A stretch of DNA of 64,000 nucleotides, from the NCBI GenBank assembly GCA_937146765.1, contig CAKZRP010000067.1:123216-187215 (forward strand). Reading direction: 5' to 3'. The translations under genes and the position numbers were made by a program. The DNA is from an uncultured Paracoccaceae bacterium (GTDB lineage Bacteria > Pseudomonadota > Alphaproteobacteria > Rhodobacterales > Rhodobacteraceae). Every line of letters begins with the position of its first letter. The stretch's first letter is position 1. A model generated the notes under the pieces. It had not been told where the DNA came from. It did no database searches and worked only from the letters and a program-made list of their open reading frames with translations. This document shows, piece after piece, positions 1 to 64,000 of the stretch.

Positions 1-855
1 CAATTCGACCCGCGCGGCCAATGCCTTGCTCAAACGCAGGGACTCACGCGGAGCGTCCCCTCCCAGCGCGGCCAAGCGGGTTTCTGCCGCAGGCGGCAAA
101 CCTTCCTCGAGGTGTACCAGAGGTGCCAGCGCGCGATCATCCGCGCCGGGCAGGACCAGCGCCAGAACCCCGAGCTGCCGCATGACCGCAACCGAAGGCG
201 CCGGGTCGGGTGCGCGCAGCAGCTTCACCATCTCGGCCCCGACCCTCTCACGCGACAGCTGACCGAGACCCTCCTGGGTGTCCGAAATCGCCTCCAGAGC
301 CTCGGGATCAAACCCGTCCTCGGCTTTCCCGTACCAGCTGTGGAAGCGGAAATAGCGCAGGATCCGCAAGTAATCCTCGCGGATTCGGTTCTGCGCAGTG
401 CCAATGAATCGCACCCGCCGCGCCAAGAGATCGGGCAGTCCCCCCAGCGGGTCGACCACCGTGCCGTCCGGGCGCGCATAAAGCGCGTTCATGGTGAAAT
501 CGCGACGGCGGGCATCCTCTGCAATGTCACTGGCAAAGGCCACCACAGCGCGGCGGCCATCGGTTGCCACGTCCTTTCGAAAGGTGGTGATCTCATGCGG
601 GAGGCCCTCGGCGACCACGGTAACGGTTCCGTGCTCGATCCCGGTCGGCACAACCTTCAGCCCAGCGCTCTCGGCCAGTTGCATGACCCGTTGCGGAGTC
701 ACATTTGTCGCAAGATCAAGATCGGACACCGCTTCGCCGAGGAGCGCATTGCGCACACATCCGCCGACAAAATAGATCTCCGCCCCGCCGCTGACGAGGG
801 CATCGCATACCGCACGTGTCGAGGAAGCCTGTAACCAGGGCTGATCAATATTCAT
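1..855 (-). CDS. cca: CCA-adding tRNA nucleotidyltransferase (C-terminus off the window)
   Basis: The reading frame is open from the ATG at 855 to the window edge, about 285 codons, so the C-terminus is missing and the ORF track omits it. The N-terminus carries the class II nucleotidyltransferase signatures: the glycine-rich GGCVRNALLG at about residues 31-40 and the metal-binding DLDLAT (DxD). A later RRDFTMNAL motif also fits the family. The enzyme adds or repairs the 3' CCA end of tRNAs in the cytoplasm. Its ATG overlaps the stop of the upstream Nudix gene as ATGA, so it is the third gene of an hslO-Nudix-cca run. A poly(A) polymerase is the main alternative, but the motif spacing and the single-copy housekeeping setting favour the tRNA enzyme. 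Confidence 0.9.
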   Translation of the reverse strand, partial: MNIDQPWLQASSTRAVCDALVSGGAEIYFVGGCVRNALLGEAVSDLDLATNVTPQRVMQLAESAGLKVVPTGIEHGTVTVVAEGLPHEITTFRKDVATDGRRAVVAFASDIAEDARRRDFTMNALYARPDGTVVDPLGGLPDLLARRVRFIGTAQNRIREDYLRILRYFRFHSWYGKAEDGFDPEALEAISDTQEGLGQLSRERVGAEMVKLLRAPDPAPSVAVMRQLGVLALVLPGADDRALAPLVHLEEGLPPAAETRLAALGGDAPRESLRLSKALAARVEL

Positions 856-1451
856 GGACGCTCCATCAGGGCGGCAAACCCGCGCAACATGCGCGCCGTG
901 GCACCCCAGATGTAATAAGGGCCGAAAGGCACCGCAAAATAGTATCGTCGGGTGCCGCGCCAGCGCCGTGACTGGATCTGATACCGCGTGACATCAAGCA
1001 CATGCGACAGCGGCGCGCGAAAAACTTCCGCGACCTCACCCGCTTCAGGCCGGATCTCGAAGGCTTCCGGAATCACGGCAATCGTCGGCGTGACCTGAAA
1101 CCCGGTCACCGTCTCGTGACAGGGCAAGGTGCCCAGCACCCTGGGCAAGTAGCGCGGCAGGCCAATCTCCTCCCAGGCTTCGCGCAGGGCGGCATCGGTG
1201 CTGTCTCGATCACCGGCATCCACCTTACCGCCGGGAAAGGCGATCTGACCCGGATGATGTTTGAGCGCGGAGGAGCGTTTGGTCAGCAGGACATTTGGTT
1301 CTGCTCCCCAAGTCTCGATACCCAATAGGACACCGGCAGGGCGTAGTTTGCGTCCTGCGGGCAAAACCGTCTCCGGGTTCAGATCAAAGTCCGAGGTCGC
1401 CGCGGCACGCAGCGTCAGCGCCTCGGTGATTGCGTCCTCCAGCGCCGACAT
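852..1451 (-). CDS. Nudix hydrolase, CoA pyrophosphatase type
   Basis: This 199-residue protein has a complete Nudix box, GGKVDAGDRDSTDAALREAW followed by EEIGL. It is preceded by LLTKRSSALKHHPGQIAFPG, the extra motif that marks the CoA-diphosphatase (NUDT7/NudL-like) branch. Members cut CoA or acyl-CoA to 3',5'-ADP and a phosphopantetheine derivative, controlling CoA level or clearing oxidised CoA; substrate is inferred from that motif only. The ATG at 1451 lies 5 bases after the hslO stop, and its own stop overlaps the cca start, so it is probably co-transcribed with both. Confidence 0.88.
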   Translation of the reverse strand: MSALEDAITEALTLRAAATSDFDLNPETVLPAGRKLRPAGVLLGIETWGAEPNVLLTKRSSALKHHPGQIAFPGGKVDAGDRDSTDAALREAWEEIGLPRYLPRVLGTLPCHETVTGFQVTPTIAVIPEAFEIRPEAGEVAEVFRAPLSHVLDVTRYQIQSRRWRGTRRYYFAVPFGPYYIWGATARMLRGFAALMERP

Positions 1452-1456
1452 GACCC

Positions 1457-2434
1457 TCAGTCCCTTACAGCCTCAAATCCCACCGACTGCGGGTCCAGAT
1501 CGTAATGCGCGCCACAGAACTGGCAATCCGCAGTCACCCGGCCATCGTCCGTTGTCATGGTCCTGATGTCCTTGGCGGAATAGATCGACAGGCTCTGACG
1601 CACGCGTTCCTCGGAACAGGTACAGCCGAAACGGACCGCCTGAGCATCATAGACCCGGGGCTGTTCCTCGTGAAACAGGCGCAGCAGCAGTTCGCTGGGA
1701 GAGACCGAAGGGCCAATCAGCTCCAGATCCTCGACGGTGCCAAGCAGGATGTTCACCCGGTTCCAATGCTCTTCCTCCTCGCCATGGACGAGATCGGCCG
1801 CAGTGAGGATGGCACCAGTCCCCTCGCCCTGCGCCGCAAAGGGCGAGGCTTTGGGCATATGCTGCAGCATGATGCCGCCGGCGCGCCAGTGCTCCGGTTT
1901 GCCCGGTTCGGCGGATTTGCCAAAGCTCAATTCGAAACGGGTCGGAAGCTGTTCGGACTGCGCAAAATAGGCTTCGGCGCATTTGGACAGCGACCCTTCG
2001 GTCAGTGGAGTGATGCCCTGATAGGGTTGGGTGCCACTGCCTTGGTCGATCAGGATTGCGAAATAGCCCTCTCCGACCTGATCGAAGGGGTTGCCTGAGG
2101 TCAGCCGATCGGCATCAAAGCTGGCATAGGCACGAATACGGGCGGGTTCGCCCTCCCGCTCCGGCGCATAGTAATCGGTGGCGATCATCCGCACCGGACC
2201 CTTGGATTGCACCTGCAGCGAGAGTTTCCAGCGCAGGCTCATGGTCTGGCCGATCAGCGCCGTCAGAAGCGCCATCTCTGCCACCAGGGCCTCGACCACC
2301 AGCGGGTAGTCGTGCTGTTTCAGGATACCGTCCAACACGCCGTCCAGCCGCGCCACGCGGCCCCGCATGTCGGATGCATCAAGCTGGAAGGGCAGGACGG
2401 TGTCGTCCCACGCGATTTTCGAACCAAGTGTCAT
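1457..2434 (-). CDS. hslO: Redox-activated molecular chaperone Hsp33
   Basis: The 325-residue protein matches Hsp33, a cytoplasmic holdase switched on by oxidative unfolding. The zinc-binding cysteines are visible near the C-terminus as CTC (in FGCTCSEERV) and CQFC (in DCQFCGAHY), giving the CxC...CxxC pattern required for redox sensing. It is somewhat longer than the E. coli protein because of an extended N-terminus. The ATG at 2434 has no strong Shine-Dalgarno but is the first Met. It heads the leftward hslO-Nudix-cca group and diverges from another Nudix gene; a possible heat-shock-type promoter lies upstream. Confidence 0.93.
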   Translation of the reverse strand: MTLGSKIAWDDTVLPFQLDASDMRGRVARLDGVLDGILKQHDYPLVVEALVAEMALLTALIGQTMSLRWKLSLQVQSKGPVRMIATDYYAPEREGEPARIRAYASFDADRLTSGNPFDQVGEGYFAILIDQGSGTQPYQGITPLTEGSLSKCAEAYFAQSEQLPTRFELSFGKSAEPGKPEHWRAGGIMLQHMPKASPFAAQGEGTGAILTAADLVHGEEEEHWNRVNILLGTVEDLELIGPSVSPSELLLRLFHEEQPRVYDAQAVRFGCTCSEERVRQSLSIYSAKDIRTMTTDDGRVTADCQFCGAHYDLDPQSVGFEAVRD

Positions 2435-2472
2435 GGGGTTTCCTTAACGGCCGGCTATTGGCATACCGACGC

Positions 2473-2501
2473 TATATAGGCTTTTCAGCATCAGAGGGAA
2501 G
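2473..2501 (-). promoter_or_regulatory. Possible heat-shock (RpoH-like) promoter for hslO
   Basis: On the minus strand a CTTC element is followed after 17 bases by CCTATATA, resembling the CTTG-N17-CCcatnt layout of RpoH promoters, about 40 bases before the hslO ATG. The -35 has one mismatch. The role of Hsp33 makes heat or oxidative control plausible. The AT-rich core could instead serve the divergent Nudix gene. Confidence 0.3.
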
Positions 2502-2510
2502 GGGCAGCCA

Positions 2511-2954
2511 ATGATCAGACGGTTTGGAGAGGTCCCAGACAGGGACGCACACTATAGGGTACGGCCCGGTGTCTACGCGCTGCTACCACTCAACGGCCAG
2601 TTTCTGCTGACCTGCCAATATGAGGAAGACCCGGATATCCAATTGCCCGGTGGCGGCATCGATCCAGGCGAATCGCCCATCCCGGCCCTGCACCGAGAGG
2701 TCTATGAGGAAACCGGGTGGAAGATCGCCGCGCCGCGCCGCATCGGAGCGTTTCGCCGCTTTGTCTTCATGCCGGAATACGACCTGATGGCCGAAAAGAT
2801 CTGCCACATCTACGTGGCTCGTCCGGTGATGCGCCTCAGCGATCCGGTCGAAAAGGACCATTCCGTGCTCTGGATGCCGCCGCGGGAGGCGGCGCAGGTC
2901 CTCGGCAATGCCGGGGACCGTTACTTTGCCCAGATGTTTGCCGATTTCTCATGA
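2511..2954 (+). CDS. Nudix hydrolase, unknown substrate
   Basis: This 147-residue protein has a Nudix box at about residues 44-67: GGGIDPGESPIPALHREVYE followed by ETGW. It lacks the CoA-type UPF0035 motif of the neighbour at 852-1451, so the two Nudix genes flanking hslO are not recent duplicates. The acidic C-terminal half has no further domain. The ATG follows a good GAAGGGG ribosome site. Likely targets are nucleoside diphosphate derivatives, but the sequence does not identify one. It converges with the receiver-phosphatase gene, with 24 bases between the stops. Confidence 0.85.
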   Translation: MIRRFGEVPDRDAHYRVRPGVYALLPLNGQFLLTCQYEEDPDIQLPGGGIDPGESPIPALHREVYEETGWKIAAPRRIGAFRRFVFMPEYDLMAEKICHIYVARPVMRLSDPVEKDHSVLWMPPREAAQVLGNAGDRYFAQMFADFS

Positions 2955-2978
2955 ACCACCCGGGCCCGGTTGTGTGCT

Positions 2979-4250
2979 TCAGGGCCCTTGAAACTCGAAC
3001 AAGGTGGCAGAGATATCATCCTCAAGCCCCTTGTCATCCCCCATCACCTGAGTGAGATGCCAGTAGAGATCGTCAAGGAACTCCTTGCCACTCTGTTTTG
3101 GGTCACAGCGTTTCACCAGATCGAGAAGGCCATCCGTGTCCAGCATGGACCCGTCCTTCAGATGTGCTTCGGTGAACCCATCGGAATAGAGGAGAAGGCG
3201 ATCCCCTATTCCCATTACGAACTCTTCCTGATCGTAGTCGATGTCCGGAACCAGACCGACCGGCACGCCACCCTTGCCGATGAATTCCATCGAGCCATCT
3301 GCCCGGATCAGCAGCGGATGCGGGTGACCCGCCTGCACCATCTTGACCACGCCAGTGCGCAGGTCGGCGATGCAATAGGCCATGGTAAAATACTCTTCGA
3401 TCCCGGTATCGGCGATCAGACGCGCATTAAGCACGCTGGCGACCTCTTCCGGCGGACGCAGGGCATAAAAGCGGTTGAACTTCTTTTCCATGCCGACGTT
3501 TTGGTCGAAGTAGGTCGAGGACAGATAGCCCCCCAAACGCGCGGTCATCATCGCCGAGGTGATGCCATGTCCGGACACATCGATGGAATAGAACCCGAGG
3601 CGGTTTATGCCCGGAGAGAACATGCCCACAAGGTCGCCACCGATGTGACCACAGGGCTTCAGCAGCAGGTTCACTTCTGATGCACCAAAGGACCGTGTCA
3701 GTTCCGGCACCAGGGATTCCTGGATCTTGCGAGCCTGCATCAGATCCTTGTCGATAGCATCATAGACGGTCTGCAATTCGTCCAGTGTTTCCGAGACGAT
3801 GCGGTTCTTCTCGAACAACTCCCGCTGCATCCGCAGGATCCGCTCCCCCGCGGAAATTCGCGCCCGCAACTCGTCCGAACTGACCGGCTTGGTCAGGAAA
3901 TCATCCGCGCCCGCGTCGAGTCCCTCCGCGACCTCGTTCTTCTCGCTCTTGGAGGTGAGGAGGATAAAATAGCTGTATGATTCATTGGCTTCCGCGCGGA
4001 AGGCTCGGCAGAACTCGATCCCGTTCATGCCCGGCATCATCCAGTCACTGAGGATCAGATCTGGCGGGTCAGCCCGGCAGATCTCCATCGCCTCTTCGCC
4101 GCCTTCGGCTTCGACGACGTCAAAGCCCCACTTCTTCAGCGAGGCGACAAGAATGCGTCGCTGCAAGCGGCTGTCATCCACAACCAGCACGCGCCGGATG
4201 GATCCGCTCACAGGCAAATCTTCGCCATTAACTGAATGCTCTGGCAGCAC
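2979..4250 (-). CDS. Response regulator with PP2C-type (RsbU/SpoIIE-like) serine phosphatase output
   Basis: An N-terminal receiver domain (about residues 17-135) has the acidic pair VVDDS, the phospho-acceptor Asp in LILSDWMMPG (residue 69 from this start) and the conserved Lys in LTKP. A short coiled linker leads to a PP2C domain with metal ligands in GGDLVG, DVSGHGITSAMM and the final DDIS. Such proteins dephosphorylate anti-anti-sigma or similar STAS partners when phosphorylated. No STAS or anti-sigma gene is in the window. I place the start at the GTG at 4250, seven bases after GAGGG; the ORF track uses a TTG two codons earlier. A separate Hpt gene diverges from it and could feed phosphate to its receiver. 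Confidence 0.9.
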   Translation of the reverse strand: MLPEHSVNGEDLPVSGSIRRVLVVDDSRLQRRILVASLKKWGFDVVEAEGGEEAMEICRADPPDLILSDWMMPGMNGIEFCRAFRAEANESYSYFILLTSKSEKNEVAEGLDAGADDFLTKPVSSDELRARISAGERILRMQRELFEKNRIVSETLDELQTVYDAIDKDLMQARKIQESLVPELTRSFGASEVNLLLKPCGHIGGDLVGMFSPGINRLGFYSIDVSGHGITSAMMTARLGGYLSSTYFDQNVGMEKKFNRFYALRPPEEVASVLNARLIADTGIEEYFTMAYCIADLRTGVVKMVQAGHPHPLLIRADGSMEFIGKGGVPVGLVPDIDYDQEEFVMGIGDRLLLYSDGFTEAHLKDGSMLDTDGLLDLVKRCDPKQSGKEFLDDLYWHLTQVMGDDKGLEDDISATLFEFQGP

Positions 4251-4414
4251 CGACAATCCCTCATAAACGCGGCGTGTCCCCTCGTGACCTTTGTAGAAAA
4301 CACCTGATCGGCTTAATAGCTGATGAAGAATAAAGTTTTAGTAGAGTTTTTTTCCTTTACTATACTTTTACTGGCTTTGACATAGGCTGCGCACAGCGCT
4401 GAGACGATGTTTGG

Positions 4415-4747
4415 ATGACGACGATGATAGATTGGCCCCGTGTAAGAGAGCTCAAGGAAGAAGTTGGCGAAGACGGTTTTGAAGAGGTGATCGAACTCTT
4501 TCTGGAAGAGGTCGAGGAGGTCATCTCGAAATTGGAAACCGGAGATCGCTCGCAACTGGAACAGGACCTGCATTTCCTGAAAGGCAGTGCCCTCAACCTC
4601 GGTTTCCAGAACTTCTCCAACCTCTGCCTCGACGGCGAGAGAATGAGCGCCAATGGGCAGGCGTCGGATGTAGACGTCGCGCTGATCATCGACAGCTACA
4701 ACAAATCCAAGGCAACTTTCCTGGCGGATGTCGGCTCCCACGCCTGA
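4415..4747 (+). CDS. Stand-alone histidine phosphotransfer (Hpt) domain protein
   Basis: The 110-residue acidic protein is a single Hpt four-helix domain. The phosphorylatable His is H53 in DLHFLKGSALNLGF, the hallmark HxxKG(S/A) motif. It has no catalytic or receiver domain, so it must take phosphate from a kinase elsewhere and pass it to a receiver. The divergent receiver-PP2C gene, 164 bases away, is the obvious candidate partner. The intergenic stretch is notably AT-rich, with a TATACT and a TTGACA element, and probably holds both promoters. The gene converges with ilvA. Confidence 0.88.
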   Translation: MTTMIDWPRVRELKEEVGEDGFEEVIELFLEEVEEVISKLETGDRSQLEQDLHFLKGSALNLGFQNFSNLCLDGERMSANGQASDVDVALIIDSYNKSKATFLADVGSHA

Positions 4748-4773
4748 CGACCCGGACCTGAGTTCCCGATCTG

Positions 4774-6000
4774 TCAGATCACGAATTGCGCCAGTGTCTC
4801 GTCACTGGTGATGTCGGTATAGGTAAAGCCTGCCGCATCCAGTTGCGCGAACAGAGGTACAAAATTCTCCGGGCGCGTGGTTTCGATGCCGATCAGGACC
4901 GAACCGAAGTTGCGTGCCGACTTCTTCATATATTCAAACCGCGCAATGTCATCCTCAGGGCCGAGAATATTTAGAAACTCCTTGAGCGCGCCGGGCCGTT
5001 GGGGCAGCCGCAGGAGGAAATACTTTTTGACCCCCGAGTAGCGTTGCGCCCGTTCCTTGACCTCCGGAAGGCGTTCGAAATCGAAATTGCCGCCGGAGGT
5101 CAGACAGACCACCGTCTTGCCCTTGATCCAGGTCCGAAGGTCACCCAGCGCCTCAACCGCAAGCGCCCCGGCCGGTTCCAGCACAATACCTTCGACGTTC
5201 AGCATCTCGAGGATCGTGGTGCAGATCCTGTCCTCCGGCAGGGTCAGCACATCCGGGAGGGGGATATTCTTCAGGATCTCGAAGGGACGTTCGCCGATCT
5301 TTCCAACCGCTGCGCCATCAACAAAGGTATCGACCCGACCCAGAGCCACCGGATGCCCGGCCTCCAATGCGGCCCGCAAACAGGCGCCACCTTTGGGTTC
5401 CACAAACAAGGCATGGACCGCCTCACCGAAATACTGCGCCACGCCCGAGGACATGCCACCGCCACCCACCGGCAGGATCACATGATCCGGGGTCCGGCCC
5501 AGCTGGCTTTCGATTTCAACCGCAATCGAGGCCTGACCCTCGATCACATCGTCATCATCAAAAGGGGATAGAAAGTAGCCGCCCTGCTCGGCGCACCATG
5601 TCTGCGCGGCGGCCAGGGTCACGTCGAAATAGTCGCCAACCAGATGGATCTCGATATTGTCGCCGCCAAACATGCGGGTCTTCTGAATCTTCTGCTGCGG
5701 CGTGGTCACCGGCATGAAGATCACGCCCTTCTTGTTCATCTGGCGGCACATATAGGCCATGCCCTGCGCGTGATTGCCGGCTGAGGCACAGACAAACAGC
5801 TCCTTGTTGGCCTGTTTGCGCATCGCATTGAGCGCCCCGCGGATCTTGTAGGATCGCACGGGGCTCAGGTCCTCACGCTTGAGGTAGATATCCGCATCAA
5901 AGCGCGCGGACAGGAGTTCATTGCGTTGCAGCGGCGTGGGCGGGAAGACATCGCGCATCGCCGCCTCGGCCGCCTGGGCCTGGGTCCGAAAATTGGTCAT
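4774..6000 (-). CDS. ilvA: Threonine ammonia-lyase (threonine dehydratase)
   Basis: The 408-residue protein is a fold-type II PLP enzyme that makes 2-oxobutanoate from threonine, the first step to isoleucine. The PLP lysine lies in VRSYKIRGALNAM, and the glycine-rich phosphate-binding loop is LPVGGGGMSSG. A C-terminal ACT-like regulatory segment of about 90 residues (KKYFLLRLPQRPGALKEF) suggests feedback control by isoleucine; only one such segment is present, shorter than the two of E. coli IlvA. The ORF opens 16 codons earlier, but MTNFRTQ at 6000 begins the conserved part. The upstream gene in the same direction is an unrelated membrane protein. Confidence 0.9.
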   Translation of the reverse strand: MTNFRTQAQAAEAAMRDVFPPTPLQRNELLSARFDADIYLKREDLSPVRSYKIRGALNAMRKQANKELFVCASAGNHAQGMAYMCRQMNKKGVIFMPVTTPQQKIQKTRMFGGDNIEIHLVGDYFDVTLAAAQTWCAEQGGYFLSPFDDDDVIEGQASIAVEIESQLGRTPDHVILPVGGGGMSSGVAQYFGEAVHALFVEPKGGACLRAALEAGHPVALGRVDTFVDGAAVGKIGERPFEILKNIPLPDVLTLPEDRICTTILEMLNVEGIVLEPAGALAVEALGDLRTWIKGKTVVCLTSGGNFDFERLPEVKERAQRYSGVKKYFLLRLPQRPGALKEFLNILGPEDDIARFEYMKKSARNFGSVLIGIETTRPENFVPLFAQLDAAGFTYTDITSDETLAQFVI

Positions 6001-6078
6001 GGGGATTTGGTGGCGCAAAGCCGCGCCCAAGGCAAGAGGGCGCGGCAATGCATTCCTTGGTATGCCAAGAGGGACCGG

Positions 6079-6840
6079 TTAGATCGGGCGCTTTTCGACG
6101 TAGTGGCCATAAACCGTGGTCAGGATCGAGACGTTGGCCATGGTCATCACAAAGATGGTGCCCAAGGAGAAAACGATCCCCAGCGGCGCAAAGATCGCCA
6201 TCGAGGCCGCCGTCACCAGCTGCAGACCGATTTGAACGATTGCAAGCACCACAAAGAGCAGGATCGCAGCCCCAGCCGAGCCTTTGGTGGCGTCGATACT
6301 CTCACTCAGGGTCAGAGGGCGACCAATCGCGGCAGCCGCAAACATCGGCAGGAGACGAAAGGCAAACAGGCCAAGGGCGACCAAAGCGGCAATCCCAAGC
6401 AGGACCGCGATGGCTTGGGATACCTGTGCAAAGGCCACAAGCAAGAGCGCGACCAGCATCCACGAGACGCCCAAGATCAACCCGAACATCAGACCCCGGC
6501 CAAAATAGGCAAGGATCCGGTCAAAATGGAACGGCGGGATCCACCCTGTCGGATATTCCTCCAGCAGAACAAACCGATGCCACGCTACAAAGACCCAAAG
6601 CTCCAGCACGAAGAAGACAATGATCGCCAAGAACAACTTCAACCCGAAGCCAGAGGGAGCCGAAGAAAGAGGCTGCTCTCCCGCGCCGGTGATCTCGGAC
6701 AAATAAGAGAAATCCTGCCACAGGAGCCCGGCGAACACGACCCCAGCGAGGAGAACCGGCACCAGCGCGATACGAAACGCCCACCCGATGTTGCGCAACA
6801 CCATGTTGAGGGAATGGGAGAATATCTTCCAACCAGTCAT
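6079..6840 (-). CDS. Multi-spanning membrane protein of unknown function
   Basis: This 253-residue protein is very hydrophobic, with about six predicted membrane segments (roughly 21-41, 66-86, 108-133, 140-165, 190-212 and 216-240). A polar loop sits between the first two. The tail HYVEKRPI is short and basic. I recognise no catalytic motif, and the family is not one I can name with confidence. It sits between ilvA (same strand, 78 bases downstream) and argG (divergent). The start is the ATG at 6840; the ribosome site is weak. Confidence 0.8.
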   Translation of the reverse strand: MTGWKIFSHSLNMVLRNIGWAFRIALVPVLLAGVVFAGLLWQDFSYLSEITGAGEQPLSSAPSGFGLKLFLAIIVFFVLELWVFVAWHRFVLLEEYPTGWIPPFHFDRILAYFGRGLMFGLILGVSWMLVALLLVAFAQVSQAIAVLLGIAALVALGLFAFRLLPMFAAAAIGRPLTLSESIDATKGSAGAAILLFVVLAIVQIGLQLVTAASMAIFAPLGIVFSLGTIFVMTMANVSILTTVYGHYVEKRPI

Positions 6841-6968
6841 CTGAATGATCCTAAAATGAATAATTGGCGGCGATCATATCGACTTCTGCTCTCCCGAAAA
6901 CCCCAGAAACCTTGCGTATCCTCGCAAAAGGCGGTAGTGCGCTGGCGTTCTACTCATGAGGAAATCCA

Positions 6969-8191
<1,223 letters not shown>

Positions 8192-8192
<1 letters not shown>

Positions 8193-8659
8193 TGAGCATC
8201 GACGACGATTTCGACGAGGATTTTCCCGAGGAAGATCTGGAAGAGGAACTCGACATGTTTGTCGAGGCCCAGAACGCCGTCTGGAGCGAGGTCGTCGCCG
8301 AGTTGACAGCTGGCAACAAGACGAGCCACTGGATGTGGTTCGTCTTTCCCCAATTGGCCAGCCTCGGCCAATCGCCGATGTCCCAGCTCTATGGGCTGGA
8401 GGATCTGCGGGAAGCCACGGCCTACCTCGAGCACCCCATTCTGCGTGCCCGATTGCTTGAGGCTTGCGACCTGATGCTGATCCATGCCGATCAGACGCCA
8501 GAGGCAATCCTGGGCAAAGTGGACGCCCGTAAATTGCGTTCCTGTGCCACGCTGTTCGCTGCGGTGGCGGATGCGCCTCCGCAGTTCCGCCAGATCATAG
8601 AGACTTTCTTTCAGGGCGTGTCTTGCGACAAGACCCAACAAGATCTTGCCTCATCCTGA
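8192..8659 (+). CDS. DUF1810 family protein
   Basis: The 155-residue protein starts with an acidic stretch (SIDDDFDEDFPEEDLEEEL). It continues with the DUF1810 core, recognisable from HWMWFVFPQLASLGQSP and the following YGL and A..YL.HP..R.RL pattern. No biochemical role is established for the family that I can state. The ORF track counts a GTG three bases upstream; the ATG at 8192 overlaps the argG stop by one base, so I use it. Coupling to argG suggests co-expression but does not prove a role in arginine metabolism. Confidence 0.85.
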
Positions 8660-8767
8660 GCCAATGCTCGGGAAAAGCGGGGAAATTTGCTTGGAAATGT
8701 CCTGTCGCCCTGACCGGAGAACCTGTTAAACTCATCTTCAGGGACGGAATTTTTCCTGGAGCGTGAC

Positions 8768-9154
8768 ATGAAGCCTCTATTTTTTGCCGGATTGATGCTC
8801 GGCAGCGCGACCCCGGCTCTGGCGGACTTCAAGATCTGCAACCAGACCGACAGCCGCGCTTTCGCCTCCATCGGCTACAAGGAAAACGAGGAATGGGTCT
8901 CCGAAGGCTGGTGGACGATCGAACCCGGTGACTGCAGCATACCCGTCATCGGTGATCTCAAGAACCGTTACTATTATATTCGCGCCGAAAGCAGCACCGG
9001 CAATTGGGTCGGAGATTTCACCTTCTGCTACATCAACGATGCCTACACCATCCGAGGCGACGAGAACTGCACCGCACGCGGCTACAAGACTGGTGGGTTT
9101 TTCGAGGTTGATACCGGCAATGCACTGGATTGGACCCAGAATCTGACCAATTGA
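8768..9154 (+). CDS. Exported DUF1036 domain protein
   Basis: The 128-residue protein begins with a signal peptide (MKPLFFAGLMLGSATPALA, cleavage after ALA). The mature DUF1036 domain has the typical FKICNQTDSRAFASIGYKEN start, WVSEGWWTIEPGDC in the middle and four spread cysteines that could form disulfides. It is therefore probably periplasmic. The function of the family is unknown to me. It stands alone, 108 bases after the DUF1810 gene. Confidence 0.85.
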   Translation: MKPLFFAGLMLGSATPALADFKICNQTDSRAFASIGYKENEEWVSEGWWTIEPGDCSIPVIGDLKNRYYYIRAESSTGNWVGDFTFCYINDAYTIRGDENCTARGYKTGGFFEVDTGNALDWTQNLTN

Positions 9155-9247
9155 TACCCCCGCCCCAAGGCTGCCCTGTGGTCATGCTTGTCTGTGACAT
9201 CCGGGGCTTCCTATAGCTTGGAAGAGGCATATCCGGGGAGGATCACC

Positions 9248-9529
9248 ATGCTGGAAGATATCGCAGCCGATATCCGCAAGGGATTGAACGGCAAGAGCTT
9301 TGACGGTTCGCTCAAGTTCGACTGCGGCGATGACGGGGTTGTCATTCTCGACAATGGGGACGTGAAGACCGCAGATCAGGACACCGACTGCACCCTGCGT
9401 CTCAGCACAGAGAACCTCAAGAAGCTGCTGCGCGGACAGCTCAACCCGATGACCGCGGTGATGATGGGAAAGATCAAGATTTCGGGCGAAATGGGCGTCG
9501 CCATGAAACTGGGCAAGCTGATCGGCTAA
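9248..9529 (+). CDS. SCP2 sterol-binding domain protein
   Basis: This 93-residue protein is a minimal SCP2 domain: the conserved end GKIKISGEMGVAMKLGKLI and the CTLRLSTENLKKLLRGQLNP segment fit the family, which binds lipids in a hydrophobic tunnel. No other domain is attached. The ORF track opens at 9188, but the ATG at 9248 follows a strong GGGGAGG site and begins the domain. It converges with the sulfotransferase-like gene, with only 7 bases between the stops. Confidence 0.85.
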   Translation: MLEDIAADIRKGLNGKSFDGSLKFDCGDDGVVILDNGDVKTADQDTDCTLRLSTENLKKLLRGQLNPMTAVMMGKIKISGEMGVAMKLGKLIG

Positions 9530-9536
9530 GCCCCTC

Positions 9537-10250
9537 TCAGAGGCTCAGCACCTTCATGTCCTCGTAATACCCCATCGCCTGATCCAGCACCGGCTTCAGC
9601 GCATCAGGCACCTCCGGCAGGGGACCTTCGGGGCCGGCAAAGCCGGTGGAATTCCACACTGCGCCGTACCAATGCCGCGCCCAGACGCCATCGTCCTTGT
9701 GGCCGCCTCGGGGCCATTTCAGCATCTCCGGCGAAAACGGCAGGCCAATCGCATCGCACAACTGCTCCAGCTTCTCCGCCGGAGCCTCACGAATGTCGTG
9801 GCTGTTGATGACCACCGGCCTCTGGCCCCAGCTTTGAACCAGCTTGAACAGCTCTGCCTGCTGCCGAAAGCCGATGTCCTCCAGCCCCACTGCATCATAT
9901 TTGGAGACAAAGGAGGCGATGACCCGCGCCGGATGACGGATCAGGAACACATTGGTCACCTCCTGCATCCAGTCTCGCGGGATGCCGGGGATCATGTGCT
10001 GGGTCATGTGCTTTTGGTAGAAATGCGGCTTGGCGCCCGGGATCGGCCCGAGCAAGGCCTTGGCCACGATCTCCGCCTCCTGCGGCTGCCTGTCGAGAAT
10101 CTCGTCCCGCATCGGATGCTCGAGACCGGTCTGGGCGAGATAGGCCGCGTAGAAAGGCTCGTCCACCACGGCACAATCGCTACGTGCGCCAAAGGCATAC
10201 ATCATCGCGGTGGAAAGGTTCCGGGGCCCGGACCACATGGCAATCCGCAT
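9537..10250 (-). CDS. Sulfotransferase-like protein
   Basis: The 237-residue protein starts with RIAMWSGPRNLSTAMMYAF, which resembles the phosphosulfate-binding loop of the sulfotransferase superfamily. A second typical element is VFLIRHPARVIASF, the 3'-phosphate-binding RxPxxxxxS region. The substrate cannot be read from the sequence, and some relatives are annotated only by fold. It is a single gene between two convergent/divergent neighbours. Confidence 0.7.
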   Translation of the reverse strand: MRIAMWSGPRNLSTAMMYAFGARSDCAVVDEPFYAAYLAQTGLEHPMRDEILDRQPQEAEIVAKALLGPIPGAKPHFYQKHMTQHMIPGIPRDWMQEVTNVFLIRHPARVIASFVSKYDAVGLEDIGFRQQAELFKLVQSWGQRPVVINSHDIREAPAEKLEQLCDAIGLPFSPEMLKWPRGGHKDDGVWARHWYGAVWNSTGFAGPEGPLPEVPDALKPVLDQAMGYYEDMKVLSL

Positions 10251-10425
10251 CTATATTCTCCCTGCTCTTCTGGGTTGTGCCGACGCTAGAGGAAAGCCCG
10301 CTTGCTTCCAACCGGTAAACTACCGTCACCCTTGCGTGACATTTGGTGTCAGCAACTTGGCCGACTCTCCTCCCTGCGGCAGGCTCCTGCGCGACAGCAA
10401 CACCCTGTCACCCACGGAGGATGTC

Positions 10426-11091
10426 ATGAGCCGTCTGGATACATGGAAACATATCACGCTTGCCGCCTTCATCGGCCTTGGTGCGCTGGTGCGGGGACAG
10501 GAGGTCGCCGCCCAAACTCAGGAAAGCCTGATTGTCGCCGGTGGTTGTTTCTGGTGCGTCGAGAGCGATTTTGAATCGGTAAAAGGCGTGTCGGAGGTGA
10601 TCTCCGGTTACACAGGCGGCACCACCGCAAACCCGACATACAAGCAAGTCGGGCGCGGTGGCACAGGTCACTACGAAGCAGTGGAAATCCTGTTCGATCC
10701 CGCCATTGTCTCGCGACAGTCGCTGCTGGACCTTTTCCTGCGCTCTGTTGACCCAACTGATGCTGGCGGCCAGTTCTGTGACCGAGGTGAGAGCTACCGC
10801 ACCGCCATTTTCGTCTCTGACACAGGCGAAAAATCCCTAGCCGAGCGCGCTGTCGCAAAGGCGGAAGCCCAGTTGGGTCAGGACATCGTGACCCCGGTCC
10901 TCGACGCCAAGCCGTTCTATCGGGCGGAGGAGTATCATCAGGACTACTACAAGGGGGAAGGCCTCGTTCTGACCCGCTTTGGCCCGCTGAGCCAGTCAAA
11001 GGCCTATAAACGCTATCGGGCTGCCTGTGGACGGGATGCGCGCGTGGCACAGCTGTGGGGATCTGACGCGCCCTTTGTTGCCGGCCATTGA
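10426..11091 (+). CDS. msrA: Peptide-methionine (S)-S-oxide reductase with signal peptide
   Basis: MsrA reduces the S epimer of methionine sulfoxide in proteins. The catalytic Cys is in AGGCFWCVESDFE, and the YHQDYY motif and a C-terminal Cys (AACGRD) that may resolve the disulfide are present. Unlike cytosolic MsrA, this 221-residue form begins with a hydrophobic leader (ITLAAFIGLGALVRG...AAQ) that looks like a signal peptide, so it probably acts in the periplasm. The ORF is open from 10210, but the ATG at 10426 follows ACGGAGGATGTC and starts the leader. A bidirectional terminator-like hairpin follows the stop. Confidence 0.92.
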   Translation: MSRLDTWKHITLAAFIGLGALVRGQEVAAQTQESLIVAGGCFWCVESDFESVKGVSEVISGYTGGTTANPTYKQVGRGGTGHYEAVEILFDPAIVSRQSLLDLFLRSVDPTDAGGQFCDRGESYRTAIFVSDTGEKSLAERAVAKAEAQLGQDIVTPVLDAKPFYRAEEYHQDYYKGEGLVLTRFGPLSQSKAYKRYRAACGRDARVAQLWGSDAPFVAGH

Positions 11092-11116
11092 AAAAGGGGC
11101 TGATGGGCCCCTATTT
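11091..11116. terminator. Bidirectional terminator between msrA and the PfkB kinase gene
   Basis: The stem AGGGGC/GCCCCT with a six-base loop is preceded by AAAAA and followed by ATTT. Read on the minus strand it ends in TTTTT, a good intrinsic terminator for the leftward kinase gene. For msrA the U-tract is weaker. It lies between two convergent stops. Confidence 0.6.
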
Positions 11117-11131
11117 CCGGGTCAGATGCCC

Positions 11132-12004
11132 TCAGAATCTGGCGTCCTGAACCTCTTTCAGATCCGGGATCACATCCGCCGCACCGTGGCGCATCACCAT
11201 CAAGGCCCCCGCGCGCGCCGCTAGGGCCATTGCCTGAGGCATCGGCAGACCACGATCAAGCGCAGCCAGAACGTAACCGGTGAAGGTATCGCCGGCCCCG
11301 GTGGTATCAACCGGCGTGACTTTTAGCGCAGGCACGTCGCTGACAGAGCCGTCGCGGCCATTGAAATGGCGCGCGCCCTTGGCGCCGAGCGTGACGATCA
11401 CATCCGCAACCCCCAAGTCCTGCGGCGCCTTGCCGGTCGCCTCTTGCAGCTGCGCTGCCTCAACCTCGTTGAGGAACAACAACTCGATATAGGGCAGTAC
11501 CGCCTGCACCGCCTCCGCATCAAACGGCGCCGCCGCATAGGCCACCCTGAGGCCGAGATCACGACCGATCTTGGCGGCCTCTGCCTGCATATTGGTTTCG
11601 TTCTGCATCAGGAGAATGTCCCCTGCATTGGCAGAAGACAGCGCCTGACCGATTTGATCCGCGCTTAGGGCTCGGTTCGCGCCGGGAAACAGGATGATCT
11701 GGTTCTCTCCCGCCGGGTCCACCGCGATGATCGCATGGCCCGTCGCAACCTCGCCAATCGCGATGTGACGGGTATCAACGCCATATTCGGTCAGCCGATC
11801 CACACACCATTTGCCCTCCGCTCCCACTGCGCCGATATGGCAAGCATGAGCGCCGGCCCGGGCCGCCGCGACGGACATATTTGCCCCCTTGCCGCCAAGC
11901 CCCTGCTCAAAGGAGGTAGCGGCAAGGGTTTCACCGGGGGCCGGCATATGCGGCAGCGCATAGACCATATCGATGTTGATCGAACCAAGGTTCCAGATTG
12001 CCAT
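11132..12004 (-). CDS. PfkB-family carbohydrate kinase, ribokinase-like
   Basis: The 290-residue protein has the two PfkB signatures: GLGGKGANMSVAAARAG near residue 36 and DTTGAGDTFTGYVLAAL near residue 231, with the catalytic Asp in GAGDTF. It phosphorylates a sugar or nucleoside with ATP. Ribokinase is the closest look-alike, but no ribose transporter or regulator is nearby, so I give no symbol. It lies 20 bases downstream of maeB on the same strand and may be read through from it. Confidence 0.82.
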   Translation of the reverse strand: MAIWNLGSINIDMVYALPHMPAPGETLAATSFEQGLGGKGANMSVAAARAGAHACHIGAVGAEGKWCVDRLTEYGVDTRHIAIGEVATGHAIIAVDPAGENQIILFPGANRALSADQIGQALSSANAGDILLMQNETNMQAEAAKIGRDLGLRVAYAAAPFDAEAVQAVLPYIELLFLNEVEAAQLQEATGKAPQDLGVADVIVTLGAKGARHFNGRDGSVSDVPALKVTPVDTTGAGDTFTGYVLAALDRGLPMPQAMALAARAGALMVMRHGAADVIPDLKEVQDARF

Positions 12005-12024
12005 GATGCTAGCCCCCTTTGCGT

Positions 12025-14280
12025 TCAGCCGACGTTCGAAGCCGCAAGCACGGCCATGTTCAGCACGTCATTCGCAGTCGAAGTGGTGGAACAGATCTGG
12101 ATCGGCTTGTCGATGCCGGCAAGGATCGGGCCCACCACAGTCGCGCCGCCCATCTCCTGCATCAGTTTCACCGAGATCGACGCCGAGTGCCGTGCCGGCA
12201 CCACAAGGATATTGGCCGGGCCGGAGAGACGCTGGAAGGGATAATTCTCCTGCGCCTTGGCATTGAGCGCCACATCCACCGTCATCTCGCCTTCGTACTC
12301 AAAGTCGACGCCGCGGCGGTCCAGCACATCCGCGGCCTTCCACATCTTCTCCGCCCTTTCGGAAACCGGGTAACCGAAGGTCGAGAAGCTGACAAAGGCA
12401 ACGCGCGGATCCAGACCCATGTGACGGGCCACACCTGCGGCACGCTCGGCAATGGTGGCGAGATCTTCCTCATCCGGCCATTCCTGCACCAGAGTGTCAC
12501 CGATCAAGACGATCTTGCCGTTGTGCAGCAAGGCAGTGACGCCGGCGGCGCCATGTTCGGCATCGGCGTCAAAGACGTGGTTGATGCGATCGAGCACATG
12601 AGCAGACTTGCGGGTTGCGCCGGTGACCAGACCATCGCCCTGACCATGGGCCAGCATCAACGCGCCGAACACATGACGGTCGCGGCCGACCAGACGGTGA
12701 ATGTCCTTGCGGTCAAACCCTTTGCGGTTGAGGCGGTCATAAAGGAAGGTCTTGTAGGTCTCGAAATGCTGGGTATTGGCCGCGTTGACCACTTCCAGTT
12801 CGCGCACCGCATCGCCAAGGCCGGCCTCCTCCAGTTTCTGGCGCACGTCATCGGGACGTCCCACCACTAGCGCCTTGCCGAAGCCGGAGCGCTGATAGGT
12901 GACCGCCGCGCGCAGAACACGCGGGTCATCACCCTCAGCAAAGATCATGCGGGACTGTGCGGCCCGCGCCCGCGCATTGAGGCCGCGCAGGATGGATTGG
13001 GTCGGGTCCATCCGGCCGCGCAGGCCATGCTCATAGGCGTCCATGTCGATGATCGGACGGCGCGCGACGCCGGTGTCCATCCCAGCCCGCGCGACGGCCG
13101 GCGGGATTCGGTGGATCAAGCGCGGATCAAAGGGGGTCGGGATGATGTAATCGCGGCCAAAGGTCAGCGACTTGCCATAGGCCAGTGCCACTTCATCCGG
13201 CACATCCTCGCGGGCGAGGCGGGCCAGCGCGTGGGCGCAGGCGATCTTCATCTCGTCGTTGATGGCGCGGGCATGAATGTCGAGCGCGCCACGGAACAGG
13301 TAGGGAAAGCCGAGAACGTTGTTCACCTGGTTCGGGTAGTCCGACCGTCCGGTGGCCACGATGGCATCCATGCGGACCTCATGCGCCTCCTCAGGGGTGA
13401 TCTCTGGGTCCGGGTTGGCCATGGCGAAGATGACCGGATTGTCGGCCATGCTCTTCACCATTTCCTGGGTAACGGCCCCTTTGACCGACACGCCGAGGAA
13501 GACATCAGCGCCGCGCATCGCTTCTTCGAGGGTGCGAAGATCCGTGCTGATCGCATGGGCCGATTTCCACTGGTTCATACCATCGGTGCGGCCCTGATAG
13601 ATCACGCCCTTGGTGTCACAGACGATGCAGTTTTCGTGCCGTGCGCCCATCGACTTCAAGAGTTCGATACAGGCGATACCCGCCGCCCCTGCCCCGTTCA
13701 GGACGATTCGCACGTCCTCGATCTTTTTGCCAGAGAGATGCAGCGCGTTCAAAAGGCCAGCGGCGCAGATCACCGCAGTGCCGTGCTGGTCGTCGTGGAA
13801 GACGGGAATATCCATCTCTTCCTTCAGACGCTGCTCGATGATGAAACACTCCGGTGCCTTGATGTCCTCCAGGTTGATGCCGCCAAAGGTCGGCCCCATC
13901 AGGCGCACTGCGTTGCAGAATTCATCCGGGTCTTCGGTGTCGAGCTCGATGTCGATCGAGTTCACATCGGCAAAGCGTTTAAACAGGACCGACTTGCCCT
14001 CCATCACCGGTTTGGAACCAAGCGCACCAAGGTTGCCAAGGCCCAGAACCGCCGTCCCGTTCGAGATCACCGCAACAAGGTTTCCCTTGTTTGTATAGTC
14101 ATAGGCGGTCTCGGGGTTGGCGGCGATGGCTTCGCAAGGCACGGCCACACCGGGCGAATAGGCCAGGGACAGATCGCGCTGGGTGGTCATTGGGACCGTG
14201 GCTGTGACCTCCCATTTGCCCGGCGTGGGCTCCAGGTGAAAGGCCAGGGCTTCCTCGTCGGTGATCTTTGCTTTGGGCAT
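12025..14280 (-). CDS. maeB: NADP-dependent malic enzyme with C-terminal phosphotransacetylase-like domain
   Basis: The 751-residue protein converts malate to pyruvate and CO2. The N-terminal half (about 1-430) holds the malic enzyme core with YTNKGNLVAVISNGTAVLGL, the metal site VFHDDQHGTA and the dinucleotide fold VLNGAGAAGIACIELL. The C-terminal 320 residues resemble phosphate acetyltransferase, which in this class of malic enzymes is thought to bind acetyl-CoA as a regulator rather than catalyse. Length is typical of the MaeB type. Its upstream region is shared with a divergent flagellin gene. Confidence 0.95.
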   Translation of the reverse strand: MPKAKITDEEALAFHLEPTPGKWEVTATVPMTTQRDLSLAYSPGVAVPCEAIAANPETAYDYTNKGNLVAVISNGTAVLGLGNLGALGSKPVMEGKSVLFKRFADVNSIDIELDTEDPDEFCNAVRLMGPTFGGINLEDIKAPECFIIEQRLKEEMDIPVFHDDQHGTAVICAAGLLNALHLSGKKIEDVRIVLNGAGAAGIACIELLKSMGARHENCIVCDTKGVIYQGRTDGMNQWKSAHAISTDLRTLEEAMRGADVFLGVSVKGAVTQEMVKSMADNPVIFAMANPDPEITPEEAHEVRMDAIVATGRSDYPNQVNNVLGFPYLFRGALDIHARAINDEMKIACAHALARLAREDVPDEVALAYGKSLTFGRDYIIPTPFDPRLIHRIPPAVARAGMDTGVARRPIIDMDAYEHGLRGRMDPTQSILRGLNARARAAQSRMIFAEGDDPRVLRAAVTYQRSGFGKALVVGRPDDVRQKLEEAGLGDAVRELEVVNAANTQHFETYKTFLYDRLNRKGFDRKDIHRLVGRDRHVFGALMLAHGQGDGLVTGATRKSAHVLDRINHVFDADAEHGAAGVTALLHNGKIVLIGDTLVQEWPDEEDLATIAERAAGVARHMGLDPRVAFVSFSTFGYPVSERAEKMWKAADVLDRRGVDFEYEGEMTVDVALNAKAQENYPFQRLSGPANILVVPARHSASISVKLMQEMGGATVVGPILAGIDKPIQICSTTSTANDVLNMAVLAASNVG

Positions 14281-14604
14281 GTCGGTTGTCGTCCTCTCCT
14301 AGTCGAAAACCGTCTTAGCGCAGCGGCGACGCCCCCTCAATCCACGGCTTTCAGGATTCAGCATTTTGCATTTCTTTCAAATGATGACTGAAAAACGAAA
14401 GGGTTTGTCAAAGTTTCGCCCCCTTTCAGACCCCGGCTTGCTACATTTCCTTGGTGTTTCTTAACAGCGCCTGCACGTCAGGCGGCGCAGCGGCAAATCT
14501 CCTGCTGCACCAGTCAGAATGGCTTCCCCTGCCCGTTCGGAACCAACCGAGACGGGCCAAATGAAACATGCATACCAGGTACTGGGTTTTTCAGGGGTGC
14601 AGAT
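14281..14604. other. Divergent intergenic region between maeB and the flagellin gene
   Basis: These 324 bases hold no convincing gene. A block around 14350-14420 is AT-richer than its surroundings. A CAAAGTTT at 14409-14416 resembles the -35 of a flagellar sigma-28 promoter, but I find no matching -10. The 3' end supplies an AGGGG ribosome site for the flagellin ATG. Both divergent promoters are presumably here. Confidence 0.5.
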
Positions 14605-15453
14605 ATGACAAGTATAAATACAAATCCCGGCGCGGATATCGCGCTCCGGGTGCTGACCGACAAACATATGGAGAAGGAAGAGGTCCAGGAAGACATCTCC
14701 ACCGGAAAGGAGGTCGACAAGGCCAAGGACTCTGCGGCGATCTGGGCGATTTCCGAACTCATGGGATCGGATCTTGCCGGGTTCGAGGCGACGTCCAGTG
14801 GACTCAACATGGGCGAGGCCACGGTGGCGGTCGCCTCCGTCGGCGCGGAGCAGATCACCTCGATCCTGACGGATATGAAGGAACTGTCGATCCGGGCAAG
14901 CTCCGGTACCGCCGACTATGCCACCATCGAGGCGCAGCTGGCCCAGAAAACGGAGCAGATCAACACGATCATCTCCTCCTCCGGGTTCAACGGGGTCAAT
15001 CTTCTGGCCACCAATACCGATGGCAAGGGCGCAAATGGCCTTACGGTCGCGGCCTCGCAGGATCGGTCCGGCGATGCCGACCCTGAGCTGTCCACCATTT
15101 CCGTTGGAAGTGTTGATTTTGAGGGCAGCGCCAGTTTCGACATCAACAATCGTACAACTGTAGCCGATGCCGCCTCCGCCCGGACCGCCCTGCAGGAGAT
15201 CGAAGGCTTCCTGCGTTATGCCACCGACAGTGCCGCCGCCCTTGGCGCAAGCGGTCAACAGCTCGCCGAACAGGACGTGTTCATGAACAAGCTGTCGGAT
15301 GCCGTGAAAATGGGCATCAGCGAGTTGACGGATACCGACATGGAAGATGCCGCCGCCCGCTACGAAGCGCTGAGTGCGCAGGAACAATTGTCCGGCCTGT
15401 CACTCTCCATCGCCAACGCCTCGCCCGCTTCGCTGCGGTCGCTGTATTCCTGA
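14605..15453 (+). CDS. Flagellin, isolated paralogue
   Basis: The 282-residue protein has the flagellin coiled-coil ends and a variable middle. Recognisable N-terminal motifs are INTNPGADIAL, the DISTGKEVDKAKDSAAIWAI block and GLNMGEATVAVAS; the C-terminal QLSGLSLSIANASPASLRSL fits the D0 helix. Length and motifs fit alphaproteobacterial flagellins. No other flagellar gene is within the window, so it is away from the usual fla cluster. Residues such as DKHMEKEEVQED near the N-terminus are more acidic than normal, suggesting a diverged or minor filament protein. The ATG is preceded by AGGGG; a hairpin follows the stop. Confidence 0.88.
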   Translation: MTSINTNPGADIALRVLTDKHMEKEEVQEDISTGKEVDKAKDSAAIWAISELMGSDLAGFEATSSGLNMGEATVAVASVGAEQITSILTDMKELSIRASSGTADYATIEAQLAQKTEQINTIISSSGFNGVNLLATNTDGKGANGLTVAASQDRSGDADPELSTISVGSVDFEGSASFDINNRTTVADAASARTALQEIEGFLRYATDSAAALGASGQQLAEQDVFMNKLSDAVKMGISELTDTDMEDAAARYEALSAQEQLSGLSLSIANASPASLRSLYS

Positions 15454-15460
15454 CCTCATG

Positions 15461-15487
15461 CCGAACTCCGCTCTCTGCGGGGTTCGG
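15461..15487 (+). terminator. Strong hairpin after the flagellin gene
   Basis: CCGAACTCCGC and GCGGGGTTCGG form an 11-base stem with one G-U pair and a five-base loop just after the flagellin stop. There is no immediate U-tract (a TTTT comes 16 bases later), so it may be a 3'-end-protecting structure or a weak terminator before mutS. Confidence 0.5.
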
Positions 15488-15547
15488 CCACCGATTGCCG
15501 GGTTTTCCTTGTGACTCGAGCCATGTAAATGTCCCCGGAACAGCAAG

Positions 15548-18199
15548 ATGGGGGCTCGCATGTCCGTTACGCCGATGATGGCGCAATATCTCGAGATCAA
15601 GGCGCAATACCCGGATGCGCTCCTGTTCTATCGAATGGGCGATTTCTACGAGATGTTCTTTGACGATGCGGTCGCCGCCGCCGAGGCGCTCGACATCGCA
15701 CTGACCAAACGCGGCAAGCATGAGGAACAGGACATCCCCATGTGCGGCGTGCCGGTCCATGCCGCAGAAGGGTATCTGCTCACCCTGATCCGCAAGGGGT
15801 TCCGCGTTGCGGTGGGCGAGCAGCTGGAAAGCCCGGCCGAGGCCAAGAAACGCGGCGCGAAATCGGTGGTGAAACGGGATGTGGTCCGACTGGTCACGCC
15901 CGGCACCCTGACCGAAGATTCCCTGCTGGAAGCCCGCCGTCACAACTTTCTCGTGGCCTATGCGGAGCTGCGCGATCAAAGCGCGCTCGCCTGGGCCGAT
16001 ATCTCCACCGGTGCGTTTCACGTGATGCCGATGGCCAAGGTGCGCCTCAGCCCCGAGCTCGCCCGCCTTGCGCCCTCCGAGCTGATCGTGACCGATGGCG
16101 CGGTGTTTGACGCCACCCGCCCCTTGGCGGATGAGTACAAGATTCCGCTGACCCCGCTGGGCAAGGCCAGCTTTGACAGCACAGCGGCGGAAAAACGGCT
16201 CTGCAGCCTGTTCAACGTCAGCGCGTTGGATGGGTTCGGCACCTTTACCCGCGCTGAAGTCTCCGCCATGGGGGCCGTGGTCGACTATCTGGAGATCACC
16301 CAGAAAGGCAAGCTGCCACTCTTGCAACCGCCCGTGCAGGAGGCCGAAGATCGAACCGTTCAGATCGACGCCTCCACGCGTCGCAACCTCGAACTGACCC
16401 GCTCGCTGTCGGGGGGCCGCGCTGGCTCGCTGCTCTCGGTGGTAGATCGCACTGTCACCCCCGGCGGTGCAAGGCTGCTGGAACAGCGGCTGTCCAGCCC
16501 GTCCCGTAGTCTGGAGGTTATCTCCGACCGTCTCGCGGCCCTCGATTTTGCGGTAGAGGACCCGACCCGCGCCGAAGCGCTGCGCGGCCTGCTGCGCAAG
16601 ACCCCTGACATCGACCGCGCCCTGTCCCGCCTCGCCCTTGAGCGCGGCGGCCCGCGCGACCTCGCCGCCATTCGTAACGCTTTGGCACAGGGCGAGGACA
16701 TCGCCCGCGAGATGACCGACATTGACCTGCCGCCACTGCTGCGCGAGGCCACGCAGGCCCTAGGCGGCTTTGAAGACCTGCTATCGCTCCTTGAGGCCGC
16801 CTTGGTGGCAGAGCCGCCCCTGATGGCGCGCGATGGTGGCTTTATCGCCCCCGGCTATGATGCCGACCTTGATGAAGCCCGCACCCTGCGCGACGAAGGG
16901 CGTTCGGTCATTGCCGGGATGCAAAAGAAGTATATCGAACATACCGGGATTTCCTCGCTGAAGATCAAGCACAACAATGTGCTTGGCTATTTCATCGAGA
17001 CCACCTCGACCCATGCGGAGAAAATGCTCTCTGCCCCCCTGTCAGAGACCTACATCCACCGCCAGACGACCGCCAATCAGGTGCGTTTCACCACGGTCGA
17101 ACTTAGCGAGATCGAGACCAAGATCCTGAACGCCGGTAATCTGGCGCTAGAGATCGAAAAGCGGCTCTATCAAAGGCTTTCAGAGGCTATCCTGTCCCTT
17201 GGGCCCCGCCTCAATCAGGCGGCCCGCGGGTTTGCCGAACTTGACCTGGTCACAGCCCTTGCCGATCTGGCGCGCGGTGAAAACTGGACCCGCCCGCGCG
17301 TCGATCATTCCCGCGCCTTCAAGGTCGATGGCGGGCGGCACCCCGTCGTGGAACAAGCGCTGCGCCAACAAAGCGGCGAGGCTTTTGTGGCCAATGACTG
17401 CGACCTCAGCACAGACAATGGCGCCGCAGTCTGGCTGCTGACCGGTCCCAACATGGCTGGTAAATCAACCTTCCTGCGCCAGAACGCGCTGATTGCCGTG
17501 CTCGCACAGATGGGCAGTTACGTGCCCGCAGATGACGCCCATATCGGCATGGTCAGCCAGGTGTTCAGCCGCGTCGGTGCATCGGACGATCTGGCCCGCG
17601 GTCGCTCCACCTTTATGGTGGAGATGGTCGAGACCGCCGCCATTCTCAACCAGGCCGACGACCGCGCGCTGGTGATCCTCGACGAGATCGGCCGTGGCAC
17701 GGCGACCTACGATGGTCTTTCCATCGCCTGGGCGACCTTGGAACATCTGCACGAGACGAACCGCTCCCGCGCGCTGTTTGCCACCCACTACCACGAGCTG
17801 ACCCAGCTGGCGAAAAAGCTGCCCGGCGTGGAAAATGCCACCGTGTCCGTCAAGGAATGGGAGGGCGAAGTGATCTTCCTGCATGAGGTAAAGAAAGGCG
17901 CCGCTGACCGTTCCTATGGGGTGCAGGTTGCCCAACTTGCCGGCCTGCCCGCTTCTGTGGTGGCCCGCGCGCGCGATGTGCTCGACATGCTGGAGAAAAG
18001 CAGCCGCGAGGGTGGCGGTGCAGGCAAGATCCAGATCGACGATCTGCCGCTCTTTGCCGCCGCCCCCCCACCGCAGCCCAAAGCGTCAAAAGGTCCCTCG
18101 CCGGTCGAGCAGCTCTTGGCGGAGATTTTCCCCGACGACCTCACGCCGCGCGAGGCCTTGGATGCGCTCTACAGGCTGAAAGAAGCCAGCAAGAATTGA
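15548..18199 (+). CDS. mutS: DNA mismatch repair protein MutS
   Basis: The 883-residue protein recognises mismatches and starts repair. The N-terminal mismatch-binding FYRMGDFYEMFFDDA motif (Phe-x-Glu) is intact. The C-terminal ATPase has Walker A GPNMAGKSTFLRQ, Walker B ALVILDEIGRGTATYDGLSI and the typical helix-turn-helix end (PREALDALYRLKEA). Another start is the ATG at 15560, which has GGGGG in front and gives MSVTPMMAQYLEIK. It is a single-gene unit ended by a bidirectional terminator. Confidence 0.97.
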   Translation: MGARMSVTPMMAQYLEIKAQYPDALLFYRMGDFYEMFFDDAVAAAEALDIALTKRGKHEEQDIPMCGVPVHAAEGYLLTLIRKGFRVAVGEQLESPAEAKKRGAKSVVKRDVVRLVTPGTLTEDSLLEARRHNFLVAYAELRDQSALAWADISTGAFHVMPMAKVRLSPELARLAPSELIVTDGAVFDATRPLADEYKIPLTPLGKASFDSTAAEKRLCSLFNVSALDGFGTFTRAEVSAMGAVVDYLEITQKGKLPLLQPPVQEAEDRTVQIDASTRRNLELTRSLSGGRAGSLLSVVDRTVTPGGARLLEQRLSSPSRSLEVISDRLAALDFAVEDPTRAEALRGLLRKTPDIDRALSRLALERGGPRDLAAIRNALAQGEDIAREMTDIDLPPLLREATQALGGFEDLLSLLEAALVAEPPLMARDGGFIAPGYDADLDEARTLRDEGRSVIAGMQKKYIEHTGISSLKIKHNNVLGYFIETTSTHAEKMLSAPLSETYIHRQTTANQVRFTTVELSEIETKILNAGNLALEIEKRLYQRLSEAILSLGPRLNQAARGFAELDLVTALADLARGENWTRPRVDHSRAFKVDGGRHPVVEQALRQQSGEAFVANDCDLSTDNGAAVWLLTGPNMAGKSTFLRQNALIAVLAQMGSYVPADDAHIGMVSQVFSRVGASDDLARGRSTFMVEMVETAAILNQADDRALVILDEIGRGTATYDGLSIAWATLEHLHETNRSRALFATHYHELTQLAKKLPGVENATVSVKEWEGEVIFLHEVKKGAADRSYGVQVAQLAGLPASVVARARDVLDMLEKSSREGGGAGKIQIDDLPLFAAAPPPQPKASKGPSPVEQLLAEIFPDDLTPREALDALYRLKEASKN

Positions 18200-18205
18200 G
18201 ACGCC

Positions 18206-18249
18206 AAAAGGCGGCCTCATGACCAGAGACCGCCCTTTCATCTTTTTTC
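18206..18249. terminator. Bidirectional terminator between mutS and grpE
   Basis: AAAGGCGGCCTC pairs with GAGACCGCCCTTT around a seven-base loop (one mismatch), followed by CATCTTTTTT. On the minus strand the same stem ends in GCCTTTT. It lies between the convergent mutS and hrcA-grpE units and can serve both. Confidence 0.7.
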
Positions 18250-18296
18250 AAATATCCCCGCCGGAGGCACGGGGACCCGTCAGGGTCCGTTCATAC

Positions 18297-18860
18297 TCAG
18301 GAGGCGGGCATCGACGACACACCCACCTGCGCCGGGCGCAGCAGGCGGTCGTGCAGCATGAACCCCTCGGCCGAGACCTGAATGATGTCGCCTGCCTTGG
18401 TGCCCGGCACCGGCGCCTCAAACATCGCCTCATGCACTTGCGGATCAAACCTATCGCCAACTTGCGGTGCAATCACCCGCATGCCGTGCTTGTTGAACAC
18501 ATCCAAGAGCGCCCGCATGGTCAGTTCCACGCCTTCGATCAGCGCAGCGGAAACAACCTTCTGTTCTTCCGTCGCGAATTCAACAGCGCGTTTCATGTTG
18601 TCGTAAACCGGCAGCATGTCGCGTGCCAGTTTCGAGCCGCCGTATTGTTCTGCTTCGCGACGTGCCTTGTCGCCCCGCTTCCGGGCATTCTCGGCATCCG
18701 CGAGCGCGCGCATGAAGCGGTCTTTGTAATCGTCACGCTCGGCGCGCAGGGTTTCCACTTCCAGCGCGGCGTCGTCGATTTCCTCGGTCTGTGCCGCCAG
18801 CTCTTCGGCTTCGGCTGCTTCAATATCGTCCAAAAAGTCGTCGTTCTTGGGCTCTGCCAT
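18297..18860 (-). CDS. grpE: GrpE, nucleotide exchange factor of DnaK
   Basis: The 187-residue protein has the GrpE layout: an acidic N-terminus, a long helix (ALEVETLRAERDDYKDRFMR with ADAENARKR), and a beta domain ending in HEAMFEAPVPGTKAGDIIQV and LRPAQVGVS. It releases ADP from DnaK in the heat-shock chaperone cycle. It starts 9 bases after the hrcA stop with AGAGGTGG as ribosome site, so the two form an operon. Confidence 0.95.
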   Translation of the reverse strand: MAEPKNDDFLDDIEAAEAEELAAQTEEIDDAALEVETLRAERDDYKDRFMRALADAENARKRGDKARREAEQYGGSKLARDMLPVYDNMKRAVEFATEEQKVVSAALIEGVELTMRALLDVFNKHGMRVIAPQVGDRFDPQVHEAMFEAPVPGTKAGDIIQVSAEGFMLHDRLLRPAQVGVSSMPAS

Positions 18861-18869
18861 AATCCACCT

Positions 18870-19934
18870 CTAGCTCCGGTCGGACACCATCTTGCCGACC
18901 AGCTGTGCCGTGTAGTCCACGATCGGCACAATCCGTCCGTAGTTCAGGCGCGTGGGGCCAATCACCCCCACCGCACCGATGATCTTTCGATCCGCGTTCA
19001 TATAGGGAGACACCACCAAAGAGGAACCCGAAAGTGAGAAAAGTTTGTTCTCCGAGCCGATAAAAATACGCACGCCATCGCCTTCCTCGGTCAGTTCCAG
19101 AAATTCTGCAATGTCCCGTTTCCGTTCCAGGTCATCAAACAAAGTCCGGATCTTTTCCAGCTCATCCGGGGCGCCATCCTCGGAGAGGAGATTCGCCCGA
19201 CCCCGCACGATCAGCCGTGCCTGTTCCTTTCCATCTGACTCCCATGCCGCCAATCCGCTCTCGATCATATCGCTGGCGAGTGTGTCGATTTCCTGACGAC
19301 GCTTGTCGATCTCGACCTGAACGTCGCGGCGCACCTGGCTGAGAGTGCGCCCCTCGATCAAGGCGTTGAGGAAATTTGCCGCCTCCCGCATCGAACTGGG
19401 GGTCTGACCGGCCGGCGGAGCAAACAAGCGGTTCTCCACATGACCGTCCGAGAAAACCAGCACCACCAACGCCCGATCATGGGCCAGTGAGACAAACTCG
19501 ATGTGCTTCAGCTCCGCCTCATGTTTGGGTGTCAACACCAGCGAAGCGCCGTGCGTGACCCCAGAGAGTGCCGCCCCCACCCGGTCGAGCATCCCGCTGA
19601 CGTCGCTGTTGCTTTCGCCCAATGTCCGGTCGATGCGCTCGCGGTCTTGCGCGTTGGGATCCCCCATCTGCAACAGCCCGTCGACAAAGAGCCGCAGTCC
19701 CATCTGGGTCGGGATCCTGCCGGCGCTGACATGGGGGCTGTCCAGGAGGCCAAGATATTCCAGATCCTGCATCACATTGCGGACGGTCGCCGCGCTGACC
19801 TTTTCACTCAGCGAGCGTGTCAGGGTCCTGCTGCCCACTGGCCCGCCGGTCTCCAGGTAATTTTCCACAAGCAGCCTGAACACCTCGCGTGAGCGGTCGT
19901 TCATGTCCTGCAGGATGGATTTCGCGTCAGTCAT
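18870..19934 (-). CDS. hrcA: Heat-inducible transcription repressor HrcA
   Basis: The 354-residue protein has a winged-helix N-terminus (SREVFRLLVENYLETGGPVG then SRTLTRSLSEKVSAATVRNV) and the HrcA dimerisation/GAF-like body. It represses groESL-type operons through CIRCE sites. I see no CIRCE inverted repeat (TTAGCACTC-N9-GAGTGCTAA) in front of this gene, so autorepression is not supported here. The gene is followed by grpE and divergent from rph. Confidence 0.94.
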   Translation of the reverse strand: MTDAKSILQDMNDRSREVFRLLVENYLETGGPVGSRTLTRSLSEKVSAATVRNVMQDLEYLGLLDSPHVSAGRIPTQMGLRLFVDGLLQMGDPNAQDRERIDRTLGESNSDVSGMLDRVGAALSGVTHGASLVLTPKHEAELKHIEFVSLAHDRALVVLVFSDGHVENRLFAPPAGQTPSSMREAANFLNALIEGRTLSQVRRDVQVEIDKRRQEIDTLASDMIESGLAAWESDGKEQARLIVRGRANLLSEDGAPDELEKIRTLFDDLERKRDIAEFLELTEEGDGVRIFIGSENKLFSLSGSSLVVSPYMNADRKIIGAVGVIGPTRLNYGRIVPIVDYTAQLVGKMVSDRS

Positions 19935-20074
19935 CTCGGTCCCGGTTCTTACTCGCCCCTCGGCGATAGCTGCCTCTCTTTGTCACTAAAGCCCATCCTC
20001 AGATATGGTCAATGACCCTTGCGCTGCCAACCCCCCGGGCGGTATCGACGGGGCAACAACAAAAGGATATCCAC

Positions 20075-20788
20075 ATGCGACCCTCCGGACGTGCCCTGAA
20101 CGAAATGCGTGCCGTTTCCTTTGAAACCGGCTTTATCAAACATGCAGAAGGATCCTGTCTGATCAAGATGGGCGACACCCATGTTCTGTGCACCGCCACC
20201 ATCGAAGACCGCGTACCGCCCTTCATCAAAGGCTCCGGCCTCGGCTGGGTGACTGCGGAATACGGTATGCTGCCGCGCGCCACCAACACCCGTATGCGAC
20301 GCGAGGCAACCTCCGGCAAGCAAGGTGGCCGCACGGTGGAAATCCAGCGTCTGATCGGCCGTGCCCTGCGCGCCGGCGTGGACCGCGTGGCTTTGGGTGA
20401 GCGTCAGATCACCATCGACTGCGATGTGATCCAGGCAGATGGCGGCACCCGCTGCGCCTCCATTACCGGCGGCTGGGTCGCTCTTCGGCTTGCAGTGAAC
20501 AAGCTTATGAAATCCGGCGCCGTGAAGATCGATCCGCTGGTCGATCCCGTCTCTGCCATCTCCTGCGGCATCTACGCCGGCCAGGCCATTCTCGATCTCG
20601 ATTACCCAGAGGACTCCGAGGCCGGCGTCGACGGCAATTTCATCATGACCGGCACCGGCAAGCTGATCGAAGTGCAGATGAGCGCCGAAGGCTCTGTCTT
20701 CTCCCGCGATCAACTGAACCAGCTGATGGACCTTGCAGCCGCGGGTACTGCCCAACTGGCTGAGATGCAGAAAGCGGCCTGCGCATGA
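20075..20788 (+). CDS. rph: Ribonuclease PH
   Basis: The 237-residue phosphorolytic 3'-5' exoribonuclease trims tRNA precursors. The N-terminus [20 protein letters not shown] and the motifs [14 protein letters not shown] and [19 protein letters not shown] are diagnostic. The ORF opens at 20012, but the ATG at 20075 begins the conserved sequence. Its stop overlaps the rdgB ATG as ATGA. A TTGTCA-N17-ATATGG sequence at about 19980-20008 may be its promoter, though the -10 is poor. Confidence 0.96.
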
Positions 20789-21399
20789 CCCGGAAGTTCC
20801 AAGGCGATACCTTGCTGGTCGCCACTCACAACAAGGGCAAGCTTGCCGAGATCACCGAGATCCTCGCGCCCTTTGGCGTCAAAGTCGTTGGGGCCGCTGA
20901 GATGGAGCTGCCTGAACCCGCCGAGACCGAGAACACTTTTGTCGGCAATGCCCGGATCAAGGCGCATGCAGCGGCCAAGGCCACGGGCCTGCCGGCCCTG
21001 TCGGACGACAGCGGCATCACCATCGACGCGCTCGACGGCGCGCCGGGGGTCTATACCGCTGATTGGGCCGAAACCGGCCAGGGCCGCGATTTCATGATAG
21101 CGATGAGTCGTGCCAATGATGAAATTACCGCAAAAGGCCCCGACGCACCGCGCACCGCGCAGTTCCGCTGCACGCTGGTTCTGGCCTGGCCCGATGGCCA
21201 TGACGAGGTCTTCGAGGGCGTGATGCCGGGCAGCCTCGTCTGGCCGATCCGCGGGATCGGCGGTTTTGGTTACGACCCGATGTTCATGCCCGAAGGCTAT
21301 GACATCACCTGCGCGGAGATGGACAAGGCGGAGAAGAACCGCATCAGCCACCGTGGACGTGCCCTGGCGCATTTCGTGCAGGGCTGTTTCGGTGGATGA
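20785..21399 (+). CDS. rdgB: XTP/dITP diphosphatase (RdgB/HAM1 family)
   Basis: The 204-residue house-cleaning enzyme hydrolyses dITP, XTP and dHAPTP to monophosphates, keeping deaminated purines out of DNA. The [14 protein letters not shown] start, the LSDDSGI catalytic motif, [11 protein letters not shown] and the terminal SHRGRAL match the family. It is translationally coupled to rph upstream and overlaps the GTG start of hemW downstream by 8 bases. Confidence 0.96.
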
Positions 21400-22546
21400 T
21401 TGGCGCAATGGCGGCTTTGGCCTCTACGTGCACTGGCCTTTTTGCCAGGCCAAATGCCCCTATTGCGACTTCAACAGCCATGTGGTCTCCCGGATCGATC
21501 AATCCGACTGGGTGACCGCCTACCACGCCGAGCTAAAGCGCATGGGAGAGATGCTACCGGACCGGCTCCTGAACAGCATCTTCTTCGGCGGTGGTACGCC
21601 TTCCTTGATGCACCCGGATACCGTTGCCGCCGTGATCGACACAGCGCGCGAGATCTGGCCTTTTGCCAATGACATCGAGATCACGCTGGAGGCAAACCCG
21701 GGGTCCGTCGAGGCTGGACGATTTGCCGGCTATCGGGATGCCGGCGTCAACCGCATCTCCATGGGCATACAGGCGCTGAACGACGAAGATTTGCGCCGTC
21801 TGGGCCGTATCCATTCGGTTGCCGAAGCAAAGAAAGCCTTTGACGTCGCCCGCGCCTGTTTCGACCGTGTCAGCTTTGACCTGATCTACGCGCGTCAGGG
21901 TCAGATCCTCACCGCCTGGGAGGCCGAACTGGCCGAGGCGCTTAGCATGGCCATCGACCATCTGTCGCTCTATCAACTCACCATCGAAGAAGGCACCGCC
22001 TTTGGCGACCGCTACGCGCGCGGCAAGCTGCGCGACCTGCCTTCCGACGACAGCGCGGCCGATATGTATCTCGCAACGCAGGACATCTGCGCCAGATATG
22101 GCCTGCCCGGCTACGAGATTTCCAACCACGCCCGCCCCGGTGCCGAAAGCCGCCACAACCTGATCTACTGGCGCTATGGCGATTATGTCGGGATCGGGCC
22201 AGGGGCCCATGGGCGGATCACCCTCAACGGCCACCGCTACGCCACCGAAGCCCCCCGCGCGCCCGGAGCGTGGCTGGAGGCCGTCCGTGCAGGCAACGGA
22301 ACGTTGCCCTTTGAGCCACTTACCCAAGAAGATCAAGTGGCAGAACACATGATGATGGGTATGCGTCTTTACGAAGGTCTAGATATCGACAGACATCGCG
22401 AGATAGCAGGCCAACCTCTCGCCGCGGACCGCCTTGCCCATTTGGCAGAGATTGGAATGGTCACGCTCGACGACCACCGCCTCCGGGCTACGTCCGAGGG
22501 ACGCGCGGTTCTAAATGCAGTTCTGCGCGACCTGCTGATGGATTGA
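21392..22546 (+). CDS. hemW: Heme chaperone HemW (radical SAM, HemN-like)
   Basis: The 384-residue protein has the radical SAM cluster motif CQAKCPYCDFN near residue 19 (CxxxCxxC followed directly by the aromatic-free C-x-x-C region of HemW/HemN), then GGGTPS and the ITLEANPGSVE segment. HemW-type proteins bind heme and are distinct from true coproporphyrinogen dehydrogenases; the short N-terminus favours HemW. I set the start at the GTG at 21392, which overlaps the rdgB stop; the track's 42 extra codons are in the rdgB frame-shadow. DUF454 follows after 3 bases. Confidence 0.9.
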   Translation: MDDWRNGGFGLYVHWPFCQAKCPYCDFNSHVVSRIDQSDWVTAYHAELKRMGEMLPDRLLNSIFFGGGTPSLMHPDTVAAVIDTAREIWPFANDIEITLEANPGSVEAGRFAGYRDAGVNRISMGIQALNDEDLRRLGRIHSVAEAKKAFDVARACFDRVSFDLIYARQGQILTAWEAELAEALSMAIDHLSLYQLTIEEGTAFGDRYARGKLRDLPSDDSAADMYLATQDICARYGLPGYEISNHARPGAESRHNLIYWRYGDYVGIGPGAHGRITLNGHRYATEAPRAPGAWLEAVRAGNGTLPFEPLTQEDQVAEHMMMGMRLYEGLDIDRHREIAGQPLAADRLAHLAEIGMVTLDDHRLRATSEGRAVLNAVLRDLLMD

Positions 22547-22549
22547 TCG

Positions 22550-22903
22550 ATGAAGATTGTCTACCTGTGTCTTGGACTGATCAGCCTGGCCCTGGCGCTG
22601 GTAGGCGTTCTCCTTCCACTTCTGCCCACGGTTCCCTTCCTGCTCCTCTGTGCTTTCTTCTTTGCTCGCTCTTCCGAACGGTTGCACGGGTGGCTGCTGG
22701 ATCACCCACATTTCGGTCCTTTGATCCTAGATTGGAACGAAAACGGTGCCATTCGACCGAATGCAAAAAAGGCGGCCACCCTGTCCGTGGCCGCCGTCCT
22801 TGGCGTGTCTCTGGTCTTACATGTACCGGGTCACGTGTTGCTTATTCAGATGGTGACCCTCAGCGCCGTCATGATCTTTATCTGGACCCGGCCTAACGGC
22901 TGA
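22550..22903 (+). CDS. DUF454 (YbaN family) inner-membrane protein
   Basis: The 117-residue protein has two or three membrane segments (about 5-40 and 75-115) and the DUF454 signature FFARSSERLHGWLLDHPHFG. Its function is not established. It is last in rph-rdgB-hemW-DUF454. Its 3' end overlaps the 3' end of parB on the other strand by 11 bases, so the two mRNAs would be complementary at their ends unless transcription stops precisely. Confidence 0.85.
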   Translation: MKIVYLCLGLISLALALVGVLLPLLPTVPFLLLCAFFFARSSERLHGWLLDHPHFGPLILDWNENGAIRPNAKKAATLSVAAVLGVSLVLHVPGHVLLIQMVTLSAVMIFIWTRPNG

Positions 22904-23792
22904 GGATATTGCAGAGCTCGTCCAGCTGATCGAGACTTTCATAAGATATCGTCACCGTACCGGCTTCTCCCCCGGCCTTGTGATCGATCGAGACTTTCAT
23001 CCGCAGCACTGCGGACAGATCTCCTTCCAATGCGCGCGTGTCCGCGTCCTTTTCAGCCTGCGTCTTGAACTTCTTCGGAGCAGTGGCCCCCGTAACGCCA
23101 GCGGCATCCTTCTTCACCAGAGCTTCCGTCGCCCGAACCGACAGTCCACCTTTGACGATTTTGCGCGCCAGTTCAGACGCATTGTCCGAAGTTATCAAGG
23201 CGCGGGCATGTCCTGCCGACAGCTTTCGATCCAACACCAGCGATTGAACATCTTCGGGAAGGTGCAGAAGGCGGACCAGGTTGGCAATATGGCTTCGACT
23301 CTTGCCGAGCGCCTCTGCCATCTTCTCCTGGGTGTGGCCAAAGCGATCCATCAACTGCTTGTAGCTCTGTGCCTCTTCGAGAGCATTCAGATCAGAACGC
23401 TGAATATTCTCGATGATCGCGACTTCCAGCATTTCCACATCGGAGTAATCCCGGATGAGAACAGGAACCTCATGCAGTTGCGCCGCTTGAGCCGCACGCC
23501 AGCGACGTTCGCCGGCCACAATTTCAAACATCCCGCCATCACGTGGTCGAACGATCAGAGGTTGAAGAACTCCCTTCTCCTTGATCGATGCCGTCAGATC
23601 ATCCAAATCTTCCTGCAAGAATTGCCGACGCGGCTGGTCTGGATTGGCCCGCACTTTTTCGATGGGAACCAGAATTTCGGCATTTCTCGGGGTTCGGGAC
23701 CCTTCCGTGCTTACAGGCTCAGCATTCACATCCGCCATCAAAGCAGAGAGTCCCCTGCCCAATCCGCGCGGTTTGGGTTTCTTGTCATTCAT
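22893..23792 (-). CDS. parB: Chromosome partitioning protein ParB
   Basis: The 299-residue protein has the N-terminal ParA-interacting stretch (KKPKPRGLGRGLSALM), the CTPase/ParB domain with GERRWRAAQAA, a helix-turn-helix (HTQEKMAEALGKSRSHIANL) and a C-terminal dimerisation segment. It binds parS, slides as a clamp and forms the partition complex. The ATG at 23792 has GAGGGG six bases upstream; the track adds a GTG codon. It lies 17 bases after parA, and two parS sites are in the same operon. Confidence 0.97.
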   Translation of the reverse strand: MNDKKPKPRGLGRGLSALMADVNAEPVSTEGSRTPRNAEILVPIEKVRANPDQPRRQFLQEDLDDLTASIKEKGVLQPLIVRPRDGGMFEIVAGERRWRAAQAAQLHEVPVLIRDYSDVEMLEVAIIENIQRSDLNALEEAQSYKQLMDRFGHTQEKMAEALGKSRSHIANLVRLLHLPEDVQSLVLDRKLSAGHARALITSDNASELARKIVKGGLSVRATEALVKKDAAGVTGATAPKKFKTQAEKDADTRALEGDLSAVLRMKVSIDHKAGGEAGTVTISYESLDQLDELCNILSR

Positions 23793-23809
23793 CACATGCC
23801 CCTCTTATC

Positions 23810-24622
23810 TTATTCCGCCGCAATATCCTGGTGGTTTGCGATCAATTCCGCCGCCAATTGCCGATAAGCTTTGGCCCCAAGCGACGTCGGATCATAGTTC
23901 AGAACCGGCATGGCATAGGAAGGGGCCTCGCTGACACGGACGTTCCGGGGGATCTTGGTTCGAAAAACGAGATCTCCAAGGTTCTCACGCGCATCTTGCT
24001 CCACCTGTTGCGAAAGGTTGTTGCGGCGGTCGTACATTGTCAACACAACACCTTCGATGCGCAACCGCGGGTTGGCCGCCTGCCGCACTTCCCGGATCGT
24101 CAACATCAATTGCGACAAGCCCTCAAGAGCAAAAAACTCGCTCTGAAGCGGAATCAACACGGAATGGGCCGCAACCATGGCGTTTACAGTCAAAAGGTTC
24201 AACGAAGGGGGGCAATCGATGAGAATATAGTCCCAGTCATATTCGCCCATAGCTGGCTGCCGCAAAGCGTCATGCAGCAAAAAACTCCGCTTTTCGTTCG
24301 AGATCAGCTCGATATCCGCCGAACTGAGATCAACGGTAGCCGGGATGATACAAAGATCTTCCAGATCCGTCTTCCGGATCACCTCCGCGAGGTCAGCTTC
24401 CTCCACCAAGAGATCGTAGGTTGTGTGTTCGCGTGTATCCGCTTCGATGCCCAGGCCGGTTGACGCATTGCCCTGTGGATCAAGATCCACCAAGAGCACG
24501 CGATACCCCTCTTCCACCAGGGCTGCAGCCAGATTGATAGCTGTCGTTGTCTTCCCGACCCCCCCTTTCTGGTTTGCAATAGCGATGATACGGGGGTTTC
24601 CGGAAAGGGACAGATCAGACAC
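23810..24622 (-). CDS. parA: Chromosome partitioning ATPase ParA
   Basis: The 270-residue ATPase has the deviant Walker [18 protein letters not shown] and Walker B-like [14 protein letters not shown] and [11 protein letters not shown] motifs. With ParB it moves newly replicated origins. The track starts at a TTG; the GTG at 24622 has GGAG six bases before it and overlaps the rsmG stop by 8 bases, so I prefer it. Length is normal for chromosomal ParA. Confidence 0.97.
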
Positions 24623-25232
24623 GCTCAACTCCGTTGATCCTCAAGATGACGGCCTCGGCCTCCGTAAGACTTGTAATCTCTTCACAGTCAAACCGCCATT
24701 GGCTGCGTGCGTTATCCACTTCTTTTTTCCAGTTTGCCCCTTTTGGAAACACGGCCGTCCCGGTGGGGGCCAGGTGACGCTCACAGAATCCCAGGAGAAT
24801 GCTCAAATCAGCCAATGCACGGGCAGACAGGATCCCGACATTCTGAGGTTCGGCCTTCTCGATTCGCTCGCAGAGCACCGAGATTGCAACTCCACACTCC
24901 CGCGCGACGTTTCGTAGGAACGCGCATTTTCTCTGGTCACTTTCCAATAGGGTGACCGCAAGATCCGGTGCATGTTCTGCAGCGAGAATGGCAACGATCA
25001 CACCAGGCAACCCTCCCCCGCTGCCGATGTCCAGCCAAGTTTTCCCCGGCTGAACCGTTTCAAAAACCTGCAAGCTGTCCAGGATATGTCGAGACCAAAG
25101 ATCATCAAGGCTTTTGCGAGACACCAGATTGATCTTCGGATTCCACTTCTGCAGCGTGTGTGCATAGAGATCCAATCTCTCCAATGTTTCACGTGAAACA
25201 TCGAAATGCCGCAAAACGAGGTCACGGCTCAT
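24615..25232 (-). CDS. rsmG: 16S rRNA (guanine527-N7)-methyltransferase RsmG
   Basis: The 205-residue SAM methyltransferase has the [18 protein letters not shown] motif and the conserved KINLVSRKS and SARALADL elements. It modifies G527 of 16S rRNA, and its loss gives low-level streptomycin resistance in other bacteria. Codons 11-16 (encoding DVSRET) coincide with a perfect parS site. Its ATG overlaps the mnmG stop as ATGA. Confidence 0.96.
25185..25200. promoter_or_regulatory. parS: parS site 1, ParB-binding palindrome
   Basis: TGTTTCACGTGAAACA is a perfect 16-base palindrome identical to the consensus parS. It lies inside the 5' coding part of rsmG, about 1.4 kb upstream of parB and 5 kb from the candidate oriC. 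It should nucleate ParB loading. Confidence 0.95.
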
Positions 25233-27103
25233 GCAGACTTCGCCTCTGATCTCTGATTGCGCTTCAACGTCCCGAGGATCAGGGCCAAGGCCGCTGGTGT
25301 GATGCCTTCAATTCGCCCAGCCTGCGCCAGGTTGACTGGTCGCACCCGCTCCAGTTTGGATCGTAACTCATTTGACAAGCCATCAATCGCGTAGGAAAAA
25401 TCCGCCGGGATGGCGTGATCTTCGTCCTTCTTCAGCGCCGCTACCTCGCGCTCCTGTCTGGATATGTAATTGGCGTACAGCGCATCCCGCATGATCTGCA
25501 GACGGATCGCGTCAGGTGTCGTATCCAGTTCGGGGAAGAGCGGCAGCACATCATTGAATTCGACATCGGGGAATGCCAGGACATCGATCCCAGTCCGTTT
25601 GTTTCCGTCCTGATTGACCGCAATACCGGCTTCGACCAGTTGCTTGGGCGTGAAAACCTTTTCTTGCAGGCGAGAACGAACCTGGGTCAAAGCCTCACTT
25701 TTTTTCTGAAAGCTGATGGCGCGCCGTTCTGCAATGCAACCAAGTTCCATTGCCAGAGGTGTAAGCCTCTGATCCGCGTTGTCCGCGCGAAGCGACAGTC
25801 GATACTCTGCCCGGGACGTGAACATCCGATAGGGTTCCGAAACACCATTGGTGATCAGATCATCGATCATGACCCCGATGTAGCTGGAGGACCGGCTCAA
25901 GACTAGTGCCTCCCTCCCCTGGGCTCTTAGCGCAGCGTTGAGGCCGGCGACCAGCCCCTGAGCAGCAGCTTCTTCATAGCCAGTGGTGCCATTGATCTGC
26001 CCTGCCAGGAAAAGACCGGAAACCGCGCGCAGTTCCAACGAGGGTTGAAGCGCGCGTGGGTCGACGTAGTCATACTCAATCGCGTAACCCGGTTGCAGGA
26101 TGACTGCATTCTCCAATCCAGTGATGGAGCGCACATAGTCAACTTGCACATCTTGCGGAAGGCTGGTTGAGATGCCATTTGGATAGACCGTGTGGTCCTC
26201 CAATCCTTCCGGTTCCAAGAAGATCTGATGTGAGCTTTTATCCGCGAACCGGACCACCTTGTCCTCGATGGAGGGACAATAGCGTGGCCCCACCCCTTCG
26301 ATGTGCCCACCGTACATGGCGGAACGCCCGAGATTATCTCGGATGATCTCATGCGTCCGCTCATTTGTATGCGTGATCCCGCAAGAGATCTGACGTGCAA
26401 AGGGACGATCGTTCAAAAAGGAGAAGACGGTCGGGTCATCGTCGCCGGGTTGGCTGTCGAGAATGTCCCATTGAATGGTTCGACCGTCCAGCCTTGGCGG
26501 GGTGCCCGTCTTCAGACGCCCCATCGGAAGAGAGAAGGTCTTCAACCGCTCGGCCAGTCGGATCGAAGGTTTATCTCCCATGCGACCTCCCGGATAAGAG
26601 ACGTCCCCAATATGAATTAACCCATTCAGGAACGTTCCAGAGGTCAGGACCACAGCGCGCGCGGTCACCTCGCTGCCGTCAGCGAGGACAACGCCGAAAA
26701 CAGTCTGATCTGGTCCCATCAGAAGGTCTGTCACTTCCTGTTCCAGAATATCGAGGTTTGCCTGTTCCTCCGTGACTTTCAAAGCCTCACGTCGGTAGAT
26801 CGCGCGGTCTGCCTGGGCGCGTGGTCCCTGGACGGCCGGCCCCTTGCGGCGGTTTAGAAGGCGAAACTGAATGCCGGCAAGATCCGCCAGCCGACCCATG
26901 ACACCATCCATGGCGTCGATTTCCCGGACCAGATGCCCCTTTCCAAGGCCTCCAATCGCCGGATTGCAGGACATGACACCGATGCCTTGTTTTTGAAGGG
27001 TGACCAAGGCTGTTCGCGAACCCATCCGGGCCGCAGCATGAGCTGCTTCCGTACCGGCGTGACCGCCGCCAACAACCACAACATCAAACTGTGAATGTTT
27101 CAC
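25229..27103 (-). CDS. mnmG: tRNA uridine-5-carboxymethylaminomethyl modification enzyme MnmG (GidA)
   Basis: The FAD protein works with MnmE to modify U34 of tRNAs. The N-terminal FAD fold [20 protein letters not shown], the QGPRAQADR motif and the C-terminal helical domain ([12 protein letters not shown]) are present. I start at the GTG at 27103, which has the GAGGAG site eight bases upstream; the ORF track uses a GTG three codons earlier that would sit one base from that site. The site itself overlaps the mnmE stop. A perfect parS straddles the start. Confidence 0.95.
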
Positions 27104-27111
27104 GTGAAACA
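27096..27111. promoter_or_regulatory. parS: parS site 2, overlapping the mnmG start
   Basis: A second perfect TGTTTCACGTGAAACA lies between the mnmG ribosome site and its first codons. It is 1.9 kb from parS site 1 and about 3.4 kb from the candidate oriC. Two exact copies of a 16-mer inside the parAB operon cannot be chance. Confidence 0.95.
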
Positions 27112-27115
27112 CTCC

Positions 27116-28402
27116 TCATTTTCCAAGACAAAAGCTGGAGAAGATTTCATCCAGCAGATTTTCCACACCGATACGGCCGACCAGCATTTCCAAGGATCGA
27201 ATCGCTGACCGCATATCCTCCGCGGCAAGATCGTAGAATTCCGGTCCCCGGGACAGAACTGACAGCGCCTGCCGCAGACTGCTCATGGCCGACGCCAAGG
27301 TTTCCCTATGCCGGGCTCTCGTCGCAATCCCAACATGCGCAGATCGATTCTTCAATGTCGCGGAGACATGCCGCACCAGATCCTCGATCCCCTGCCCTGT
27401 CTTCCCGGATACTCCGCCAGCTTTGATGCCGTATTGATCGGCTTTGGGGTGCAACCGGATATCCCCATCCCGAAAGGGAACGTCGAGAGTTTCATCGTCT
27501 GCGACCAGAAACACACGCAGATCCGCTGCCTCCGCGCGATCCCGAGCGAGCCCAATGCCGATGCTCTCCACATGATCCTCGGTCTGTCGCAGGCCTGCAG
27601 TATCGAGCAAGGTCACGGGCAGACCATCGAGATCCATGCGAACCTCGATCACATCGCGCGTGGTTCCCGCGTAGTCTGATGTGATTGCTGCTTGCCGTCC
27701 CGCAAGGGCATTCAGAAGCGTTGACTTTCCAACATTTGGCGCACCGATGATCGCAACCTCGAACCCCTGACGCACCCGCTCGGCAATTGCAACGCCTTCC
27801 ACCTCCTTGGCGAGATCCGTCACAACCCCTTGCAGCAGCGCCTGTACTTCCGGGGTAACATCCACCGGAACATCCTCGTCGGCGAAATCAATTGTCACTT
27901 CTATCAGGGAAGCCGCGCGGATCAAATCGCGACGCCAACGGTCGGCGAGTGTTCCCAAGCCGCCAGAGAGGATCACCTGCGCTTGTTTGCGCTGCGCTTC
28001 CGTTTCCGCATCAATCAAATCCGCCAGACCTTCAACCTGAGTGAGGTCAAGCTTGCCATTGTCTAGGGCTCGGCGCGTGAATTCCCCAGGTTCTGCCAGA
28101 CGCGCGCGGCCGGTACTTTGCAGCGCGTCCAGCAGGGCTGTGACCACAGCGCTGCTACCATGCGTTTGAAATTCAACGATATTTTCGCCGGTGAAACTGT
28201 TGGGGGCGGAAAAGGACAAGACCAGAGCCTCGTCCAAGAGATCCCCCTCCGCGGTGCGCAGTTCCGCAAAGCACATTCCGCGCGGCGCCAAAGCGCGACC
28301 CGTCAGGTCCGCCCCAATCTCCAAGGCGTTTGGCCCGGAAACCCGAATGACAGCAACGCCGGCCTTCCCCTGAGCGGTGGCCAACGCAAAGATCGTGTCC
28401 AT
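27116..28402 (-). CDS. mnmE: tRNA modification GTPase MnmE (TrmE)
   Basis: The 428-residue protein has the N-terminal formyl-THF-binding domain (DTIFALATAQGKAGVAVIRV), a helical domain, an inserted Ras-like G domain with GAPNVGKSTLLNALAG, the switch region DYAGTTRDVIE and DTAGLR, and a C-terminal FCLGK in place of the usual FCIGK. The Cys is kept. It forms the U34-modifying complex with MnmG, encoded 12 bases downstream. It is 28 bases after rho. Confidence 0.96.
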   Translation of the reverse strand: MDTIFALATAQGKAGVAVIRVSGPNALEIGADLTGRALAPRGMCFAELRTAEGDLLDEALVLSFSAPNSFTGENIVEFQTHGSSAVVTALLDALQSTGRARLAEPGEFTRRALDNGKLDLTQVEGLADLIDAETEAQRKQAQVILSGGLGTLADRWRRDLIRAASLIEVTIDFADEDVPVDVTPEVQALLQGVVTDLAKEVEGVAIAERVRQGFEVAIIGAPNVGKSTLLNALAGRQAAITSDYAGTTRDVIEVRMDLDGLPVTLLDTAGLRQTEDHVESIGIGLARDRAEAADLRVFLVADDETLDVPFRDGDIRLHPKADQYGIKAGGVSGKTGQGIEDLVRHVSATLKNRSAHVGIATRARHRETLASAMSSLRQALSVLSRGPEFYDLAAEDMRSAIRSLEMLVGRIGVENLLDEIFSSFCLGK

Positions 28403-28430
28403 GTGATGGCCTCTTGCTCCTTGGCCCCGT

Positions 28431-29699
28431 TTAGGTGTTCATTGAGTCGAAGAACTCAGAATTTGTCTTTGTTTGCTTGAGCTTAGACAAAAGGAACTCG
28501 ATCGCGTCGGTGGTCCCCATCGGGTTCAGGATGCGGCGCAGGACAAAGGTCTTGGCCAGATCTCCCTTGTCCACCAACAGATCCTCTTTCCGGGTGCCGG
28601 ATTTGAGAATGTCGATAGCCGGGAAGACACGTTTGTCGGCGATCTTGCGATCCAGCACGATTTCCGAGTTACCGGTGCCCTTGAACTCTTCGAAAATCAC
28701 CTCGTCCATCCGGCTTCCGGTATCGATCAGCGCGGTTGCGATGATGGTGAGCGAGCCGCCTTCCTCGATGTTGCGCGCTGCACCAAAGAAGCGCTTCGGA
28801 CGCTGCAGGGCGTTTGCATCGACACCGCCGGTCAAGACCTTACCCGAGGAAGGCACCACAGTGTTAAAAGCACGACCAAGTCTAGTGATGGAGTCGAGGA
28901 GAATAACAACATCTCGTTTGTGCTCTACAAGACGTTTGGCTTTTTCGATCACCATTTCAGAGACAGCAACGTGGCGGGTGGCCGGTTCGTCAAAGGTAGA
29001 GGACACCACCTCGCCTTTTACCGAGCGCTGCATGTCCGTCACCTCTTCCGGGCGCTCGTCGATCAGCAAGACGATCAGATAGCACTCCGGGTGGTTGCGC
29101 TCGATGGAATGGGCGATGTTCTGCAGCAGAACGGTCTTGCCGGTGCGAGGCGGCGCCACGATCAGGGAGCGTTGACCCTTGCCGATCGGCGACACCAGGT
29201 CGATCACCCGGGCGGAGCGGTCCTTGACTGTCGGGTCCTCGATTTCCATCTTCAGGCGCTCATCCGGATAGAGCGGCGTCAGGTTGTCGAAAGCGATCTT
29301 GTGACGAGCCTTCTCGGGCTCTTCAAAGTTGATCTTGGTGACGGCGGTCAACGCGAAATAGCGTTCATTCTCCAGCGGTGCCTTGATCTGGCCCTCTACG
29401 GTATCCCCGGTGCGCAGAGACCATTGGCGGATCATTTCTGGAGAGACATAGATGTCGTCCGGACCCGGCAGATAATTGGCTTCAGGCGAGCGCAGGAAGC
29501 CGAACCCGTCCTGCAGAACTTCCAATACACCGTCGCCGCCGATGTCCCAGCCTTCATCCGCGCGTTCTCGCAGGATCTGGAACATCATCTCGCCCTTGCG
29601 CATGGTCGAGGCGTTCTCGATCTCAAGATCCTCCGCCATGGCAAGGAGGTCCTTGGGGCTCTTGGCCTTGAGATCAGACAGGTTCAGGAATTCGTTCAT
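28431..29699 (-). CDS. rho: Transcription termination factor Rho
   Basis: The 422-residue hexameric RNA helicase has the cold-shock-like RNA-binding N-terminus ([21 protein letters not shown]), Walker [15 protein letters not shown] and the secondary [12 protein letters not shown] motif. I use the ATG at 29699; the track adds a GTG and one codon. No obvious leader structure for autoregulation was found in the 142 bases to hemJ. Confidence 0.97.
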
Positions 29700-29841
29700 T
29701 CGCACGGGGCCCTTGTTCCCCCTGACGATCAGAGGGCGTCACTGTATCAAATACGGAAAATGCGGGAATCCCGGACGGGCCCGCTTTATCCCCAGATAGT
29801 GAGTCCGGAACCGTGAGTCAAACCCCTCGTCGTTGCCTTTC

Positions 29842-30291
29842 TCAGAACTTGAAGATCACCGAGACGACAATCACGACCATCAGAAGGGTTGGGACCTCAT
29901 TCATCATGCGAAACTGACGCCCTGTCAGGGTGTTCCGGCCCGCTTCAAAGTCCTTGTGGCGGTACATCAGCCAATGGTGGAACCAGGTCATGGCAAGAAC
30001 AGAGATGCCCTTGGTCCAGGGCCAGATATAGGACCAGTCCACCAGACCGGGTGTGAATACCATGAAAAGCCCAGCTGCCCAGGTCACAACACTTGCTGGT
30101 CCCATGATCAATTTCAGAAGCTTGCGCTCCATGACCAGGAAGATCGGTTTCACTGCTTCGACCTTCTCAGCCTGTTCCACGTGATAGACGAACAGACGGG
30201 GCAGGTAGAACAGACCTGCCATCCAGCTGATCACGGCCATGATGTGTAGGGATTTCGCGTAAGGATAGAGAGTGAACATCAGATCGGTCAT
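29842..30291 (-). CDS. hemJ: Protoporphyrinogen IX oxidase HemJ (UPF0093)
   Basis: The 149-residue membrane protein has four hydrophobic segments and the conserved histidine near the start (YAKSLHIMAVISWMAG LFYLPRL region), typical of HemJ, which oxidises protoporphyrinogen to protoporphyrin in many alphaproteobacteria lacking HemY/HemG activity. The ORF track opens 14 codons earlier, but MTDLMFTLYPYAK at 30291 is the usual beginning. It is the last leftward gene before the candidate origin. The classical neighbour hemE is absent here. Confidence 0.9.
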   Translation of the reverse strand: MTDLMFTLYPYAKSLHIMAVISWMAGLFYLPRLFVYHVEQAEKVEAVKPIFLVMERKLLKLIMGPASVVTWAAGLFMVFTPGLVDWSYIWPWTKGISVLAMTWFHHWLMYRHKDFEAGRNTLTGRQFRMMNEVPTLLMVVIVVSVIFKF

Positions 30292-30334
30292 GTCGATGCG
30301 GGGATCCTCGTGGCGCAGGGTCTGGGTGACCACT

Positions 30335-30378
30335 CATAAATATTTAAAAGATTTATAAGGATGATGTTTTTGTAGTGC
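30335..30378. other. AT-rich tract of the candidate origin (possible unwinding element)
   Basis: Sequence such as ATAAATATTTAAAAGATTTA followed by a T-run is exceptional in this GC-rich window and lies on one side of the DnaA-box-like cluster, as expected for a DNA-unwinding element. It also adjoins the upstream region of hemJ and could in part be its promoter. Confidence 0.55.
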
Positions 30379-30525
30379 ACCCCGAAAACGGTGGATTACT
30401 GACTCGTCACCGCGCTTCTGCACAGGGTGGACAAAATCCTTGCCTTATTCCTGCCGCATGGGTGAATAAGTGGTTAACGACTTGTAAAATAAGGGCTGTT
30501 AATAAACGGTTTACTCCCTTTGATC

Positions 30526-30588
30526 TGGGGATAAGACCGGGAGAATTCGGGACGGGAGGAGTTATCCACGTGATCGGACTTATCCCAA
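30526..30588. promoter_or_regulatory. Cluster of DnaA-box-like nonamers
   Basis: Within 63 bases are TTATCCCCA (minus, 30526-30534), TTATCCACG (plus, 30562-30570; one mismatch to the consensus) and TTATCCCAA (plus, 30580-30588). Weaker TTATT-type boxes lie 60-80 bases to the left. Confidence 0.65.
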
Positions 30589-30714
30589 TCCCCGCTGGAG
30601 GAATCGTGAAGGAATCGCCTCAAATTTCGGGGTTTTCCAGACCCTTGCGCCGCAAGGGCAAAATCATACAAAACACCCCTGAACGATCAGACGCTTTCCC
30701 ATAGGGTTTTCCAC

Positions 30715-31314
30715 ATGAGTACCCACATCGTGCTGGCCTCCAGCTCCGAGATCCGCGCCCACCTGCTGCGCCAGGCGCGCATTAACTTTTTGGTTGAAGG
30801 GGCTCGCGTCGATGAAGGCGCAATTAAGGCAGCCCTGCTGGCCGAAGGCGCCTCGCCGCGTGACATCGCCGATACATTGGCCGAGGCGAAGGCCAGAAAA
30901 GTCTCCGGCAAGCATCCCGGCGTGCTGGTTCTCGGTTGCGATCAGGTGCTGGATTTCGAGGGGAAACTGCTGTCGAAACCGGAAAGCCCTGAGGCGGCGT
31001 TGCGCCAGTTGATGGACATGCGTGGTAAACGCCATATGCTGCTGTCAGCGGCGGTGATCTATCGCGATGGGGAACCGCTCTGGCGACACGTCGGGCAGGT
31101 CCGCATGGTGATGCGCCAGGCGAGCGACGCCTACCTCGAGGGCTATGTGACCCGGAACTGGGAGAGCATCCGCCATGCGGTGGGGGCTTATAAACTGGAA
31201 GAAGAAGGCGTCCGTTTGTTCACCATGATTGACGGCAGCTACTTTAATGTCTTGGGTTTGCCGATGTTGGAACTGATAAACTATCTCGGGCTGCAGGGGA
31301 TCATCGAGCAATGA
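30715..31314 (+). CDS. maf: Maf-like nucleoside triphosphate pyrophosphatase
   Basis: The 199-residue protein belongs to the Maf family, which hydrolyses non-canonical or modified nucleotides and has been linked to division control. The opening IVLASSSEIRAHLLRQA, the catalytic GCDQVLDFEGKLLSKP and YKLEEEGVRLF match. It is the YceF-like branch rather than the dTTPase branch, judging from CDQ. The ATG is 126 bases beyond the last DnaA-like box, and the stop overlaps the aroE ATG (ATGA). Confidence 0.93.
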   Translation: MSTHIVLASSSEIRAHLLRQARINFLVEGARVDEGAIKAALLAEGASPRDIADTLAEAKARKVSGKHPGVLVLGCDQVLDFEGKLLSKPESPEAALRQLMDMRGKRHMLLSAAVIYRDGEPLWRHVGQVRMVMRQASDAYLEGYVTRNWESIRHAVGAYKLEEEGVRLFTMIDGSYFNVLGLPMLELINYLGLQGIIEQ

Positions 31315-32144
31315 CAGAGCACAGGATTCCATTGGCGGGGGTCATCGGCTGCCCGATTGCACACTCGAAGTCACCGCAGCTGCACCGCCACTGGCTGACC
31401 CGCTACGGGATCAGCGGTCATTACATGCCGATGCATGTGGAGCCCGAGGATTTGAAGTCGGTGGTGCGGATGATGCCGCGTATGGGCTTCGTCGGTGCAA
31501 ATGTGACCATCCCTCACAAGCAGGCGATCATGGGCATCGCCGACAAGGTCACCGACCGGGCGCGGCTGATGGGCGCCGCAAATACGCTGATCTTCCGCGA
31601 AGATGGTAGCATTGTCGCGGACAATACCGATGGCTACGGGTTCATCACCAACCTGCACGACGGGGCACCTGACTGGGTGCCCGGCTCCGGCCCTGCCACG
31701 GTCTTTGGTGCCGGTGGCGCCAGCCGGGCGGTGGTGGCGTCGCTGATAGAGGCCGGGGTTCCGGAAATCCGGCTGACCAACCGAACCCGGGAGCGCGCCG
31801 AGGACCTTGCGGCGACCTTTGGCAAATCGATCAAGGTCGTCGACTGGGTTCAGGCCGGCAACATCATCGAGGATGCGGCGCTGGTCGTTAACACCACCTC
31901 GCTCGGCATGACAGGCCAAAGGGCGTTGCGGGTGCCGCTGGACGGGTTGCAGCCGGGCACGGTTGTCACTGATCTGGTCTATACTCCGCTCAAGACTGAC
32001 CTGCTGCTGGCGGGAGAAGCCGCCGACTGCACCGTGGTCGACGGGCTCGGCATGTTGCTGCACCAGGCGGTTCCGGGGTTCGAGCGCTGGTTCGGTCACC
32101 GTCCGGAGGTGGATGACGAGGTCAGAGCCGCCGTTCTGCGATGA
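31311..32144 (+). CDS. aroE: Shikimate dehydrogenase (NADP+)
   Basis: The 277-residue enzyme reduces 3-dehydroshikimate in aromatic amino acid synthesis. The substrate motif GCPIAHSKSPQLHRHWL, NVTIPHKQ with the catalytic Lys, and NADP-binding VFGAGGASRAVVASLI with NRTRERA are intact. It is coupled by ATGA overlaps to both maf and coaE. Confidence 0.96.
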   Translation: MTEHRIPLAGVIGCPIAHSKSPQLHRHWLTRYGISGHYMPMHVEPEDLKSVVRMMPRMGFVGANVTIPHKQAIMGIADKVTDRARLMGAANTLIFREDGSIVADNTDGYGFITNLHDGAPDWVPGSGPATVFGAGGASRAVVASLIEAGVPEIRLTNRTRERAEDLAATFGKSIKVVDWVQAGNIIEDAALVVNTTSLGMTGQRALRVPLDGLQPGTVVTDLVYTPLKTDLLLAGEAADCTVVDGLGMLLHQAVPGFERWFGHRPEVDDEVRAAVLR

Positions 32145-32734
32145 CCTTTGCACTCGGACTGACAGGCTCCATCGGGATGGGAAAATCCACCACGGCAAAG
32201 CTCTTTGCCGAGGCGGGATGTGCGGTCTGGGATGCCGATGCCGCCGTGCACCGGCTATATCAGCCAGGTGGCGCGGCAGTGGCGCCGATCGGGGCCCTGT
32301 TTCCTGCGGCAACCTCTGCAGGTCTGGTCGACAGATCCATTCTCAAGGACCTGATCTCGAGCGACAGTTCCATCCTGCCCAGGATTGAGCGCATCGTGCA
32401 CCCGTTGGTGCAGGCGGATCGCAATGCGTTTCGAGCAGCAGCAGAAGCGGAAATCCTCGTCTTTGACGTGCCATTGTTGTTCGAAACCGGTGGCGAGAAG
32501 GAGATGGATGCGGTTGCCTGCGTTTACGTCGATGAGGCGACCCAGCGTGAACGGGTTTTGGCTCGCGGCACGATGAGTGAGACGCAGTTCGACCAGATCC
32601 GCGCAAAGCAGATGCCCATCGCCGAGAAGCTTGCAAAAAGTGACTACAGGATAGAAACCAACAGCCTCGACCATGCCCGAGAGCAGGTCGCGGAGGTCCT
32701 GGCAGACATCAGACGGAGACTGGCCCATGCGTGA
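32141..32734 (+). CDS. coaE: Dephospho-CoA kinase
   Basis: The 197-residue P-loop kinase makes CoA in the last synthetic step. Walker A is [17 protein letters not shown], followed by the DADAAVH substrate motif and [11 protein letters not shown]. Both flanks overlap neighbours: aroE by four bases and dnaQ by eight, so the four-gene operon is tightly coupled. Confidence 0.96.
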
Positions 32735-33458
32735 GATTGTGCTCGATACCGAAACCACCGGCTTTGACCCGTTTTCCGGCGATCGGATTGTCGAGATCGG
32801 GGCGGTGGAACTGTTCAATCACATGCCCACCGGCGAGACCTTTCACGTCTACATCAATCCGCAGCGCTCGATGCCGCACGAAGCCTTTGGTGTGCATGGC
32901 ATCGGCCCGGACCTTCTGGAGCCACCGCAACCGGCCGCGCCCGGCCAGGTGACGTTGAAGGACAAACCGCTGTTTGCGGCCGTCGGGCAGGCCTTCCTCG
33001 ATTTTGTGCGGGATTCGAAACTGGTGATCCACAACGCCAGTTTCGACATGAAATTCCTCAATGCCGAATTGGGGTGGCTGAACCTGCCACAACTGCCGCT
33101 CGATCAGGCAATCGACACGCTGGCGATGGCACGCAAGCGGTTCCCGGGCTCCCCTGCGACGCTCGACGCACTCTGTCGCCGTTTTGGCATCGACAACTCG
33201 AACCGGACCCTGCATGGCGCGCTCCTCGACTCCGAAATTCTCGCCGACGTCTATCTGGAACTCATCGGCGGACGGCAGCCGGACTTTGGCCTTGCGACAC
33301 AGGCAACGGGCGGTGCGGCCGAGATTGACACCAGCTGGCGCCCTGCACCTCGCGGCACCCCCCTGCCCTCGCGTCTCACCGCCGAGGAAAGGGCCGCGCA
33401 TGAGGCCTTTGTGGCCAAGATGGGGGATGCTGCACTCTGGAAGGTGGCTTCGGATTGA
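32727..33458 (+). CDS. dnaQ: DNA polymerase III epsilon subunit (3'-5' proofreading exonuclease)
   Basis: The 243-residue protein has the DnaQ exonuclease motifs: Exo [21 protein letters not shown], Exo [18 protein letters not shown] and Exo [18 protein letters not shown] with its histidine. It proofreads replication as part of the polymerase core. The ORF starts earlier in the track, but the ATG at 32727 begins the domain and overlaps the coaE stop. A hairpin terminator follows. Confidence 0.95.
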
Positions 33459-33490
33459 AAAACGCTGCGGCCTGAGGTCGCAGCGTCTTC
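33458..33490. terminator. Bidirectional terminator between dnaQ and secB
   Basis: ACGCTGCG and CGCAGCGT form a perfect eight-base stem with a nine-base loop. A-run on the left gives TTTTT for leftward transcripts (secB), and CTTCATCTTT follows for rightward ones. It sits between convergent genes. Confidence 0.75.
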
Positions 33491-33518
33491 ATCTTTCACC
33501 AGTGCTGAGGTCTTCGGC

Positions 33519-34010
33519 TCAGTTCGGCGTTTCGCTTGTAGCGGCCTGCTGGCGACGGGTCAGTTCGTTGCGGTAGATCGCAACGAAATCGATGTTGTCG
33601 AGGTTCAGCGGCGGGAAGCCACCGTCGCGGCTGACGTCGGAGACGATGCGACGCAGGAAAGGGAACAGCATCCGCGGGCATTCGATCAGCAGGAAAGGGT
33701 GCAGTTGATCTTCCGGCACGCCAGAGATGTTGAAGATGCCGACATACTCCAGTTCCAGAACAAAAAGGGTCTCGCCGCCGTTCTTGTTCTTGGATTCGAT
33801 GGTCAGCTTGGTGATGACCTCATACTGGTTCTCGGCGCTGCGTTTCTTGGCATCCAGTGCCACCTGGACATTGACGTCAGGCTGGACTTCACCGGCGACA
33901 CCCTTTTGCGCCATCACGTTTTCAAAGGACAGATCGCGGATGAACTGTCCAAGGATGCTCATTTGCAATTGCGGCTGCGCCGCGCCCGCTGCTGCGCCAT
34001 TCTCGGCCAT
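33519..34010 (-). CDS. secB: Protein-export chaperone SecB
   Basis: The 163-residue protein keeps precursors export-competent and delivers them to SecA. QLQMSILGQFIRDLSFENVM and the later ILIECPRMLFPFLRRIVSDV (as LLIECPRML...) are highly characteristic. The track adds 50 upstream codons; the ATG at 34010 follows AGGAGTTTTCC and matches the usual start. It lies 64 bases downstream of fxsA on the same strand. Confidence 0.96.
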   Translation of the reverse strand: MAENGAAAGAAQPQLQMSILGQFIRDLSFENVMAQKGVAGEVQPDVNVQVALDAKKRSAENQYEVITKLTIESKNKNGGETLFVLELEYVGIFNISGVPEDQLHPFLLIECPRMLFPFLRRIVSDVSRDGGFPPLNLDNIDFVAIYRNELTRRQQAATSETPN

Positions 34011-34074
34011 GGAAAACTCCTTAAATTCATGTGTCGCAGCGTGCTTATCAGCTTGGGGAGCTATCCTCAAAGTC

Positions 34075-34566
34075 TTATTTGGGTGGTTCGACCCAGCCCG
34101 AGGGATCCTGCCGCCGCTGGCGTGGCGTGACCTCCTGATAATCACCATCGATGATATCACCGCGTCCGTCTGCCGGACGCTGGCCCTGACGCGGCGCGGG
34201 ACCCATCTGGAAATGCGCGACCTTCACCTTCGACTTCAGCCAGGAAAAGGCCCGCGACCGCACACTCGGAACCAGCAACAAAAAGCCGCAGGTATCGGTG
34301 AAAAAGCCCGGTGTGAGCAGCAAGGCTCCTGCAAGGAGGATCATTGCCCCATGCGCCAGTGGTTCGGTCGGATCGGAGAGCCGTTCGAAGGATCCACGCA
34401 ATTGACTCAAGGCCAGCTGGCCCTGCGTACGCACCAACCAGGTGCCGAGCACCGCAGTCAGCACCACAATGGCCAGCGTCGGCCAGAGGCCGATCAGACT
34501 GCCGACCTGGATGAACAGGGCAATTTCGATGATTGGCACCAGCAGAAAGGCCAGAAAAAGGGGCAT
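34075..34566 (-). CDS. fxsA: FxsA family inner-membrane protein
   Basis: The 163-residue protein has the FxsA pattern: LFLAFLLVPIIEIALFIQVG at the start, GLWPTLAIVVLTAVLGTWLVR, then a third hydrophobic segment LLAGALLLTPGFFTDTCGFL. The C-terminal tail is polar and Pro/Gln-rich. In E. coli its overexpression relieves exclusion of phage T7 by F; the normal role is unclear. It is divergent from the Tim44-like gene. Confidence 0.9.
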   Translation of the reverse strand: MPLFLAFLLVPIIEIALFIQVGSLIGLWPTLAIVVLTAVLGTWLVRTQGQLALSQLRGSFERLSDPTEPLAHGAMILLAGALLLTPGFFTDTCGFLLLVPSVRSRAFSWLKSKVKVAHFQMGPAPRQGQRPADGRGDIIDGDYQEVTPRQRRQDPSGWVEPPK

Positions 34567-34679
34567 ATTACGTGTTCTCTCCTTGGGGCAGAACGGTGGA
34601 CTTGGTTCCGCCTGTCACCTACATAAGAGCAGAAGAGGTCGGTTTCAAACCGGCAGTCCTGACGGACAAAGAGGAACAT

Positions 34680-35336
34680 ATGGAGTCGCCCTTGATTGAG
34701 CTTTTGGTTCTGGCCGGTATCGCAGTCTTTCTGATCCTGCGCCTGAAAAGCGTTTTGGGGACGCGGGAAGGGTTTGAAAAGCCGCCGCTCACCAGTGCGG
34801 AAACCCGCAACCCGCAACGCAAGTTCGAGGTGATCGAAGGCCGCCCGGACGAAGATATCGTGGCCTATGTGGACGAGGGCAGCCCGCAGGCGCTGGCCCT
34901 GAGCGAGATGAAGCGCGCGGAACCCTCGTTCCACGTGGCTGAATTTGTACAAGGCGCCCGTGGCGCCTACGAGATGATCTTGATGGGTTTTGAAACCGGT
35001 GACCTGAACCGGATCCAGCCCTTTATCTCCGACGAGATTTTCCAGAGCTTCGTCGATGCGGTTTCCGCACGCGAGGATCAGGGGTTGATCATCGAGGCGG
35101 ACTTCATCGGGGTGCGTGAAACCGCAATTTCCGATGCCACCTTTGACAAGGCCACTTCCACGGCGGAAATCACCGTACGCTTTGTCGGTGAGTTGACCTC
35201 GGTGGTGCGCAACAGCGAGGGCGAGATCGTCGAAGGGGATACCAAGTCGATCAAACGGCAGAAGGACACCTGGACATTCTCGCGCCAGATGGGTCGGGAC
35301 GATCCGAACTGGCTCTTGGTGGCCACGGACGCATGA
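34680..35336 (+). CDS. Tim44-like (TimA) domain membrane-anchored protein
   Basis: The 218-residue protein has one N-terminal membrane segment (about residues 4-21), a charged linker and a C-terminal Tim44-like domain (roughly 75-215, with FVQGARGAYEMILMGFETGD and TWTFSRQMGRDDPNWLLVAT). Such bacterial relatives of the mitochondrial import motor component Tim44 are typical of alphaproteobacteria; their role is not settled. The ATG at 34680 follows AGAGGAACAT. Its stop overlaps mltA as ATGA. Confidence 0.88.
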   Translation: MESPLIELLVLAGIAVFLILRLKSVLGTREGFEKPPLTSAETRNPQRKFEVIEGRPDEDIVAYVDEGSPQALALSEMKRAEPSFHVAEFVQGARGAYEMILMGFETGDLNRIQPFISDEIFQSFVDAVSAREDQGLIIEADFIGVRETAISDATFDKATSTAEITVRFVGELTSVVRNSEGEIVEGDTKSIKRQKDTWTFSRQMGRDDPNWLLVATDA

Positions 35337-36391
35337 GAGGATGGCTCTGGCGGGGACTGGGCGCGGTTGGATTGATCGCAGCCCTGTGGTCCGGTGCCGG
35401 AGCAGATCCCGCAGTGGGGCCATCCCATCGTATCCTGGATTTCCGTGAACTGGCAGATTGGGACCTCGACAACCATGTCGAGGCCCTTCGCGTTTTCAGG
35501 GAGACCTGCATGGATATGGAGGGCGTAGATTGGCAATCGCTCTGCGCTATGGCCCATAACGCCGAGGACAGCGGCGCCCGTGCGTTTTTTGAACTCTTCT
35601 TCCGCCCGGTTCTGATCGAGGATGGCAAGGAAGCCCTGTTCACTGGGTATTTCGAGCCCGTTCTCAACGGATCGCGGTATCGCAGCGCCCGGTTTCGCTA
35701 TCCCCTCTACCGGATGCCGCCAGAGGCGAGGAGCACCAACATCTGGTTCAGTCGCCGTGACATCCTTACCACCGGGATGATGGAAGGTCGCGGGCTGGAG
35801 ATCGCCTGGGTTGATGATCCGGTCGAACTGTTCTTTCTTCAGATCCAAGGGTCCGGGCGGATCAGGCTGGAGGATGGCACCCTCATCCGGGTGGGCTATG
35901 GCGGCGCCAATGGTCATCCCTATCGCTCGATCGGTCAGGAGCTGGTGCGCCTCGGGGTTTACAATCTGCATCAGGTCAGCGCAGAGGTGATCGGAAACTG
36001 GGTTCGGCGCAACCCCGAGGCGGGGGCCGAACTGCTGATGCACAATCCTTCCTATGTGTTCTTTAGGGAAATCAAACGCTTGGCTGCACATCGCGGCCCG
36101 CTTGGTGCGATGAACCGATCCATTACCCCGCTCCGCACTGTGGCGGTTGATCCGGCCTTTACCCCTTTGGGCGCGCCGGTCTGGATCGAGAAGAAAGGCG
36201 AGACTGCCCTGAACCGGTTGATGATTGCCCAGGACACCGGTTCTGCCATCAAGGGGGCGCAGCGCGCGGATATCTTCTTTGGGGGCGGTGATGACGCCGG
36301 TCGCCAGGCCGGGCAATTGAAGGATCCGGGGCGGATGCTGGTGCTGATGCCGATCCAGCGCGCCTATGCCCTGTTGCCGGATGGGTTCTGA
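35333..36391 (+). CDS. mltA: Membrane-bound lytic murein transglycosylase A
   Basis: The 352-residue protein starts with a signal peptide (about 1-24, AALWSGAGA) and has the MltA barrel followed by the 3D domain, named for three Asp: IAQDTGSAIKGAQRADIFFG then GGDDAG. It cleaves peptidoglycan with 1,6-anhydro ring formation. There is no lipobox Cys at the cleavage region, so this one is likely periplasmic rather than lipid-anchored. It is coupled to the Tim44-like and Smr genes. Confidence 0.93.
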   Translation: MRGWLWRGLGAVGLIAALWSGAGADPAVGPSHRILDFRELADWDLDNHVEALRVFRETCMDMEGVDWQSLCAMAHNAEDSGARAFFELFFRPVLIEDGKEALFTGYFEPVLNGSRYRSARFRYPLYRMPPEARSTNIWFSRRDILTTGMMEGRGLEIAWVDDPVELFFLQIQGSGRIRLEDGTLIRVGYGGANGHPYRSIGQELVRLGVYNLHQVSAEVIGNWVRRNPEAGAELLMHNPSYVFFREIKRLAAHRGPLGAMNRSITPLRTVAVDPAFTPLGAPVWIEKKGETALNRLMIAQDTGSAIKGAQRADIFFGGGDDAGRQAGQLKDPGRMLVLMPIQRAYALLPDGF

Positions 36392-36993
36392 TGACACGGC
36401 GCAAACTGACCGAAGAGGAAATCGACCTTTGGAAAAAGGTCGCTAAGACCGCTGAACGGCTGAAGGCAGTACGGGCTGACAAGCCCGGATCCCATAGTGA
36501 GCCCCCTGCCCCGAAACCAAAGCCGAAACCACATCGGGCGCCCAACCCGGCGCTGCCGCATTTCGAGGTGGGGAGCAAGGCGCGCGGCCGGATGCCGGAT
36601 CATGATCTCAAGCCCTCGCCAGGGCGCAAGTTGGCGGCCGATCCGCTGCGGATGGACGAAAAGGCTTTTCGTCGGATGAAACGTGGCAAGCTGAAGCCGG
36701 AAGGAAAGCTGGACCTGCACGGGATGCGGATCGAGGCGGCACATGGTGCGCTGACCCGTTTCATCCTGACCGCGCAGGCTTCGGACAAGCGGCTGGTTCT
36801 GGTCATCACCGGCAAGGGCAAGGACCGAGACGAGCCGGGACCGATGCCGGTGCCACGCGGTGTCCTGCGTCATCAGGTGCCGCAATGGCTGCTGTTGCCA
36901 CCTCTGGCTCAGGCGGTGTTGCAGGTCACGCCGGCCCATATCAGCCATGGGGGCGATGGGGCCTATTACATCTATCTCAGACGCAACCGCTAG
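36391..36993 (+). CDS. Smr domain protein
   Basis: The 200-residue protein has a basic, Pro-rich N-terminus (PAPKPKPKPHRAP) and a C-terminal Smr domain (about 105-195) with the LDLHG motif at residues 107-111 and ITGKGK. Smr domains are nicking endonuclease or RNA-cleaving modules, as in MutS2. Without MutS2 parts the target is unknown. Its ATG overlaps the mltA stop by one base. It converges with the hydrolase gene, 3 bases between stops. Confidence 0.88.
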   Translation: MTRRKLTEEEIDLWKKVAKTAERLKAVRADKPGSHSEPPAPKPKPKPHRAPNPALPHFEVGSKARGRMPDHDLKPSPGRKLAADPLRMDEKAFRRMKRGKLKPEGKLDLHGMRIEAAHGALTRFILTAQASDKRLVLVITGKGKDRDEPGPMPVPRGVLRHQVPQWLLLPPLAQAVLQVTPAHISHGGDGAYYIYLRRNR

Positions 36994-36996
36994 GCC

Positions 36997-38118
36997 TCAG
37001 CGCGCCTCACGTCGTGCCTGACGTTCCAGCCGCACCTTTCCGGTGTCCAGAAGCACAGTATTGGCTTGCGGCAGGATCTGTTCGAAAAGGCTGGGATCAC
37101 CGGAGCTCATCACCTCGTCCACCTCGTTGGCCGATCGGATCACAGCAATCAGGCTAGGCGATGTCGCGGCCACAAAATGTCCCGAGGACGCATCACTGTT
37201 GTATTCGGTCAGGTCGATGACCTCGATCGGGTATTTTGAAAAGCGCTGCGCCGATTTGATATTGCCGAGACGCCCGCCCTTGTTGGTGCCACGCAGCCGA
37301 CCGGAGATATTGAGCACGGTATCCTTCTCCGACACCATCACACCAAAGGGCTGTGGGAAGCGTTTAAAACTGGCGAGTTGGCTTTCGAACAGATCCACGT
37401 CGATGTCCGGCGCGATCAGGATAACGCCACCGTTGAGCACCTGTGCCGCCCAGCCCGGAGATTTCTGTTCGGCCTGCCTCAGGGTTTCCATGATGAGGGC
37501 GGTTCCCATTGAATGGCCTGCCAACACGATCCGCTCTGCCCCGGCGGCTTTGACCCGGCGGATGGTTTCCTCCAATCCGTCGCGGGCAAAGAGCATACTG
37601 TCCAGATCGTAGGCATAGCCAAAGGCGCGTCCCCGGCTGGGCCAGGAATAGATCACCAGAGAGCCGGGAAGATCCATGTCGTAGGCCATCTGTGCCGCCC
37701 GGTAGGCGGTTTCCACGAAGGTGCTGTTGTAGCCATGCACAAAAATGGTCACCTCGCGCACCGGCCATCCGTTGTCACCCTGTTCGCGTGCCAGTCGTGC
37801 TCGCAGGTCCTCAGTCGTTGGGATCGTGACATCCTCCGCGACGGTGAAATTGGACAGGGGGTCTGGATTGCGGTGCCGGTAGGAAAGGTTTCCCGGCTCA
37901 TGTGACGGTGGGATCGACACCGTCAGTTCCACCATCTGCAAGCCAGATGCCCGTCCGGAACCGAAAGAGCCGTCGGGCATCCGCCGCCGGGTGGTGGTGG
38001 CAAAGACCGTATGGGGCGTTCCGACCGCAAGGGCCTCCGGCACGATCGGCATTTGGTTGCGATCCGCGCAGCCCATCAACAGAAGAGTTAGCCAGGCCAC
38101 CAGGATGGACAGTCGCAT
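36997..38118 (-). CDS. Alpha/beta hydrolase lipoprotein (DUF900 family)
   Basis: The 373-residue protein begins with a lipoprotein signal peptide whose lipobox is LLMGC (Cys near residue 17). The body is the DUF900 alpha/beta hydrolase fold, with VTIFVHGYNSTFVETAYRAA and the nucleophile Ser in AGHSMGTALIMETL. A substrate cannot be named. It is likely anchored to the outer or inner membrane. No U-rich terminator is seen towards smr. Confidence 0.85.
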   Translation of the reverse strand: MRLSILVAWLTLLLMGCADRNQMPIVPEALAVGTPHTVFATTTRRRMPDGSFGSGRASGLQMVELTVSIPPSHEPGNLSYRHRNPDPLSNFTVAEDVTIPTTEDLRARLAREQGDNGWPVREVTIFVHGYNSTFVETAYRAAQMAYDMDLPGSLVIYSWPSRGRAFGYAYDLDSMLFARDGLEETIRRVKAAGAERIVLAGHSMGTALIMETLRQAEQKSPGWAAQVLNGGVILIAPDIDVDLFESQLASFKRFPQPFGVMVSEKDTVLNISGRLRGTNKGGRLGNIKSAQRFSKYPIEVIDLTEYNSDASSGHFVAATSPSLIAVIRSANEVDEVMSSGDPSLFEQILPQANTVLLDTGKVRLERQARREAR

Positions 38119-38211
38119 ATCTTGATCGCTCTCGTATCACCTCTGCCCTCACCCGGCGCAGTCGCGGATGAGGGTAGCGGATGTGGCGCCAAGGTCTAGG
38201 TCTGAAACGTC

Positions 38212-39522
38212 CTAGAGCACGTAGCGGCTGAGGTCGGCGGATTTGGTGAGCTCGCCGAGGTTCTTGTGAACAAAGGCAGCATCGACAACGACCTCTTCGC
38301 CAGAGCGGTCCGGTGCAAAGAAGGAGATTTCCTCGAACACACGCTCCATCACGGTGTAAAGCCGTCGCGCACCGATGTTCTCGACGCTGTGATTCACCTC
38401 GGCCGCGATCTTGGCCAATGCCTTGATGCCATCCTTGGTGAAGGTGACTTTGACCTCCTCGGTGCCCAGCAGGGCCTCGTATTGGCGCGTAAGCGCATTG
38501 TCGGTCTCGGTCAGGATCCGGACAAAATCCTCCTCGCTCAAGGCGCGCAGGTTCACCCGGATCGGCAGTCGGCCCTGCAGTTCCGGCAAGAGGTCGGAGG
38601 GTTTGGCGATATGGAAGGCCCCGGAGGCAATGAACAGGATATGGTCTGTCTTCACAGGGCCATGTTTGGTACTGACGGTGGTGCCTTCGATCAGGGGCAG
38701 CAGGTCACGCTGCACGCCTTCCCGGCTGACATCGCCGCCGCGCGCATCGGATCGGGCGCAGACCTTGTCGATCTCATCAAGGAAGACAATGCCGTTCTGT
38801 TCCACCGCTTCCAGGGCCGCCTTGGTGACGGTCTCGTCATCGAGAAGCTTGTCGGCTTCCTCACCGATCAGCACGTCATAGCTGTCGGCCACGGTCAACC
38901 TCTTGCGAGTGGTGCGCCCGCCCATTGCCTTGCCGAAGAGATCACCAAGGTTCAGCATGCCCATATTGGCGCCGGGCTGACCGGGAATCTCGAACATGCC
39001 GCCCATCGGGTTGGAGGTATCTGCCAGATCCAGCTCGATCACGGTGTCATCCAGTTCGCCGGACTTCAGCTTCTTGCGAAACATGTCCAGCGTGGCTTCG
39101 CGGGCATCGGTGCCGGCAATCGCCTGCAGCACCCGGTCCTCGGCGGCCTTGTGGGCCTTGACCTTCACATCCTCGCGCATGTGTTCGCGGGTCTGGATGA
39201 TGGCGGTGTCCACCAGATCCCGCACGATCTGTTCCACGTCGCGACCGACATAGCCGACCTCGGTGAACTTCGTCGCTTCCACCTTGATAAAAGGCGCGCG
39301 GGCGAGTTTCGCCAGACGGCGGCTGATCTCGGTCTTGCCGACGCCCGTGGGGCCGATCATCAGGATGTTTTTCGGATGCACCTCGTCCCGCAGGTCATCG
39401 GGCAGTTGCTTGCGCCGCCAGCGGTTGCGAAGGGCAACGGCCACGGCACGTTTGGCGTCGCTCTGGCCGATGATGAAACGATCCAGTTCGGAGACGATTT
39501 CGCGGGGGGTCAGATCAGTCAT
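38212..39522 (-). CDS. hslU: HslU, ATPase subunit of the HslUV protease
   Basis: The 436-residue AAA+ unfoldase feeds HslV. Walker A is [16 protein letters not shown], Walker B is [12 protein letters not shown], the GYVGRDVE pore motif and the intermediate I domain are present, and the C-terminal YVL tail that docks into HslV is kept. The ATG at 39522 begins [20 protein letters not shown]. It is third in hslV-DUF2157-like-hslU; the membrane-protein gene between the two protease subunits is unusual. Confidence 0.97.
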
Positions 39523-39535
39523 GTCTATCCCTTTG

Positions 39536-40591
39536 TCAGTGAGAGGGTGGCAGCCGATGCAAGGGCAGCACACCGGAGAGGAGTGAAAGTAGTGCAGCCC
39601 GGATTCGCGCCCAGAAGGCGCCAAGGATCACCAAGGCGATCCCGAGGGCAAGAATGCTGAAACCGGCACCTTCAACGTCAAAGACGGTGCTGCTCAGCGC
39701 CACGATGTAGCCGATGGCGGTGATCAGGAAGGACCGCCGGTCGATAATGATGGCGATCAGCGCAAAAAGACCAAGCACCAGCGCCAATGTGAGGGTTTGC
39801 TCGTTGGTGAGGAGCGAGAGCGCAAGGGTGTTTACCAGCGCGGGGGCTGCCACAACATGCAGCCAAAACCCCTGTGCAGATCGCCGGGTGACCCGATGCG
39901 GGTCGCTGAGGTCGAATCCCATGGCGACGGCAAAGACCAGCAGGCCGACCACAAGCGTCACCCAGGCAAAAGGTCCCTCCGCACTCAGGAGGAAGAGGTC
40001 GGCGAATTCTACCGGTCCGCCGGACTGCTCTGCCGTCAGGATGAGTGCTACCGCAAAAAGACCAAGTGCAATCAATGCCATGGCAAAGGGTACGCGAAAG
40101 CGCAACCAATAGACCAGGAGCGCGAGCGTCGCGAGTCCGAGACCCAGAGGCAGGGAAGAATAATCCTCCTGCGCAATCATGAAGGGTTGGGCATATTGCG
40201 CGGTGAAACCGGTCACGGCATTGGCGGCAAAGAGCAGCGACAGCGCGATGGCCGGGGCAACCATGCGCCGGCGACGGATGAAATACTCGGACAGCGCCCA
40301 GATCACCCCTGCCCCGATCAGTGCCGCGCTTGTGGCTTGTGTCCTGTAGTTGACGATCTCGGTCAGCATGGACGCGGTGTTTACCGCGACCCACCCCGAG
40401 GCGAGGATGAGCAGACCAACCACGATGAAGATCTCGTTGAACCCTTTGAACAACTCGAAAGGCTCGTCGCCGGGCGCAAGATCTTCGCGCGCACCGCGAC
40501 GACTGTCAGAAAGCGCACTGAGCGAAGCAGCCTGCGCTTCCGTCAGGAGGCCGGAGCCGACGGCAGCGCGGAGATCGTCGCGGGAGATCAT
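39536..40591 (-). CDS. Multi-spanning membrane protein, DUF2157-like, inside hslVU
   Basis: The 351-residue protein has a cytosolic N-terminus with the [20 protein letters not shown] motif typical of DUF2157 relatives, then about ten hydrophobic segments. I recognise no catalytic motif. The ATG at 40591 overlaps the hslV stop as ATGA, and hslU follows 13 bases after its stop, so it is co-transcribed with the heat-shock protease. Family assignment is tentative. Confidence 0.7.
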
Positions 40592-41145
40592 TTGCGGATC
40601 TTCTCCACCGTCAGCTTGCCATTGGTATAGACGCAAATGTCGGCGGCAATCGCCATGGCATCTCGGGCCACGGTCTCGGCATCGCGATCACTGTCCATCA
40701 TGCCCCGTGCGGCGGCCAGCGCGAAATTGCCGCCGGAGCCGATGGCGGCCACATCATGTTCCGGCTCCAGCACATCGCCGGCACCGGTGATGACATAAAG
40801 CTCCGCGCCATCGGTCACGATCAGCATGGCCTCGAGCTTTTGCAGGTATTTGTCGGTGCGCCAGTCCTTGGCCAGTTCGACGCTTGCGCGTTGCAACTGG
40901 CCGGGGGTGGCCTCCAGTTTCGCTTCCAGCCGTTCTAGCAGGGTGAAGGCATCCGCGGTGGAGCCAGCAAAACCCGCCACCACGTCATAGCCGCCGGGGC
41001 TGAGGCGGCGCACCTTGCGGGCGGTGCCCTTGATCACGGTCTGCCCGAGCGAGACCTGACCGTCTCCCGCCACCACCACTTCACCGCCCTTGCGAACGCC
41101 GATGATGGTGGTGCCGTGCCAACCGGGAAATTGATCCTCTGCCAT
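40588..41145 (-). CDS. hslV: HslV, peptidase subunit of the HslUV protease
   Basis: The 185-residue proteasome-like peptidase has its catalytic threonine in [20 protein letters not shown]. Here eleven residues ([11 protein letters not shown]) precede the TT, so this form needs a propeptide to be removed, unlike E. coli HslV, where only Met precedes Thr. The [13 protein letters not shown] motif is present. The ribosome site GGAGG is seven bases before the ATG. A heat-shock-type promoter lies upstream. Confidence 0.96.
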
Positions 41146-41172
41146 AAAAGCCTCCGTTTCCTTTGGGAACTT

Positions 41173-41201
41173 ATATGGAAGTATCCGGCACAGGGCACAA
41201 G
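41173..41201 (-). promoter_or_regulatory. Heat-shock (RpoH-type) promoter upstream of hslV
   Basis: On the minus strand CTTG is followed after 19 bases by CCATAT, matching the sigma-32 pattern CTTGAAA-N13/15-CCCCATNT in spacing and sequence. It is about 30 bases before the hslV ATG, and hslVU is a classical heat-shock operon. Confidence 0.6.
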
Positions 41202-41392
41202 GGCGCGTGCCCGCTACACCAGGTCATCCGGCTGTCACACGCCTGTCTCCGGCCGTTTACAAACTGCTCATTCGCTATGCACGGGACGCAAATCGGGGCT
41301 GAAGAATGGGCAATTGTGAGACTCGCTGCACGATCGTACATGAAGGTCAACAACCGACACGGTGTCGGCTGACCTTTCCAAGGACAACGATC

Positions 41393-41587
41393 ATGGCACA
41401 CGCAAGCAACGTCATTGCACCGGCCGGCTCCGTCGCAGTTCTGCGCGCAGTCGATTTCTTCTTCAACCTGCGCACCAACCTGGTGAACTGGAACGAAGCC
41501 CGCATCACTCGCAAGGCTCTGAACGAGCTGACCGATGCACAGCTCGAAGACATCGGTCTGACCCGCGCTGACATCACCGCGATGTAA
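41393..41587 (+). CDS. Small DUF1127 protein
   Basis: The 64-residue basic protein carries a DUF1127 (YjiS-like) motif in its C-terminal half: ARITRKALNELTDAQLEDIGLTRADI. Such small Arg-rich proteins in alphaproteobacteria have been linked to RNA turnover, phosphate or stress responses. The ORF track opens 29 codons earlier, but the ATG at 41393 follows AAGGACAACG. Its own terminator follows, so it is a single-gene unit. Confidence 0.85.
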   Translation: MAHASNVIAPAGSVAVLRAVDFFFNLRTNLVNWNEARITRKALNELTDAQLEDIGLTRADITAM

Positions 41588-41614
41588 GCCCGCATGACAT
41601 ATCTGCTGAAGTAA

Positions 41615-41648
41615 AAGCCGTCCTCGATCAGGGCGGCTTTCGCTTTTT
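41615..41648 (+). terminator. Terminator of the DUF1127 gene
   Basis: AAGCCGTCCT and AGGGCGGCTT form a ten-base stem with a five-base loop (one G-U pair), followed by TCGCTTTTT, 27 bases after the stop. Confidence 0.75.
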
Positions 41649-41680
41649 CCGGGGCAGGCCTTCCCGCATCACGGCCCATG

Positions 41681-41714
41681 AAAAAAGGCGCATCCCCGAG
41701 GGACGCGCCTTTTT
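41681..41714. terminator. Terminator of the trxA operon (bidirectional)
   Basis: AAAAAAGGCGCATCCC and GGGACGCGCCTTTTT form a strong stem with a short loop. Minus-strand reading ends in TTTTTT, so it can end the long leftward tsaE-amgK-murU-addB-addA-trxA unit; it may also back up the DUF1127 terminator. Confidence 0.85.
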
Positions 41715-41737
41715 CGTTGTCGCACAGGGCAAGGTGC

Positions 41738-42058
41738 TCAGATGGATTCGTCGATCCAGCTTTTCAGCGCGGCCTTCGGCGCGGCGCCGGCGCGGTTGGA
41801 GACAACCTGACCATTCTTGAACACGAAAAGCGCCGGGATCCCGCGGACGCCCATGGCGGCGGCGGCGTTCGGGTTGCTGTCAACGTCGACCTTGGCGATC
41901 TTCACCTTGTCGCCGTATTCGGCGGCCAGCTCTTCCAGAGCCGGGCCAATCTGCTTACAGGGGCCGCACCATTCGGCCCAGAAGTCCACCACTACGGGGA
42001 CATCGGAATTCTTGACTTCTGCGTCAAAGGTGGCGTCGGTGACGGCGACGGTGGACAT
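41738..42058 (-). CDS. trxA: Thioredoxin
   Basis: The 106-residue protein is a canonical thioredoxin with the redox motif [15 protein letters not shown], the cis-Pro GIPALFVF and normal length. It reduces disulfides in the cytoplasm, among them ribonucleotide reductase. The ATG at 42058 begins MSTVAVT; the track's 22 extra codons are spurious. It lies 62 bases downstream of addA on the same strand. Confidence 0.97.
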
Positions 42059-42120
42059 GTGCATGTCTCCTGAGATCAATGGCAACTGGACCGAGAACGT
42101 ATGGATCCAGCCGCTTCCCG

Positions 42121-45100
42121 TCAAGGTTCCAGCAGCTGGAAACCCGCTCGTTCACGCGCCTGTGTGACGAGTGTGTCCGGCAGCCGCATCAGTTCTGCGC
42201 TGCGGGTCCAGAGGATGGCGGTCTCGACCTTGCGGTCCGGGTAGATCTGGCGCAGGGCCTCGGCATAGGCCCCCATCTGGCGCAGCAGGCCTTCTGGACA
42301 GGCCTCAGGCGTGGCGGGCACCGTGGCGTTTGATTTAAAATCCACCGCAAGAACGCGGTCTTCGGTGATGACCAGACGGTCAATGACCCCATGCAGCCGC
42401 CGGTCAGAAAATGGCGCGCTGATCCCCACCTCCGCCAGGGCCTGCGGCGAAAAGACTTCGGCACAGTCTGGACTGAGAAGCACGCGCCGTGCTTCCATTA
42501 GCAGATCTTCCCAGGTCTCATGCGCGGCAATGGCTTCTGCGCGCTGGTCCCAATCAGAAGGATCGAAGGCCGGGAGGTGCTCCAGCAGCATGTGCAGAGC
42601 GGTTCCGCGTGCCTTGGCAGCCTCTTCGTCAAGACCGCTATCGCCGGGCAGTGCCTTGGCCCCGCCGAGGTCTTCGGAGGGTCGCAAGGTCGCGGGCGGA
42701 GCCACGTAAGGCGGTGCGGGATGCTTGAAAATCCCGGGCAAGGTGATCTCCTCCGCCTCGGTGAGATCTGAGGGCACGAAGGGCAGCGCGTTCCAATCCC
42801 CATGCGCCCACCGCAGGCCTTCGCCGCCGGGCGCGTCAAAGGGCAGGGCGCCCATGGTGCGCATCGCACCCTCGACCCGCTGATACCAGCTGTCACCCTC
42901 TTTATCGAGGTCGCCGGCGCCGGCCACGATCAGCCATTTCTCCGCCCGCGTCAGCGCGACATAGAGCAGCCGCAACCGTTCGTTCGCTTGCCTCTCCTGA
43001 CCGAGGGTCTTGGCAGCCTCCATCGCGGGCGGCATCTGCTCACTTGCGACGCGCCACAACGGGGTGCCTTCGACTTCCATTACCTCGGATGGCGGCGAGG
43101 GGCGGCGTTTGGTGGTGTCGGGCAGGATCACGATCGGCGCTTCCAACCCTTTGGAGCCATGCACCGACATCACCCGGATCATCGAGCTGGCCGCACCCAT
43201 CTGCCGTTTGATCTCCAGCTCATCGGTCTGCATCCAGACGAGAAAGCCGGTGAGGCTCGGCACTTCGGTCCGCTCATAGGCGAGGGCCTGGGACAATAGC
43301 GCGTTGATCCCGTCCTCGGCTTCGACACCCAAACGACCTAGCAGTTTGGCGCGCCCCTGATGGCGGGTCAGGATCCGTTCAATGAGGTCGAAGGGCCGCA
43401 GGAAATCCGCCTGACCGCGCAGATCGTTCAGGATCGCCATGGTCTCGGGGAAATCGTCGCCCCGGTTGCGCAGCGCGGGCCAGAGGTGCGTTTCAAGCCG
43501 ACGATGGGCGAGGTCAAACAACTGTTGCTCGCTCCAGCCAAAGATCGGCGATTTCAGCGCCTCGGCCAGCGAGAGGGAATCCTCGGGCAAGGCAAGGAAC
43601 CGCAACAGGGCCGCGATATCCTTTACCGCCAGTTCCGCGCCAACCTTCAGCCGGTCGGCGCCGGCGATGGGCAATTCGGCGGCTTTACAGGCGCGGATGA
43701 TTTCGGAAAACAGGTCAGAGCGTCGCTGCACAAGGATCAGGAAATCCCCCGCATGGACCGGCCGCCGCTGAAAACTGCCGCGCTCTGGGCCATCCTCGGG
43801 GATGGTCACGCCGCTGTCGATCATCGCCTTGATCTGCGCCGCGATCCGCTCGGCCAGGATCACCGCATGATGGCGCGGGCTGGGACGGTCGACCGGATCG
43901 GTCCAATCGCCATCGTCCTCGTCCTCGGTTTTCTCGACCAAGGGCCAGAGGTCCACCCGCCCCGGCAGGTCGGATTTGAAGGCCTGATGTTTGGCATCCG
44001 GCGCGAAGCCGGCCCGGACCTGCCCGTCAAAGACCACATCGACCAGACCCAGGATCGCCGCAGAGGACCGGAAGGAAAACGCAAGGCTGGCGTTCTGCAG
44101 CCCTTCGCCCTTGTCCTCCAGACGGCGGCCGAACTCAGCCTGCATCCGGTCAAAGGCATCGGGGTCCGCGCCTTGAAAGGAGTAGATCGACTGTTTCTTG
44201 TCGCCCACGACAAAGATGGTCCGCTCCACCTCGGCGCGCGCGCCCTCGCCGGCGGTGAATTCCTGCGCCAGCTTTTCCACCACGTCCCATTGCACCGGGC
44301 TGGTGTCCTGCGCCTCGTCCACGAGGATATGGTCAATGCCGCCATCAAGCCGGTAGAGAACCCATGTCGCCACGGCGGGATCGTTCAACAGATTGCGCGC
44401 CTTGACGATCAGGTCGTCAAAGTCGAGCCAGCCGCGCAGCTGCTTGCGTCGTTCGTATTCCGGCAGGAATACACGGGCAAAGTCATGCAGAACAAGGGAT
44501 TTTCCCATCGCCTCCAGCGCCAGACGCCGCGCGCGGGCACTTTCTACCCGCCTCATCAGAGGCGCCAGCTGGTCCATCAGATCGGGGAAATTCGCCTGCA
44601 GTTTCTTGGTGGGGAAGCTGCCGATCTTGGCGGTAAAGGGCTCTTTTGCGCTGCCGCCGGTGAGGAAGACATCCTCCAGCAGCGGCAGAATCGCCGCGGT
44701 GATCTCCGTGATCCGGGCCAGCTTATCCGCGGCTTTATTGTCGTTCGACCCGCCGGTGCGCAGCATCTCAATGGTGCGCGACAGGATCTCCGCCTCATTG
44801 CCGAGGAAAACCTCGGCCATCAGGGTGGTGCGGCTGTACCCGTCGGGCAGGCCAAAGACCTCCGTCAGTCTAGCGGCGTCAGCATCGGGATCAAACCCGG
44901 CTCGCTGGCGGCAGATCTCCGCCGTTAGCGCATCAAAATCGAGGCCGCCGACAAAATTTGCCGCCGCTTCAACCACATGGGCCTCCGGCCCCATGGCCAT
45001 ATCCTCGACGATTTCTGCCCGCAGCAGGGTCGCGGCGCGATCTTCCATTTCCGAGAACTGCGGGCTGACCCCGGCCTCCAGCGGGAAGCGGCGCAACAGC

Positions 45101-45483
45101 GACGAACAGAAGGAGTGGATGGTCTGGATTTTCAACCCGCCCGGCGTCTCGATCGCGCGCGCAAACAGGGTGCGAGCCTGCGCGAGGCCTTCCTCCGCGG
45201 CATCCTCGGCCCCCAAATCGACCAAAGCGGCACGCAGCTTTGCATCCGGTAGCATCGCCCATTCGCCAAGGCGCTGAAACAGGCGGTTCTGCATCTCGCT
45301 CGCCGCCGCCTTGGTATAGGTGAGGCAGAGGATATGTTGCGGCTCAACCCCGCGCAGCAACAGCCGCGCCACCCGGTCGGTCAGCACCTTGGTCTTGCCC
45401 GAGCCGGCATTGGCCGCGAGCCAGGTGGAGGCATCGGGGCGTGCGGCGCGAAACTGCGCCTCGGAGGCGGCGTTGCGGCTCAT
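42121..45483 (-). CDS. addA: AddA, helicase-nuclease subunit for double-strand-break repair
   Basis: The 1120-residue protein is the alphaproteobacterial RecBCD analogue. N-terminal UvrD-like helicase motifs include Walker [21 protein letters not shown], motif [29 protein letters not shown] and [19 protein letters not shown]. The C-terminal nuclease has [18 protein letters not shown]. It unwinds and trims DNA ends so RecA can load. The ATG at 45483 overlaps the addB stop as ATGA. Confidence 0.97.
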
Positions 45484-48413
45484 GTCAGGTCCTCCGGTTC
45501 CGGCTCGCAGGAGCGGTCCCATTCGCCAAAGCGGGCGAGGTGGTCATAATCGCCAACAAAATCATCACGATGCACCATGCGGCGGCTGCTATAGCCCTGC
45601 GATTGGTCGAAATAGGCTTCGATCAGCGTCTTGAGTTCTGCCCAGACTTTTTCGGGCGGCTCATCCTGCAGGGGCGCCATGACCTCCTTCATCGGAGGTT
45701 TCAGCCCGATATAAAGCGCCCGTTCGACGCGGGCGGGACCATAGTCGCTAAAGGCGCCTTGTTCGACCATTGCGGCTTCGATCAACAGCTGTTTTTCAAA
45801 GGCTTTCTGCTGGTTTTCCGAGGGCGGATCACCGGTTTTATAGTCATAAAGATGCAGCAGGCCGCGTTCGTCCACGTCGATCCGGTCGGCCTTGGCCGCA
45901 ATGCGGAAATCGAGCGGGGTGAGGGTGACCTCGCCGGATTTTTCAAACCCGGAGGGACGCGCGCGGGATTGGCGTTCGTGTTCGCCCCGCACAAAATCCT
46001 CAGCCACCTTGCGCAGGCGCGTCAGCCAAAGGGTCCGGGCCACGGGCCAGGGGACTTCTTCCTCCAGAACGCGACGGGATTGTTTAATAAATGTCTCCGC
46101 GGACAGAGTATCGGGATCTTGTTGCGCGGATTTGATAAACTCTTCCAGTACCTTATGGATCACCGTCCCGCGCAGCAGCGCATCGGGTTCCTGCAGCAGC
46201 GGATCAACTGGTTTCAGGCGCAGCACATGTTTGGCGTAGATCGCATAAGGGTCGCGGATCAGCCGCGGGATCTCGGTCACCGTCAGGCGACGCGGGCGCG
46301 CGGCGACAGGCGGGCGCGGCGAGGGGCGCGGGCTGGGGGCGGTGACAATCGGCGCGTCCAGCACTGAGGCCCAGTCAAGCCAGACCTGCCCGCGCATTTG
46401 CATCGCCGAGAGCGCCGCAGGGCCGCCCTGATCCGGCAAACCGCTGAGCAGGTTCACCAACCGGTTGAGCCAGCGTGAGGGCACCGTGTCCGCCTCGTCC
46501 GAGCGCACTGCGCGGGTCAGCCAAACCTCGGGAGCGGCAATGGCCTGCTGAAAGTCATGCGCCGAGAGGCCAATGCGCCGTTCCGGAAGCAGCAACCCCG
46601 CCTCATGCCGCAGTTTGCGGTTGAGCCAGGGATCGGGGCGGGCGGCTTCGGGCCAGGACCCTTCGTTGAGGCCGCCAAGGATGACCAGATCGGCACCCTG
46701 CACGCGCGCCTCCAGCGTGCCCCAGATCATGATCGACCCATGGGGTGCGTCGCGGTCGCGCACTTCGCCCTGCGACAGCAGCGCACCGAGGAGGTCGGCA
46801 AAGTCGCGCGCCGACATCTCGCCACCATGGGGCGCTTCGGCCTCCAGCTCGTCGATGACCGCCCGGGCGGCGATGCCGGCTTTTTTGTCCCAGAGTTCAC
46901 CCGCGCCAGTGTCCTGCGAGCCGCAAGCGATGGCCTCGGAGGTCTGGCGCAGCATGGCGACCCATTCGGTGAGGGTGCGCGCGCCTGTGACCTCGCGGCC
47001 GGCAAAACTATTGGCCAGCCAGTCTGCCCAGCCAGCCATCGTCTCCCGCGTCGTGCCAAAGCCCCGCAGCGAGTCCGCATCCGGAAACGGCGGCCCATTG
47101 CGACGCGTATGAAGTTCCAACTCCCGCGCGTGCAGCAAGTGGTGGCCGCGCGCTTCGCCCGAATGGGTCAGCGGATGTTTCAACAGCGTCAGCAGCATAT
47201 CCGCCTGAAGCGGGCGGCAGAACAAGTCTGCCACGTGGCGCAGGAAACGGCCCGGCGGCGACAGCTGCAAGGGCAGGCCAGCCGAGTCATCCGGCAGGAT
47301 GTTCCAGCGATCCAGCGCGGCAGAGACCTGCCGGGTCAACATCCGGTCCGGTGTGATCAGTGCGGCGGTCTGCCCGTCCTCTGCCGCTTGGCGCAGACGT
47401 AGTGCAATGGCGAGGGCCTCAGAGCGCGGGCTGTCCGCTTCAATCAAGGTCAGCGCCGCGCAGGCCTTGTCGAGATCGCGCAGATGTGGCCCCTCGCTCA
47501 TCCAGGCGTCGGTGACCGGGGCGGGGCGCAAAGCCAGTGAAATCAGCTTGTTGCGCGGCGGCGAAGCAGGGTCACTCTCGACCCAGGGGCGAATATCCCG
47601 CGGGCCAAGCTCCAGATCGCGCATCAGTTTCCAGAACCGATATTGCGGATGATCCTCCGCCACCAAGCCGTCGGTCAGGCTGTCCCAGACCGCCTCGGGT
47701 TGGTCAAAGTCAAACCCCGGCAGTACCACTGCGCCCTGCGGCAGGCGGGCAATCGCCTCCATCAGCAACAGTGTGGTGCCGCGCGACCCGGTGGAGCCGG
47801 CGAGGATCACGGGGTGTTGCGGCGGGGTGTCCTGCCACATCTCGATCAGGTCCAGCACCATCTGCCGCTGCCGCGCGTTCACGTCGAGGGCGTCCTCGTG
47901 CAGGTCGACAAACTGGTCCGCGATGCCGATGAAATCCTGTGCCCGTTTCCAGTGGCCGGACATATCCGACACATCCAGCGCGCGGATGTCGTCGGTGGTT
48001 ACACCTTCGCTCTGCATCTCGTCGATCAGCTCGGCGAGACTGTCCGAGAGGTCATAAAGCGAGGAGCGCGCCGCCAAATCGGGCTGCGCATCCAGAAGCC
48101 GTGCGATCAGCTGCGACAGTTCCAACCGCCGCCGCAAGGGGGGCAGGGCGGGCGGCAAGCCGCGCAAGGTCGCCTGCTTGCTCAGACCCGTGAGCAGGGA
48201 AATACGTGGCAAAAGGGCGGCTGGCCCAGCGTCAAACAGCTGCCGCACCCGGCGCTGCATCCGCTCGGTGTTCAGGATCAGCTCGACGCGGGCGAGGTCT
48301 TCGGGCGGGCGACCGGCAAACCGCGCCGTCAGCCCTTCGACCAAGGCGCGCGGGAAGTCGACGCCGCAGGGCACGGCGAAGAGGCGAGGCGTGGGGGTGG
48401 AGGTGTCAAACAT
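45480..48413 (-). CDS. addB: AddB, partner subunit of the AddAB helicase-nuclease
   Basis: The 977-residue protein has an inactivated-helicase N-terminus (GSTGSRGTTLLLMEAIA as the Walker A-like element) and a C-terminal RecB-type nuclease, IAAKADRIDVDERGLLHLYD YKTGDPP. I do not see the four-cysteine iron-sulfur pattern that brackets the nuclease of Bacillus AddB. The ATG at 48413 overlaps the murU stop by one base; the ORF track extends 20 codons too far. Confidence 0.95.
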   Translation of the reverse strand: MFDTSTPTPRLFAVPCGVDFPRALVEGLTARFAGRPPEDLARVELILNTERMQRRVRQLFDAGPAALLPRISLLTGLSKQATLRGLPPALPPLRRRLELSQLIARLLDAQPDLAARSSLYDLSDSLAELIDEMQSEGVTTDDIRALDVSDMSGHWKRAQDFIGIADQFVDLHEDALDVNARQRQMVLDLIEMWQDTPPQHPVILAGSTGSRGTTLLLMEAIARLPQGAVVLPGFDFDQPEAVWDSLTDGLVAEDHPQYRFWKLMRDLELGPRDIRPWVESDPASPPRNKLISLALRPAPVTDAWMSEGPHLRDLDKACAALTLIEADSPRSEALAIALRLRQAAEDGQTAALITPDRMLTRQVSAALDRWNILPDDSAGLPLQLSPPGRFLRHVADLFCRPLQADMLLTLLKHPLTHSGEARGHHLLHARELELHTRRNGPPFPDADSLRGFGTTRETMAGWADWLANSFAGREVTGARTLTEWVAMLRQTSEAIACGSQDTGAGELWDKKAGIAARAVIDELEAEAPHGGEMSARDFADLLGALLSQGEVRDRDAPHGSIMIWGTLEARVQGADLVILGGLNEGSWPEAARPDPWLNRKLRHEAGLLLPERRIGLSAHDFQQAIAAPEVWLTRAVRSDEADTVPSRWLNRLVNLLSGLPDQGGPAALSAMQMRGQVWLDWASVLDAPIVTAPSPRPSPRPPVAARPRRLTVTEIPRLIRDPYAIYAKHVLRLKPVDPLLQEPDALLRGTVIHKVLEEFIKSAQQDPDTLSAETFIKQSRRVLEEEVPWPVARTLWLTRLRKVAEDFVRGEHERQSRARPSGFEKSGEVTLTPLDFRIAAKADRIDVDERGLLHLYDYKTGDPPSENQQKAFEKQLLIEAAMVEQGAFSDYGPARVERALYIGLKPPMKEVMAPLQDEPPEKVWAELKTLIEAYFDQSQGYSSRRMVHRDDFVGDYDHLARFGEWDRSCEPEPEDLT

Positions 48414-49090
48414 CAGCGGGCCATCAGGTCTTCGGCGAGGGCAATGCCTTCGGGACGGCCGACATCGCACCATGAACCGGGGTATTCAATGGCAAAGGCA
48501 CGCTCCTCGGAGATCAGCAGGTCCCAGAGGCGGTTGAGGGAGAACACCCGTTCAGGGATACACTCCAGCAGGGCCGGCTTGATGATCTGCACCCCGGTGT
48601 AGACGAGATCACCGCCCCGGCTGATGTGCCGCTCAGCGTCTACCGAGAAATCGCCGCCGCCCAGCCGCCCGATGGCTCGGGCAGTCGGTACGCAAAGCAA
48701 GAGTGCGTCCATCTCTGCCGCGGTCCAAGCCGATTGGACATGTTGCAGTGGGTTTGGCCCGCGCCAGGCCACATCCGGGTTCAAAGTGAAGACACTCTCA
48801 CTGGCGAGCAGCGGTGCGGCCTGTTTCAAGCCACCGCCGGTGTCGAGGATCTCTTCCTCATGGCTGATCATCAGATCGCGCCCCGCAAGGTAGCGATGCA
48901 GGACCTCTGCCTTGTAATGGGTGTTCACCACAATGCGGGCAGGAGACACCGCCGCCACGAGGTCGAGCGCATGGTCGATTAATGGGCGACCTGCAACTTG
49001 GACCATAGGCTTCGGGCGATCCGCCGTCAGCGCGCCCATCCGGGTGCCAAAGCCGGCGGCGAAGATCATCACAGCGTCAGGCTTGCTCAT
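48413..49090 (-). CDS. murU: Nucleotidyltransferase, MurU-like (N-acetylmuramate-1-phosphate uridylyltransferase)
   Basis: The 225-residue sugar-phosphate nucleotidyltransferase has the signature [20 protein letters not shown] and the later [12 protein letters not shown]. Its neighbour upstream is an aminoglycoside-phosphotransferase-like kinase, the arrangement known for AmgK-MurU, which turns MurNAc into UDP-MurNAc in peptidoglycan recycling. The assignment relies on that pairing; a generic NDP-sugar synthase is possible. It overlaps both neighbours. Confidence 0.8.
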
Positions 49091-50082
49091 CCGCGCAGCC
49101 TTTCCAAGACTTCGGCAGTGGGTGCGGGCAGCGCCTCCAGCAGCTCTTCTGCCACCAGGGCGAGAGCCGGGTGGTTTAGGCCGCGCGCAAAATGCGCCCA
49201 GACTCGGGGGATCAGGTCGATGTAATGCGGCTTGCCAAATTGCAGCGAGAGCCGGGCAAAAATGCCCAGAATCCGCATGTTACGCTGCACGCCCGTCACC
49301 GCATAAGCGCGGTGAAAGGCGGCCTCGTCGACGCCGGTGGCGGCGATATAGCGGTTGATCATCTGCAGTTCGATCCCGGCCGGCACATCGCGGCGCGCGT
49401 CTTGCAGGAGCGAGACGAGGTCATAGACCGGATGGCCGACCTTGGCGTCTTGGAAGTCGATCACGCCGACCTTGGCGATGCCGGTGCGCGCGGGCAGCCA
49501 CAACAGGTTCTGCGCGTGAAAATCGCGGTGCACAAAGACCATGTCGCCAGTCAGGCTTTGACGCAGGATATCCTCGAACCGATCCTCAAACCGCGCGCGG
49601 GCGGCATCGCCTGCATTGCCGATAATAGTTTGTCGATATTCGGTGAAGGCGAGCGCGGTCATCTCTGCCATCACGCGGGGGCCGAGGGGATCAAGGTCCG
49701 GCACGGGGGCGCGGTGAAGGTGGATCAACAAGTCCGTTGCGGCCTCGTAAAGGACGCGTTCCTGTGCGGGGTCCTGCGCAATGACTGAGGTGAACAGGGC
49801 GTCGCCCAGATCCTCGATCAGCAGCAATCCGCGCTCATGATCCTGCGCATAGGTTTCAGGCGCCGAGACGCCGAGGTCGCGCAGATATTCCGCCAAACGC
49901 GCAAAAGGCGCGGTGTCGCCGCCTTCTTCCGGCGGCCAATCCATCAGCACGGCGCTTTGCCCCTCGGGGCCAATCAGGCGCTGATAGCGCCGGGCGGAGG
50001 CATCGCCGGCGAGTGGCGCGGCAGACCATGCCCCGTGGCCGGCGGCAGACAGAAAGGTGGAAATCTCGTCTTGGCGGCTCAT
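49087..50082 (-). CDS. amgK: AmgK-like sugar kinase (aminoglycoside phosphotransferase fold)
   Basis: The 331-residue protein has the kinase signatures [14 protein letters not shown] (catalytic loop) and [18 protein letters not shown] (metal-binding DFQ). AmgK phosphorylates the anomeric position of MurNAc and GlcNAc. Resistance to aminoglycosides is not implied. The ATG at 50082 overlaps the tsaE stop as ATGA; the 15 extra codons in the track are unlikely. Confidence 0.82.
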
Positions 50083-50555
50083 GCGGTGATCTCTTTCAGG
50101 CGATTGTCCCAGGTGTCGTCGGTCCAATGCACCTCCAAGAGGCGCGCGTCCTCTTCATCGGGGTCGAGCGACAGGCTCAGGGTCAGTGCTGTTCGGGGGC
50201 GCAAATCTTCCAGCCGATCGGGCCATTCCACCAGACAGATCGCCTCGTCGAAGGCGGTGGTGAGGCCCAGTTCCTCCACCTCGTCCACATGGCTGAGACG
50301 GTAAAGATCGGCGTGCCACAGCTCTCCGCCCGGCAGATCATAAGTCTGCACAAGGGTGAAGGTGGGGGAGGGGACGTCCTCCACTTCTTCCATCAGGGAT
50401 TGGATCAGGCTGCGGGCAAAATGGGTCTTGCCGGCCCCGATCGGTCCTTCAAGCAAGAGCACATCGCCCGGACGCAGGATCCGGGCGATGTGCTCTGCAA
50501 GCTCTGTCGTGGCGTCGCTGCCCATCAGGCGGCGTGTGATGTGGCGGTGTGTCAT
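50079..50555 (-). CDS. tsaE: TsaE, ATPase for tRNA t6A37 synthesis
   Basis: The 158-residue P-loop ATPase has [18 protein letters not shown] and the TsaE motif [12 protein letters not shown] with LYRL and the W-P motif LVEWPDR. With TsaB, TsaC and TsaD it makes threonylcarbamoyladenosine in ANN-decoding tRNAs; tsaD is in this window at 61787. It heads the coupled run tsaE-amgK-murU-addB-addA. Confidence 0.95.
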
Positions 50556-50596
50556 GGCGCCACAATGGCGTTCGGCGAAGGTGGCCGCAAGCCGGA

Positions 50597-52153
50597 TCAG
50601 GCTTCGCGGGCGGCGGTGAAACGCTCTTCTTCGGGGGGGGCGATCGGGGCGCCAAATTGCTGGAACCGCACCATGGTGGAGCCGTTATGCAGGGATTGTA
50701 CCCGGCAGATCAGCTGTTCACCGTTGCGCATCTGCACTCTGGACCACCAGGGTGCCCGGTTGTCGGTCCCCCCGGCCACGAAATCGCGCACTTCGCCCCA
50801 GGCCGGGGTCGGACCGGAGAGTTCCTGCCAGGTGCGACAGGCGTCATTCACGGTGATCTTTGCAAAGCTGGCTTCCGGATCCGTTTTCCACATCCGGTGA
50901 TAAGGCGTGTTGGAATAGATCATGCTGCCATCGGCACCAAAGACGGCAAAGGCGTCGTCGATATGATCGAGGATGGACTGCCCCAGTTCCAGCTCGGAGC
51001 GGAACTGGCGGGTGAGGCTGATCTCGGCGGTAATATCCTCAAAGAGGAAGGCAATCGCCCCATCGGGATGCGGCCGACCAGAGACCGAATAGACCGAACC
51101 GGAAGGCAGAGACCAGGTTTCCTGATAACGGCCCTCGGCGGCGGCCTCGAGAAGGTCTGCCATCTGGTGACGCCAGCTGGAATAGTTCTTCGGTTCCGGC
51201 ATCATGCGCTGGTCGCGCAGGCGGTCGAAGAAGGACATCATGTTGGGCCGCGAGCTGAGAAAGCTGGCGGGCAGGGCGGTGAGGTCGATCAGCACCGGGT
51301 TGAACAGCACCAGTTGCCGGTTGCGGTCAAAGATCGCGAGGCCGATGGAGAGCTGGGCAAAGGTCTTGGCCAGGGTCTGCACGAAATTGCGCTGCGCCAC
51401 CTCGGCATCGACAACTGCGTTGACGTCCATGGCGTGGCACAGCCAGCCGGCTTCGGTCTCGGTGGTGGAAACATTGTACCAGAGTTTCTTGTCCATTTCG
51501 GGCACGTCGACCGACACCCGCTCGGGGCGGCCGGAATTCATCGGTGCGTCGAGGTTGGGAAACAGTGGCGAAGAGGTGTCGTTGCCGCGACCGCGGATCT
51601 TCTGGTTGAGGCGGTCATAAGCAAGGTTGGTCCAGGTCACGCGGGCATCGTCCGATTGCAGCCAGACCGGGTAGGGTGCCTGATGCACTGCCGCGCGCAG
51701 GGTGGTGAGTTCCTGGCTTTCGCCATCGCTGCCAATGTCGGACAGGGTTCGGCGCAGCTGCACCCGGATGATGCCGTCAATCCATTCGCAATGGGCCTCG
51801 CGGTTGTCGGCCTCGGCGGTGCCGGTCAGGGTCAAGGCCCCGACGTCGCGCAGGAATCCGGGAGATTGCGGCAGGCCGGGATAGCTGCGGGACAATTTTT
51901 CCCGCAGTTTGCTCCAGCTGAAGTCCTCGGTGTTCTCGCCCAGAAACTTGCGGGCACCGGAGGACCAGGCGATCAGGGTCTGATCGTCGAACAGAAACAC
52001 CGCATCGGTGCGGCCATCGGCGACCAGCAGGTCATGCTCCATGCCCTTGCGCTCTGTCCTCGGGCTGAGGAACCAGACCGCAACTGCCGCACTCGCAATG
52101 CACACCACCACGAGGATGAACCACTCAACGGACATGAAATACTGCATGGACAT
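50597..52153 (-). CDS. Membrane-anchored PAS-domain protein lacking a kinase domain
   Basis: The 518-residue protein has one N-terminal membrane helix (about 7-29) and then several PAS-like modules: around residues 45-110, 165-260, 270-370 and 385-500 (ILDHIDDAFAVFGADGSMIY is a clear PAS start). I see no HisKA or HATPase_c motif (no H-box, no N, G1 or G2 boxes), no GGDEF and no EAL. It resembles a sensor kinase that lost its catalytic core, or an adaptor that passes a signal to another protein. It lies 41 bases upstream of tsaE and 82 bases downstream of regB on the same strand. Confidence 0.8.
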   Translation of the reverse strand: MSMQYFMSVEWFILVVVCIASAAVAVWFLSPRTERKGMEHDLLVADGRTDAVFLFDDQTLIAWSSGARKFLGENTEDFSWSKLREKLSRSYPGLPQSPGFLRDVGALTLTGTAEADNREAHCEWIDGIIRVQLRRTLSDIGSDGESQELTTLRAAVHQAPYPVWLQSDDARVTWTNLAYDRLNQKIRGRGNDTSSPLFPNLDAPMNSGRPERVSVDVPEMDKKLWYNVSTTETEAGWLCHAMDVNAVVDAEVAQRNFVQTLAKTFAQLSIGLAIFDRNRQLVLFNPVLIDLTALPASFLSSRPNMMSFFDRLRDQRMMPEPKNYSSWRHQMADLLEAAAEGRYQETWSLPSGSVYSVSGRPHPDGAIAFLFEDITAEISLTRQFRSELELGQSILDHIDDAFAVFGADGSMIYSNTPYHRMWKTDPEASFAKITVNDACRTWQELSGPTPAWGEVRDFVAGGTDNRAPWWSRVQMRNGEQLICRVQSLHNGSTMVRFQQFGAPIAPPEEERFTAAREA

Positions 52154-52235
52154 CTGCCTCAGCTGTTCTGCTTGTCTTAATATGTTCCTTCACAATGGTT
52201 AAACGAAGTTTAACTGGTTTCCAAAAAGTGAATAC

Positions 52236-53633
52236 CTAAAACTCAATCGGCCGGTTGTGTCCGCCCGGCACCGGTGTGTCGCCGCGCACCGCGTCGATCT
52301 TGCGCCGCGGCCAGGTGACCACCACCAGCGCTCCGGTCAGCTCCGCGCCGAGCGACTGGCTGTGGCGCACATCGCGGGCATTGGCAAACTCCAGACGCGC
52401 TCCCGTGCGTTCCAGCAGGGTCTTGGCGATGAACAGGCCGAGTCCCATCCCCTCATAGCCAGGTCTGCGGCCCGGCTCGGATTGCGAGGCCCGTCGCCGC
52501 ATGAAGGGGTCGCCCAGGCGCCCGAGCAGGTGACCGGGAAACCCGTCACCATCATCGCAGATGCGCAGGGTGATGAGATCTGCGGACCAATGCAGCTCGA
52601 TCCAGACTTTGGAATGGGCGAAGTCCACCGCATTCTGCACGAGGTTGCGCAGCCCGTGGATAATCTCCGGTTTGCGCAGCACGCTTGGCTGGTTCATCAA
52701 GTCGCCCTCAGCGGGATGTTCGCTGAACCGGATGTCCTTGCCGCGGTCGAAATGCGGCTCGGCGGCCTCGTGTACCAAGGCAGACAGCGGCGCCTGCCGC
52801 AGGTGCAGGTCATCCTTGCCGGCCCGTCCCATGCCGCGCAGGATGTCCCGGCAGCGGTCGGCCTGTTCGCGGATCAGCCGGGCGTCATCCTGAAGCTCCG
52901 GAAAATCCTCCAATTCCTCGATCAATTCCGAGCTGGTCAGCTTGATCGTCGCCAGCGGGGTGCCGAGTTCATGCGCCGCCGCCGCCACTACGCCTCCTAG
53001 ATCGGTCAGCTTCTGCTCGCGGGACAGGGCGAATTGCGTTGCAGCCAGCGCATCAGACATCGATCGGATCTCGGCGCTGATCCGATAGGAATAGGCGCCG
53101 ATGAAAAGGATCGCGATGACCAGGGCGCACCAATGCCCGAACACAAACAGCGTCGGCATCCGCAGGATCTCTCCCTCTGCGGTTTCGAGCGGAATGTGAA
53201 AGGGCACCAGCAAGGTGGTGAGCAGGATTGCACTTGTGCCGATGATGAGCGTGGAACGCAGACCCATCACGCTGGCCGAGATCGTCACCGGCCCGAGGAT
53301 CAGCAGGGCAAAGGGATTGTTCAGCCCGCCGGTCATGTAGAGCAGGAAGCAGAGCTGCAGCAGGTCGAACAATACCATGAGGAAGTTCTGGAACTCCGAC
53401 AGGCGTTTGTTTTCCGGAAAGACGATCAGTGCTACCAGATTCGCCAGCGCCGAAATGCCGATGGCAAAGTAGCAGGGCAGAACGGAAAGCTGCAGGTCAT
53501 ATTGCGACTGCGCCACCCCGATTGCCGTGGCCTGTCCGACGACGGCGACCCAGCGCAAGAGGATCAGCGTGCGCAGCCGGATCCAATGGCTGCGTTCCTG
53601 ACCGCTCATCAGCCCGAAGGTTGTCTCACTCAT
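52236..53633 (-). CDS. regB: RegB/PrrB/ActS redox sensor histidine kinase
   Basis: The 465-residue membrane kinase has about six transmembrane segments (25-180) with the quinone-binding heptapeptide GGLNNPF at 102-108. The H-box is AAAHELGTPLATIKLTSSEL with His221. Cys261 in EQADRCRDIL matches the redox-active Cys265 of Rhodobacter RegB. An HATPase domain with DDGDGFPGHLL and GMGLGLFIAKTLL follows. It controls energy and electron-transport genes through RegA. The ATG at 53633 is preferred over the longer ORF; senC diverges from it. Confidence 0.95.
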   Translation of the reverse strand: MSETTFGLMSGQERSHWIRLRTLILLRWVAVVGQATAIGVAQSQYDLQLSVLPCYFAIGISALANLVALIVFPENKRLSEFQNFLMVLFDLLQLCFLLYMTGGLNNPFALLILGPVTISASVMGLRSTLIIGTSAILLTTLLVPFHIPLETAEGEILRMPTLFVFGHWCALVIAILFIGAYSYRISAEIRSMSDALAATQFALSREQKLTDLGGVVAAAAHELGTPLATIKLTSSELIEELEDFPELQDDARLIREQADRCRDILRGMGRAGKDDLHLRQAPLSALVHEAAEPHFDRGKDIRFSEHPAEGDLMNQPSVLRKPEIIHGLRNLVQNAVDFAHSKVWIELHWSADLITLRICDDGDGFPGHLLGRLGDPFMRRRASQSEPGRRPGYEGMGLGLFIAKTLLERTGARLEFANARDVRHSQSLGAELTGALVVVTWPRRKIDAVRGDTPVPGGHNRPIEF

Positions 53634-53752
53634 GTGACGTTTGCTCCCGTTGCATCGTCGGTAATACTTGATAGGTCTGGCGCAAACCGGGATCAACTGC
53701 GGCACGATTGCAGTGTGATGTCTCCCGAACCAGACGCAGAAGGATACATGCC

Positions 53753-54370
53753 ATGCTGAGAAACATCGCCATTCTGGCCTTTGCCGCCATTGCTGCCCTC
53801 CTGGGGGGGATCTGGTACATGACCCTGCGCGGCGGTGACGATGCTTTTGCCCAATGTCGCGGCAGTACCGTTGCCGGGGGAAGTGACGCCATAGGTGGGC
53901 CCTTTGAACTGTTGAACAGCAAGGGTGACACGGTGACCGACAAGGATGTGATCACTGAACCTGCGCTGGTCTATTTCGGCTATACCTTCTGCCCGGACGT
54001 CTGCCCGCTCGACACAGCTCGCAATGCCGAGGCGGTGGACGTGCTGGCATCCCGCGGCTATTCGACCACGCCGGTCTTCATCTCCATCGACCCCAAGCGG
54101 GATACCCCCGAGGTGGTCGGAGATTTTGCCTATAACCTCCATGAAAAGATGATTGGCCTCACCGGCTCGCCCGAGCAGGTGAAAGCGGCAAGCCAGGCCT
54201 ACAAGACCTATTACAAGGCACAGGACGGCGATGAGGATTACTATCTCGTCGATCATACGACGATGACCTATCTGGTATTGCCGGAGCAGGGCTTCGTTGA
54301 TTTCTTCCGTCGCGATGTGACGCCGGAGCAGATGGCAGACCGGGTCGCCTGTTTCATCGACAACAGCTGA
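53753..54370 (+). CDS. senC: SCO1/SenC (PrrC) family copper chaperone
   Basis: The 205-residue protein has an N-terminal membrane anchor (about 4-22) and a thioredoxin-fold domain with the copper-binding CxxxC in YTFCPDVCPLDT and the distal His in LVDHTTMTYLV. It helps assemble the Cu-A centre of cytochrome oxidase. Its place between regB and regA is the classical regB-senC-regA arrangement, here divergent from regB by 119 bases. Confidence 0.95.
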   Translation: MLRNIAILAFAAIAALLGGIWYMTLRGGDDAFAQCRGSTVAGGSDAIGGPFELLNSKGDTVTDKDVITEPALVYFGYTFCPDVCPLDTARNAEAVDVLASRGYSTTPVFISIDPKRDTPEVVGDFAYNLHEKMIGLTGSPEQVKAASQAYKTYYKAQDGDEDYYLVDHTTMTYLVLPEQGFVDFFRRDVTPEQMADRVACFIDNS

Positions 54371-54464
54371 TCCTGCCCACCGAAACACCCTATATTTGAC
54401 GTTTCAGGCGCGCGACGTAATATCTGTGCAAGCCCCTATGCGCCTGACGCTGGAAGGAAGAAGA

Positions 54465-55019
54465 ATGCCCGAAGCAGCCCAGCCCGAGATCGGACCTGAC
54501 CCCTCGCTCCTATTGGTAGATGACGACGAACCGTTTCTGCGCCGACTGGCCAAGGCAATGGAAAAACGCGGGTTTGCGGTGGAGACGGCAGGGTCCGTCG
54601 CGGAAGGGCGTGCCATCGCCACCGCGCGTCCGCCGGCCTTTGCCGTTGTCGACCTGCGGCTTGAGGATGGTAACGGTCTCGATGTGGTGGAGGTGCTGCG
54701 CGAGGCGCGACCCGACAGCCGCGTGGTGGTTCTGACCGGATATGGCGCTATTGCCACCGCCGTGGCTGCAGTCAAGATCGGCGCCACCGATTACCTCTCC
54801 AAACCCGCCGATGCCACCGACATCACCAATGCGCTGCTGGCCAATGGTGAAGCCCTGCCGCCGCCACCGGAAAACCCGATGAGCGCGGACCGCGTGCGGT
54901 GGGAGCATATCCAGCGGGTCTACGAACTCTGCGACCGCAATGTCTCGGAAACCGCGCGACGGCTCAACATGCACCGCAGGACCCTGCAACGCATCCTCGC
55001 CAAGCGCAGCCCGAAGTAA
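54465..55019 (+). CDS. regA: RegA/PrrA/ActR redox response regulator
   Basis: The 184-residue regulator has a receiver domain with phospho-acceptor Asp63 in VVDLRLEDGNG, and Lys in YLSKPADATDI, a Pro-linker (LPPPPENPMSADR) and a Fis-type helix-turn-helix NVSETARRLNMHRRTLQRIL. It is the partner of RegB. The ATG at 54465 follows GGAAGGAAGA; the track's TTG at 54396 is not needed. It lies 94 bases after senC. Confidence 0.96.
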   Translation: MPEAAQPEIGPDPSLLLVDDDEPFLRRLAKAMEKRGFAVETAGSVAEGRAIATARPPAFAVVDLRLEDGNGLDVVEVLREARPDSRVVVLTGYGAIATAVAAVKIGATDYLSKPADATDITNALLANGEALPPPPENPMSADRVRWEHIQRVYELCDRNVSETARRLNMHRRTLQRILAKRSPK

Positions 55020-55022
55020 GCG

Positions 55023-56246
55023 GTGGCGATGCGGGACGGTGCTGACCTCGACCCGGCTCTGCCGCCCTCGCCCAGGGGCGGCTGGTCAGAAAGCCTGCTG
55101 ACCCTGCGCGACGCCATCGTGGTGCCGCCGGTCGAAAGCGGCATGGTGCAGGAAGCCGGGCTTCTGCACGCCGATGGCCGCTATTGTGCCGAAGGTGCGC
55201 TCTGGCGGCGGCACCGACCGATCACCATTGCACCCCCGCAGCCCACTGGGCCCTGCGAACGGATTTCCGGTCGATGGCTCTGGGGCGGTGTGCTCTGGGC
55301 GCATTTCGGCCATTTCCTGGTGGAAAGCACCTCGCGTCTCTGGGCGCTGGCGGAACTGGACAGGGCGAAGGACGGGCCGGTGGAGGGGGTTCTGTTCATC
55401 CCCAAACGTCCCGCGGTGGGCGAGGAGGTGCGCGGCTTTCAGCGCGAGTTCCTGAGCCTGCTGCAAAAGGACCTGCCGATCCGGGTAGTCGCAGGTTCGG
55501 CGGCGCGGGTGGAGAACCTGGTGGTGCCCGGTCAGGGTTTTGGTCTCGGTGCGATCACCGAGGGCACTGACAAGTACCGAAGCGCTATCCACAAGAGGTT
55601 TGCCTTGGATATCGCGGCCGAAGGACCGGAGAAGATCTATATCTCCCGCTCGCGACTGGGTCTCGGCAAGGGCGGTCTTCTGGGCGAGGAACAGCTTGAA
55701 GACCTGCTGGCAGCCGAGGGCTACGAGATCTTCCATCCGCAGGAACACAGTCTCAGCACCCAACTGGCCCGGTACAAGGCAGCGCGCCAGGTGATCGCGG
55801 CGGATGGCTCTGCACTTCATCTTTACGCGATGGTCGGACGCCCGGATCAGAAGGTGGCCATGGTGCTGCGCCGCAAGTCAACCGCCCATACGCTGCTGAC
55901 TGAAAACGTCCGCCATTTCTGCAATAGCGACCCGCTGGTGATCGGCGCGCTGCGAACCGAATGGATGCCGCGCAACCATCAGCGCTCCAGCCGCCTCAGT
56001 TTTGGCGAACTCGATCATTCGGTGATCGGCAAGGCGCTGAAATCGGCGGGGTTCATCTCCGGAGGGGACGACTGGCCGGTTCTCAGCGATCAGGCGCGCG
56101 CGCAGATCCTGCAGGACAAGGGGATCAGGAGCGACCGTTTTGTCGAATCGCCGGAGTTCCTGCGCGCCCGCATCCGCGAGATGCGTCGGGTGCGACGGGA
56201 GCGGCGGGCACAAGACGCCGCATCCCCGCCAGAGCGTTCCGATTAA
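55023..56246 (+). CDS. Glycosyltransferase family 61-like (DUF563) protein
   Basis: The 407-residue protein has the DUF563/GT61 pattern WGGVLWAHFGHFLVESTSRL in the N-terminal half, KIYISRSRLG in the middle and the acidic-sugar domain GYEIFHPQEHSLSTQLARYK with ADGSALH. Such enzymes decorate surface polysaccharide; substrates are unknown. The start is a GTG 3 bases after the regA stop, or an ATG at 55029. The stop shares the four bases TTAA with the convergent HD gene. Confidence 0.8.
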   Translation: MAMRDGADLDPALPPSPRGGWSESLLTLRDAIVVPPVESGMVQEAGLLHADGRYCAEGALWRRHRPITIAPPQPTGPCERISGRWLWGGVLWAHFGHFLVESTSRLWALAELDRAKDGPVEGVLFIPKRPAVGEEVRGFQREFLSLLQKDLPIRVVAGSAARVENLVVPGQGFGLGAITEGTDKYRSAIHKRFALDIAAEGPEKIYISRSRLGLGKGGLLGEEQLEDLLAAEGYEIFHPQEHSLSTQLARYKAARQVIAADGSALHLYAMVGRPDQKVAMVLRRKSTAHTLLTENVRHFCNSDPLVIGALRTEWMPRNHQRSSRLSFGELDHSVIGKALKSAGFISGGDDWPVLSDQARAQILQDKGIRSDRFVESPEFLRARIREMRRVRRERRAQDAASPPERSD

Positions 56247-56839
56247 AGCTGCGCCAGAAGATCCGCATGGCGGGCAACGAAGTCGCGGCGCACCTCCACC
56301 GGCGGGCGCAGATGGATGTCGAGCCCCTCGATCAGTTCGGCATCGGGGCGGCCAAAGAACTTTGTGGCCTCAGCCTCGGAAAACCCGGCAATCTGCACCG
56401 CTTCCATCCAGGCGGAGACCTTGTCGGCCCGCTTGATCTGCGCCTTCACCGTCTTCGGCAGCGCCGCAGGCAGGCCAAAGCGGATGTGGATGGCCGCAGT
56501 GAGCCGAGCATCGAGCTCGCCATAGCCGGTGCCGACCGCGGCCTTCACCGGCGAGATCATGTCGCCGATGACATATTCGGGCGCGTCGTGCAGGAGCGCG
56601 GCCAACTGCCATTTCACCGGAGCCTTGGGGAAAAGACGGCCGTGGATCACCTCGACCAGCAGCGAATGCTCGGCCACCGAATAGGCAAAATCCCCGCGTG
56701 TCTGCCCGTTCCAGCGCGCGACAAAGGCCAGCCCATGGGCGATGTCCTCAATTTCGATATCAAAGGGCGTCGGGTCGAGCAGGTCGAGGCGACGACCGGA
56801 GAGCATCCTTTGCCAGGCGCGGGGCGGTTTGGAGGGCAT
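56243..56839 (-). CDS. HD-domain hydrolase (YfbR-like)
   Basis: The 198-residue protein has the HD signature: SVAEHSLLV, then LLHDAPEYVIGDM with the HD pair, and a distal Asp in IKRADKVSAW. It resembles YfbR-type 5'-deoxynucleotidases and similar metal-dependent phosphohydrolases, but substrate is not clear. It is a single gene with its stop codon interlocked with the GT61 stop. The 233 bases upstream contain no other gene. Confidence 0.82.
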   Translation of the reverse strand: MPSKPPRAWQRMLSGRRLDLLDPTPFDIEIEDIAHGLAFVARWNGQTRGDFAYSVAEHSLLVEVIHGRLFPKAPVKWQLAALLHDAPEYVIGDMISPVKAAVGTGYGELDARLTAAIHIRFGLPAALPKTVKAQIKRADKVSAWMEAVQIAGFSEAEATKFFGRPDAELIEGLDIHLRPPVEVRRDFVARHADLLAQL

Positions 56840-57072
56840 GGAGCGATCTTTCTGGTCCCGTGGAATGGGCCTTAGCTACCCCCGGCGCAACCGGGTTGCA
56901 AACCCGCAGTGGCAGAGATTTTGCCCTGCATCGGCGCCACTGGGCACGCGAAGGTGATGGCGGAGAGATTGAAAACGGGGCGGACCGAGCTCAGATTCAT
57001 ACCATGTGAAAGGGGCCTGTCCCCGACAAGACGTGCCCTTTTCCGGACTTCGCTCAGGAAAGGAGCACTGAA

Positions 57073-57387
57073 ATGTTCAAACGTCTCATCACTAGCGCCC
57101 TGGTCTTCGGGATGGCCGCGATTGCCCCGCCCGTTGCGGCACAGAACTGCGCCCCGCGCGACGTCGTGGTCGAGCGGCTGAGCAAGAGTTTCGGCGAGCG
57201 CCTCAGTTCGGCCGGACTTCAGCCGATGCGTCCGGTCAGCGTGATCGTCGAAATCTGGTCCTCGGCTGAAACTGGCAGTTTCACGGTGCTGTTCTCGCAC
57301 CCCAACGGCATGAGCTGCCTGATTGCCTCCGGACAGGACTATTTCACCATCGGCGAACCGGATCTGCCTCCCGATCCGGCCAGTTGA
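57073..57387 (+). CDS. Small exported protein of unknown function
   Basis: The 104-residue product has a signal peptide (MFKRLITSALVFGMAAIAPP with cleavage after VAA) and a short mature domain with two Cys (NCAPRD and MSCLIAS) that may form a disulfide. I do not recognise the family. The ATG is eight bases after a clear GGAG site. It is 109 bases before ahcY on the same strand. Confidence 0.75.
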   Translation: MFKRLITSALVFGMAAIAPPVAAQNCAPRDVVVERLSKSFGERLSSAGLQPMRPVSVIVEIWSSAETGSFTVLFSHPNGMSCLIASGQDYFTIGEPDLPPDPAS

Positions 57388-57496
57388 GACCCGCTCCGCT
57401 GGGGAATTTCAGCCACGCATCTTCGTTGCTTATCAACCATTGCGATGATACCTCCCGAAGCCAAGTAACCTGTGGACATTTGAAACGGAGCAGAAA

Positions 57497-58882
57497 ATGG
57501 CCGGAGACTATATCGTCAAGGACATCGCGCTGGCGGGCTTTGGCCGCAAAGAGCTGGACATCGCCGAAACGGAAATGCCGGGTCTGATGGCACTGCGCGA
57601 AGAATTCGGTACCTCGAAACCACTGGCAGGCGCGCGTATCGTCGGCTCGCTGCACATGACGATCCAGACCGCCGTTCTGATCGAGACCCTGGTGGCTCTG
57701 GGCGCGGATGTGCGCTGGGCCTCCTGCAACATCTTCTCGACCCAGGACCACGCGGCGGCAGCCATTGCCGAAGCAGGCATTCCTGTCTTTGCTATCAAGG
57801 GCCAGAGCCTTGAAGAGCATTGGGACTATCTCGACAAATCCTTCCAATTCCCCGAAGGCCCGAACCTGATCCTCGATGATGGTGGCGATGCGACGCTCTA
57901 CATCCTGCTCGGCGCCCGTGCCGAAGCCGGAGAGGAGATCATCCCGGTGCCGACCTCGGAAGAGGAAGCGGTGATCAAGGAGCAGATCAAGAAGCGGATG
58001 CAGCAGTCTCCGGGCTGGTTCACCCAAATGCGCGAACAGATCGTGGGGGTCTCCGAGGAAACCACCACCGGTGTGCACCGCCTCTATGAGCTGGTGAAAC
58101 AGGGCCAGCTGCCCTTCCCGGCGATCAACGTGAACGATTCCGTGACCAAGTCGAAATTCGACAACAAATACGGCTGCAAAGAGAGCCTCGTGGACGGGAT
58201 CCGCCGCGCCACCGACACCATGATGGCCGGCAAGGTGGCTGTGGTCTGTGGCTATGGCGACGTGGGCAAGGGCTCTGCCGCCTCCCTGCGTGGCGCGGGC
58301 GCACGGGTGAAAATCACCGAAGCCGACCCGATCTGCGCGCTGCAGGCCGCTATGGACGGGTTTGAAGTGGTGCTCCTGGAAGAATCGCTGGATGCGGACA
58401 TCTTCATCACCACCACCGGCAACAAGGACATCATCCGCATCGAGCATATGCGCGAGATGAAGGACATGGCCATCGTCGGCAACATCGGCCATTTCGACAA
58501 CGAGATCCAGGTCGCGGCGCTGAAGAACCACAAGTGGACCAATATCAAGGAACAGGTGGACATGATCGAGATGCCCTCGGGCAACCGGATCATCCTTCTG
58601 TCCGAAGGCCGCCTGCTGAACCTCGGCAATGCCACCGGCCACCCGTCCTTCGTGATGTCCGCCTCTTTCACCAACCAGGTTCTGGCGCAGATCGAACTCT
58701 GGACCCGCGGTGACAGTTACGAGAACAAGGTCTACATCCTGCCCAAGCATCTCGACGAGAAAGTGGCGGCGCTGCACCTCGGTCGGGTGGGCGCGAAGCT
58801 GACCAAGCTGACCCCGGAGCAGGCGGCCTATATCGGCGTGAAGCCGGAGGGCCCGTTCAAGCCGGAGCATTACCGCTACTGA
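57497..58882 (+). CDS. ahcY: Adenosylhomocysteinase
   Basis: The 461-residue NAD enzyme splits S-adenosylhomocysteine into adenosine and homocysteine, relieving inhibition of methylations. The [23 protein letters not shown] fold, [14 protein letters not shown] and the C-terminal [13 protein letters not shown] are diagnostic. The 109 bases upstream contain no SAH-riboswitch pattern I can identify. In Rhodobacter, ahcY is also near the reg genes, so this neighbourhood is partly conserved. A strong terminator follows. Confidence 0.98.
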
Positions 58883-58905
58883 TCTGCGCAGCGGATCTGT
58901 GGAAG

Positions 58906-58931
58906 AACCCGGCCTTGGAGCCGGGTTTTTT
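58906..58931 (+). terminator. Intrinsic terminator of ahcY
   Basis: AACCCGGC and GCCGGGTT form a perfect eight-base stem with a six-base loop directly followed by TTTT, 23 bases after the ahcY stop. It is among the clearest intrinsic terminators in the window. Confidence 0.93.
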
Positions 58932-59119
58932 CGTATCCCGGGATGGGGACGGACGCTGGTTCCTGCGGAACCTCGCCCCGCCCGCCATCCCAATCACGCC
59001 GGATCTGACGCGAAGGACGGGGAAAAAACCCTTTGTGGCTCGGGGAAAGCGACTTACCGTCACGCTACAGCAATTTTGAGGCTTTGATATTGGCCGGTAA
59101 CTGACGGGAGACTTCGACC

Positions 59120-59461
59120 ATGGGAAAGCGTGAAGACCTGATTGCGCACTACGCAGAGGACCTGAAGACGAAATGCGGGATGGAGCCCGACATGGATCTT
59201 CTCACCAAGGTGACCATCGGCTGTGGGCCGGCGATCTACAACGCGGATGCCTCCACCGTGGCTTCGAGCCAGGCGGAGGAGCTGGAGACGGTGAAGACCA
59301 ACTTCCTGATCAAGAAGCTAGGGCTCGCCGATGGGCCGGAGCTGATGGCGGCGATCGAGAAAGTGGTCGAGACCTATGGCAAGTCCGAGCGCAACAAATA
59401 CCGCGCCGTGGTCTATTACATGTTGACCAAACATTTCGGCAAAGAGGCTGTCTACGGCTGA
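59120..59461 (+). CDS. DUF2853 family protein
   Basis: The 113-residue helical protein matches DUF2853: the opening KREDLIAHYAEDLKTKCG, the central KKLGLADGPELMAAI and the end NKYRAVVYYMLTKHFGKE. No function is known to me. The ATG follows GGGAGACTTCGACC. Single gene; a 229-base gap without a gene follows. Confidence 0.85.
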   Translation: MGKREDLIAHYAEDLKTKCGMEPDMDLLTKVTIGCGPAIYNADASTVASSQAEELETVKTNFLIKKLGLADGPELMAAIEKVVETYGKSERNKYRAVVYYMLTKHFGKEAVYG

Positions 59462-59643
59462 GGCAGGGCCAATTTGTCCATCCAGCAGGCATCCACATGC
59501 CAGTTTGATCAGTCGGTCAGGTTTTAGGAGTATTGTTGGGGCAAAGAAATTGCCTACCCCATCGAACTCCGGATATAGGATCATTGAAGCGCAACTATTG
59601 CGCGAATGGTCCGACGAACACGGTGGGAGTGGGCGTTGAGTGA

Positions 59644-59674
59644 GAAAGGTCACGGCACAGCGCTGTGGCCTTTC
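59644..59674. terminator. Terminator-like hairpin downstream of DUF1761
   Basis: GAAAGGTCAC and GTGGCCTTTC pair over ten bases around an eleven-base loop, between DUF2853 and the convergent DUF1761 gene. The U-tract is weak on either strand, so function is uncertain. Confidence 0.45.
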
Positions 59675-59690
59675 TGCGTTCCAAGACCCT

Positions 59691-60086
59691 TCAGAACAGC
59701 ACCAGGACCACGCCCATGATCGCGCAGGCGAGCGTTGCATAGCCACCGTCGATCACGGTCAAGGCACGGGGCCGCATCCCATAGAGATTGTTGAGCGCAA
59801 TCCAGGGCGTGATAAAGAACAAGCCAATTCCGATCCCGCCCATCAGGCCCATGCCGAGGCTGTCGATCCCGGACAGGGTGAAGACGTGGCGCATCATGCC
59901 CGCGACCAGAAGCTGGCAGAGGAAGGCGAGCACGAAGATCAAGGGGGTCTGCCCGCCAGCGGGCTTGCCCGATTCGTCATGCGGCACACCGGCGGCAGTC
60001 ATCCAGGGATCAGAGAGGACACCATAATAGACAGCTCCGGCAGCAAAGGCTGCGGCTGTTGCTGCGATGACGCTGAGAAATTCCAT
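59691..60086 (-). CDS. DUF1761 family membrane protein
   Basis: The 131-residue protein has four hydrophobic segments and the DUF1761 layout, with AAGAVYYGVLSDPWMTAAGV after the first helix and FFITPWIALNNLYGMRP later. Function is unknown. It is 45 bases downstream of the EVE gene on the same strand and may be co-transcribed. Confidence 0.85.
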   Translation of the reverse strand: MEFLSVIAATAAAFAAGAVYYGVLSDPWMTAAGVPHDESGKPAGGQTPLIFVLAFLCQLLVAGMMRHVFTLSGIDSLGMGLMGGIGIGLFFITPWIALNNLYGMRPRALTVIDGGYATLACAIMGVVLVLF

Positions 60087-60131
60087 CTTTCCCTCCCCTT
60101 TTCCCTCTGGCGATCGGGCCAGGATGACAGA

Positions 60132-60554
60132 TCACTCCGGGTCGGTCTGCCCCATTCTGCAGATCTCGCGCCATTCGGCTTCGGTCACTGGCTGTACCGA
60201 GAGGCGGGAGTTCCTGACCAAGACCATCTCTGCCAAGGCGGGCGTGGCCTTGATCTCGTCGAGCGACACGGGCCGGGTGAAGGGTCGAATGGCCTTGATA
60301 TCCACACACTCCCAGCGGGGATCATCGCTGCTGCTGTCCGGGTGCACCTCGGCGCAGACCTCAACGATACCGACCACGGATTTCTCCGTCAGCGAATGGT
60401 AGAAGAACCCGCGATCGCCGAGTTTCATGGCCCGCATGAAATTGCGGGCCTGATAGTTGCGCACGCCATTCCATTCCTCGCCCGCATCGCCCTTGGCCAG
60501 CTGGTCGTCCCAGCCCCAGGTGTTGGGTTCGGATTTGAACAGCCAATAGGCCAT
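60132..60554 (-). CDS. EVE domain protein
   Basis: The 140-residue protein is a single EVE domain: AYWLFKSEPNTWGWDDQL at the start, GVRNYQARNFMRAMKLGD and FFYHSLTEKSVVGIVEV. EVE domains are PUA-like folds that bind modified bases, related to YTH readers. What this one reads is unknown. Its ATG overlaps the YciI-like stop by one base (TGATG), so it is coupled to gpsA-YciI. Confidence 0.92.
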   Translation of the reverse strand: MAYWLFKSEPNTWGWDDQLAKGDAGEEWNGVRNYQARNFMRAMKLGDRGFFYHSLTEKSVVGIVEVCAEVHPDSSSDDPRWECVDIKAIRPFTRPVSLDEIKATPALAEMVLVRNSRLSVQPVTEAEWREICRMGQTDPE

Positions 60555-60826
60555 CAGCCGATGACCTTCTTCCAGGTGATCAACTCGACCGCCTCAAACA
60601 GGCCTGCCTTATTGTAGGGATCATTGGCGGCCCATTCCTCGCCCGCGGCCATGTCCTCGACGTCGAGAATGACAAGCGAGCCGGCCATATCGCCGTTCTG
60701 ATCCAGAAGAGGGCCCGCCTGCGCAACCACGCCGGTCTCGTTGATATAGGCGAGATGCGCCTCCCGATTGTCGAGACGGGTTTGCAGGTGGTTCGGTTTA
60801 TCGCGGGCAATCAATGCAATGAGCAT
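60554..60826 (-). CDS. YciI-like protein
   Basis: The 90-residue protein is a ferredoxin-fold YciI domain with LIALIARDKPNHLQ..R and the HLAYI, GSLVILDVEDM and NDPYNKAGLF elements. The His/Asp pair of the family is retained. Substrate unknown. The ORF track's 17-codon extension lies within gpsA; the ATG at 60826 lies one base after its stop. Confidence 0.88.
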   Translation of the reverse strand: MLIALIARDKPNHLQTRLDNREAHLAYINETGVVAQAGPLLDQNGDMAGSLVILDVEDMAAGEEWAANDPYNKAGLFEAVELITWKKVIG

Positions 60827-60827
60827 T

Positions 60828-61790
60828 TTATTCCTCTTTGAGTGGTCTTTTAAGTAAATGAGCCACAGCCTCGCCAATCGTCAACCGTTGATCCAGCAAA
60901 TTGGTTACCGTTTGCGTGATCGGCATATCGAGCCCCATCTCTTTGGCCGCCTTTGCCGTTGCATGCGCGGTTGCGGCACCCTCGACGGTGATCGTGGGGT
61001 CAAAGACCTCACCACGACCGAGGCTGAGGCCAAGGCGGAAGTTGCGCGACTGCTCTGAGCTACAGGTGAGGGTCAAATCCCCAAAGCCGGAAAGCCCAGC
61101 CAGCGTTTCCGGTCGTGCCCCCCGCGCCACGGCAAGGCGCTGCATTTCAGCGTAGCCTCGGGTCATCAGCGCGGCGCGGGCGCTGTCGCCCAGTTGCGCG
61201 CCGATCACAGCCCCGCAGGCAATGGCGATGACGTTCTTCAAGGCGCCACCGACCTCGGCCCCGATCACATCCGTGGTGCGATAGAGGCGCAGGTTCTCGG
61301 TGGAGAGTTGCCTTTGTAGATCGTGGCAGGCCTCGGCATCCTCACAGGCGAGGGTCAGGGCGGTGGGCAATCCGCGCGCGATATCGGCGGCAAAGCTGGG
61401 GCCGGTCAGAAGTGCAATCGTCGCTTCCGGCAGTACATCGCGGATTACTGCAACCGGGCCGAGGCCGGTGTCCAGTTCGATCCCCTTGCAGCAGGCGACG
61501 ATATTGGCATGGGAAAGCGCGGTCTTGTGATCGGTCACAAAGGCGCGCAGCTTCTGCATCGGCACCGCGAGCAGGATCGTTTTGGCCTGTGTGGCCTCTG
61601 CCAGATCGGAGGTGACATGCAGCGTGTCAGGCAAGTTTGCGCCGGGCAGACGGCGGCTGTTTTCCCGCGTCTTTTGCATCTCAGTCGCGTGGCTTTTGTC
61701 GCGGCACCACAGGGTCATTGATGCCTTGCGCGCCAGAGAAATCGCCAGAGCGGTGCCAAAGGCGCCCGCGCCGAGAACTGCGACACTCAT
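60828..61790 (-). CDS. gpsA: Glycerol-3-phosphate dehydrogenase [NAD(P)+]
   Basis: The 320-residue enzyme supplies sn-glycerol 3-phosphate for phospholipids. The [18 protein letters not shown] dinucleotide fold, [16 protein letters not shown], the catalytic Lys region [12 protein letters not shown] and [12 protein letters not shown] are present. Its ATG overlaps the tsaD stop as ATGA. Confidence 0.97.
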
Positions 61791-62884
61791 GCTTTGGCTC
61801 CCTTCTTGCCGCTGCCGAGCAGCGCCGGGCTGGTCTTGTCCAAGGGCCAGCGCGGGCGGGCCATAAGATCCATGCCGTCCTGCGCGCCGGCGCGGTAGCG
61901 CTCCAGCCCGGCATAGGCGATCATCGCCGCATTATCGGTGCACAGCCGGAGGGGCGGCGCGAGGAAATCAGTCTCTAACTCTGAGCAAAGCCCCATCAAA
62001 CCGGCACGGATCGCGGTATTGGCGGCCACACCGCCAGCCACAGCCAGCGTTGGTTCTGCGGGATTTTCCGCGAGGTACAGGACCAAAGCGCGGCGAGTCT
62101 TCTCGACCAGCGTGTCCACGACGGCGACCTGAAACCCCGCGCAGAGATCGGCGCGGTCCTGACGGGTCAGCCCGCCCTTTTCCGCCACGATCTGATCCCG
62201 CATCCGCATCAATGCGGTCTTGAGGCCGGAGAAGGACAGGTTGCAGTCGGGCCGATCCAGCAAGGGGCGCGGAAAACGGAACCGTTTGGGATCGCCCTGT
62301 TCCGCCTCCGCCTGCACCGAGGGGCCGCCCGGCTGCGGCAGACCCAACAGGCGCGCGGTCTTGTCAAAGGCCTCGCCGGGGGCGTCGTCGATGGTGCCGC
62401 CGAGGCGGGTGAAGTCTTCCGGCCCGCGTGCAATCAGATATTGGCAATGACCGCCGGAGACCAGCAACATCAGGTAGGGGTAGGAGACCCCATCCGTGAG
62501 CCGCGGCGTCAGCGCGTGCCCAGCGAGGTGATTGACCCCGACCAGCGGCAGTCCCTTTGCCGCCGCGATCCCCTTGGCGCACATCACGCCGGACATCACG
62601 CCGCCGATCAGCCCCGGTCCTGCCGTCACCGCAATCGCGTCAAGATCATCGAGGCTAAGACCCGCCTTCGCCAGCGCCTCACGCACGCAGGTGTCGAGTT
62701 TTTCCGCATGGGCGCGGGCGGCAATCTCCGGCACCACGCCCCCAAAGGCACTATGCAGCTCGGTCTGGCCAAAGACCACCGAGGAGAGAATTTCCGCCGC
62801 CTCCCCCTCGCGCTGCCGCACGATGGCGGCGGCGGTATCGTCACAGCTGCTTTCCAGCCCCAGAAAGGTGAGCGTTTGCGTCAT
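61787..62884 (-). CDS. tsaD: TsaD (Kae1/Gcp), tRNA t6A37 threonylcarbamoyltransferase
   Basis: The 365-residue ASKHA protein transfers threonylcarbamoyl to A37. The start [20 protein letters not shown], the metal-binding [13 protein letters not shown] (HxxxH) and a distal [11 protein letters not shown] motif are diagnostic. The ORF continues upstream to 63304 in the antisense of hemD, so that extension is spurious. It works with TsaE, encoded 11 kb to the left. Confidence 0.97.
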
Positions 62885-62958
62885 TGGCCTACCGTTGCAT
62901 CCATTCCCCTTGGGGGCTACCACCAAGAGGTAGTGCAAACAATCCCGGGAGCGTAGCG

Positions 62959-63702
62959 GTGCCTGACGCAAAGCCAGCCCCAGTCTTGCTGATGACACGC
63001 CCCGAAGGCGCGGCGTCGCGCTTCCTGAAGCTGTTGCCAGCGGATTTGCTGATCCGATTGCAGGTCGTGTCCTCACCGCTGATGGAGATTGTATCCTTGG
63101 CGGATCCGTTGGACCTGACCGGGGTCGCGATGGTTCTCTTTTCCTCGGGCGAAGGCGTTCGGGTGGCATCCGAAAAGACCGACCTGCGGCGCCCCGCTTT
63201 CTGCGTCGGCGCCGGAACAACTGCCGCGGCGCAGGCTTTGGGGTGGCAGGCGCGCTGTGCGGGGGAAACCGCGGATGCCCTGGTCGAGACGCTGAGCGCC
63301 GCAATGCCGCAGGGTCGAATTCTGCACCTGCATGGCGCCCATACCCGCGGTCGGATTGTGGAACGGTTGGTGCACGACGGGATCGACTGCCACGGTCAGA
63401 CGCTTTATCGGCAAGACCTGTTGCCGCTCACAGATGTTGCAAAACAGGTGCTTAGGGCGCAGTCCCCTGTCATTGTGCCGCTTTTTTCACCTCGAACGGC
63501 TGCCCATTTTGCGAGCCTTTGCCCTGATCCGGCGCATTTGACGATGATTGCGATGAGCGAGGCGGTTGCCCAGGCCTTGCCGCGCTTGCAATGTGAGGCG
63601 CTACACGTAAGTAAGGCGCCGACCGCATTGGCCATGGCGGAAATGCTGCGCGATGTCGCATGGTCATTGGTGCGGGTTGAGACGGGCCGACCCGCAGACT
63701 AG
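62959..63702 (+). CDS. hemD: Uroporphyrinogen-III synthase
   Basis: The 247-residue protein has the loosely conserved HemD pattern: [17 protein letters not shown] at the start, a Ser/Thr/Gly-rich [10 protein letters not shown] and a C-terminal [13 protein letters not shown]-like segment. It makes uroporphyrinogen III for heme and siroheme. I set the start at the GTG at 62959, seven bases after GGGAG. hemC, often the upstream gene, is not here; tsaD diverges directly. Confidence 0.85.
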
Positions 63703-63752
63703 GGTCAATGTGAAGCGGAGAGCGCATGTTAGGGGAATCGGGGGAGGCCGGC

Positions 63753-64000
63753 GTGGCTGAAGACAAGACATCCAAAGAGGCCAAAAAACCGGTTCCGGAG
63801 AGTGAACAGGACAAGGAAGAGGCGTCGACGGAAACGCCCGACGGCGCAGTCTCCGAAGAGGTTGTGGAGGAACGTCTCGCCACCGAAGAGCTTGACGATT
63901 TCGCGGAGACGGACTTGCCTCTTTCCGAGTCCGAGTCCGAGTCCGAGTCCGAGTCCGAGTCCGAGTCCGAGTCCGAGTCCGAGTCCGAGTCCGAGTCCGA
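63753..64000 (+). CDS. Probable mitofilin/Mic60-type protein, N-terminus only
   Basis: A frame is open from the ATG at 63726, or better the GTG at 63753 (GGGGAGG five bases upstream), to the window edge, so only the first ~83 residues are visible and the ORF track omits it. They are strongly charged (AEDKTSKEAKKPVPESEQDK, then acidic) and end in a (Ser-Glu)n run. In alphaproteobacteria the gene after hemD usually encodes a mitofilin-domain protein (COG4223) with a charged cytosolic N-terminus. That identity is inferred from position; no transmembrane or mitofilin domain can yet be seen. Confidence 0.55.
   Translation, partial: MAEDKTSKEAKKPVPESEQDKEEASTETPDGAVSEEVVEERLATEELDDFAETDLPLSESESESESESESESESESESESES
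63924..64000. repeat. Perfect TCCGAG hexanucleotide tandem repeat coding for (Ser-Glu)n
   Basis: Twelve complete TCCGAG units plus five bases of a thirteenth run without any change from 63924 to the end of the window. All copies use the same two codons, so the array is young or still slipping. Copy changes would stay in frame. Confidence 0.97.

Follow-up and report, generated by a model that had tools for sequence, protein, structure and literature searches.

A probable DnaA-dependent chromosome origin between hemJ and maf in a roseobacter genome

The origin of replication of Caulobacter crescentus (Cori) lies between hemE and COG1806 (PMC1914354). Closer to the organism considered here, the oriCs of 101 Rhodobacteraceae chromosomes have been predicted with Ori-Finder (PMC6699656); the available text of that study describes the same family and the same criteria as used here (DnaA boxes, skew minimum and proximity to parAB) and does not name the flanking genes, so that a position equivalent to the hemJ-maf gap described below is presumed. 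The origin region of R. sphaeroides was identified by GC skew together with partition loci (PMC6315104), and the literature searched contained no experimentally mapped roseobacter origin. Prediction of origins in Rhodobacteraceae is already published, and the present locus adds another case. The basal unwinding system of bacterial oriC is described as a DnaA box, a spacer and a set of DnaA-trios (PMC8287927).

The window analysed here is a stretch of 64,000 nucleotides from an uncultured Paracoccaceae bacterium, whose assembly comprises 4.70 Mb in 81 contigs; it belongs to a contig of 187 kb (C67), of which approximately 184 kb was scanned, outside a 3.2-kb gap. A gene-free stretch of 423 bp at 30292-30714 is bounded by divergent genes, with the ATG of hemJ at 30291 (- strand) and that of maf at 30715 (+ strand), and has a GC content of 49% vs ~61% for the whole window. 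No Rfam family scored above threshold in this gap. The preliminary description proposed it as the chromosomal oriC, and the features observed in the sequence, namely position and gene order, a skew switch, a cluster of DnaA boxes, an AT-rich tract, the position of parS and conservation through changes of the flanking genes, agree with that proposal. On these grounds we consider it almost certain that 30292-30714 is the DnaA-dependent oriC of the main chromosome.

Gene order and the Caulobacter-type origin

We compared 98 loci, 80 of them from named strains (mostly Tritonibacter, Leisingera, Phaeobacter and Ruegeria) and 18 from the same genus, including the window's own; some strains are present in both sets. 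The order parB-parA-rsmG-mnmG-mnmE-rho-hemJ-gap-maf-aroE-coaE-dnaQ-secB was found in 98/98 loci, as far as each reaches, and the hemJ-gap-maf arrangement is present in all 97 relatives' loci with a gap length of 403-425 bp. One record, titled Nocardioides marinus DP1N28-1 (L058), carries a typical roseobacter origin region with a HemJ that is 80% identical; the name of this record looks wrong.

The locus shares with Cori an AT-rich gap containing DnaA boxes, the rho side to the left and maf-aroE-coaE to the right, an order that was read in related families. Cori is bordered by hemE and COG1806 (PPSR), whereas the window's gap has hemJ and maf as its borders instead. Among maf loci from other alphaproteobacterial families, 12/28 have at least three near-perfect boxes clustered ~720-1040 bp upstream of maf, and the space between this cluster and maf is occupied by a kinase/pyrophosphorylase (PPSR) gene. 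The order in one such locus (L235) is rho, hemH, hemE, gap, PPSR, maf, with the box cluster in the hemE-PPSR gap, and in a second locus (L236) rho, hemE and PPSR are likewise the neighbours. The preliminary description was correct that hemE is absent here and that hemJ and rho occupy its side; the hemE of this genome was found on another contig (G000:C66:51440-52459, L001), divergent from an adjoining hemC-like gene, while a search of the window's whole assembly gave no match to PPSR (PF03618, COG1806). The gap lacks the hemE and COG1806/PPSR borders of a Cori-type origin and retains its wider gene order on both the rho side and the maf-aroE-coaE side. In Rhodobacteraceae, hemE, its neighbour hemH and the COG1806 gene no longer border the origin. 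By position the window's locus is homologous to the Caulobacter-type origin, and the simplest account is that the same ancestral origin stayed put while its borders lost hemE, hemH and PPSR.

The gap also differs from Cori in that its CtrA sites are not convincing and that no IHF consensus site (WATCAANNNNTTR) was found in it by a consensus scan, which degenerate sites could escape. Silencing of this origin by CtrA in the Caulobacter manner, via sites resembling TTAA-N7-TTAA, is unlikely: the window has four sites with one mismatch at 30344-30513, and relatives carry 1.29 such pairs per gap vs 0.41 in block shuffles, but the preference for a spacing of 7 is slight (1.14, vs 0.83-0.84 at 6 and 8) and not clear in the order-wide set, and there is no perfect site in the window. 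GANTC, the candidate target of CcrM methylation, occurs 3.58 times per gap in relatives vs 1.57 times in shuffles, and 0.57 times per 423 bp in the window. Roughly half of the relatives retain GANTC at 30601 and 30612 but with a different N, a pattern that is suggestive only, and consistent with selection for methylation.

DnaA boxes and a candidate melting element

The gap contains 11 nonamers with at most two mismatches from TTATCCACA, where the mean on C67 is 0.65 per 423 bp and the maximum in any other 423-bp window of the ~184 kb scanned is 4. At one mismatch or fewer there are 3 sites in the gap and at most 2 elsewhere on C67; no perfect TTATCCACA box occurs in the gap of this strain. 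The cluster of DnaA boxes expected of a bacterial oriC is present. All three boxes named in the preliminary description (TTATCCACG, TTATCCCCA and TTATCCCAA) are exact, though the one at 30562, described as the best, is not the most conserved (Table 1). Relatives do not conserve the sites at 30461, 30469, 30497 and 30633, which are probably chance matches.

Alignment of the relatives' gaps (83 distinct sequences) gave a median identity of 49%, with sharp conserved blocks: the AT tract by hemJ, the element at 30359-30375, the boxes at 30390, 30416, 30526 and 30707, the TTATCC cores of the sites at 30562 and 30580, and further blocks ahead of maf. The box at 30707 overlaps the maf start codon, its last base being the A of that codon. 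The AT-rich tract was also noted earlier, and its composition is that of an unwinding region: the 60 bp from 30329 have 30% GC, and no 200-bp window on the contig has a lower GC content than the one starting at 30327.

Table 1. Features of the candidate origin and its surroundings (positions in the window).
Feature	Position	Strand	Remarks
parB (22893-23795) and parA (23810-24628)	22893..24628	-	ParB and ParA family matches
parS TGTTTCACGTGAAACA, within rsmG	25185..25200		perfect site
parS TGTTTCACGTGAAACA, start of mnmG	27096..27111		perfect site
rho	28431..29705	-	TIGR00767
hemJ-like gene, left border	29842..30291	-	TIGR00701, E 8.8e-37, 126.4 bits, under curated cut-off 138.05
Probable oriC core, intergenic, hemJ/maf	30292..30714		box density, lowest-GC stretch, skew minimum, conserved length
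AT-rich tract adjoining hemJ, probable unwinding region	30329..30358		low GC; T/C- and A-rich in relatives
Trinucleotide-rich conserved element CTACAAAAACATCATCC	30359..30375	-	alignment; probable DnaA single-strand binding element, DnaA-trio-like (putative role)
DnaA box TAATCCACC	30390..30398	-	≤2 mismatches in 100% of aligned relatives; 14 bp from trinucleotide element
DnaA-box-like TTCTGCACA	30416..30424	+	≤2 mismatches in 93% of relatives
DnaA box TTATCCCCA	30526..30534	-	relatives: ≤1 mismatch 89%, ≤2 mismatches 95%
DnaA box TTATCCACG	30562..30570	+	≤2 mismatches in 54% of relatives; TTATCC core conserved
DnaA-box-like TTATCCCAA	30580..30588	+	≤2 mismatches in 52% of relatives; TTATCC core conserved
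Two GANTC (30601, 30612), candidate CcrM methylation sites	30601..30616		third at 30401
Possible maf promoter, TTGCGC then CATACAAAAC	30645..30676	+	conserved blocks CTTGCG, CATACAAAC; putative promoter role
DnaA box TTTTCCACA	30707..30715	+	relatives: ≤1 mismatch 96%, ≤2 mismatches 98%
maf-like gene, right border	30715..31314	+	NF002690, E 6.1e-58, under cut-off

The element at 30359-30375 (GGATGATGTTTTTGTAG in the alignment) is among the most conserved blocks of the aligned gaps. The assembly contains a single exact copy of its 16-mer, and the next best match has 2 mismatches. In other genera the corresponding place is taken by a run of CAT, CAA or ATC trinucleotides, and a related element is kept in loci without hemJ and in loci without maf; a search for it in other families, based on counts of mismatches, gave chance-level matches only. 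The element, with a DnaA box on one side and the AT tract on the other, is the likely melting site. The element was also considered as a promoter of hemJ, which was set aside since a related element persists where the neighbour is rho and not hemJ. Two similar conserved elements lie near the ends of the gap and face outward, CTACAAAAACATCATCC toward hemJ (30359-30375) and CATACAAAACACCC toward maf (30667-30680); the two may be shared promoter parts or paired unwinding elements.

The arrangement resembles the basal unwinding system (PMC8287927) in its minus-strand order of box 30390-30398, a 14-bp spacer, the trinucleotide element and the AT tract. Under the published rule, applied here as three or more 3'-NAN-5' trios no further than 16 bp from a DnaA box, the window's element is degenerate and falls short of three trios at that place, and a three-trio match elsewhere in the gap sits at a non-conserved box. 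Runs of 5-10 in-phase trios are present in several genera, and with them loci L154, L155, L156 and L160 satisfy the rule. We therefore describe the window's element as trio-like by position.

GC skew, segregation sites and natural deletions

The preliminary description held that a skew minimum clearly elsewhere on the chromosome would speak against an origin at this gap; the minimum was found here on C67, in a same-genus genome and in most of the shorter loci of 78 relatives. The cumulative GC-skew minimum of C67 falls at window position 30180, ~110 bp from the gap. As the window's own assembly is split into 81 contigs, whole-chromosome skew was taken, mostly in spread stretches, from the same-genus genome G007, which has a contig of 3,200,938 bases that starts at dnaA. 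Across 39 such stretches of 20 kb, arm 1 has a mean skew of +0.038 (18/19 positive) and arm 2 a mean of -0.031 (17/20 negative; Mann-Whitney p ~2e-7 for the difference), with a return switch near 1.38-1.40 Mb that gives nearly equal arms of ~1.56 and ~1.64 Mb. Over a contiguous 431-kb stretch that runs through the joined contig ends, the minimum lies at 3,030,353, 60 bp inside the maf gene beside the gap (maf spans 3,029,816-3,030,412, followed by the gap). The skew minimum expected of an oriC on a whole replicon is thus found at the gap in G007 and on the window's own contig. In the 16-kb loci of relatives (n=78) the minimum lies at most 500 bp from mid-gap in 83%, which is partly a gene-direction effect, since the change of gene direction at the gap confounds the local skew switch in part.

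Two parS sites and parAB, placed within 8 kb by the earlier reading, do lie 3-8 kb from the gap, and the two are the only perfect TGTTTCACGTGAAACA sites in the 4.70-Mb assembly. This spacing fits an origin-proximal segregation centre, as expected. Both parS sites are within coding sequence, one in rsmG and the other in the first codons of mnmG.

Natural deletions of one or the other neighbour are found elsewhere in Rhodobacteraceae. Seven loci of other genera in the family (L152, L161, L164-L168) gave no detectable hemJ, and in them rho borders the gap directly, 540-620 bp upstream of maf as measured from the conserved part of Rho. In two genomes of one genus (G023 and G039; loci L238 and L239) the maf orthologue is missing and the gap, with DnaA boxes present, lies between hemJ and aroE; that of L238 contains the element CTACTGAATCATCATCC followed by a pyrimidine-rich tract. 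The gap thus persists through the loss of one neighbour or the other, which argues against a simple promoter region. A scan of the gap found neither a sigma-70 promoter consensus nor a terminator. The view that the gap serves hemJ and maf only as a divergent promoter region, its conservation and AT content reflecting gene regulation, draws on the divergent genes on either side and on the promoter-like conserved blocks upstream of maf. It is made very improbable by the 11 DnaA-like boxes, by the survival of the gap and its trinucleotide element after loss of hemJ or of maf, and by the whole-replicon skew of G007, which switches at the gap. An origin at or near dnaA, which is often at oriC in bacteria and here lies on the same contig, 145 kb away, is most improbable, as the skew of G007 does not change sign across dnaA (+0.052 after it, with the cumulative curve already rising before) and dnaA in the window's genome has no dense group of boxes around it.

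Proposed working of the origin

Returning to the gap as oriC, we propose that DnaA would bind the box array from 30390 to 30715 and oligomerise, extending from the box at 30390-30398 onto the trinucleotide element at 30359-30375, whereupon the adjacent AT tract at 30329-30358 would melt. Two helicases would be loaded, and replication would proceed in both directions to a terminus roughly half a chromosome distant. The parS sites, 3 and 5 kb off, would act with ParAB to move the copied origin, and CcrM methylation of the GANTC sites in the origin may report the replication state. Binding of DnaA, the site of melting and the role of methylation at the gap are those that we infer from the arrangement of these elements. 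A more general, tentative and rather doubtful proposal is that Rhodobacteraceae origins unwind via a divergent trinucleotide element (CAT, CAA or ATC repeats; fixed in the clade of this strain as CTACAAAAACATCATCC), unlike a standard DnaA-trio, and that the ancestral border genes and control by CtrA and IHF were lost while GANTC was kept.

Taken together, these data locate the probable start of replication of roseobacter chromosomes at base-pair scale in ~100 genomes. Looking next to hemE or COG1806, the customary way to locate an alphaproteobacterial origin, does not work in Rhodobacteraceae even though the locus is the same by position, and the conserved block beside the AT tract supplies a defined, conserved candidate melting element.
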